Shown here: positions 1 to 35,793 of the stretch, in pieces
Layout of the letters: every line of letters starts with the position of its first letter
How positions within the stretch are numbered: the first letter of the stretch is position 1
Assembly (NCBI GenBank): GCA_902551895.1
Contig: CACDEU010000011.1
Span: 1 to 35,793, forward strand
DNA length: 35,793 nucleotides
DNA from: an uncultured Pelagibacteraceae bacterium
GTDB taxonomy: Bacteria > Pseudomonadota > Alphaproteobacteria > Pelagibacterales > Pelagibacteraceae
Direction: 5' to 3'
The notes under the pieces: generated by a model
Database searches by the model: none
Told to the model about the DNA's origin: nothing
Seen by the model: only the letters and a program-made list of their open reading frames with translations
Program-made: the position numbers and the translations under genes

Positions 1-2
1 TG

Positions 3-476
3 ATTGAAACAATCAATAAAATTGTTAGAACTCAAAGATTAATTCTAAGTGAGTTTGGTAGAGAAGCAACACCAGAAGAGTTATCAAAAAAACTTAGAAT
101 GCCATTAGACAAAGTAAGAAAAGTTCTTAAAATTTCAAAAGAACCCGTTTCTTTAGAAAAACCAGTTGGAGATGAAGAAGATAGCAGCCTTGGTGATTTT
201 ATAGAAGATACCAAAGCATTAGCGCCATTAGAGCAAGCTATAAAATCTAATTTAAGCGAAGCAACAACTAAAATCTTATCTACTTTAACTCCTAGAGAAG
301 AAAGAGTTTTAAGAATGAGATTTGGTGTAGGCATGAATACTGATCATACTTTAGAAGAAGTTGGATTACAATTTTCTGTTACGAGAGAAAGAATTCGACA
401 AATTGAAGCTAAAGCGCTTAGAAAATTAAAACATCCAAGCCGATCTAAACAACTAAAAAGTTTCTTAGAAAGTTAA
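3..476 (+). CDS. rpoD: RNA polymerase primary sigma factor RpoD, C-terminal part (5' truncated by window edge)
   Basis: This is the C-terminal end of the housekeeping sigma-70 factor. The frame is open from base 3 and continues through the first internal ATG at 99, so the gene extends left of the window. Region 3 comes first, with the pattern IETINKI...[12 protein letters not shown]. It is followed by DFIED, which is typical of RpoD rather than RpoH. Region 4.2 holds the helix-turn-helix that reads the -35 box, around [20 protein letters not shown], and then the RpoD-type tail [12 protein letters not shown]. The stop at 474-476 lies 6 nt before a tRNA gene on the same strand, so the two may share a transcript. 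The family assignment is very sure; only about 157 residues are visible. Confidence 0.96.
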
Positions 477-482
477 ATATTT

Positions 483-557
483 GGGCCGTTAGCTCAATAG
501 TAGAGTACTGCATTGACATTGCAGGGGTAGTTGGAGCGTAACCAACACGGCCCACCA
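483..557 (+). tRNA. tRNA-Val (anticodon GAC) with unusual D/T-loop elbow
   Basis: A full cloverleaf with encoded CCA can be folded by hand. The acceptor pairs 483-489 with 547-553 (7 of 7 pairs). The D stem is 492-495 with 503-506. The anticodon stem is 508-512 with 520-524, and its loop TTGACAT gives anticodon GAC (Val). The T stem 530-534 pairs perfectly with 542-546, and CCA is at 555-557. The T loop reads AGCGTAA instead of the usual TTCRANY, and the D loop reads AATAGTA, with A in place of the first G of the GG pair. All stems are intact, which argues for a working tRNA rather than a decayed one. The gene begins 6 nt after the rpoD stop with no room for its own promoter. Confidence 0.88.
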
Positions 558-575
558 TTCAGAATTTATCTTTAA

Positions 576-602
576 TTGATAACTGTATAAAAATGATATA
601 AT
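576..602 (+). promoter_or_regulatory. Candidate promoter for the CAU tRNA
   Basis: A perfect TATAAT at 597-602 sits 15 bases before the tRNA at 618. That distance suits a start site near 609 and a short leader. A TTGATA lies at 576-581 but leaves only a 15-bp spacer, so the -35 assignment is weak. The call was made by eye. Confidence 0.45.
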
Positions 603-617
603 TAACTAATAATTTTT

Positions 618-694
618 GGGCCTGTAGCTCAGTTGGTTAGAGCAGTACACTCATAATGTATTGGTCCCAGGTTCGAGTCCTGGCGGGCCCACCA
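618..694 (+). tRNA. tRNA with CAU anticodon, probably tRNA-Ile2 (lysidine-modified), possibly elongator Met
   Basis: This is a canonical cloverleaf with encoded CCA at 692-694. The acceptor pairs 618-624 with 684-690 (one U:G). The D stem is 627-630 with 640-643 and the loop contains GG. The anticodon stem is 645-649 with 657-661, and the loop CTCATAA gives anticodon CAT. The T loop is the normal TTCGAGT. A CAU tRNA can be initiator Met, elongator Met or Ile2. The first acceptor pair is a G:C Watson-Crick pair, which argues against an initiator. The pairs C4:G69 and C5:G68 match the determinants reported for the lysidine synthetase TilS on E. coli tRNA-Ile2, so Ile2 is favoured by inference. 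It converges with mlaC, whose stop is 8 nt away. Confidence 0.9.
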
Positions 695-702
695 TTAAGC
701 AT

Positions 703-1305
703 TTAATCTTTTTCTACAAATTCTTTAAGATTTTTAAACAAAGCATTAATGTCACCATCATTACTTTGAATAATTGAATAAAATTCTTCTTTTTGAACTT
801 TAGCCAAACTAACACCTTCAATGATAAGATCTATTATTAGAGGATTATCCAGATCTTTTGTAACAACTCTCCAATCAATTTTCACTTCGGGTTTATCATC
901 AGTAGCTATAAGAGTGCTTGAGACCATTGTATACTTGTCGTTTAATTTTTTTTGAGAATTAACTATAATTTTTGGATCTGAATATTGAGCCAGCCTACTT
1001 GAAAATGTTTTTAAAAAATATTTAGTAAAAATATCTAAATATTCTTCTTTTTTCTGATCTGAAATATTTTTTCTATATTTTCCAAGCGAATAAAATCCAA
1101 TTCCTCTGATATCAACACTTTTTAAAGCAATTACTTTTAGTTTACTAATTTTTAGATCTTTGCTTAAATTTTGGTCCAAAGCCTTGGCTGCCTTATCAAC
1201 TGTTTGTTGAACAAATTCCTTAGGCTCAATAGAAAATGCATTAAATATAAAAAAAAAACTTAAAATTGTAACTGATAATAGCTTGGTAGCTTTTTTAACA
1301 AGCAT
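703..1305 (-). CDS. mlaC: Phospholipid-binding periplasmic protein MlaC (Ttg2D family)
   Basis: MlaC is the soluble periplasmic shuttle that carries phospholipid between the outer-membrane MlaA complex and the inner-membrane MlaFEDB transporter. The protein has 200 residues, a normal family length. An N-terminal signal peptide spans about residues 1-25 (a Lys-rich start, then a hydrophobic stretch ending near NAFS). The rest fits the family pattern: FVQQTVDKA near the start, the central IDIFTKYF-like helix (here LDIFTKYFLKTF), and IDWRVV followed by DLIIEGVSL near the C-terminus. It lies 11 nt downstream of mlaA on the same strand and is probably co-transcribed with it. The other mla genes are not in the window. 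The assignment is confident from motifs and from pairing with mlaA. Confidence 0.9.
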   Translation of the reverse strand: MLVKKATKLLSVTILSFFFIFNAFSIEPKEFVQQTVDKAAKALDQNLSKDLKISKLKVIALKSVDIRGIGFYSLGKYRKNISDQKKEEYLDIFTKYFLKTFSSRLAQYSDPKIIVNSQKKLNDKYTMVSSTLIATDDKPEVKIDWRVVTKDLDNPLIIDLIIEGVSLAKVQKEEFYSIIQSNDGDINALFKNLKEFVEKD

Positions 1306-1316
1306 TATGTTTAAAT

Positions 1317-2096
1317 TTATTCGATTTCTTCCCAGTCGCTATCATCCTGAGTTTGTGTAGCGCCAGTTGCATTTAGTATTCTCTTTCGTCTATCTTGTAA
1401 ATATAAACTTTTTACTGAAGCATAAAAATCTATAGAATTTTCTTCAAGATTATTTATGTCATCAAAGTTTTTAGCTCTAAAATCAACGCCGCCCACACCT
1501 TTTGAAGCATAATAATCAAAATCAGAAAAATAACGAGTGTCATTTTTAACAGTGACATTGTACCAAGCATCTCCACCCATATAATTTCCTAAAGATCCGA
1601 GAGCATCTCTTGCAGTAGATGGACCAAGTACCGGAAGTACCACGTAGCATCCTTCACCAACTCCCCAACTGCCCAATGTTTGTCCAAAATCTTCTTTCTC
1701 ATAACTATTTAATCCAATAGCAGATGCTGGATCAAATATTCCTATTATTCCAACTGTAGAATTTACTATAAACCTTAAAGTATTTTTTCCTGCAATGCCA
1801 AGATCTCCTTGAAGAACATTATTTGGAATAGTTAGAAGTGTTGACAAGTTTCCAACAAAATTACTTGTTCCAGTTCTTATTGGTGATGGTAAATGCAAGT
1901 ATCCTTTTGCCAAAGGTTTAAAAACTATTCCATCTATAGCCTGGTTAAATGCAAAAATTCCTCTATTTACTGTTTCAAAACAATCTTTGATTTCTCCATT
2001 TGTATTTTTAGACAATTCATTTTGACCATCGCTACCCGCCATAGACGAAGTTGCTACAAATAATGACAAAATTAAAACCTTTAAAATTCTGCTCAT
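1317..2096 (-). CDS. mlaA: MlaA (VacJ) outer-membrane lipid asymmetry protein
   Basis: MlaA forms the outer-membrane ring that removes misplaced phospholipids from the outer leaflet and hands them to MlaC. The 259 residues show the VacJ family core: DCFETVNRGIFAFNQ, then LPSPIRTGTSNFVGNL, TIPNNVLQG, STVGIIGIFDPAS, EDFGQTLGSWGVG and YVVLPVLGPSTARD. A signal peptide covers about residues 1-20, but no cysteine follows it (the cleavage region reads TSSMAGSDG). The lipobox that makes E. coli MlaA a lipoprotein is therefore absent. The C-terminus is acidic (DDSDWEEIE). It is the first gene of a minus-strand pair with mlaC and is divergent from the amidase gene. The family call is very sure. Confidence 0.94.
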   Translation of the reverse strand: MSRILKVLILSLFVATSSMAGSDGQNELSKNTNGEIKDCFETVNRGIFAFNQAIDGIVFKPLAKGYLHLPSPIRTGTSNFVGNLSTLLTIPNNVLQGDLGIAGKNTLRFIVNSTVGIIGIFDPASAIGLNSYEKEDFGQTLGSWGVGEGCYVVLPVLGPSTARDALGSLGNYMGGDAWYNVTVKNDTRYFSDFDYYASKGVGGVDFRAKNFDDINNLEENSIDFYASVKSLYLQDRRKRILNATGATQTQDDSDWEEIE

Positions 2097-2105
2097 AGTT
2101 CAATT

Positions 2106-2134
2106 TTTATATGTATATCTTTATTAAAAGTAAA
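2106..2134 (-). promoter_or_regulatory. Candidate promoter for mlaA-mlaC
   Basis: Read on the minus strand, TTTACT (2129-2134) and TATAAA (2106-2111) are separated by exactly 17 bp. The mlaA ATG begins at 2096, only 9 nt beyond the -10 box, so the transcript leader would be a few bases at most. The call was made by eye. Confidence 0.45.
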
Positions 2135-2145
2135 TCTATATTTTG

Positions 2146-2154
2146 TGTTATAAT
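2146..2154 (+). promoter_or_regulatory. Candidate extended -10 promoter for the amidase gene
   Basis: TGT followed by a perfect TATAAT (2149-2154) makes an extended -10 element. No good -35 is present at the right distance. The gene's ATG is at 2163, 8 nt after the -10 box, which predicts an almost leaderless mRNA. No ribosome binding site is visible before the ATG. Confidence 0.5.
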
Positions 2155-2162
2155 TCTTTAAA

Positions 2163-2894
2163 ATGCACATAAAAACTTCACATAATTACTCACTAAATTT
2201 TTCAACCTCAGCAAGAAATAAGAAAAAGATAAAATACATAGTTTATCATTACACTGGAATGCGTAGCGAAAATAAGGCTATAAAAAGACTAACTGACCTT
2301 AATTCAAATGTTAGCTGCCATTATTTTATTAAAAGAAATGGTAAAATTATTTTAATAGTACCAGAATTATATGAAGCATGGCATGCTGGAAAATCTAATT
2401 GGAAAAAAGATATTTCATTAAACAAAAAATCTATAGGAATTGAAATTTCAAATAAAGGCCATGAATTTGGATACGAAAATTTTTCAAAAGGCCAAATAAA
2501 ATCTTTAATTAAATTATCGAAATATTTAATAAAAAAATACAATATCAAAGCTTCAAATATATTAGGACATTCAGATATTGCCTTTGAAAGAAAAAAAGAC
2601 CCAGGTGAAAAATTTCCTTGGAGTTATTTAGAAAGAAAAAAAATCGGAATATGGCATAAAATGGAAGAAAAGAAGCTTAAAAAATTTAGAAACAAAAAAA
2701 TTTCAAATATTGAAGTGCTTAAATTTATTAATTATTTAAATAAAATTGGATATTTAACTAAAAACTTGAAAAATATTAATAAAACAAAACTTATTAAAAG
2801 TTTTCAAAGAAGATTTAGGCAAAAGTTAATAAATGGGAAAATAGATAAAGAATGCCTTATTATAGCTGAAAAAATGAGCAAATTATCTAAGTAA
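2163..2894 (+). CDS. N-acetylmuramoyl-L-alanine amidase, Amidase_2 family (AmpD/AmiD type)
   Basis: This zinc amidase cleaves the bond between MurNAc and L-alanine in peptidoglycan or its turnover fragments. The 243 residues contain the Amidase_2 core: IVYHYTG with His29, SCHYFIKRNGKI, the EAWHAGKSNW segment, SIGIEISN, GHSDIA with His136, and KDPGEKFPW with Asp146. His29, His136 and Asp146 are the likely zinc ligands. A C-terminal region of about residues 180-240 is helical and Lys-rich, and sits where AmiD proteins carry a peptidoglycan-binding domain; that equivalence is inference. No signal peptide or lipobox is visible, so a cytoplasmic AmpD-like role is possible. ATG 2163 is the only ATG before the catalytic core; the next is inside it. 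It is divergent from mlaA. Confidence 0.88.
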   Translation: MHIKTSHNYSLNFSTSARNKKKIKYIVYHYTGMRSENKAIKRLTDLNSNVSCHYFIKRNGKIILIVPELYEAWHAGKSNWKKDISLNKKSIGIEISNKGHEFGYENFSKGQIKSLIKLSKYLIKKYNIKASNILGHSDIAFERKKDPGEKFPWSYLERKKIGIWHKMEEKKLKKFRNKKISNIEVLKFINYLNKIGYLTKNLKNINKTKLIKSFQRRFRQKLINGKIDKECLIIAEKMSKLSK

Positions 2895-2904
2895 TTATTT
2901 TTTC

Positions 2905-2932
2905 TTGAAAAAATCAAAATAATGAATATTTT
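2905..2932 (+). promoter_or_regulatory. Candidate promoter for rnpB
   Basis: TTGAAA (2905-2910) and TATTTT (2927-2932) are separated by 16 bp and would start transcription near 2939, where helix P1 of RNase P RNA begins. The -10 box is a weak match. The position supports the call. Confidence 0.4.
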
Positions 2933-2935
2933 GAT

Positions 2936-3298
2936 CAAGCCAGATAAATGACTTATCGCTTTAATTAATTTTAAAGAGGAAAGTCCGGGCTCTACAAAGA
3001 CACAGTGCCAGTTAATGGCTGGCGGGGGCAACCCCAGGGATAGTGCCACAGAAAATAAACCGCCTCATCAAGGCAAGGGTGAAAAGGTGTGGTAAGAGCG
3101 CACCGGCTGTTTGGTAACAAGCAGCGCATGGAAAACCCCACTGAGAGCAAAACTGAGTAGAGATGACATTGTTAGAAATAACTAAAAGCAGTCTTTGGCT
3201 AGTCATCAGGGTTAGTTGCTTGAGCCTTAAAGTGATTTAAGGCCTAGAGAAATGATAGGTTTAAATGACAGAACCCGGCTTATAATTTATCTGGCACT
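2936..3298 (+). ncRNA. rnpB: RNase P catalytic RNA, bacterial class A
   Basis: This is the RNA subunit of RNase P, which trims tRNA 5' ends. The hallmark GAGGAAAGTCCGGGCTC block begins at 2976. It is followed by the GCCACAGAAAATAAACCGCC-type region near 3045, the AAGAGCGCACCGG segment near 3094, GCTTGAGCC near 3218 and the terminal ACAGAACCCGGCTTAT block near 3268. The ends are set by a perfect 11-bp helix P1 (2939-2949 with 3285-3295), which closes the molecule. The total of about 360 nt is normal for class A. The stretch between the amidase gene and mraZ (2895-3440) holds this RNA followed by the mraZ promoter. The exact 3' end is not certain to a few bases. Confidence 0.95.
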
Positions 3299-3374
3299 TC
3301 AAAATTAAAAAATTTTCAATAGAAACGTTTCATATTTGTTCTTCAAATAAGATATTAATGCAAAATATTAAGTG

Positions 3375-3403
3375 TTGACGACTACAAATAAAACCCATAA
3401 TAT
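3375..3403 (+). promoter_or_regulatory. Sigma-70 promoter of the mraZ-ftsZ division and cell-wall operon
   Basis: TTGACG (3375-3380) and TAATAT (3398-3403) are separated by exactly 17 bp, the best -35/-10 pair seen in the window. The predicted start lies near 3410, giving a leader of about 30 nt before the mraZ ATG at 3441. It is the only clear promoter before a run of genes that stays tightly spaced to 20792. Confidence 0.7.
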
Positions 3404-3417
3404 CCCATAAAAACCCA
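3394..3417 (-). promoter_or_regulatory. Putative MraZ operator: three TGGG repeats at 10-bp spacing
   Basis: On the minus strand TGGG occurs three times, at 3394-3397, 3404-3407 and 3414-3417, exactly 10 bp apart. MraZ is known to bind three or more direct TGGG/GTGG-type repeats at this spacing and to repress its own operon. Here the repeats overlap the -10 box and the predicted start site, consistent with repression by blocking polymerase. The site is read from sequence; the binding is inference from the family. Confidence 0.65.
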
Positions 3418-3440
3418 AATTAGGGTTAAATTTATGAGCT

Positions 3441-3896
3441 ATGTTTTTATCTACTTACGAAAACAAACTGGACAAAAAGGGAAGGGTTTCTGTGCCGGCT
3501 TCTTTTAGATCTTACTTATCTAATTTAGGTTATAATGGTGTAATTTGTTATCCTTCATTTAATAATCAATGTATTGAGGCATGGCCCCAAGATAGAATTG
3601 AAAAAATTTCAAACGCAATTGACTCATTAAATCCTTTTGAGGAAAAAAAAGATTATTTTGCAACATCAATATTGTCTGAAAGTATAAATTTACAATTTGA
3701 TAGCGAAGGTAGAATTTTATTATCATCAAAATTATTAAAACATGCAAAAATTAAAAATAGTATGTTATTTGTTGGTCAGGGTAAAACTTTCCAAATATGG
3801 GAACCATCAACATTTGAAAAATTTAGGGTAACTGCGAAAAGAAAATCAAACATTCATAGAGCTAGCCTTAAATGGGAGCGACAATTTAATAACTAA
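3441..3896 (+). CDS. mraZ: Transcriptional regulator MraZ
   Basis: MraZ is an AbrB-fold DNA-binding protein that forms a ring and controls the dcw operon. The 151 residues match family length. Two copies of the conserved half-domain are visible: [20 protein letters not shown] at residues 4-23, and the second centred on [12 protein letters not shown]. The DxxGR signature is present in both. The start at 3441 gives the classic MFLSTYE N-terminus. An ATG at 3434 is out of frame and can be ignored. It is first in the operon, 11 nt before ftsZ, directly behind a promoter with three TGGG repeats that it may bind. Confidence 0.95.
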
Positions 3897-3907
3897 AAGG
3901 GAGATAT

Positions 3908-5329
3908 ATGACTATAAACTTTAAACAACCAGATATTAGAGAGTTGAAACCAAGAATACTAGTTCTTGGAGTTGGAGGAGCAGGTGGAAATGCAATAAAT
4001 GAAATGATTGATGCTGGAATGCAAGGGGTAGAATTTATTGCAGTAAATACAGATGCTCAAGATTTAAAACTTAGTAAAGCACATACCAAAATACAAATAG
4101 GGTTAAATTTAACTAAAGGCCTAGGAGCTGGTGCTAAAATTGACATTGGTCAGGCGGCTGCTGATGAGTCTTTAAATGAAATTGTAAATTGTTTACAAGG
4201 TTCAAATATGGTTTTTATTGCTGCAGGTATGGGTGGTGGAACTGGGACAGGTTCTGCTCATGTTATTGCTCGAGCAGCTAAAGAATTAAATATTTTAACA
4301 GTAGGAGTTGTAACCCTTCCTTTTCTTTATGAAGGTCCTTCTAGAATGAGAAGAGCACAACATGGTTTAGAAGAGCTTAGAAAACATGTTGATACCATTA
4401 TTGTTATTCCAAATCAAAACTTGTTTAAAATTGCAAGTGAGCAGACAACATTTGAAGAGTCTTTTGAATTATCAAACAATGTTTTATTGCATGGAGTTCA
4501 AAGTATTACAGATTTAATGGTTAGACCAGGTTTAATAAATTTAGATTTTGCAGATGTTGAAACTGTTATGAGTTCAATGGGCAAAGCAATGATGGGAACA
4601 GGAGAAGCTGAAGGAGAAGGTAGAGCATCAAAAGCCGCAGAAATGGCAATCAGTAATCCATTAATTGATGACTATACACTTAAAGGCGCAAAAGGTTTAT
4701 TGGTTAATATAACTGGCGGTAAAGATTTAAAGCTGTTTGAAGTAGATGAGGCTGTAAACAAAGTAAGAGCAGAAGTGGATACTGAGGCAGAATTAATAAT
4801 TGGAGCTATAACAGATCCCTCACTTGATGGAAAGATGAGAGTATCAATTGTTGCAACCGCTCTTGATGGTCAACAACCAGAGTCAAAATCAGTAATTAAT
4901 ATGGTTCATAGAATTCAGAATAGAAATCCAGGTTATTCTGAATTTCAAAACCCCGACTCACATCAATCGTTTAATTTTTCATCTAGTGTAGCAGCACCAA
5001 TATCAGAGGGTGCCACAGCGTTAAAGTTAGAAAATGAAATACAGGAAGAGACAGTCAATGAAGTCGAACAATTTGAACAAAACAATAACGAAGTTCTTAC
5101 GGATAATTTGGTAAAAGAAGAAACAATTGTTGAAGAAAACCAAACTCACGAACAGCCAGAAGTTTCTAATGGTTTAGAAAATTTTGAAATTGAAGAAGAA
5201 ACACCTGAACTTTTTAGTTCAGAAAGTGAAAATAATTTATCAGATGAAACATCAGAGTCCAAAGAAACTGATAATTTGGACGAAGATGATTTAGAGATAC
5301 CGGCATTTTTAAGAAGACAAAAGAACTAA
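3908..5329 (+). CDS. ftsZ: Cell division GTPase FtsZ
   Basis: FtsZ is the tubulin-like GTPase that polymerises into the Z ring at mid-cell. The 473 residues show the full layout: an N-terminal nucleotide-binding region ([15 protein letters not shown]), the tubulin signature GGGTGTG at about 109-115, and the T7 catalytic loop NLDFAD with Asp213 and Asp216. A long acidic variable linker runs from about 320 to 460, and the C-terminal tail [12 protein letters not shown] binds FtsA and other partners. A strong ribosome binding site (AAGGGAG, 3897-3903) precedes the ATG, unlike most downstream genes. The gene lies between mraZ and rsmH rather than after ftsA. Its base composition is clearly richer in G and C than the mur genes that follow. 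Confidence 0.98.
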
Positions 5330-5347
5330 TGGTCTTCAAAAAAATAA

Positions 5348-6355
5348 ATGAATGCCACCATAAAACTTGAAAATGTAAAACATTTTCCAGTTTTGCTAAA
5401 TGAAGTAATTAGCATAATTTCCCCTCTATATGGTGGCACATTTATTGACTGTACGTTTGGTCAAGGTGGATATTCAAAAAAAATACTAGAAAATAATAAT
5501 AATAAAGTTTACGCATTGGACAGGGATTCTGCTTCAATAAAAATAATAAATACATTTAAAAAAAAATATCCAAACAGATTTGAATTTGAAAATAGGAAAT
5601 TTAGTGAAATTTCAAATTTAGAAAAAAATATAAAAGATCTAAAAGGTATAATTTTTGATTTAGGTTATTCAACAACTCAAATTAAAGATCCAGAAAAAGG
5701 TTTATCATTTAATAACAAAGGTAAATTGAATATGAAAATGGGCTTAAATAAATTTTCAGCAGATGATGTAATAAATAAATTAGGGCAAAAGGAACTTAAC
5801 AAAATATTTAAAATATTTGGAGAAGAAAATAGTGGCTCAATAATATCTAAAAAAATTATATCATTTAGAAAAAATAAAAATATTCAAACAGAAAATCTGG
5901 TTGATATTATTAACTCAGTTAAAAAAAAAAGATTTTCAAAAATTCACAACGCCACAAAAGTTTTTCAAGCACTTAGAATTATTGTGAATAATGAAATTAG
6001 TGAATTGATTGATGGTTTAATAAATAGTTTTAAAATTTTGCCTGTAGGAGGTGTGCTTGTAATTGTAACATTTCATTCCATTGAGGACAAAATTGTAAAA
6101 TTTTTTTTGAAAAATTATTCAGAAAACAAAAATGTTTCAAGATATTTGCCTTCAAGAGCCGAAAAAAAAAACTTATTTAAATTAATAAATAAAAAACCAA
6201 TAATTCCAGGAACAAATGAGATTAAGCTTAATCCGGCATCAAGATCAGCTAAACTCAGGTATGGAATCAAATTAAATAATCATTCTGATTTTTCAGAATT
6301 TACAAAAAAATTTAACTATTTATTAGATGTTGAAAAACTAGCCAAGGGAATATGA
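5348..6355 (+). CDS. rsmH: 16S rRNA (cytosine1402-N4)-methyltransferase RsmH (MraW)
   Basis: RsmH methylates N4 of C1402 in 16S rRNA using S-adenosylmethionine and is a usual member of dcw clusters. The 335 residues begin with the typical HFPVLLNEV (residues 12-20). The SAM-binding segment FIDCTFGQGGYSKKIL follows, then FDLGYSTTQI, where most RsmH proteins read DLGVSSxQ. Further on are KVFQALRIIVNNE, GGVLVIVTFHSIEDKIVK and the C-terminal NPASRSAKLR. It starts 18 nt after ftsZ, and its stop overlaps the ftsL start by 4 nt (ATGA), a sign of translational coupling. The middle part is unusually Lys- and Asn-rich, reflecting AT-rich composition. Function is confident. Confidence 0.95.
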   Translation: MNATIKLENVKHFPVLLNEVISIISPLYGGTFIDCTFGQGGYSKKILENNNNKVYALDRDSASIKIINTFKKKYPNRFEFENRKFSEISNLEKNIKDLKGIIFDLGYSTTQIKDPEKGLSFNNKGKLNMKMGLNKFSADDVINKLGQKELNKIFKIFGEENSGSIISKKIISFRKNKNIQTENLVDIINSVKKKRFSKIHNATKVFQALRIIVNNEISELIDGLINSFKILPVGGVLVIVTFHSIEDKIVKFFLKNYSENKNVSRYLPSRAEKKNLFKLINKKPIIPGTNEIKLNPASRSAKLRYGIKLNNHSDFSEFTKKFNYLLDVEKLAKGI

Positions 6356-6660
6356 AGAAAATTATTTTTTCAGTTACAATAGTTATTTTAATTTTTTTGA
6401 CTTCGATAATTAAAAGTTCAACAAAGAAAGTTGATATTGAAATTTTTGATTTAACGGAAGATATCAGATTATTAAATGAAAAGTATGAACTAGTCTTGTT
6501 GGATCATAACTACTTAAGCTCACCAAAAAAATTAAATGAATATCAAAAAAAATATTTTGAAAATGATTTAATTCCCACAGATATTGTAGACTTTGGAAAA
6601 ATAGAATTTAGCAATAACGAAATATTAATCAAAAATTCTGGAGATATAGCTGAAAAATAA
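6352..6660 (+). CDS. ftsL: Cell division protein FtsL (positional and structural assignment)
   Basis: FtsL is a small bitopic membrane protein that, with FtsB and FtsQ, activates the FtsW-FtsI septal synthase. The sequence is too divergent for motif recognition. The case rests on size (102 residues), one N-terminal transmembrane segment (about residues 3-20), a following heptad-like helical stretch (about 25-55), and its slot between rsmH and ftsI, where ftsL lies in most Proteobacteria. It overlaps rsmH by 4 nt. The C-terminal part, after about residue 60, includes a conserved-looking FGKIEF element. The role is inferred mainly from context. Confidence 0.8.
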   Translation: MKKIIFSVTIVILIFLTSIIKSSTKKVDIEIFDLTEDIRLLNEKYELVLLDHNYLSSPKKLNEYQKKYFENDLIPTDIVDFGKIEFSNNEILIKNSGDIAEK

Positions 6661-6670
6661 TAATAAGGAT

Positions 6671-8326
6671 TTGTTGATTGAGGAATATGATAGTCAATTT
6701 TCATATCAAACAAAAAAAACTAACTTAAATATATCTTTTAATAGGATTGCTTTTATTTTTTTTATTTTTGTTATTATTTCATTAATTTTTTCTACCAAAG
6801 CAGTTTTTCTAGGATCTCTAAAAAACAAAATATCAAATAAAAATTTAATCATATCTGAATTTAGATCAAGTATTGTTGACAGGAATGGATATTTAATTGC
6901 AAAGACAATTATTACAAGCAATGTTGGAATAAATCCAAACTTAGTAATAGATAAAAAAAAACTATTAATTAATTTAAAGTTAATTTTCCCTGAAAAAAAA
7001 ATCAAGGAATTTGAAAAAATTGAAAAAAATTTGAATGGTGAAAAATTTTTTTATTTAAAAAAAAAAATTAATCAAGACCAGCTAGAAGAACTAAATTTAT
7101 TGGGAGATAAATCAATAATCGTTGAGCAAAAAATATCAAGAATTTATCCACATCAAAACTTATTTAGTCATATAATTGGTCAGATAGATGATAATAATAT
7201 TGGAATATCTGGTATCGAAAAATCATTTGATGAAGAATTAAAAAAAAATAATATTCCTTTAAGACTTACCCTAGATACAAACATACAATATCTAATCAGA
7301 GAGGAATTAAAAAAATATGGAGAAATTTTTCACAATTTAGGAAGTGCTGCAATATTAATGGATATAAATTCTGGAGACATAATTTCTTTAGTATCACTTC
7401 CTGATTTTAATTTAAATAAAAGAGAAGAAATTTCGGATATAAATTTTATAAATAGAGCGACAAAAGGAGTTTATGAATTTGGTTCTGTTTTTAAAACTTT
7501 TACATTGGCCGCAGCTTTTGACGAAAAAATTATTGAACCACAAACAGAATTTGTTGATTTACCAAAATCTTTAACTTGTGCAGGGTTTCCAATAAGAGAA
7601 TACGACAATAAGATACCTTCAAATTTGACAGCTGAACAAATTTTGGTTCGATCTGGAAACATAGGTTCAGTCAGAATTGGTCAAAAAGTAGGAGAGGAAA
7701 AATTTAAATTATTCTTATCAAAAATTGGTGTCTTAGATGAGATTAATTTTGACACCGAAGAAGTTGGAAAACCAATTAAATTTAATTGGGGAAAATGTCC
7801 ACTTGCAACTGCCTCTTTTGGTCATGGTATTACAACAACTTTGCTTCAGTTAGCTAAAGCTTATGCAATAATTACTAATGGTGGATATCAAATTAATCCA
7901 ACTGTAATTGTAAAAACTAGAAATTTAAATGATAAAAAAAAAATTTTAAATGATGATGTGTCTAATAAAATTTTACCTATTTTAAGGAAGATTGTAACAA
8001 CAAAAGAAGGAACCGCTTCCTTGGCAAATGTTAATGGTTATGAAGTTGGGGGAAAAACTGGTACCGCTCAAAAAAGTACAGCTGGCAGTTATTCAAAAAA
8101 AAAAATAAATACCTTTGTATCCATATTTCCTACATCTAATCCAAAATTTGTCTTAGCAGTTATGTTGGATGAGCCAAAAACAAATAAAGATTATATTTAT
8201 CATTATAGGGATGGCTCAAATATTAAATATAAAGGTACTCCATTTAATACCGCTGGCTGGACTACAGTTGAGGTTACAGCTCAAATTATAGAAAATATTG
8301 GACCTATTTTAGCCACAAAATATTAA
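6671..8326 (+). CDS. ftsI: Septal peptidoglycan transpeptidase FtsI (PBP3), non-ATG start
   Basis: FtsI is the division-specific class B penicillin-binding protein that cross-links septal peptidoglycan together with FtsW. About 551 residues: one transmembrane anchor near 25-48, a PBP dimerisation domain, then the transpeptidase domain. The three active-site motifs are present: SVFK with nucleophile Ser272, SGN at 328-330, and KTGT at 462-465. There is no ATG upstream of the membrane anchor in this frame; a TAG at 6647-6649 closes the frame. The start must be TTG 6671, TTG 6674 or ATT 6677. AAGGA at 6665-6669 sits at a better distance for 6674 or 6677 than for 6671, so the protein may be one or two residues shorter. 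Confidence 0.95.
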   Translation: MLIEEYDSQFSYQTKKTNLNISFNRIAFIFFIFVIISLIFSTKAVFLGSLKNKISNKNLIISEFRSSIVDRNGYLIAKTIITSNVGINPNLVIDKKKLLINLKLIFPEKKIKEFEKIEKNLNGEKFFYLKKKINQDQLEELNLLGDKSIIVEQKISRIYPHQNLFSHIIGQIDDNNIGISGIEKSFDEELKKNNIPLRLTLDTNIQYLIREELKKYGEIFHNLGSAAILMDINSGDIISLVSLPDFNLNKREEISDINFINRATKGVYEFGSVFKTFTLAAAFDEKIIEPQTEFVDLPKSLTCAGFPIREYDNKIPSNLTAEQILVRSGNIGSVRIGQKVGEEKFKLFLSKIGVLDEINFDTEEVGKPIKFNWGKCPLATASFGHGITTTLLQLAKAYAIITNGGYQINPTVIVKTRNLNDKKKILNDDVSNKILPILRKIVTTKEGTASLANVNGYEVGGKTGTAQKSTAGSYSKKKINTFVSIFPTSNPKFVLAVMLDEPKTNKDYIYHYRDGSNIKYKGTPFNTAGWTTVEVTAQIIENIGPILATKY

Positions 8327-8343
8327 GATTTTAAATTTATCAA

Positions 8344-11190
8344 ATGTACATTGGACAATTATTTAAGAATTTACCTAAAAAATATTATTTACATAAATTT
8401 AATAATTTAAGTTTAGATAGCAGAAAATGTAAACAAGGTGATATTTTTTTTTCAATAAGAGGGGTAAAAAAAAATGGAAATAAATTTATTAATAGTGCGA
8501 TTAAGAATGGTGCAAAAACAATTGTATCTGATTTAAATTTTCAAGGAAAAAAAGAAAATATTTTATTTATTAATAACAAGAATGTTAGAAAATTAGTTTC
8601 TGAAATCGCTTCAAAATATTACAAAAATATTCCACCCAACTTAGTTGCTGTAACAGGAACAAATGGCAAGTCTTCAATAGCAAATTTTTACTTTCAAATA
8701 CTTAATAATAAAGGATTAAATGTTGCCGCAATAGGAACTCTTGGTATAAAAACTAATAATAATAATGAGTTAACAGATAATACAACCTTAGACTCTGTCA
8801 CTATCCACAAAACTCTTACACAATTAAAAAGAAAAAAAATTACAAATACTATTTTAGAGGCATCTAGCCATGGTCTAAAACAATATAGATTAAATGGATT
8901 AAGATTTGATACAGCCATTTTTACAAATTTATCTCGTGATCACTTAGATTACCATAAAACGTATAAAGATTATTTAAATTCAAAATTAATACTATTTAAC
9001 AAACTTACAAAAAAAGGTGGGAATATAATATATGATAATGATATTTCTCAATCAAAAATATTTAAAAAAATCTGTATAAAGAAAAATCTAAAATCACTAA
9101 CAATTGGAAAAAAAAATTCTAATTTATTGATAAAGAAACACGAGTATTTAGGAAATTTTCAAAAAGTTGAAATTGAATTTAATAAACAAAAATACTCATT
9201 TACAACAAATTTAATTGGAAAAGTTCAAGTTAAAAATCTTCTATTTGCAGCTTTAGCAGCAAATAAAAGTAAAATTAAATTCAGCAAAATAATTGAGTTA
9301 ATGAGTAAAATCAAGGCTGTCGAAGGAAGATTGGAGAATGTTGGTAACATAAAAAATAACTCAAAAGTAATTTTAGACTATGCTCACACTCCTGATGCAC
9401 TAAAGCATACCTTGGAAAGTATAAAAGAACAGTTTGTTCATAGCTCTATAATAATTGTTTTTGGATGTGGAGGAGATAGAGACAAAGATAAAAGATCTAT
9501 TATGGGTAAAATTGCAAATAATTATTGTGATAAGATATTTTTAACAGATGATAACCCAAGATATGAAAATCCAAAAAAAATAAGAAATCAAATAAAAAAA
9601 AAAATATCTAAATCTAAATTAGTTGAAATTGCGTCGAGAGAAAAAGCTATAAAAGTTGCAATAGAAAGTTTAAATTCTGGAGATATATTGGTTGTTGCAG
9701 GCAAAGGACATGAAATCTATCAAGAATACAAAGGAAAAAAAAAATTTTTTTCAGATAAAAAATGTATTTTAAAAGGAATTAATTCAAAAAATAAAAAATT
9801 ATTTAAAAATTGGAAAGCAAATATATTGCATGACCAATGCAATTTAAATTTGGTAAATAAAGATTTAAAAATTAACAAAGCATCAATAAATTCAAAAAAT
9901 ATCAAAAAAAATGATATTTTTTTTGCAATTAAAGGCCCTAAAAATGATGGTAATAATTATGCGGATGAAGCAATTAATAAAGGGGCCTCTTTAGCAATAG
10001 TAGATAAATTAGGAAAATTAAATAAATCGAAAAAAATTAAAACAGATAGCACACTTAGAGTTTTAACTAATGCATCTAAAGATGTAAGAAAAATTTCAAA
10101 CGCAAAATTTATTTCTATTACTGGCAGCTCAGGGAAAACGTCTTTAAAAGATTTATTGGCATTCTGTTTAAATAAATTGGCACCAACCACAAAATCAAAT
10201 AATTCCTTTAATAACAAATATGGTGTTCCACTAAGTTTATTTAATGTGAGTAAAAATGATAAATTTGCAGTTCTTGAAGCTGGAATGGATAAAGTAGGTG
10301 AAATCGATTATTTGACAAAAATAATAAGACCGGATTTTGGTATAATTACCAATATATCTTATGCTCACATTAAAAATTTTAATAACCTTGAAGGAATTGC
10401 AAAGGCAAAATCTGAGATAATTAATAACATAACAGAAGGTGGAAAAGTTATACTTAATCAAGACGATGATTTTTTTTACTTTATTAAAAAAATTGCGATT
10501 AAAAATAATATTAACGTTATTTCTTTTAGTAAAAAAAATTCTTTATCGGATGTATATATTAAAAGAGTAATATCAAATAAAATTGATTATAAAATTTTTA
10601 TTAAAAATAAAAATAAAACAAAAAGTTTTTTAATTAAAAAAAATTTATATCCTTATTTGAATAATATTTTAGCATCTATAGCTTTAATTTCTGAGTTTTA
10701 TGATTTAAATAATATTGATAAAAAATTATTTTATAACTTTAAAATACCATCTTCTCGTGGTGACACAGTAAAAATAAGGCTTAATAATAAAGTAATTTAT
10801 TTGACTGATGAAAGTTATAATTCTAACCCTCTTTCTTTAAAGTTCGCCGTTGAAAAATTAGATAAAGAAAGTCAAAATAATAAATATTTAATATTAGGAG
10901 ATATGCTTGAGCTTGGAAAATTTTCAAAAAAATTACACAAAAAAATGTCTAAAATTATCAATAAAACTTCAATAAAAAAAGTCTATGTAATTGGAAGGGA
11001 CATAAAAGAAACTTTTTATGCTATTGATAGAAAAAAAAGAGGTCGAATTTTAAGAGATAAAAATGAAATATATCATTTGATTAAAAATGATTTAAATAAT
11101 AATGATCATTTAATGATAAAAGCTTCCAATTCTACTGGTCTTAATAATGTTGCCTTAAATATCAAAAAAGGAAAAATTTATGCTGTATAA
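8344..11190 (+). CDS. murEF: MurE-MurF fusion: UDP-MurNAc-tripeptide synthetase and D-Ala-D-Ala-adding ligase
   Basis: One uninterrupted frame of 948 residues contains two complete Mur ligases. The N-terminal half (about 1-485) is MurE, which adds the third amino acid to UDP-MurNAc-L-Ala-D-Glu. It has the ATP loop GTNGKSS at 105-111, ASSHGL, TNLSRDHLDYH, and DNPR at 403-406, the motif associated with meso-diaminopimelate specificity. The C-terminal half (about 490-948) is MurF, which adds D-Ala-D-Ala. It has GSSGKTS at 594-600, NSFNNKYGVPLS, LEAGMDKVGEI and DESYNSNPLS. The two steps are consecutive in the pathway. The gene is 17 nt after ftsI and overlaps mraY by 11 nt. Long A runs occur in the MurE half (A11 at 9594-9604, A10 at 9735-9744). 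Confidence 0.95.
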   Translation: MYIGQLFKNLPKKYYLHKFNNLSLDSRKCKQGDIFFSIRGVKKNGNKFINSAIKNGAKTIVSDLNFQGKKENILFINNKNVRKLVSEIASKYYKNIPPNLVAVTGTNGKSSIANFYFQILNNKGLNVAAIGTLGIKTNNNNELTDNTTLDSVTIHKTLTQLKRKKITNTILEASSHGLKQYRLNGLRFDTAIFTNLSRDHLDYHKTYKDYLNSKLILFNKLTKKGGNIIYDNDISQSKIFKKICIKKNLKSLTIGKKNSNLLIKKHEYLGNFQKVEIEFNKQKYSFTTNLIGKVQVKNLLFAALAANKSKIKFSKIIELMSKIKAVEGRLENVGNIKNNSKVILDYAHTPDALKHTLESIKEQFVHSSIIIVFGCGGDRDKDKRSIMGKIANNYCDKIFLTDDNPRYENPKKIRNQIKKKISKSKLVEIASREKAIKVAIESLNSGDILVVAGKGHEIYQEYKGKKKFFSDKKCILKGINSKNKKLFKNWKANILHDQCNLNLVNKDLKINKASINSKNIKKNDIFFAIKGPKNDGNNYADEAINKGASLAIVDKLGKLNKSKKIKTDSTLRVLTNASKDVRKISNAKFISITGSSGKTSLKDLLAFCLNKLAPTTKSNNSFNNKYGVPLSLFNVSKNDKFAVLEAGMDKVGEIDYLTKIIRPDFGIITNISYAHIKNFNNLEGIAKAKSEIINNITEGGKVILNQDDDFFYFIKKIAIKNNINVISFSKKNSLSDVYIKRVISNKIDYKIFIKNKNKTKSFLIKKNLYPYLNNILASIALISEFYDLNNIDKKLFYNFKIPSSRGDTVKIRLNNKVIYLTDESYNSNPLSLKFAVEKLDKESQNNKYLILGDMLELGKFSKKLHKKMSKIINKTSIKKVYVIGRDIKETFYAIDRKKRGRILRDKNEIYHLIKNDLNNNDHLMIKASNSTGLNNVALNIKKGKIYAV

Positions 11191-12265
11191 TCTATTTACA
11201 AACCTAGTAGATAACTACCCTGCCTTTAATGTTTTTAGATATTTGACAGTTAGAACTGGTTTATCAATGTTTACCTCAATGACAATTGTTTTTTTTATTG
11301 GAAATCCAATAATTAATTATTTTTCAAGTAAAAAAATACATAATCCAATTAGATCTGACGGCCCGTCTGATCATATTGTAAAAAAAATTGGAACACCAAC
11401 AATGGGAGGTGTTCTTATATTGATCGGAATTTTTTCAGGAGTTTTGTTGTGGTCTGATTTGTCAAATCCATACAACTGGTTTTTAATATTTATTGTAGGA
11501 GGCCTAGGTATTCTTGGAGCTTACGATGATTATAAGAAAATTAAGAGTGGTAATTCTGGGGGCGTTTCATTTAAATTTAAACTGATTTCACAAATAATAA
11601 TAGCATTAATTGGAATCTATATACTAACTTATCATGCAAATTCACCTGAATTAAAAAATCTTTATTTCCCATTTTTTAAAAATTTAGTCATTAATCTTGG
11701 TTGGTTTTTTATTCCATTTTATTTATTTATAATTGTTGGGTCCTCAAATGCTGTAAATTTAACAGATGGTTTAGATGGATTAGCCACGGTACCGATTATA
11801 TTGGTTGCATCTTGTTTTGCATTTATAAGTTATGTTACTGGGAACATAGTATTTTCAGAATATTTGCACATTCCTTATATTAAAGATGTTGGAGAAGTCG
11901 CTGTATTTTGTGGTGCAATTATAGGGGCATGCATTGGCTTTCTTTGGTTTAATGCCCCACCTGCAAAAATATTTATGGGAGATACAGGGTCTCTCGCACT
12001 AGGTGGTTCTTTAGGAGCTGTTGGCATAATAACCAAGCATGAAATTGTTCTAGCAATAACAGGAGGCTTGTTTGTTTTAGAGGCAGTTTCGGTAATAGTA
12101 CAAGTTATTTCATTTAAGTTAACTGGAAAGCGAATTTTTAAAATGGCTCCGATACACCACCATTTTGAAAAAAAAGGATGGGCAGAATCAACTGTGGTTG
12201 TTAGATTTTGGATTATATCAATTATTTTAGCTATGATTGGACTGGCCACTCTTAAATTAAGATAA
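11180..12265 (+). CDS. mraY: Phospho-N-acetylmuramoyl-pentapeptide transferase MraY
   Basis: MraY makes lipid I by moving phospho-MurNAc-pentapeptide from UDP onto undecaprenyl phosphate at the inner membrane. The 361 residues are strongly hydrophobic, with about ten membrane segments. Catalytic motifs are present: AYDDYKK with Asp116 and Asp117, NLTDGLDGLA with Asp196 and Asp199, FMGDTGSLALGG with Asp268, and the cytoplasmic MAPIHHHFEKKGW near the C-terminus. Length equals that of E. coli MraY. The start overlaps the end of murEF by 11 nt, and its stop shares one base with the murD ATG (TAATG). Confidence 0.97.
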   Translation: MLYNLFTNLVDNYPAFNVFRYLTVRTGLSMFTSMTIVFFIGNPIINYFSSKKIHNPIRSDGPSDHIVKKIGTPTMGGVLILIGIFSGVLLWSDLSNPYNWFLIFIVGGLGILGAYDDYKKIKSGNSGGVSFKFKLISQIIIALIGIYILTYHANSPELKNLYFPFFKNLVINLGWFFIPFYLFIIVGSSNAVNLTDGLDGLATVPIILVASCFAFISYVTGNIVFSEYLHIPYIKDVGEVAVFCGAIIGACIGFLWFNAPPAKIFMGDTGSLALGGSLGAVGIITKHEIVLAITGGLFVLEAVSVIVQVISFKLTGKRIFKMAPIHHHFEKKGWAESTVVVRFWIISIILAMIGLATLKLR

Positions 12266-13566
12266 TGTTTAATTTAAATGACAATCTAAAAAATAAAAAA
12301 ATTCTTATTTATGGGTATGGTAAAAGTGGGCAAGCTTCATTTAAATATTTAAAAAAAAATAATAAAATTTCGATTTACGATGATAATAAAAAAGTTAAAA
12401 AGTCTTCTATTTCTTTTAAAAAGATAAGAATATCAGAATTTGATTATATAGTTTTAAGTCCAGGGATTGATATAAATAAATGTAAATTAAAAAATTATAT
12501 AAAAAAAAACAAAAAAAAAATAGTTACTGATCTTGATATTTTTCATTTAAACAATCCAAGAAATCTGAAAATTACTATTACAGGTACAAATGGAAAATCA
12601 ACAACTGCAAAATTATTATTTAAAATTTTAAAAGACCAAAATAAAGATGTTAAACTTATAGGAAACATTGGTATACCAGTTCTATCTAGAAATAAAATAA
12701 AACCCAAAACTATTTTTGTGATAGAGGCCTCTTCTTATCAAATTGATTATAGTCAATATTTTAAGACCGATTATGCGTTTATATTGAATATTAGGCCTGA
12801 TCATTTGGAAAGGCATAAATCAGTTCAAAATTATGCAAGTGCTAAATTTAAACTTATACTAAATCAAAATAAAAATTTTTATGCTTTTGTAGAAAATAAT
12901 AAATATTTAAATCAACAAATCAAAAAACATAAAATTAAGTCCAAAATTATTAAAATAAATGCGAATTATAATAAGATTAAAAAATTAATTTCTAATAGTT
13001 ATTTTGATAATATTAATAATTTAACTAACTTATCTTTCATACTTGAATTTGCAAAAATTTACAAACTAAACAAATCAAAATTATTTAATACAGTAAATAG
13101 GTTTAAAGGTTTAGATTTTAGACAACAGGTTATTTATAAAAATAATTTTGTTACTATTATAAATGATTCAAAATCTACAAGCTTTTCCTCAAGTGTAAAT
13201 TTACTTAAATCATATAAGAATATTTTTTGGATACTTGGAGGATTAGCAAAAAAAGGTGATAAACTTGAACTATCATCTAAATATTATAAAAATATTAAAG
13301 GTTATATTTTTGGAAAAGATAAGAGTTTTTTTGAAAAAAAATTAAATAATAAAATAAAATCAGATACGTATAAAAACTTAGAAAATATTTTAAAAAAAAT
13401 ATTTCAAGAAATTAAATTAAAAAAAAATAAACATTCATATATTTTATTTAGTCCATCGGCGGCATCTTTTGATAAATTTAAAAATTTTGAAGATAGAGGA
13501 AATTATTTTAACTATTTAATTAAAAAATTAAAATTTATAAAAAAAATAAATGATAGACTTAAATAA
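12265..13566 (+). CDS. murD: UDP-N-acetylmuramoylalanine--D-glutamate ligase MurD
   Basis: MurD adds D-glutamate to UDP-MurNAc-L-alanine in the cytoplasm. The 433 residues match the family. The N-terminal uridine-binding region has YGYGKSGQAS and VLSPGID. The central ATPase has GTNGKST at about 107-113 and EASSYQID, then ILNIRPDHLERH. The C-terminal domain has the GLDFRQQ stretch, INDSKSTSF, WILGGLAKKGD and LFSPSAASFDKFKNFEDRG. The gene is extremely AT-rich, with 13% GC in a hand-counted 60-base sample at 13321-13380, and has an A9-C-A10 run at 12501-12520. It overlaps mraY by 1 nt and ftsW by 17 nt. Confidence 0.96.
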   Translation: MFNLNDNLKNKKILIYGYGKSGQASFKYLKKNNKISIYDDNKKVKKSSISFKKIRISEFDYIVLSPGIDINKCKLKNYIKKNKKKIVTDLDIFHLNNPRNLKITITGTNGKSTTAKLLFKILKDQNKDVKLIGNIGIPVLSRNKIKPKTIFVIEASSYQIDYSQYFKTDYAFILNIRPDHLERHKSVQNYASAKFKLILNQNKNFYAFVENNKYLNQQIKKHKIKSKIIKINANYNKIKKLISNSYFDNINNLTNLSFILEFAKIYKLNKSKLFNTVNRFKGLDFRQQVIYKNNFVTIINDSKSTSFSSSVNLLKSYKNIFWILGGLAKKGDKLELSSKYYKNIKGYIFGKDKSFFEKKLNNKIKSDTYKNLENILKKIFQEIKLKKNKHSYILFSPSAASFDKFKNFEDRGNYFNYLIKKLKFIKKINDRLK

Positions 13567-14671
13567 ATTATTTAATTTATATTATGGATGGTGGAAAAAC
13601 ATTGATAAATTTATTTTATTTTTAATTTTATTTCTTTTTTCTCTTGGTCTGTTCTTTTCATTAGTTTCAACATCTATAATTGCTTCTGATAAGTTAAATA
13701 CCAACACTTACTATTTTTTTATTAAGCACCTATTTTTCTTTATTCTTGGAGTATTTATTTTAATTACTTTTTCAGCAATTGATAAAGGAAGATTGTTTCA
13801 AATTTCTAAATATTTATTTATAATTTTTTTCGTATTTTTAGCTTTAGTTCCATTTATAGGAGTTGAAGTAAAAGGTTCTATGAGGTGGATAGATTTACCT
13901 TTAATTCCCAGATTTCAACCCATTGAAATTTTAAAACCTTTTTTAATAATAATGATATCCACTATTTTTACATTAAATAATCAGAAACATCTTTACCTTA
14001 AGTATTTATTTAGTTTTTTAATAATATTTCCTGTCATTTTATTTTTAGTTTCTCAACCAGATTTAGGTCAAACAATATTAATTGTTCTTACATGGTTTGC
14101 ATTAATATTTGTTTCGGGAATTAATTTATTATATTTTTTAGGTTTTTTTATATTAACTTTTTCAATATTATTTTACTTAGTTTTATATGTTTCAAAATTT
14201 GAATACATAAAAAATAGATTACTTGCATTTATAGATCCAAGCTCAGGTAACAATTATCAATCAGAAAGAGCTTCAGAAGCCATTTCAAACGGTGGCTTTT
14301 TTGGTCAAGGGATAGGAGAAGGTACTTTAAATTCAAAAGTACCCGAAGCTCACACTGATTACATTATTTCAGTAATTTCAGAAGAATTTGGAGTTATAAT
14401 TGTTTTAGCAATAATGTTAGTTTTTTTAATATTTTCTTTCAACATATTAAAAAAAATTAATAACGAAAAAGATGATAAAATTAAATTAGTTTTAGTAGGA
14501 ATTGCGTCGATAATTTTATTTCAAGCTTTTATACATATTGGAGTTAATATTAGATTACTACCGACTACAGGAATGACCTTGCCATTTTTAAGTTATGGCG
14601 GGTCATCAATTGTAAGCACATCTATACTATCAGGAATTATATTAAATTTAACTAAAAGAAGGATTAGTTAG
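13550..14671 (+). CDS. ftsW: Septal peptidoglycan glycosyltransferase FtsW (SEDS family)
   Basis: FtsW polymerises lipid II into glycan strands at the septum, paired with FtsI. The 373 residues form about ten membrane segments. SEDS motifs are present: VKGSMRWIDL, FQPIEILKPF, VSQPDLGQTILI, SERASEAISNGGFFGQGIGEG, PEAHTDYIISVISEEFG, and the C-terminal PTTGMTLPFLSYGGSS. Its place between murD and murG, as in most dcw clusters, favours FtsW over RodA. The start lies 17 nt inside the end of murD, and the TAG stop shares its last base with the murG GTG. Confidence 0.95.
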   Translation: MIDLNKLFNLYYGWWKNIDKFILFLILFLFSLGLFFSLVSTSIIASDKLNTNTYYFFIKHLFFFILGVFILITFSAIDKGRLFQISKYLFIIFFVFLALVPFIGVEVKGSMRWIDLPLIPRFQPIEILKPFLIIMISTIFTLNNQKHLYLKYLFSFLIIFPVILFLVSQPDLGQTILIVLTWFALIFVSGINLLYFLGFFILTFSILFYLVLYVSKFEYIKNRLLAFIDPSSGNNYQSERASEAISNGGFFGQGIGEGTLNSKVPEAHTDYIISVISEEFGVIIVLAIMLVFLIFSFNILKKINNEKDDKIKLVLVGIASIILFQAFIHIGVNIRLLPTTGMTLPFLSYGGSSIVSTSILSGIILNLTKRRIS

Positions 14672-15750
14672 TGAAAAAAAAAGTATTAATAAGTACAGGA
14701 GGATCTGGCGGGCATATTATTCCAGCAACGATATTATATGAACATTTAAAAAATAACTTTGAACTTTTTTTAACTTCAGACAAAAGAGGAACTAAATATA
14801 TAAATAAAAATATTTATAATTATAAACTAATTGAAATGCCAAGAATTTCAAAAAATATTTTTAAATTTCCCTATATTTTATTTTTTTTAATATTTTCTTT
14901 TTTTAAGTCATATTTTTTTATGAAAAAAAATAATATTCAAATATTATTTAGTACTGGCGGGTATATGTCTTTACCATTATGTCTGTCTGCAAAATTATTG
15001 AAAATAAAAATTTATTTATTTGAACCAAATACTGTAATCGGAAGATTAAATAAATTTTTTCTTAAATTTTCTGAAAAAATTATATGCTATTCAAAAAATT
15101 TAAGAAATTTTCCTATAGAACATAAAAATAAAATATTTTTTATCGAACCATTATTAAGAAAACAAATATATGAAGAAAATAAAAATTTTGAAAATAAAAT
15201 TAAAAAACCTTTTAGAATATTAATCATAGGCGGAAGCCAAGGAGCAGAATTTTTTGATAGTAAAATTAGTGACCTTATTATTGAAATAAATAAAGTTTAT
15301 AAAATATCGTTAATTCAGCAAATAACGGACGAAAAAATAAAAAATACAGTTAAAGAAAAATATAAAGCAGCTGATATACAAAATGAAATATTCAGTTTTG
15401 ATGAAGAAATATTTAAAAAATATAATCAAATAGATTTAGCGATTACCAGATCAGGAGCTTCTACAATTTCTGAATTAGCTTTTTTTAATATTCCTTTTTT
15501 GGCAATACCTTTACCAACATCTAAAGACAATCATCAATTTTACAATGCTAAAGAATATTTTGATAATAAATTATGTTGGATAGTTAAACAGTCTGATTTT
15601 AACAAAGAAAATTTAACTGAATTTATTTTAAAATTAATACAGGATCCTAATGATTATTTACAAAAAAAAAATAATTTAGCTAAATTTTCTTATCAAAACA
15701 CTTGGAATAATATAAATCAAAAGTTATTAAATTTATTAAATGAAAATTAA
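14671..15750 (+). CDS. murG: Lipid II synthase MurG (GTG start)
   Basis: MurG transfers GlcNAc from UDP-GlcNAc to lipid I on the inner face of the membrane, completing lipid II. The 359 residues have the two GT-B Rossmann domains. The N-terminal glycine-rich loop is STGGSGGHIIPA, with STGGYMSLPL further on. The C-terminal half has IIGGSQGAEFFD and ITRSGASTISELAFFNIPFLAIPLPTS-type donor-binding elements. Translation starts at GTG 14671, overlapping the ftsW stop by one base, with AGAAGGA upstream at 14657-14663 as ribosome binding site. Nine A residues follow the start codon directly. Confidence 0.95.
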   Translation: MKKKVLISTGGSGGHIIPATILYEHLKNNFELFLTSDKRGTKYINKNIYNYKLIEMPRISKNIFKFPYILFFLIFSFFKSYFFMKKNNIQILFSTGGYMSLPLCLSAKLLKIKIYLFEPNTVIGRLNKFFLKFSEKIICYSKNLRNFPIEHKNKIFFIEPLLRKQIYEENKNFENKIKKPFRILIIGGSQGAEFFDSKISDLIIEINKVYKISLIQQITDEKIKNTVKEKYKAADIQNEIFSFDEEIFKKYNQIDLAITRSGASTISELAFFNIPFLAIPLPTSKDNHQFYNAKEYFDNKLCWIVKQSDFNKENLTEFILKLIQDPNDYLQKKNNLAKFSYQNTWNNINQKLLNLLNEN

Positions 15751-17137
15751 ATTAGCAAAATCAGAGTTAATTCATTTTATTGGTATTGGTGGCATTGGAA
15801 TGAGCGGTTTGGCCATTATTATGAAAGAGTTAGGTTTTAAAGTACAGGGAAGTGATATTTCAAATAATAAAAACATAGAAAGGCTTAAACAAAAAAAAAT
15901 TAAAATATATATAGGTCATGGAAAACAAAATATTAAAAAATCGACCATTTTAGTTTTTTCATCTGCAATAAAAAAAAATAATCCAGAAATAGTTTTTGCA
16001 AAAAAAAGAAAAATACCAATTTATAAGAGAGGAGAAATGTTAGCTAATGTCGTCTCTTTGATGAAAAATGTTGTAGTTGCTGGATCTCATGGAAAAACAA
16101 CTACTACATCTTTAATATCGAATGTTTTTACACATGCAAAAATTGACCCTACTGTAATTAATGGAGGAGTATTAAATTCGTTTAGTGGTTCGGCAAAGTT
16201 AGGAAAAAGTGATTGGTGTATTTTAGAATCTGATGAATCAGATGGTAGTTTTACTCAAATACCTCCAACATACTCTATTGTTACAAATATTGATAAAGAA
16301 CATTTGGATTATTATAAATCTTTAGAAGTATTAAAAAAAAATTTTATTAGTTTTATTGAAAAAACTCCTTCATTTGGAAAAGCGTTTATTTGTTTAGATG
16401 ACAAAAATAACAGTCAAGTAATTAAAAAAATTAGCAATTTAAATTATAACACCTATGGAACTAATAAATTATCAAATTTTAAAATATTAAATGTTTTACA
16501 AAAAGAAAATTTTTCAAAATTTGATATAAAAATAAGTTTGCCGACAACAAAAGAAAACTCTATTAAAAATATTAAAATTCCTCTTATTGGTCTTCATAAT
16601 ATAAGGAATGCAACTGCAGCTGCTGCTGTCGCATTTTCGGTGGGAATACCAACTAAAATTATAAAAAAGGGATTAGAAAAATTCTCTGGAGTTCAAAGAA
16701 GATTTACTAAAGTTTTTTCTTTTCAAAATGTTCCGTTCTTTGATGATTATGCACATCATCCTACAGAAATTTCCCAGGTGTTAGATGGTGTTAAAGAAGT
16801 TTATAAAAATAAAGAAATAGTATGTATTTTTCAACCTCATAGAATTTCAAGGGTAAAAAATTTGCATGAAGAATTTTCAAGATCATTTAAAAAAGCTGAT
16901 ACAGTGATTCTATGTCCAATTTATAAGGCAGGAGAAAATATAAAGTTAGGATTTAGCTATAAAAATTTTGCAAAAAAAATAATAAAAAATTCGAAAGTAA
17001 AATTAATCTTAATTGAAAATAATTTAGATTTAATTAGATATGTAAAGCAAAATACATATGGTCAAAAAATAGTAATAGGAATGGGAGCAGGATCAATCTC
17101 TAATTGGATCAGAAGTTTACCAGAATATATTAAATAA
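15740..17137 (+). CDS. murC: UDP-N-acetylmuramate--L-alanine ligase MurC
   Basis: MurC adds the first amino acid, L-alanine, to UDP-MurNAc. The 465 residues show HFIGIGGIGMSGLA at the N-terminus (UDP binding), then VFSSAIKKNNPEI. The ATP loop is GSHGKTTTTS at about 115-124. ESDESDGSF, TNIDKEHLDYY and HNIRNATAAAA follow. The C-terminal domain has GVQRRF, DDYAHHPTEI and FQPHRISR. These features separate it clearly from MurD and MurE. It overlaps murG by 11 nt and murB by 1 nt. Confidence 0.97.
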   Translation: MKIKLAKSELIHFIGIGGIGMSGLAIIMKELGFKVQGSDISNNKNIERLKQKKIKIYIGHGKQNIKKSTILVFSSAIKKNNPEIVFAKKRKIPIYKRGEMLANVVSLMKNVVVAGSHGKTTTTSLISNVFTHAKIDPTVINGGVLNSFSGSAKLGKSDWCILESDESDGSFTQIPPTYSIVTNIDKEHLDYYKSLEVLKKNFISFIEKTPSFGKAFICLDDKNNSQVIKKISNLNYNTYGTNKLSNFKILNVLQKENFSKFDIKISLPTTKENSIKNIKIPLIGLHNIRNATAAAAVAFSVGIPTKIIKKGLEKFSGVQRRFTKVFSFQNVPFFDDYAHHPTEISQVLDGVKEVYKNKEIVCIFQPHRISRVKNLHEEFSRSFKKADTVILCPIYKAGENIKLGFSYKNFAKKIIKNSKVKLILIENNLDLIRYVKQNTYGQKIVIGMGAGSISNWIRSLPEYIK

Positions 17138-18045
17138 TGGATTTTAAAAATTTTGAAAATAGATTCAAAAAATTTAATAAGACTATATATTTTGATTATA
17201 GTATTAAAAAACTTAATTGGTTTAATATAGGCGGAAATACAAATATTTATTTTAAGCCAGATACCCTTCAAGATCTAATCGAATTTTTGAAAATGTGTGC
17301 CCCAGAAGATAAGTTGTTTGTTATAGGTGCTGGTTCAAATGTTTTATTTAAAGATGATAAATTCGAGGGTACAGTAATAAAATTGACCAAAAATTTTGCA
17401 AGAATTTCAATGCTTAATGAAAATACAATAATTGCTGGTAGTGGAGTTTTAGATAAATCATTATCTGAATTTGCATCAAGAAATAACCTAAGTGGATTTG
17501 AATTTTTATCCTGCATACCTGGGACCGTTGGAGGTGGAATAAGAATGAATTCTGGATGCTTTGGAAGTGAATTTAAAGATATTTTGATATCAGTACAAGT
17601 TATTAACAGGCTAGGTGAAGTTTTTACTATATTAGCAAAAGATATAATATTTGGTTATAGGACATGTAAATTGCCAAAAGATTTAATTTTTTTAAGTGCA
17701 TCTTTTAGAGGAAAAAAGGGTGATCAGAAGGTAATTGATGAAGAAGTAAAAAATTTAAAAAATAAAAAAGAAAAAGCTCAGCCAACCAGAATTAAAACTG
17801 GTGGAAGTACATTTAAGAATCCATTAGAACAAACTGATAGAAAAGTTTGGGAAATAATAAAGGACTCTGTGCCAAACAAAACTCAATTTGGAGATGCTGT
17901 AATATCTGATAAGCATGCAAATTTTTTTATAAATAAAAATAATGCCACTTATAAAGATATGAAAAAATTAATAGATTTTGTAAAAGAAAATGTAAAAAAT
18001 AAAACTGGGATAAAATTAGATTTAGAAATTATCTTAGTTGAATAA
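17137..18045 (+). CDS. murB: UDP-N-acetylenolpyruvoylglucosamine reductase MurB
   Basis: MurB is the FAD enzyme that reduces UDP-GlcNAc-enolpyruvate to UDP-MurNAc with NADPH. The 302 residues fit the shorter class II form. Visible elements: NWFNIGGNTNIYF, VIGAGSNVLF (FAD binding), SCIPGTVGGGIRMNSGCFG, FGYRTCKLP, KTGGSTFKNP containing the likely proton-donor serine, and HANFFINKNNATYKD. A C-terminal glutamate (LEIILVE) completes the active site. The YRTC segment has Thr-Cys where many homologues have serines. It starts by sharing one base with the murC stop and ends directly against the ddl ATG. Confidence 0.95.
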   Translation: MDFKNFENRFKKFNKTIYFDYSIKKLNWFNIGGNTNIYFKPDTLQDLIEFLKMCAPEDKLFVIGAGSNVLFKDDKFEGTVIKLTKNFARISMLNENTIIAGSGVLDKSLSEFASRNNLSGFEFLSCIPGTVGGGIRMNSGCFGSEFKDILISVQVINRLGEVFTILAKDIIFGYRTCKLPKDLIFLSASFRGKKGDQKVIDEEVKNLKNKKEKAQPTRIKTGGSTFKNPLEQTDRKVWEIIKDSVPNKTQFGDAVISDKHANFFINKNNATYKDMKKLIDFVKENVKNKTGIKLDLEIILVE

Positions 18046-18963
18046 ATGAAAAAAAAAATTTTAATTCTTGCAGGAGGTTTTTCCAAAGAAAGAGAAATAA
18101 GCTTTAAAACTGCAAAAGGGGTTTTTAATCAAATTAAAAAAAAATATAAAGTAAAAATTTGTGAGCCCAACGGTGATTTGGTGAAAAATCTAAAATTATT
18201 TAAGCCAAATGTAGTCTTTAACGCACTGCACGGAAGGTATGGCGAAGACGGATATATTCAATCATTATTAGAATCTTTGAAAATAAAATATACTCATTCT
18301 GGAGTATTATCTTCCTCAATAGCTATCGACAAGGAAATTTCAAAAAATCTATTTATCAAAAATAATATTTTAACTCCTAAATTTTTTAAGTTTAAATTTA
18401 ATCAATTTATAAAAAAAACTGAACTAAAAAAAAAAATTAAATCTACGTTAAAATTTCCAGTAGTAATTAAACCATTTAACGAAGGATCCAGTGTAGAAGT
18501 TTATATATGTAGTGAAAAAGATTTTTTTAAAAATTTAAATAAACTTTCACCATACAAAGAAATTATGATTGAAAAATATATACCAGGAAGAGAAATCCAG
18601 GTTGCAATTATGGGAAAAAGAAAGTTAGGTGCAATAGAATTAGTACCTAGAAGAAAGTTTTATGATTATGAAGCAAAATATAATGTAAAATCAAAAACAA
18701 AACATATCATCCCAATAAAAATTAGTAAAAATAAAATCAAAGAAGTATTAAATATTGCTTTAAAAGCTCACAAAATAATTGGATGTAAAGGTGTTACAAG
18801 ATCAGATTTTAAATTTTATAAAAATAAGTTTTATCTTTTAGAAATAAATACTCAACCTGGAATGACTTCTCTTTCCCTGGTTCCAGAAATTGCAAAATTT
18901 AATAATATTTCATTTTTAGATTTAATTGATTGGATTATAAAAGATGCATCAATACAAAGATAA
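18046..18963 (+). CDS. ddl: D-alanine--D-alanine ligase
   Basis: Ddl joins two D-alanines with ATP to give the dipeptide that MurF adds. The 305 residues match the family. They show LAGGFSKEREISFKTA, NALHGRYGEDGYIQ, TPKFF, FPVVIKPFNEGSSVEV (ATP-grasp lysine and loop), EKYIPGREIQVAI, and LLEINTQPGMTSLSLVPE, which carries the metal-binding Glu and Asn. The ATG follows the murB stop with no gap and is followed by an A10 run (18049-18058). The gene overlaps ftsQ by 20 nt. Its place between murB and ftsQ is the usual one. Confidence 0.95.
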   Translation: MKKKILILAGGFSKEREISFKTAKGVFNQIKKKYKVKICEPNGDLVKNLKLFKPNVVFNALHGRYGEDGYIQSLLESLKIKYTHSGVLSSSIAIDKEISKNLFIKNNILTPKFFKFKFNQFIKKTELKKKIKSTLKFPVVIKPFNEGSSVEVYICSEKDFFKNLNKLSPYKEIMIEKYIPGREIQVAIMGKRKLGAIELVPRRKFYDYEAKYNVKSKTKHIIPIKISKNKIKEVLNIALKAHKIIGCKGVTRSDFKFYKNKFYLLEINTQPGMTSLSLVPEIAKFNNISFLDLIDWIIKDASIQR

Positions 18964-19633
18964 AAAAAGAAATATTTTATTAATTTTTATAATTTTATTT
19001 TCTCTTTCATCAATTAATAGTCGTTTATTTATGGAAAAAAAAGAAGAATTGTATGATTTAAGGTATATCGAAGTTATAGGGTTGGATGATGCAACAAATT
19101 TTGAAATAGAACAAAATTTAAATTTTTTAAAAAACACAAATATTTTTTTTATTGATAGAGAGATTTTAAGAGATCAAGTACAGAAATACAATTTTATAGA
19201 AAACTATAATATTTTTAAATCATATCCTTCTAAAATTATTATTAAATTAGAACAAACAGAATTTTTGGCGCGTACTATAAAAAATAATGAGATATTTCTT
19301 ATAGGATCAAACGGTAAATTTATAAATATTGAAAGATTTAATAATTATGAAAATTTACCATTAATATTTGGAAAATTTACAGCAGATAAATTTATAAATT
19401 TAAAAAAAATTATTAATAAATCTGATTTAGATTATACTACTATTAAAGAAATATTTTTTTTCCCAAGTGGTAGAATTGATGTAAAGAATAAAAAAAATAT
19501 CTTAATTAAGCTTCCAATGCAAAAATTTCAAGAATCTTTGAATATGGCTAATAAGATAATTAATAATAATAATTTAAAAAATAATGTAATTGATTTAAGA
19601 ATACCAAATCAGTTAATTTTATCTAATGAATGA
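18944..19633 (+). CDS. ftsQ: Cell division protein FtsQ
   Basis: FtsQ is a bitopic inner-membrane protein whose periplasmic POTRA domain recruits FtsB-FtsL and other divisome parts. The 229 residues are on the short side. A transmembrane segment lies at about residues 10-26. The POTRA-like region follows, beginning with YIEVIGLDDATNFEIEQ and continuing through YNIFKSYPSKIIIKLEQTEFLA. A beta-rich FtsQ C-terminal region with LIGSNGKFINI comes next. The sequence is divergent, and the call rests on this topology plus its slot between ddl and ftsA. It overlaps ddl by 20 nt and ftsA by 8 nt. Confidence 0.9.
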   Translation: MHQYKDKKRNILLIFIILFSLSSINSRLFMEKKEELYDLRYIEVIGLDDATNFEIEQNLNFLKNTNIFFIDREILRDQVQKYNFIENYNIFKSYPSKIIIKLEQTEFLARTIKNNEIFLIGSNGKFINIERFNNYENLPLIFGKFTADKFINLKKIINKSDLDYTTIKEIFFFPSGRIDVKNKKNILIKLPMQKFQESLNMANKIINNNNLKNNVIDLRIPNQLILSNE

Positions 19634-20792
19634 AAAAAAATTAAATGTTTTTATTGATTTTGGATCATCAAAAATAAGATTAGGCATATATAATAAAGAA
19701 AATTCTAAAAATTTTATCATTTCAGAAAAGGACTGTATTTCAAATTTTAGTTTAAATAATTTTGATATAAATAATTCAAAAGAAATTATTAAAGATTTAA
19801 TAAAATCATCGGAGAAAAAAATTAATAGTCATATAAAAAATATCAACCTAATGATTGATACTCCAGATATGTTTTCTATAGATATTTCAATAAAAAAAAA
19901 CTCAGACAGCAATAAATATTCCAAAGATGATATAATATCATTATTGAACGAGTCAAAAAGTTTAATTCAAAAAAATTATTTAAATAAAAAAATTATTCAT
20001 ATGATTGTCAAAAAGTTTATCTTCGATGATGATGAATATTTTGAAATTCCTAATAAAGAAATTAATTATAATTCTTTAATTATAGAAATAAAGTTTATAT
20101 GTTTTGATAATCAAATTTGGGAAAATTTACAAGAGAGTTTTAATAAAAACTATTTGAATATAGATAATTTGTATTGTTCAAGCTATGTAAGATCAAGTAG
20201 TTATAATTCTTTATTTAATGATTTTAATAAGAAGGTTATTTTAGATATAGGTCATGGAAAAAGCTCAATAACGGTTTTCCAAGATAGCAGAATATTGTAT
20301 TTTAATATTTTACCGGTTGGGGGAAAACACATTACAAATGATATTTCTATATTATTAAAAATTGATTATTTCCAAGCTGAAAAGTTAAAAAAAAGTTTAA
20401 ATCATTCCGAAATTGTTTTTGAAAACAAAATGGACAAAAACAAAGAAATAAAATCAGAAGATTTATCCAATCAGGTTATTTTTGCTAGAGTTGACGAAAT
20501 AATAAAATTAAATTTAGCTGAAGAATATTTTAATACATTTTTTCAAAATAAAGATGGTTGTGTTTTAATTTTTATAGGAGAAGGGTCTAAAATATTAAAT
20601 AAAAACTCAATTTATTTAGAAGAAAAATTTGATTTTTTTAGTGAAATTAGTTTTTTTGAAGAAAATACAACTATGATTTGTGATTCGGGATTTAATTTTA
20701 AAGAATTAGGTAAACCACAAGAAGTGAATTTCCTTCCAAAAAAACATAAAAATAAAGGTTTTTTTGAAAGGTTTTTTGATTTCTTTAATTGA
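19626..20792 (+). CDS. ftsA: Cell division protein FtsA
   Basis: FtsA is an actin-like ATPase that tethers FtsZ to the membrane. The 388 residues include an N-terminal nucleotide-binding element FIDFGSSKIRLGIY, a second phosphate loop LDIGHGKSSITVF with ILPVGGKHITNDIS, and a C-terminal amphipathic stretch (GFFERFFDFF) that matches the membrane-targeting helix of FtsA. The sequence is more divergent than typical FtsA. The usual partner gene ftsZ does not follow; the next gene is lpxC, after a 65-nt gap. It overlaps ftsQ by 8 nt. I saw no convincing promoter in the gap (20793-20857). Confidence 0.93.
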   Translation: MNEKKLNVFIDFGSSKIRLGIYNKENSKNFIISEKDCISNFSLNNFDINNSKEIIKDLIKSSEKKINSHIKNINLMIDTPDMFSIDISIKKNSDSNKYSKDDIISLLNESKSLIQKNYLNKKIIHMIVKKFIFDDDEYFEIPNKEINYNSLIIEIKFICFDNQIWENLQESFNKNYLNIDNLYCSSYVRSSSYNSLFNDFNKKVILDIGHGKSSITVFQDSRILYFNILPVGGKHITNDISILLKIDYFQAEKLKKSLNHSEIVFENKMDKNKEIKSEDLSNQVIFARVDEIIKLNLAEEYFNTFFQNKDGCVLIFIGEGSKILNKNSIYLEEKFDFFSEISFFEENTTMICDSGFNFKELGKPQEVNFLPKKHKNKGFFERFFDFFN

Positions 20793-20857
20793 TAACTGTA
20801 TTTTCTTGTAACATTTGTTGTATTTTTTTGAATTAAGTAAACATGTAGTTTTATTTC

Positions 20858-21778
20858 ATGTCCGTACTAAAGCAAAAAACATTGAAAAAAATAGCTAAAT
20901 TTAAAGGTGTAGGTCTTCATACTGGAAAAGAAGTTTCTATAACTATATCTCCTTCAAAACCAAATACTGGCATAATATTCAAGAGAGTAGATCTTAAAAA
21001 TAATAATATTGTTTTACCAAACGTCTATAATGTTTCAAATGCCACACTTTGTACAACTATTACAAATGAACATGGAGTTTCTGTTTCTACAATAGAACAT
21101 TTAATGGGTGCGTTATATGGCATGGGAATAGACAATGCTTTTATTGAAATTGATTCACAAGAAGTTCCAATAATGGATGGGTCTGCAAAGAAATTTGTTG
21201 AAAAATTTTTGGAGATAGGATTTGAGTCAAGCGAAGCACCAATTAAACTAATAAAAATTACAAATGAAATACATCTTAAAGAAGGTGCAAAATATATTTC
21301 TATTGGTAAATCTAACGTAAGTTTAGATATAGATTTTGAGATTAAGTATTCCAATTCCCTAATCGGAAATCAAAAAAATAAAATAAATGTCTATGAAGAT
21401 GATTTGTCAAATATATATAATTCTCGAACATTTTGCCTATATGAAGATATTGAAAAATTAAGAAAAATGGGCCTAGCCAAAGGTGGAAGTTTAAATAATG
21501 CAATTGTCGTAAAAGATAATAAAGTAATAAATCCCGAAGGAACAAGAAATGAACTTGAATTTGTAAACCACAAAATTTTAGATTGTATGGGAGATTTGTA
21601 TCTTTCTGGGTACAAGATAATTGGATCGTTAAAGTGTTCTCAAGGAGGACATAGTTTGACTAATAAACTCCTAAGAAAAGTTTTTGCAGATAAAAACAAT
21701 TATACAATATTTGAAATCAAAGAAAAATCTCTTCCTCATACATATATAGACAAATCAATACTTAAATCTATTGCATAA
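20858..21778 (+). CDS. lpxC: UDP-3-O-acyl-N-acetylglucosamine deacetylase LpxC
   Basis: LpxC is the zinc enzyme for the committed step of lipid A synthesis, so the cell probably makes lipopolysaccharide. The 306 residues show FKGVGLHTGKEVSI at the N-terminus, the STIEHLMGALYG motif with Glu80 and His81, and PIMDGSAKKF. FVNHKILDCMGDLYLSG follows, with His238 and Asp242, and then QGGHSLTNKL with His265. The zinc ligands His81, His238 and Asp242 and the acid-base pair Glu80 and His265 are all present. It follows ftsA where ftsZ would normally be. No strong ribosome binding site precedes the ATG. Confidence 0.97.
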   Translation: MSVLKQKTLKKIAKFKGVGLHTGKEVSITISPSKPNTGIIFKRVDLKNNNIVLPNVYNVSNATLCTTITNEHGVSVSTIEHLMGALYGMGIDNAFIEIDSQEVPIMDGSAKKFVEKFLEIGFESSEAPIKLIKITNEIHLKEGAKYISIGKSNVSLDIDFEIKYSNSLIGNQKNKINVYEDDLSNIYNSRTFCLYEDIEKLRKMGLAKGGSLNNAIVVKDNKVINPEGTRNELEFVNHKILDCMGDLYLSGYKIIGSLKCSQGGHSLTNKLLRKVFADKNNYTIFEIKEKSLPHTYIDKSILKSIA

Positions 21779-21816
21779 TAATTAGAATTTTTTTTAAATT
21801 CTGTTAAGAATTTAAA

Positions 21817-22668
21817 ATGAATTATTTTCTAAAATTTATTCTAATTATCTCAATCGTACTTATAAGTGCATGTCAAAAGAATAATGAAAAAGTGTCTATA
21901 ATTGAAGAGAAAGATTTAGATCTTCAAATGATAGATGCGTACAAAGAAGGTCTTGAATTATTAGATGAAAAATACCCCATTAAAGCGGCACAAAAGTTCA
22001 ATGAAGCGGAACTTTTATATCCACAGTCTTTGTGGGCACCAAGAGCATCCTTAATGTCTGCTTATTCTTTTTACTATGGATCTTATTACATAGATGCAAT
22101 TGATGAATTAAATAGATTTATAGAAATTTATCCTAATCATGAAAGAGTAGTTTATGCTTATTATTTGTTGGGTATTTGTTATTACGATCAAATTACAGAT
22201 GAAAAAAAAGATCTTGGATCAATTATTGATGCACAGGATAACTTTAAATATGTTGTAGAAAATTATCCAGATACAGATTTTGCGTTAGATTCTAAATTTA
22301 AGCTAGAACTTATACAAGAAATTCTTGCATCAAAGGAAATGTATTTAGCTAAATATTATATTGAGAAAGAAAAGTGGATTCCAGCAATTAACAGATACAA
22401 AAATGTTTTAGTTAATTTTCAAACAACTATTTTTGTTGAAGAAGCAATTCACAGACTGGTCGAGATTCATTACAAAATTGGTTTAATTGATGAGTCTCAA
22501 AAGTATGCCTCTTTACTAGGTTACAATTATCAATCAAGTGAGTGGTATAAAGAATCATATAAAGTTTTTAACAAAGATTATGAAAAAATTATAAAAAAAA
22601 GAAAAAAACAAAAAAATAAGGTATCAACTTTAGAGAAAATAAAATCCTTGTTAAAAAATGAAAAATAG
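21817..22668 (+). CDS. bamD: Outer-membrane assembly lipoprotein BamD (ComL)
   Basis: BamD is the essential lipoprotein of the BAM complex, which inserts beta-barrel proteins in the outer membrane. The 283 residues begin with a lipoprotein signal peptide ending in the lipobox LISAC, with lipidated Cys19. Helical TPR-like repeats follow, with typical patterns: EGLELLDEKYPIKAAQKFNEAE, YYIDAIDELNRFIEIYPNHERVVYAYYLLG, and IPAINRYKNVLVNFQTT near residue 190. The C-terminus is Lys-rich. It sits between lpxC and ligA, a common alphaproteobacterial order except that recN is missing. It overlaps ligA by 11 nt. Confidence 0.93.
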   Translation: MNYFLKFILIISIVLISACQKNNEKVSIIEEKDLDLQMIDAYKEGLELLDEKYPIKAAQKFNEAELLYPQSLWAPRASLMSAYSFYYGSYYIDAIDELNRFIEIYPNHERVVYAYYLLGICYYDQITDEKKDLGSIIDAQDNFKYVVENYPDTDFALDSKFKLELIQEILASKEMYLAKYYIEKEKWIPAINRYKNVLVNFQTTIFVEEAIHRLVEIHYKIGLIDESQKYASLLGYNYQSSEWYKESYKVFNKDYEKIIKKRKKQKNKVSTLEKIKSLLKNEK

Positions 22669-24679
22669 GAACTTAATTAAAAAAGATTATCTTAACAAAA
22701 TAAAAAAATTAAATGAACATAATCAATACTATTATGAAAAAAGTTCTCCAAGAATATCTGATGCAGAATATGATAAATTAAAACAACAAATAACTGAACT
22801 TGAAAAAAAATATAGTTTTTTAGATAGCAAAAAGTCTCCATCGTTATTAGTTGGAGCTAAACCATCAAAGAATTTTCTTAAATCCAAACATAGAGTTAAA
22901 ATGCTTTCGTTATCAAATGCCTTTGGCTATGAAGACTTAAAAAATTTCGAAAAAAAAGTATCTAATTTTCTAAACGTAAAAAAAATTATTGATATTGAAT
23001 ATTGTGTGGAACCTAAAATAGATGGAATTTCTGCATCATTAACTTACAAAAATAATAACTTAGTTTTAGGTTTATCAAGAGGAGATGGTATCGAGGGTGA
23101 AATAATTACTGAGAATTTAAAAACAATTAAAGATATTCCAAAATCAATTAAAGATAAAAAATTTCCTAAAGACATTGATATAAGAGGGGAGGTATATATA
23201 GGAAAAAATGATTTCGAAAAAATAAAAGATCGATTTGCAAATCCTAGAAATGCAGCGTCAGGTTCGCTTAGACAAAAAGATCCAAATGAAACAAAAAAAA
23301 TTCCACTCAGATTTATTGCTTATACATACGGATTTAATAGTGAAATGAATTTTAAAAAACAATCTGAATTTTTAGATCTTCTTAAGACTTGGGGTTTTAA
23401 TACAAATACACACAACAAGATTATAAGTGGTGTAAATAATTTAGTTCAAAATCATAAAGATTTTGAAAAAAAAAGATATAATTTAGACTTTGATGTAGAT
23501 GGATTAGTATACAAAATAAATGATTTGGACCTTCAAAAGAGATTAGGTTTTGTTACTAATGCTCCCAGGTGGGCAATTGCACATAAATTTTCAGCTGATA
23601 ATTCATTTTCAAGAATATTAAATATTGAAATTCAAATAGGCAGAACTGGTGCATTAACTCCAGTTGCAAAAATAAAACCAGTTAATATAGGAGGTGTTGT
23701 AGTTTCAAATGCAACTCTCCATAATGAGGAGGAAATAATCAGAAAAGATATAAGAATAGGTGATACAGTTAAGGTTGAAAGAGCTGGAGATGTAATTCCA
23801 CATGTACTTTCAGTAGATTTAAAAAAAAGACCAACAGAATCAGAAAAATTTTTATTTCCAAAGACGTGTCCTTCGTGTGGCTCCAAGGTAATAAAAGATT
23901 TTAACAAAATTTCAAAAAAATATGACGCAGTAAAAAGATGTTCTAGCGAAGGATATAAATGTGAAAAAATTGCAATTGAAAAAATTAAACATTTTGTTTC
24001 AAAAGAAGCATTAAATATAGAGGGATTAGGAAAAAAGGTTGTTGAAAAATTTTGGGAACTAAAATTTATAAAATTACCTTTTGATATATTTGATTTAAAT
24101 TATAAAAAAATTGAAAAATTAGAAGGATGGGGAGAATTATCCTCAAACAATTTAAGGGAATCAATTGAAAAATCCAAGAATATAGGATTAGATAAATTTA
24201 TTTTTTCATTAGGGATTAGACATATTGGTCAAGAAAACGCTAAACTTTTATCACAATATTTTTTAAATATAGAAAACTTTAATGAGTTAACAAAGAATTT
24301 CAATTTTAATACTCTTGCCAACTTAGATGGCATCGGGGAGACTCAGATAAAATCGCTTAAAAATTTTTTTTCAGATAAAGTAAACTTAAATGTAATTAAA
24401 AAGTTAATTTCAAATTTAAATATAAAAAATGTTGTAGAAAATAAAAAAGGTAAACTAAAAAATAAGACATTTATGTTTACAGGTAAACTATCAAATATAA
24501 GTAGAGCCGAAGCAAAATCTTTGACAGAAGAAAATTCAGGAAAAATTTTAAGCAATGTGAGTAAAAAACTAGATTATTTAGTTATAGGAGAAAAACCAAC
24601 TTCCAAGAAAGTTAAACAAGCAAAAGAATTAAATATAAAAATAATCAGCCAAACTGAATGGAAAAAACTTTTAAATTAG
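22658..24679 (+). CDS. ligA: NAD-dependent DNA ligase LigA
   Basis: LigA seals nicks during replication and repair using NAD. The 673 residues carry all domains: the N-terminal Ia domain (YYEKSSPRISDAEYDKL), the adenylation domain with EPKIDG and nucleophile Lys120, then RGDGIEGE, FANPRNAASGSLRQ and WAIAHKF. The OB fold has QIGRTGALTPVAK and RAGDVIPHV. A Cys4 zinc finger, a helix-hairpin-helix region and a C-terminal BRCT domain (TFMFTGKLSNISRAEAKSL) follow. The zinc finger is longer than usual: 20 residues between the second and third Cys and 6 between the last two. The 3' end overlaps the convergent aminopeptidase gene by 9 nt. Confidence 0.97.
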   Translation: MKNRNLIKKDYLNKIKKLNEHNQYYYEKSSPRISDAEYDKLKQQITELEKKYSFLDSKKSPSLLVGAKPSKNFLKSKHRVKMLSLSNAFGYEDLKNFEKKVSNFLNVKKIIDIEYCVEPKIDGISASLTYKNNNLVLGLSRGDGIEGEIITENLKTIKDIPKSIKDKKFPKDIDIRGEVYIGKNDFEKIKDRFANPRNAASGSLRQKDPNETKKIPLRFIAYTYGFNSEMNFKKQSEFLDLLKTWGFNTNTHNKIISGVNNLVQNHKDFEKKRYNLDFDVDGLVYKINDLDLQKRLGFVTNAPRWAIAHKFSADNSFSRILNIEIQIGRTGALTPVAKIKPVNIGGVVVSNATLHNEEEIIRKDIRIGDTVKVERAGDVIPHVLSVDLKKRPTESEKFLFPKTCPSCGSKVIKDFNKISKKYDAVKRCSSEGYKCEKIAIEKIKHFVSKEALNIEGLGKKVVEKFWELKFIKLPFDIFDLNYKKIEKLEGWGELSSNNLRESIEKSKNIGLDKFIFSLGIRHIGQENAKLLSQYFLNIENFNELTKNFNFNTLANLDGIGETQIKSLKNFFSDKVNLNVIKKLISNLNIKNVVENKKGKLKNKTFMFTGKLSNISRAEAKSLTEENSGKILSNVSKKLDYLVIGEKPTSKKVKQAKELNIKIISQTEWKKLLN

Positions 24680-26368
24680 GCTCAAAAGCCATTTTTTTTC
24701 TTTAGAGTTTAAAAATTTTGATACTTTTGCGTAAGTATCCATATGATAATTAAATAAATATTTTTTTTCTGAAATATTTAGCATTTTATAATTAATCAAA
24801 TCTGTATCAATTGGTGCTAAAGTTAGGTTTTTAAAAAAAATTTTATTTTTATTTTTTTTAACATAAATTAAATTTTCTATTCTAATTCCGAATTTTTTTT
24901 TTTCATAGTATCCAGGCTCATTGCTAAGAATCATGCCTGGTAGAATTTTTACATTGTTATATTTTGAAATGGCCTGAGGACCTTCATGAACATTTAAAAA
25001 ATAACCAACACCATGACCAGTTCCATGCCCATAATCTAAATTAACTTTTTTAAGAAAAACTCTTGCTCTTTTATCGATTTTTTCGCCTGTATTTACTTTA
25101 TTTAAGTTAGTATTAAAAACAGCAATATGACCTTTTAATACCCTAGTAAAAATATTTTTAACTTTTGAAGAAGGTTCTGAAAAACATATAGTTCTTGTAA
25201 CATCTGTTGTTCCATATTTATATTGCCCTCCCGAGTCACACAAAAAGATATCTTTTTTATTAATTTTTCTATTTGAATTTATATTAGCTCTATAGTGAAT
25301 AATTGATCCGTTTGGACCTGTGCCTGCAATAGTGTTAAAACTTGGATATAAAAAATTACTATTTTTTTTTCTAAATTTTTCTAGTTTTTTTTCAGCTTCT
25401 ATCTCAGTTAAATTTAAATTTTTTTTAGTTTTTATCCAATATAGAAATTTTGTTAGAGCAGCCCCGTCTGCTATGTGGGCATCAGTCATATTTTTAATTT
25501 CTGTTTTATTTTTTATAGCCTTTAACGCATAACAAGGGTCGACTTCATTTAAAATATTAAATTTTGATAAAATAATACCTTTGTTGAAAATAGAACAACT
25601 ATTTTTATCTATAGAGAAATTTTTACCTTTCAATTTATTTATTACCTTTGCAAATTCATCAAATTCATGAAATTTAATTTTTTTATAACTTATTTTTTTT
25701 TTTATTTTTTTTATTTTTTTAATATCTGAAAAAAAATATATATTTTTGTTATTAATAACTAATTGACAATTTGGAATAGGGCTGTTTGGGTTATCAAAAC
25801 CCCTAATATTTAATAACCATGCACAGTTTTCTGGTGCGCTGATAAATATATTTTGTACTTTTTTCTTTTTAAGTATTGAAGATAGTTTTTTTAATTTCGA
25901 GGTAATTTTTTCACCAGCTGTGATTTCATTTAAGTAGTAAAATTCTTTTGATTTATTGTCATTTTTTAAATTATAAATTTCATCTATTAAATTATTACTA
26001 ATTGGAATTAGTTTACAGCTGTCTCCAAAATTCGATTTGAGGCTAGTTTCAGTAAATAATTTAGGATCAAATCCTAGTTTTAGCTTATCTTGTATTTTTT
26101 CTAATATATTAAATGGTCTAATTTTAGGAATTTCAAATATTTTAAAATTTTTTCCACATTCAATACTTGCCTGTTCTGTATATCTGCCATCAACAAACAA
26201 AAAGTTTTTATTTTTTAAAATTATTGCCATGCCTGCTGAGCCAGAAAAATTAGATATAGATTTTAATCTGTTTGGGAATGAATATTCCGAAAAAAATTCA
26301 TCATTTTTAGGTATTATATAACCATCGATATTTTTATTATCCATTAATTTTTTTAATAAACTAATCAT
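24671..26368 (-). CDS. pepP: Xaa-Pro aminopeptidase, M24B family
   Basis: This dimetal peptidase removes an N-terminal residue preceding proline. The 565 residues fit the long three-domain APP1-type architecture: two creatinase-like N-terminal domains (ending near residue 290), the pita-bread catalytic domain and a short C-terminal extension. The five metal ligands are visible: Asp378 and Asp389 (LCDSGGQYKYGTTDVTRT), His452 (GHGTGHGVGYFLNVHEGP), Glu484 (LSNEPGYY) and Glu498 (GIRIENL). The gene lies 7 nt downstream of the helicase gene on the same strand and overlaps ligA tail to tail. The symbol follows common bacterial usage; the long form may be named differently elsewhere. Confidence 0.92.
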   Translation of the reverse strand: MISLLKKLMDNKNIDGYIIPKNDEFFSEYSFPNRLKSISNFSGSAGMAIILKNKNFLFVDGRYTEQASIECGKNFKIFEIPKIRPFNILEKIQDKLKLGFDPKLFTETSLKSNFGDSCKLIPISNNLIDEIYNLKNDNKSKEFYYLNEITAGEKITSKLKKLSSILKKKKVQNIFISAPENCAWLLNIRGFDNPNSPIPNCQLVINNKNIYFFSDIKKIKKIKKKISYKKIKFHEFDEFAKVINKLKGKNFSIDKNSCSIFNKGIILSKFNILNEVDPCYALKAIKNKTEIKNMTDAHIADGAALTKFLYWIKTKKNLNLTEIEAEKKLEKFRKKNSNFLYPSFNTIAGTGPNGSIIHYRANINSNRKINKKDIFLCDSGGQYKYGTTDVTRTICFSEPSSKVKNIFTRVLKGHIAVFNTNLNKVNTGEKIDKRARVFLKKVNLDYGHGTGHGVGYFLNVHEGPQAISKYNNVKILPGMILSNEPGYYEKKKFGIRIENLIYVKKNKNKIFFKNLTLAPIDTDLINYKMLNISEKKYLFNYHMDTYAKVSKFLNSKEKKWLLSLI

Positions 26369-26375
26369 TTAAAAA

Positions 26376-28406
26376 CTATCTTTTTAATTTTTTTTGATAT
26401 CTTATCCATCCTGGGCTTTTAATTTCATTTTCAAAATCTATATCTTGGTTAAATTCAAAATCATCTTCACCATTTTCTTCAAAATAGTTATTTTTTTTAA
26501 TATTTTCATGTGGCAATTCATCAATAAATCTTGATGCTAAACTGTCAATCCAATCACCTTGATAAAATCTATTCATTGAAAATGATATGATTGCTTGTTT
26601 TTTTGCCCTAGTAATTCCAACATAAGCCAATCTTCTCTCTTCTTCCAATCCTTTTTGGCCTTTTTCTTCAATTGATTTTTGATGAGGAAACAGGCCCTCT
26701 TCCCAACCTGGTAAAAAAACAACATCGAACTCTAATCCTTTTGATGCATGCATTGTCATTAAATTAACTTTTTTATCTTCCCAATCTTGATCGAGGGAAG
26801 TTGCTAACGCAACATGTTCTAAAAAACTTTCCAAATTATCATACTCCTTCATCGCGTTAATTAATTCTTTTATATTTTCTAATCTATTTTCATTTTCTAA
26901 ATCTTTTTTATCTTTTAACATTTGACTATAGCCCGATTCATCTAAAATAGTTTGTATTAATTTTATATGTCCTATTTTTTTTTTTAATAAATCAGTTCTC
27001 CATTTTTCTAATAAGTTTAATAATGAATTTAATCCTAATTTTGTCTTTGGTTTTATTTTATTTAATTGAATTAAAGAAATTGCAGATTTTTCCAAAGATA
27101 AACTATTTTGCTTGGCATACTCATTTAGTTGTTTGACTGTAGTTGCTCCAATTGATCTTTTAGGTGTATTTAAAATTCTTTCAAAAGAAAGATCATCTTT
27201 GTTTTGATATACAACTCTAAGATAAGCAATACAGTCTTTTATTTCCGCACGCTCATAAAATTTTATACCTCCAATTATTCTATAGGGTATTCCAATTTTT
27301 AAAAAACGTTCTTCAAATTCTCTTGTTTGAAATATTGCTCTTACTAAAATTGATATGTCGTTTAGGGAGTATTTTTTTTTTAATTTTTCAATTTCATCAC
27401 CGACTCCTACTGCTTCATCTTTTCCATTTCTAAAAGAATTCAAGGAAACTAAATCTCCATCTTCACCTTCAGTAAAAAGATTTTTGCCCACTCTAGTTTC
27501 GTTATTTGATATTATCTTTGAAGCTACTGACAATATATTTTGCGTTGATCTATAATTTCTTTCGAGTCTAACTATTTTTGTATTATCATATATTTTATCA
27601 AACTCTAAAAAATTTTTTATTTCAGCTCCTCTCCAACTATAAATTGATTGATCGTCATCACCTACGCAACAGATATTTTGATTATACTTGGCCAAATAAT
27701 TTAGCCATTTACTTTGAATTAAATTTGTATCTTGATACTCATCAACCAAAATGTATTTAAAATTCTTAGAGTACATTTCTGTAATATCAGGATTTTTTTC
27801 AAAAATTTTTACTGAGTGTAATATTAAATCACCAAAATCACAGGCATTTAGATCAAGTAATTTAGATTGATAAATTTTATATATACTTAAAAAATTCCTT
27901 TCTAAAACTTCTCTTTTTTTTAATACTACATCTTCAGGATACCACCCTTTATTTTTCCATTGATCAATTATTGAAAGAATATATTTAGGGGATATTTTTT
28001 TTGTATCAACGTTTTCCGCTTTAGAAATATTTTTTATTAGTTTAACCTGATCATCCTGATCAATAATTGTAAAGTTTGAATTTAAATTAACAGCCCTAGC
28101 ATGTTTTCTTAAAAGTTTTGCACACACCGAGTGGAAAGTACCAAGCCAGGGAAGGCCAACTGCTCCCATTTTTAGAATTTTACTAATTCTACCTTGCATT
28201 TCTTTTGCAGCTTTATTTGTAAAAGTAACTGCGAGAATTTGATTGGGGTATGCTTTTTTCTTTTCAATTATATTGGCAATTCTGGAAATTAGTACTTTAG
28301 TTTTTCCTGAACCAGCGCCTGCTACTATTAAAAGTGGTCCATCAAGAGACAAAACCGCCTCTTTTTGTTTTTCGTTAAGATTTTCTAAATAATCTAAATT
28401 TAACAT
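26376..28406 (-). CDS. uvrD: UvrD/PcrA-type superfamily 1 DNA helicase (DNA helicase II)
   Basis: This ATP-driven 3'-5' helicase acts in nucleotide excision and mismatch repair. The 676 residues contain the SF1A motifs in order: Q-motif region LNEKQKEAV, motif I AGAGSGKT, Ia AVTFTNKAAKEM, motif II DEYQDTN, motif III GDDDQSIYSWRGA, motif IV RLERNYRST, motif V LMTMHASKGLEFDVVF, and motif VI EERRLAYVGITRAK. Length is close to UvrD and PcrA, and no nuclease domain is present, which excludes RecB or AddA. The C-terminus is acidic (EENGEDDFEFNQDIDFENE). The start is 37 nt from the divergent AsmA-like gene. Confidence 0.95.
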   Translation of the reverse strand: MLNLDYLENLNEKQKEAVLSLDGPLLIVAGAGSGKTKVLISRIANIIEKKKAYPNQILAVTFTNKAAKEMQGRISKILKMGAVGLPWLGTFHSVCAKLLRKHARAVNLNSNFTIIDQDDQVKLIKNISKAENVDTKKISPKYILSIIDQWKNKGWYPEDVVLKKREVLERNFLSIYKIYQSKLLDLNACDFGDLILHSVKIFEKNPDITEMYSKNFKYILVDEYQDTNLIQSKWLNYLAKYNQNICCVGDDDQSIYSWRGAEIKNFLEFDKIYDNTKIVRLERNYRSTQNILSVASKIISNNETRVGKNLFTEGEDGDLVSLNSFRNGKDEAVGVGDEIEKLKKKYSLNDISILVRAIFQTREFEERFLKIGIPYRIIGGIKFYERAEIKDCIAYLRVVYQNKDDLSFERILNTPKRSIGATTVKQLNEYAKQNSLSLEKSAISLIQLNKIKPKTKLGLNSLLNLLEKWRTDLLKKKIGHIKLIQTILDESGYSQMLKDKKDLENENRLENIKELINAMKEYDNLESFLEHVALATSLDQDWEDKKVNLMTMHASKGLEFDVVFLPGWEEGLFPHQKSIEEKGQKGLEEERRLAYVGITRAKKQAIISFSMNRFYQGDWIDSLASRFIDELPHENIKKNNYFEENGEDDFEFNQDIDFENEIKSPGWIRYQKKLKR

Positions 28407-28443
28407 TTTACTATTTTTAGTGTAAATCCTAGTTTCAGCAACT

Positions 28444-29874
28444 ATGAAAAATTACTTACCCAAGTTAGAAAAGTTCATTTTAAGTATTAAAAACGACATT
28501 TCAAGTCTTAGAGAAAATAATCCTTTTGGCATAATTATATCATTGATCGTAGTAGTTTTTTTATTTGCTTTATATTTTACTATACCTACTTTTTACAATT
28601 ATAAAAATTTTGAAAAAGAAATCCAAAAGAAGGTATCTAAAGATTTTAAATTAGATCTAAAAAATATTTCAAATGTAACATATTTGATGATTCCAACCCC
28701 ACACTTTTTAATTGAAGATTGTGATATATATTTTTTAAACTCACCCAATGAAAAAATTTTAAAAGCAAAACATTTAAAAATCGATATTTATCCAAAAAAC
28801 TTACATAGAAAAGACAAAATAGAATTAAAAAATATTCAACTGAATAAAGTTGATATAGATTTACAATTTATTGATTTAAAGAATTTCTATAAACACTTAA
28901 ATAATAATATTACAAAACCAATCTATATAAAAAATAGTAACTTTTTTTTTCGAGATTATGAAAAAGAAATAATATTAATTTCAAAAATAAAAAATTTTAA
29001 ATATTTAGTTAATTTACAAAATAAAGAAAAAAACTTAAGTATTTTAGGAAATTTATTTGGATCGAATTTTAAATTTAATTGGGAGAAAAATTTTTCCAAT
29101 CCTTATGTAACGATAAGTAATCTTAAATTTTATAATCCAAACATTTATATTTCCAATAAATTTAACAAAATTGACAGTGAATTTACAGAAGCTGTATCAA
29201 ATATAAAATTTTTAAAAAACAGTTTGGGTTTTAATTATAAATTCAATCAAAACAAAATTGAACTTTTTGATCAAAAAAAAAATATAATTAATCATTCTTA
29301 TTTAATTGGAGATATTAGTTTAGATCCATTCTTTTTTGATTTAAATTTAGTTCTGTCAGGAATAAATATTGAAACAGTTTTAAATAATCTTTTTATAAAT
29401 TTATACAAAACAAATAAATCTACTAATTTAAATTTTAATGGAAATTTAAAAATAAATTTAAAGGAAATTAATAATAGGTTATTTGAAAATTTAATAATAA
29501 ATGTCAATTTTTTAGAAGAAAAAATAAGTTTAAATAAATCAAGTTTGATTTTAAAAAAAATTGGGAAAATAAATTTTTCAGATCCTTCAATTTACGAGAA
29601 AAATCAAAAAATATTCATAAGATCTAGAATTGAATTTGATATAGATGATCAGCAAGAATTATATAAAAGATTTTTAGTAAAAAGACAAAATAGAATAGAT
29701 TTAAATAAAATTTATTTTGAAGTAGAATATAATGTTGAAGATGGAAATTATTTTTTATCAAGCATATATCTAAATGATACTAAAAGTAATCAAGAAATTT
29801 TTCACGAAATAAAAAATATTCAGCAATTAACTAATTTAATCTCAAGCGAATTTAAAAAAATTAACTTGGATTAA
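28444..29874 (+). CDS. AsmA-like membrane-anchored protein of unknown function
   Basis: I do not recognise a specific orthologue. The 476 residues begin with a short cytoplasmic part and one strong transmembrane helix at about 28-47. The rest is a long periplasmic region rich in beta strands, with alternating hydrophobic and polar residues and repeated patterns such as [12 protein letters not shown] and [15 protein letters not shown]. That N-terminal arrangement (membrane anchor, then a strand-rich region describing an inner-product-like repeat) resembles AsmA, TamB and YhdP proteins, which form grooves that move lipids between membranes. The likeness is structural and by eye only. The gene is divergent from uvrD, and its 3' end overlaps fumC by 14 nt. 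Confidence 0.7.
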
Positions 29875-31249
29875 CCATTTTTTTTGGGTCAACAATTCTA
29901 TCGTAATCTTTTTCATTAATTAATCCGGATTTTAAAGCCTCTTCCTTTAATTTTGTTTTATTCTTCAATGCTTTTTTTGCAATTTTAGCGGCATTATCAT
30001 ATCCAACATGCGGTGCCAAAGCTGTAACTAACATCAATGAATTATCTAATAATTCTTTAATTCTTTTTTTGTCAGCTTTTAGACCAGAGACACAATATTT
30101 AGCAAAGCTTTTTGCTGAGTCGGACATAATATGAATTGATTGTAAAATATTGTGAATAATTAATGGTTTAAATACATTTAATTCGAAATGACCATGTGAT
30201 CCTGCCATTGTTATTCCGTTATGGTTTCCTATAACTTTTACACATACCATTGTTACAGCTTCACATTGAGTTGGATTTACTTTTCCAGGCATTATAGAAG
30301 AACCCGGTTCATTTTCTGGCAAAATAAGTTCACCATATCCAGCTCGAGGCCCTGATCCTAAGAAACGAATATCATTTGCAATTTTCATTAAACAAACAGC
30401 CGTTGTGTTCATTGTTCCAGAAAAATTAACTATTGCATCGTGAGCTGCCAATGAAGCAAATTTGTTTGGTGAAGGTTTAAAAGGTAGTTTTGTAATTTTT
30501 TTTATCTCAGATACTATTTTTTTATCAAAGCCTTTTTTAGTGTTTAGCCCAGTCCCAACCGCAGTACCGCCTTGAGCTAAAAAATATATTTCTTCAAGTG
30601 CTTTTTTTATTCTTTCAATACATTTTGTTAATTGAAAATGGTAACCAGAGAATTCTTGACCTAAAGTTAAAGGTGTAGCATCTTGTAAATGAGTTCTACC
30701 AATTTTAACAATTTTTTTAAATTCTTTTGATTTTTTCTTTAATTTTAGATTTAGCAAATTCAGACTAGGTAGTAAATCTTCTGTTGCTCTAATTGCTATA
30801 GCCATATGCATTGCAGTTGGAAAAACATCATTTGTAGATTGAGATTTATTTACATGGTCATTTGGATGGACTGGTTTTTTAGATCCTTTTTTTCCACCTA
30901 AAATTTCTATTGCTCTATTAGCAATAACCTCGTTAACATTCATGTTTGTTTGAGTTCCAGAACCAGTTTGCCATACTTTTAAAGGAAAGTGATTAACTAA
31001 TTTTCCAGTAATAACTTCATTTGCAGCTCTAACAATTGTTTTGCTAATTTTTTTATCTAAATCACCATTTTTTGCATTTACGATTGCTGCAGCTTTTTTA
31101 ATAATAGCAATTGACTCAATTACTATTGGCCTAACTAAAAAATCTCCGATATCAAAATATTTACTTGATCTCTGAGTAGATGCGCCCCAATACTTATCCA
31201 CAGGCACACTAATTTGACCAATACTGTCATATTCTTTTCTTTTTTTCAT
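29861..31249 (-). CDS. fumC: Class II fumarate hydratase FumC
   Basis: FumC converts fumarate to L-malate in the citric acid cycle without an iron-sulfur cluster. The 462 residues match the family (460-467). It shows [12 protein letters not shown] at the N-terminus, [64 protein letters not shown], and the superfamily signature [15 protein letters not shown]. The [13 protein letters not shown] and SSIMPGK loops hold the active-site His and Ser. It ends by overlapping the convergent AsmA-like gene and begins 69 nt from the divergent pyrophosphohydrolase gene. Confidence 0.97.
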
Positions 31250-31259
31250 AATTTAGATT

Positions 31260-31287
31260 TTGAATGTAATGCCATATTTCTTATACA
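31260..31287 (+). promoter_or_regulatory. Candidate promoter for the MazG-like gene
   Basis: TTGAAT (31260-31265) and TATACA (31282-31287) are separated by 16 bp. The start would fall near 31294, about 25 nt before the ATG at 31319. A good ribosome binding site (AGGAG, 31310-31314) lies in the leader. Confidence 0.45.
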
Positions 31288-31307
31288 TTAAGTTAAGCAA
31301 GAATCAA
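31280..31307 (-). promoter_or_regulatory. Candidate promoter for fumC
   Basis: On the minus strand TTGATT (31302-31307) and TATAAG (31280-31285) are separated by 16 bp. The fumC ATG begins at 31249, giving a leader of about 25 nt. Its -10 box overlaps the -10 box proposed for the divergent gene. Confidence 0.45.
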
Positions 31308-31318
31308 ATAGGAGCAAT

Positions 31319-31687
31319 ATGACAAATTTTGAAAAAGTAGGTATCTTCATGAAAACTTTTGGACAAGAAGTTAAAACAAAAGCTGAACTTAGTGATGATA
31401 AAATAAATGAGCTTAGAATAAGCTTAATTAATGAGGAACTAGAGGAATTAAAAAAAGCAATTAAGGATAATGATATTTTAGAGGTCGCGGATGCTTTAAC
31501 AGATATTTTATATGTTGCATATGGAGCCGGTCATGCATTTGGAATTAATTTAGACAAATGTTTTAATGAAGTTCAAGAATCAAATATGAGCAAAATAGGT
31601 TCTGATGGAAAACCAATTTATAACGAATCTGGAAAAGTTATGAAAGGTCCAAATTATTTTAAACCTGATTTAAGTAAATTTTTATAA
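31319..31687 (+). CDS. Small all-alpha NTP pyrophosphohydrolase (MazG / PRA-PH-like)
   Basis: The 122 residues fit the all-alpha NTP pyrophosphatase superfamily. That group includes MazG, dUTPase-like and phosphoribosyl-ATP pyrophosphohydrolase (HisE) proteins, which split nucleotides to the monophosphate and pyrophosphate with Mg2+. The metal-binding pattern is visible: EELEELKKAI at about residues 40-49, then EVADALTDILYV at about 57-68, matching the ExxE...ExxD arrangement. The C-terminal tail (SDGKPIYNESGKVMKGPNYF) is conserved in similar small phage and bacterial proteins as I recall them. It is not in a his operon, so HisE is unlikely. The substrate cannot be read from the sequence. Confidence 0.82.
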   Translation: MTNFEKVGIFMKTFGQEVKTKAELSDDKINELRISLINEELEELKKAIKDNDILEVADALTDILYVAYGAGHAFGINLDKCFNEVQESNMSKIGSDGKPIYNESGKVMKGPNYFKPDLSKFL

Positions 31688-31694
31688 ATAAAAT

Positions 31695-32579
31695 TTATTT
31701 TATCCAACTTGGCTTAATTACTTTTATTATTGCATTACCACAAATAAATTTATTTTTTTCGTTAAAATTTTCATTTAAATATTTAATTGAAGCAAAGGGA
31801 AATTTATTTTTTATTAAAACCTTGCCAATCTCATGGTCATTAAATTTAATAATTTCATCTTTTAGTTCACCCTCTATTAACTTTATTGGAAATAGTCTTT
31901 TCGATAATTTATTTTTTAATTTAATTCTTGCTGTATTTTCTTGCCCTACATAACAACCTTTTTTAAAATCTATTCCATTTAATTCTTCAAAATTACATTC
32001 AATACCAAATATTTTATTTTTAAGTTGGTCAGTGTTTTTTTGAGCAATTCCGATTTCATGACTAAATCTATAATATTCATCAACATTTGATGCACTTAAA
32101 TCTAATTTTTTTAATGATAAATATAGTTTCTCTAAATTAACAATAATTCTTGCGCCTAATTCTTTTTTTCTTGGATCTAAAAATATAGGATCTTCCCTAT
32201 ATTTGATTGTAAATCCAGGTAAGTTTTTAGTACCCTCAAATTCTAAAAATTTCTCATTACTAAATGCTGCTACGACGAATTCATTACTTAAATTAAGTAT
32301 TTCAACTTTAGATCTAAGTTTGTATAGATCTAATTGATTATAAAGATTTTCAATTTGTAATTTTTCACAATCTAGCAAATATCCATTTTTATGTTTAATA
32401 ATTAAAAAATCAAAAAGATATTTCCCCTGAGGTGTTAAAAGAGAAGCAAAGCAGCTACTAGTTTCATTAACTTTATCAATATCATTTGTTATTAAATTTT
32501 GTAAAAATTCCCTCGTATCTTTACCTTGAACAAATAATACTCCTCGATCTTCTAATATATAAACTTTTTTTTTATTCAT
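31695..32579 (-). CDS. ygfZ: Folate-binding YgfZ/GcvT-like protein (iron-sulfur cluster maintenance)
   Basis: YgfZ-family proteins bind tetrahydrofolate and help assemble or repair certain iron-sulfur enzymes. The diagnostic motif KGCYVGQENTARI is present near residue 213, with its conserved cysteine. The N-terminal part reads ILEDRGVLFVQGKDTREFLQNLITND, also typical. The chosen start is ATG 32579 (294 residues). An upstream in-frame TTG at 32618 would add 13 residues but would leave 4 nt to the divergent pyrC start and has no homology-like content. It converges on the MazG-like gene with 7 nt between stops. Confidence 0.9.
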   Translation of the reverse strand: MNKKKVYILEDRGVLFVQGKDTREFLQNLITNDIDKVNETSSCFASLLTPQGKYLFDFLIIKHKNGYLLDCEKLQIENLYNQLDLYKLRSKVEILNLSNEFVVAAFSNEKFLEFEGTKNLPGFTIKYREDPIFLDPRKKELGARIIVNLEKLYLSLKKLDLSASNVDEYYRFSHEIGIAQKNTDQLKNKIFGIECNFEELNGIDFKKGCYVGQENTARIKLKNKLSKRLFPIKLIEGELKDEIIKFNDHEIGKVLIKNKFPFASIKYLNENFNEKNKFICGNAIIKVIKPSWIK

Positions 32580-32597
32580 AATTGAAAGTAAGTCATT

Positions 32598-32603
32598 TAT
32601 AAT
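32598..32603 (+). promoter_or_regulatory. Candidate -10 box for pyrC
   Basis: A perfect TATAAT lies at 32598-32603, 19 nt before the pyrC ATG. A weak TTCATA at 32575-32580 would be the -35 with 17-bp spacing. The region is short (43 nt) and also has to serve ygfZ on the other strand. Confidence 0.4.
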
Positions 32604-32622
32604 ATAGTTACTTTTCAAAAAA

Positions 32623-33930
32623 ATGTTAGATCTAATAATAAGAAATGGACAATGTTACATCAATGGTGAACTAAAAAATGTTGATGTTGCTATTAAAGAT
32701 GGAAAAATTCAACAGATTGGTCAAATTTCAGACGAAGCAAAAGAAACAGTAAATGCAGAAGGACAAACTGTTTTGCCTGGATGTATAGATACGCAAACCC
32801 ATTTTAGAGAACCTGGATCAACCGATACAGAAGATCTACATTCTGGAAGTAGAGCGGCAATTGTTGGAGGAATTACTAGCGTGTTTGAGATGCCAAATAC
32901 TAATCCACCAACATCGACCAAGACTGAATTTCGGAGAAAATTAGACCTCGCTAAAAATAGGATGTATTGCAATTATGCTTTTTATTTTGGCGCAACAGCT
33001 GATAATGCGGGTGAATTAGCTGATTTAAAAAATTTAGAAGGATGTTGTGGCATTAAACTTTTTGCAGGATCTTCAACTGGCAATTTATTAGTTGCAGAAG
33101 AAGCAGATATTGAAAAGGTGTTTCAAAGTAGCTCAAAAGTTGTAGCTGTTCATTCTGAAGATGAAGCGATTTTAAATATTAACAAAAAATTAATTAAAAA
33201 TGGAGATGTGCATTCCCATCCTATTTGGAGAAGTGTTGAGTGCGCAATGTCTTCTACTAGACGAATTGTCAGAATTGCGGAGAAATATAACAAAAGAGCT
33301 CATGTTCTTCATATAACAACAAAAGAAGAAATTGATTTTTTATCACAACATAAAGGCAATATTTCATTCGAGATTACTCCTCAGCATTTAACAATTTATG
33401 CTCCTGATTGTTATGATAAACTTGGAACCTATGCTCAAATGAACCCTCCATTAAGAGATAAATCTCATTACGATAGGCTATGGTATGCGGTTAAAAATAA
33501 TTTAAATGATACAATTGGATCAGACCATGCTCCACATTTAAAAGTAAATAAAGAAAAAGAATACCCCAACTCACCATCTGGTATGCCAGGAGTGCAAACT
33601 CTTATACCTGTTATGCTGAATCATATAAATGATGGAAAATTAACTTTAAATCAGTTGATGAATCTTGTTTGTGAAAATCCAGTTAAAATTTTTGGAATTA
33701 AAAATAAAGGATTTATAAAAGAAGGGTTTGATGCGGACTTCACAATTGTTGATATGAATAAAACAATTGAGATTAAAAATGAAAATATTGAGAGTAAATG
33801 TGGCTGGTCTCCATTTAATGGATATAAATTTAAAGGAACTCCTATTGTAACAATAATTAATGGTAAAATTAAAATGAAAGATGGAAAGATAATTGGAGAA
33901 CCTGATGGAAACCCAATGAAATTTAAATAA
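32623..33930 (+). CDS. pyrC: Dihydroorotase (class I, cyclic amidohydrolase) with DTQTH metal motif
   Basis: Dihydroorotase closes carbamoyl aspartate to dihydroorotate in pyrimidine synthesis. The 435 residues match class I enzymes. Motifs: LPGCIDTQTHFREPG, SVFEMPNTNPPT, GIKLFAGSSTG with Lys145 (the expected carboxylated lysine), VAVHSEDE, HVLHITT, and GSDHAPH carrying the catalytic Asp. The first histidine of the usual HxH metal pair is replaced by Gln58 (D-T-Q-T-H), while His60 and Arg62 are kept. I recall this DTQxHFREPG form from alphaproteobacterial dihydroorotases but could not check it. Other cyclic amidohydrolases are less likely, given FREPG and MPNTNP. It overlaps the SMR gene tail to tail by 8 nt. 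Confidence 0.9.
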   Translation: MLDLIIRNGQCYINGELKNVDVAIKDGKIQQIGQISDEAKETVNAEGQTVLPGCIDTQTHFREPGSTDTEDLHSGSRAAIVGGITSVFEMPNTNPPTSTKTEFRRKLDLAKNRMYCNYAFYFGATADNAGELADLKNLEGCCGIKLFAGSSTGNLLVAEEADIEKVFQSSSKVVAVHSEDEAILNINKKLIKNGDVHSHPIWRSVECAMSSTRRIVRIAEKYNKRAHVLHITTKEEIDFLSQHKGNISFEITPQHLTIYAPDCYDKLGTYAQMNPPLRDKSHYDRLWYAVKNNLNDTIGSDHAPHLKVNKEKEYPNSPSGMPGVQTLIPVMLNHINDGKLTLNQLMNLVCENPVKIFGIKNKGFIKEGFDADFTIVDMNKTIEIKNENIESKCGWSPFNGYKFKGTPIVTIINGKIKMKDGKIIGEPDGNPMKFK

Positions 33931-34255
33931 CTCTTGAAGAAAAACTATTAACCAAAACAACACCAACAACTATAAAAAACAATCCTAAAACTGCTTGCCA
34001 ACTAAGACTTTGTTTAAAAAAGAAGTATCCGAATATTGCAATTGTAAATATTCCTAATCCACTCCAAGTTGCATAAACAATGGCAATGGGAATTTTATGT
34101 AATACATGGGTAAGACAATATAAAGCTGATAAATAACATGTGGCGGCTATAACTGTTGGAACTATTCTTGTAAAATTGTGAGTAGAAGGAAGAAGTAATG
34201 TGCCTGCAACTTCACAAAAAATTGCAATAAACATAAATAAGTAAGCTTTTGTCAT
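33923..34255 (-). CDS. Small multidrug resistance (SMR) family exporter
   Basis: SMR proteins are four-helix inner-membrane exporters that swap protons for cationic drugs, guanidinium or polyamines. The 110 residues fold into four hydrophobic helices. The essential membrane glutamate is present as Glu15 in FMFIAIFCEVAGTLLL, equivalent to Glu14 of EmrE. The loop-helix IPIAIVYATWSGLGIF is the family hallmark in the third region. Whether it is EmrE-like or guanidinium-type (Gdx, SugE) cannot be settled by eye. Its ATG shares one base with the stop of the upstream propionyl-CoA synthetase gene on the same strand, so the two are probably co-transcribed. Confidence 0.92.
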   Translation of the reverse strand: MTKAYLFMFIAIFCEVAGTLLLPSTHNFTRIVPTVIAATCYLSALYCLTHVLHKIPIAIVYATWSGLGIFTIAIFGYFFFKQSLSWQAVLGLFFIVVGVVLVNSFSSRVI

Positions 34256-35793
34256 TATTTTAAAATATTATTACTTATTAAATCCTGTTTTATTTCATCT
34301 AAAATTGCAGGATCATCAATTGTAGCTGGCATTTTATAATCTTCTTTATCAGCTATCTTTCTAACCGTTCCTCTTAGAATTTTTCCAGACCTTGTTTTTG
34401 GCAATCTTTTTACAACTATTGCAATTTTAAAAGCAGCAACTGGACCGACTTTATCTCTTACCATTTGAATACATTCTTTTGATATTGTTTCATTATCTTT
34501 TTGAACTCCAGCTTTAAGCGCTATTAAACCTATTGGTAATTGGCCTTTTAGTTTATCCGCAATGCCAATAACCGCACATTCAGCAACTGATTGGTGTTCT
34601 GATAAAACTTCTTCAATTGCACCAGTTGATAGTCTATGACCTGCAACATTAATAATATCATCAGTTCTAGACATAATCCAAATATAACCATCATCGTCAA
34701 TATGACCTGCATCATATGTTTGATAATAACCTTTATAATTTGTCATATAAGTTTTTTTATATCTTTCATCAGCATTCCATAAAGTTGGGAATGTTCCAGG
34801 TGGCAATGGAAGTTTTACAACTATATCACCCATTTCGTTTGGCTTAGCTATGCTATTGTCAGGTTTAATAACTTTAACATCATAACCAGGAACTGCTTTG
34901 CAAGCTGAACCATATTTTGTTTTCATCATTTCTATACCGGTACAATTAGAGCTTATTGCCCAACTAGTTTCAGTTTGCCACCAATGGTCAATTACAGGAA
35001 CGTTTAAAAGAGATTCTGCCCACTTAATAGTATCTGGATCTGCTCTTTCTCCTGCAAGAAATAAACTTTCAAATGAGCTTAAATCATACTTAGAAAAAAA
35101 TTTACCCTCAGGATCTTCTTTTTTAATTGCTCTAAAAGCTGTTGGTGCTGTGAATAGAGATTTTACTTTATACTCGGAAATTATTTTCCAAAAAGCTCCT
35201 GCATCTGGAGTCCCAACTGGCTTACCTTCAAATAATACAGTTGTGCAACCTTTAAATAATGGTGCGTAAACAATATAAGAATGACCAACAATCCATCCTA
35301 TATCACTTGCTGACCACCAAACATCATCTTGATCAATATTGTATATATTTTTCATTGTCCATTTAAGAGCAGCAATGTGACCACCAATATCTCTTACAAT
35401 TCCTTTTGGAATTCCTGTTGTTCCCGAGGTATACAAAATATATGCAAATTCATTCGCATTCATTTCAACACAATCAACATTTTTTGCATTCGACAAAGAT
35501 TCTTCCCAACTAATTTCGTTTGGGGAATTTAATTTAACTTCATTATTTGGTCTTTGAAACAAAATTAGCTTTTCAATTTTGTGAGATGCTAATTTTAAAG
35601 CTTCGTCCACAAGAGGTTTATATTGAACTGTTCTACCAGGTTCAAAACCACATGAAGCAGTAAGTAAAACTTTTGCTTTACTGTCATCAATTCTACTTGC
35701 CAATTCATTTGAAGCAAAACCACCAAATACTACAGAATGAACTGCACCAATTCTTCCACAAGCAAGCATACCAATTACCGCCTCAGGTATCAT
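34255..35793 (-). CDS. prpE: Propionyl-CoA synthetase (acetyl-CoA synthetase family), N-terminus cut by window edge
   Basis: This adenylate-forming enzyme activates propionate, or a similar short acid, to its CoA ester. The visible 512 residues cover most of the protein. The frame stays open to base 35793, so the N-terminus, roughly 110-130 residues by family length, is missing. Motifs: YTSGTTGIPKGIVRD (P-loop), GGHIAALKWTMKNIY, WWSASDIGWIVGHSYIVYAPL, HWWQTETSW, YDAGHIDDDGY, RTDDIINVAGHRLSTG, and KTRSGKILRG with the catalytic Lys. The KGIVRDIGGH block and overall pattern fit PrpE better than Acs. The exact substrate is inferred from this. Confidence 0.9.
   Translation of the reverse strand: MIPEAVIGMLACGRIGAVHSVVFGGFASNELASRIDDSKAKVLLTASCGFEPGRTVQYKPLVDEALKLASHKIEKLILFQRPNNEVKLNSPNEISWEESLSNAKNVDCVEMNANEFAYILYTSGTTGIPKGIVRDIGGHIAALKWTMKNIYNIDQDDVWWSASDIGWIVGHSYIVYAPLFKGCTTVLFEGKPVGTPDAGAFWKIISEYKVKSLFTAPTAFRAIKKEDPEGKFFSKYDLSSFESLFLAGERADPDTIKWAESLLNVPVIDHWWQTETSWAISSNCTGIEMMKTKYGSACKAVPGYDVKVIKPDNSIAKPNEMGDIVVKLPLPPGTFPTLWNADERYKKTYMTNYKGYYQTYDAGHIDDDGYIWIMSRTDDIINVAGHRLSTGAIEEVLSEHQSVAECAVIGIADKLKGQLPIGLIALKAGVQKDNETISKECIQMVRDKVGPVAAFKIAIVVKRLPKTRSGKILRGTVRKIADKEDYKMPATIDDPAILDEIKQDLISNNILK

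Follow-up and report, generated by a model that had tools for sequence, protein, structure and literature searches.

The tRNA-Val(GAC) gene of an uncultured SAR11 (Pelagibacteraceae) bacterium, located at positions 483-557 of the forward strand of the 35,793 nucleotide stretch of DNA analysed here (the window), is a real and conserved gene, preserved far beyond chance, that does not meet the canonical requirement for G18-U55 and U54-A58 tertiary pairs at the tRNA elbow, the corresponding letters being A18, G55, A54 and T58. Its product is likely, with a probability of roughly 0.72, to be a working elongator tRNA that closes its elbow with a different tertiary lock, a reading made without structural, expression, charging or modification data. 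The contact between positions 18 and 55 keeps every tRNA in its L shape. The G18-Psi55 and T54-A58 contacts have been treated as universal, and form the basis of tRNA finders, modification studies and models of translocation. SAR11 are the most abundant bacteria in the ocean, and TruB is near-universal. The comparisons below amount to natural double-mutant cycles: the two partner positions have repeatedly changed in concert, in numerous phage tRNAs as well as in tRNAs essential to a dominant marine clade, and the SAR11 elbow switches accompany the deletion of truB in the genera concerned. The elbow's chemical needs, the purpose of Psi55 and the use of a modification-free elbow by phages thus become directly testable.

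The rewired tRNA-Val(GAC) gene

ARAGORN and the Rfam tRNA model (RF00005; match spanning 483-554, 53.6 bits, as against 72.7 bits for the neighbouring tRNA gene) both identify the gene, and together with the MFE fold support a cloverleaf with four paired stems, a seven nucleotide anticodon loop and an encoded CCA end (555-557). All stems pair (GGGCCGT/ACGGCCC, GCTC/GAGT, CTGCA/TGCAG and GTTGG/CCAAC), the terminal pair of the D-stem being G10-U25, and the anticodon GAC (515-517) serves the GUU and GUC valine codons. With numbering anchored on G19 and C56, the D-loop AATAGTA (496-502, as assigned by ARAGORN) consists of A14 (496), A15 (497), T16 (498), A18 (499), G19 (500), T20 (501) and A21 (502). 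The T-loop AGCGTAA (535-541), an assignment supported by ARAGORN and by the 18-55 and 54-58 covariation described below, consists of A54 (535), G55 (536), C56 (537), G57 (538), T58 (539), A59 (540) and A60 (541). The variable loop GGGTA (525-529) ends in A48 (529), such that the Levitt position is occupied by two purines, A15 and A48. G19 and C56 are both kept, as judged from their letters only, there being no pairing data.

These results bear out the original prediction of a tRNA-Val(GAC) with four perfect stems and the loops AATAGTA and AGCGTAA, and its reading of the letters as A18-G55 and A54-T58, with G19-C56 retained and A-A at 15-48, held exactly. The further claim that the loss of T54 and T55 removes modification sites held in so far as no U54 or U55 is encoded; the absence of Psi55 itself is untested.

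The 3' end of rpoD (1-476, forward strand), encoding sigma-70 regions 3-4 (Pfam Sigma70_r4/r3), lies directly upstream, six bases from the tRNA gene, and marks a conserved locus shared by rewired and normal-elbow relatives alike. The next gene downstream encodes a tRNA(CAU) (618-694, forward strand; ARAGORN and Rfam) with a normal elbow and the T-loop TTCGAGT. The window also contains a bacterial class A RNase P RNA at 2940-3298 (295.8 bits), which presumably must process rewired tRNAs.

The 75-mer of the gene is 100% identical in approximately 38 of 60 sampled species-level genomes of the genus, and 19 identical Val genes were present among the SAR11 matches of a genome scan. Among relatives at 84-96% identity, substitutions in the acceptor, anticodon and T stems leave base pairing intact, and six genomes with different, still paired stems have both AATAGTA and AGCGTAA letter for letter. 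That identity, together with stems that change while the loops stay fixed, indicates that the gene is neither a pseudogene nor an error. Natural variants still combining A18 with G55 include AAAAGTA with AGCGTTA, AATAGTTA with AGCGTAA, and AATAGTA with AGCATAA, and a purine occupies position 57 in every one listed. The tRNA-Val of sister family f2 is normal and ancestral-looking (AGTGGTA/TTCGATC).

No second Val-GAC gene, one of the checks proposed for the original prediction, was found either in the bacterium's own assembly (1.03 Mb, 81% complete) or in the complete, single-contig 1.34 Mb genome of a relative, G012, the 32 tRNAs of which include exactly one Val-GAC (rewired) and one Val-TAC (normal). 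Val-TAC could, in principle, decode every valine codon, and for this reason the strongest functional case is provided by tRNA-Phe rather than by tRNA-Val.

In most sampled genomes of genus g1, the gene lies just after rpoD, while in g7, g8 and some g1 genomes Val genes are found away from it. A second proposed check, the form of the loop at this locus in relatives, found most to be rewired and a normal-elbow tRNA-Val (G18, T55 and T54-A58) just downstream of rpoD in four genomes (G037, G121, G122 and G305). Such normal-loop relatives, which the original prediction had named as a finding that would refute it, are not a sign of a pseudogene, because both loops switch together and the rewired form prevails among relatives. 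On a tree of rpoD from 14 genomes, the distribution of the two forms needs four changes, at least three of them forced by well-supported branches. As g7 and g8 are also rewired, the normal forms at the rpoD locus are best read as reversions or gene replacements that altered the two loops jointly.

Coupled changes at positions 18 and 55

Searches in the same D-stem context found neither A18 with T55 nor G18 with G55 in any of 147 genomes of the order. Together with the stem-divergent relatives and the covariation at 54-58, this supports the earlier claim that partner positions have changed in a coordinated manner and not through decay.

Outside SAR11, pairs were counted only in tRNAs not themselves selected by any pattern, within viral and non-SAR11 loci, position 18 being scored in short D-loops by requiring A14 and R15 ahead of it. 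There were 41 A18/G55, one G18/G55, four A18/T55 and 610 G18/T55 tRNAs (Fisher p 2.4e-59, which is descriptive only, as loci were fetched for at least one match and related sequences are not independent). At least 120 stretches of the IMG/VR viral collection carry A18 with G55, and ARAGORN confirmed 46 such tRNAs in 80 viral loci examined. A real G55 in the matched tRNA was found in none of 80 loci from the viral scan for G18 with G55; the matches to that pattern were rejected as register artefacts, all 14 that were ARAGORN tRNAs having TTC loops. Single A18/T55 combinations do occur in phages, with 25 tRNAs confirmed by ARAGORN. U55 tolerates A18, and G55 almost always requires A18 or, rarely, C18.

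The swapped tRNAs of phage arrays include those for Ile, Gly, Phe, Met, Asn, Arg, His and Lys, among others. Amongst bacterial contigs outside SAR11, A18-G55 is found in tRNA-Phe of Anaerolineae, Chloroflexi, Omnitrophota and Nomurabacteria, in tRNA-Thr(GGT) of Elusimicrobia and in tRNA-His of Daviesbacteria. One 12.7 kb viral contig (L165, IMGVR_UViG_3300032397_000008) has more than 12 tRNAs of different isotypes with G55, mostly accompanied by A18, and in this phage a large part of the tRNA complement seems to have been switched over. Two loci from Verrucomicrobia bins (L485 and L466) hold dense tRNA arrays, probably of phage origin, in which C18 stands opposite G55 in some tRNAs beside others with A18-G55, raising the possibility of a further allowed pair. 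In Streptomyces and Streptacidiphilus (L467, L479, L481 and L515), a tRNA-Gly(TCC) with A18 has a T-loop of six nucleotides, TGCRAT, instead of seven, and in Nostoc (L447 and L450) there are two A18-G55 tRNAs, Thr-AGT and one with the anticodon CUA. No cultured example was found among the phages S-PM2, DLP6, DSS3_MAL1, Goe8 and S-CREM1, which have TTC loops except for the tRNA-Phe of DLP6 (T-loop ATCGTTA). The literature searched held no description of A18-G55 tRNAs.

Coupled changes at positions 54, 58, 48 and 60

Among 1,474 different tRNAs with a seven nucleotide T-loop, the 54-58 combination was T-A in 1368, A-T in 59, A-A in 21, G-G in 12 and C-A in 10, with T-T never seen. G54 was paired with G58 in 12 of 13 tRNAs; viral loci L150, L183, L206 and L212 hold phage tRNAs combining G54/G58 with a purine at 60. 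The A54/T58 form is found both with T55 (25 tRNAs) and with G55 (34), so the 18-55 and 54-58 swaps are separable. Position 60 is a purine in 68 of 75 A54 tRNAs, as against 32 of 1,286 with T54, and A48 is likewise present in 35/75 and 87/1,288, respectively. Comparison shows, then, that position 18-55 is G-U or A-G, that 54-58 is T-A or A-T (rarely A-A, G-G or C-A), and that each swap changes on both sides together.

The swap on other SAR11 tRNAs and the loss of TruB

Unforeseen by the original prediction were the occurrence of the 18-55 swap on tRNA-Phe and tRNA-Thr, the absence of truB and the presence of the same modules in phage tRNAs. The tRNA-Phe(GAA) of the bacterium's own genome, with D-loop AGTAGTA and T-loop TGCGATT, combines A18 and G55 with a normal T54-A58, and A18 with G55 is found in tRNA-Phe(GAA) of most of the genus. 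In the complete genome G012, the single tRNA-Phe gene (GAA; AGGAGTA/TGCGAAT) is swapped, as is tRNA-Thr(GGT) (AGGTAGTA/TGCAAGT), the latter in this one relative. Both the Phe and Thr swaps are carried on SAR11-like stems, which may point to change in place. Of 297 genomes sampled from the order, pattern tables show A18 with G55 in 218, comprising 182/198 of g1, 27/29 of g8, 7/7 of g9 and 2/4 of g7; amongst these 297 genomes it was found in none from g5, g6, g10 or sister family f2, and a further 380 alphaproteobacterial genomes from outside the order contained no instance. The tRNA-Phe of f2 is normal and ancestral-looking (AGTTGGTA/TTCAAGT).

In bacteria, Psi55 is synthesised by TruB. The TruB_N profile (PF01509) matched no genome of g1 (0/198), g8 (0/29), g9 (0/7) or g10 (0/1), a set of 235 genomes that includes several single contigs estimated as 99-100% complete, and was present in 2/2 of g5, 3/3 of g6, 4/4 of g7, 42/53 of f2 and all 14 control genomes. 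The gene order is infB-rbfA-truB-rpsO-pnp in genome G101; in G012, by Pfam identities, rbfA is followed seven bases on by rpsO and then by pnp, with truB absent between them (G012:C1:1216431-1217055).

No swapped tRNA-Phe was found in a TruB-bearing genome among the 297 of the order. A normal tRNA-Phe is kept in 41 of the 198 TruB-less g1 genomes, and most other SAR11 tRNAs retain U55 though TruB is missing. Since tRNA-Val is rewired in two g7 genomes (G155 and G213) despite the presence of TruB, loss of truB is no precondition for the Val change. Loss of truB hence seems to permit the Phe swap, being neither required nor sufficient in general, and even this association is no more than suggestive, because the loss may have been a single event and the number of independent changes is small.

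Alternative explanations

The alternative that survives best, as a possibility, is that the Val gene entered SAR11 by horizontal transfer as a phage or mobile tRNA. Its elbow would then have been selected in phages, perhaps so that the tRNA could work unmodified or evade host enzymes acting on the elbow by binding or cutting it, and SAR11 would simply have inherited it. In its favour, the exact module of A48, A54/T58 and A18/G55 is found in the tRNA-Val(TAC) of four viral contigs, the closest of which matches the SAR11 gene at 53 of 75 positions, nearly all of them within the core; many swapped isotypes are present in phage arrays; and in g7, in g8 and in part of g1 the Val genes do not lie beside rpoD. 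Against it, no close phage relative of the SAR11 gene emerged: a BLAST search of 50,697 phage records with the Val gene returned nothing, the module never had a GAC anticodon in the viral matches, and the stems of the swapped Phe and Thr tRNAs suggest in-place change. Such a source remains plausible and unproven.

It is unlikely that the changes reflect neutral drift following the loss of truB, in which positions 18 and 55 would have varied with no specific new pair arising between them. The confinement of the Phe swap to TruB-less genera and the repeated switches within the clade would both fit this explanation. However, drift would be expected to generate many combinations, when only A18 with G55 and G18 with T55 are seen in the order, and the rewiring of Val in TruB-bearing g7 and the same coupling in phages also count against it. 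Less likely still is a non-translational role for a tRNA excluded from the ribosome, comparable with the staphylococcal cell-wall tRNA-Gly and its degenerate elbow. Such tRNAs are set apart by elbow substitutions, but tRNA-Val(GAC) keeps G19-C56, no other GAC tRNA was found, and the sole tRNA-Phe, which must translate, has the same elbow. Finally, a pseudogene, a misassembled sequence or the random decay of a gene that the cell can spare, for which could be cited the readability of GUN codons by Val-TAC, the few relatives with a normal loop and an Rfam score below that of normal tRNAs, is all but excluded by the identity across approximately 38 species, by stem changes that keep pairing around fixed loops, by the same 18-55 swap on the sole tRNA-Phe gene and by the near absence of single mutants.

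A putative composite lock at the tRNA elbow

The preferred reading remains that of a working tRNA with an alternative lock, and the original wording, under which the tRNA, if the only one for GAC, has to function without the standard lock, is better put as working with a different one. In the normal elbow, a U-turn (U55-C56-R57) starts at U55, which is touched by a G18 inserted between positions 57 and 58 (PMC4810234). Mutants at 18-55 have been studied in kinetic assays of translocation (Pan et al. 2006, cited in PMC4810234). In other RNAs, a UGNRA lonepair triloop and an outside A together form a composite GNRA tetraloop (PMC2258182). By inference, and without three-dimensional geometry, G55 would convert the U-turn into a G-N-R turn. 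A18, reaching in from the D-loop to insert between 57 and 58, would complete a composite GNRA tetraloop (G55-A18) that would replace the G18-Psi55 lock. G19-C56, which provides the flat surface recognised by the ribosome, RNase P and other partners, is kept, and the rewired elbow offers no U55 for Psi55. Such a lock would explain both the need of G55 for A18 and the lack of any need for Psi55. As the swap reached the essential SAR11 tRNA-Phe only in truB-less genera, the loss of Psi55 probably lifted the constraint holding other tRNAs at U55.

A bolder reading, which may as easily be wrong as right, is that a second, modular and modification-independent elbow, built on the composite GNRA lock of A18 and G55, to which an A54-U58 closing pair may be added, recurs in phages and scattered bacteria, and that SAR11, with truB deleted, fixed it on essential tRNAs. 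Were this true, much of the protein synthesis in the ocean would proceed without the G18-Psi55 contact that textbooks present as universal.

Comparison with known systems

The closest known motif is the UGNRA/R1 lonepair triloop of the TPP riboswitch and rRNA (Barrick and Breaker 2007, PMC2258182), the consensus of which is fitted exactly by SAR11 tRNA-Phe (UGCGA) and tRNA-Thr (UGCAA); the difference lies in its position, here the tRNA elbow, with A18 inferred, without three-dimensional data, to act as the outside A. The tRNA-Val fits only in part: it has G at the second and a purine at the fourth position of the T-loop, and an outside A that co-varies with that G, but the trans Watson-Crick/Hoogsteen U-A lone pair closing the triloop, present in Phe and Thr, is replaced by A54/T58, a putative pair of as yet unestablished geometry. 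This is likely to be a known RNA motif in a tRNA position not previously described in the literature searched, subject to its geometry being inferred.

With canonical bacterial tRNA-Val (RF00005), the rewired gene shares the cloverleaf, the GAC anticodon, U8, A14, U33, G19-C56, G53-C61 and an encoded CCA, as well as a locus also held by normal-elbow orthologues. It differs in having A18-G55, A54-U58, A15-A48 and A60 in place of a pyrimidine, and in lacking any U54 or U55 to be modified. Eukaryotic tRNA-Ala combines R15/A48 with A54/A58, an arrangement of which Westhof et al. (2020, PMC7566577) reported no bacterial example. The SAR11 tRNA-Val resembles it in R15/A48, A54 and R60 (A15, A48, A54 and A60), but has U58 instead of A58 and no extra U17, and the 18-55 pair of tRNA-Ala is unchanged. 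In contrast to that report, the link between A48 and A54 is present in the bacterial and phage tRNAs examined here.

The Steinberg group reportedly selected, in vivo, suppressor tRNAs with altered D- and T-loops, including some with G-G at 54-58. Alternative 54-58 pairs such as G-G are common to those suppressors and to the phage tRNAs found here; unlike them, the SAR11 case is natural, conserved and carried on essential tRNAs, and combines A54-U58 with A18-G55.
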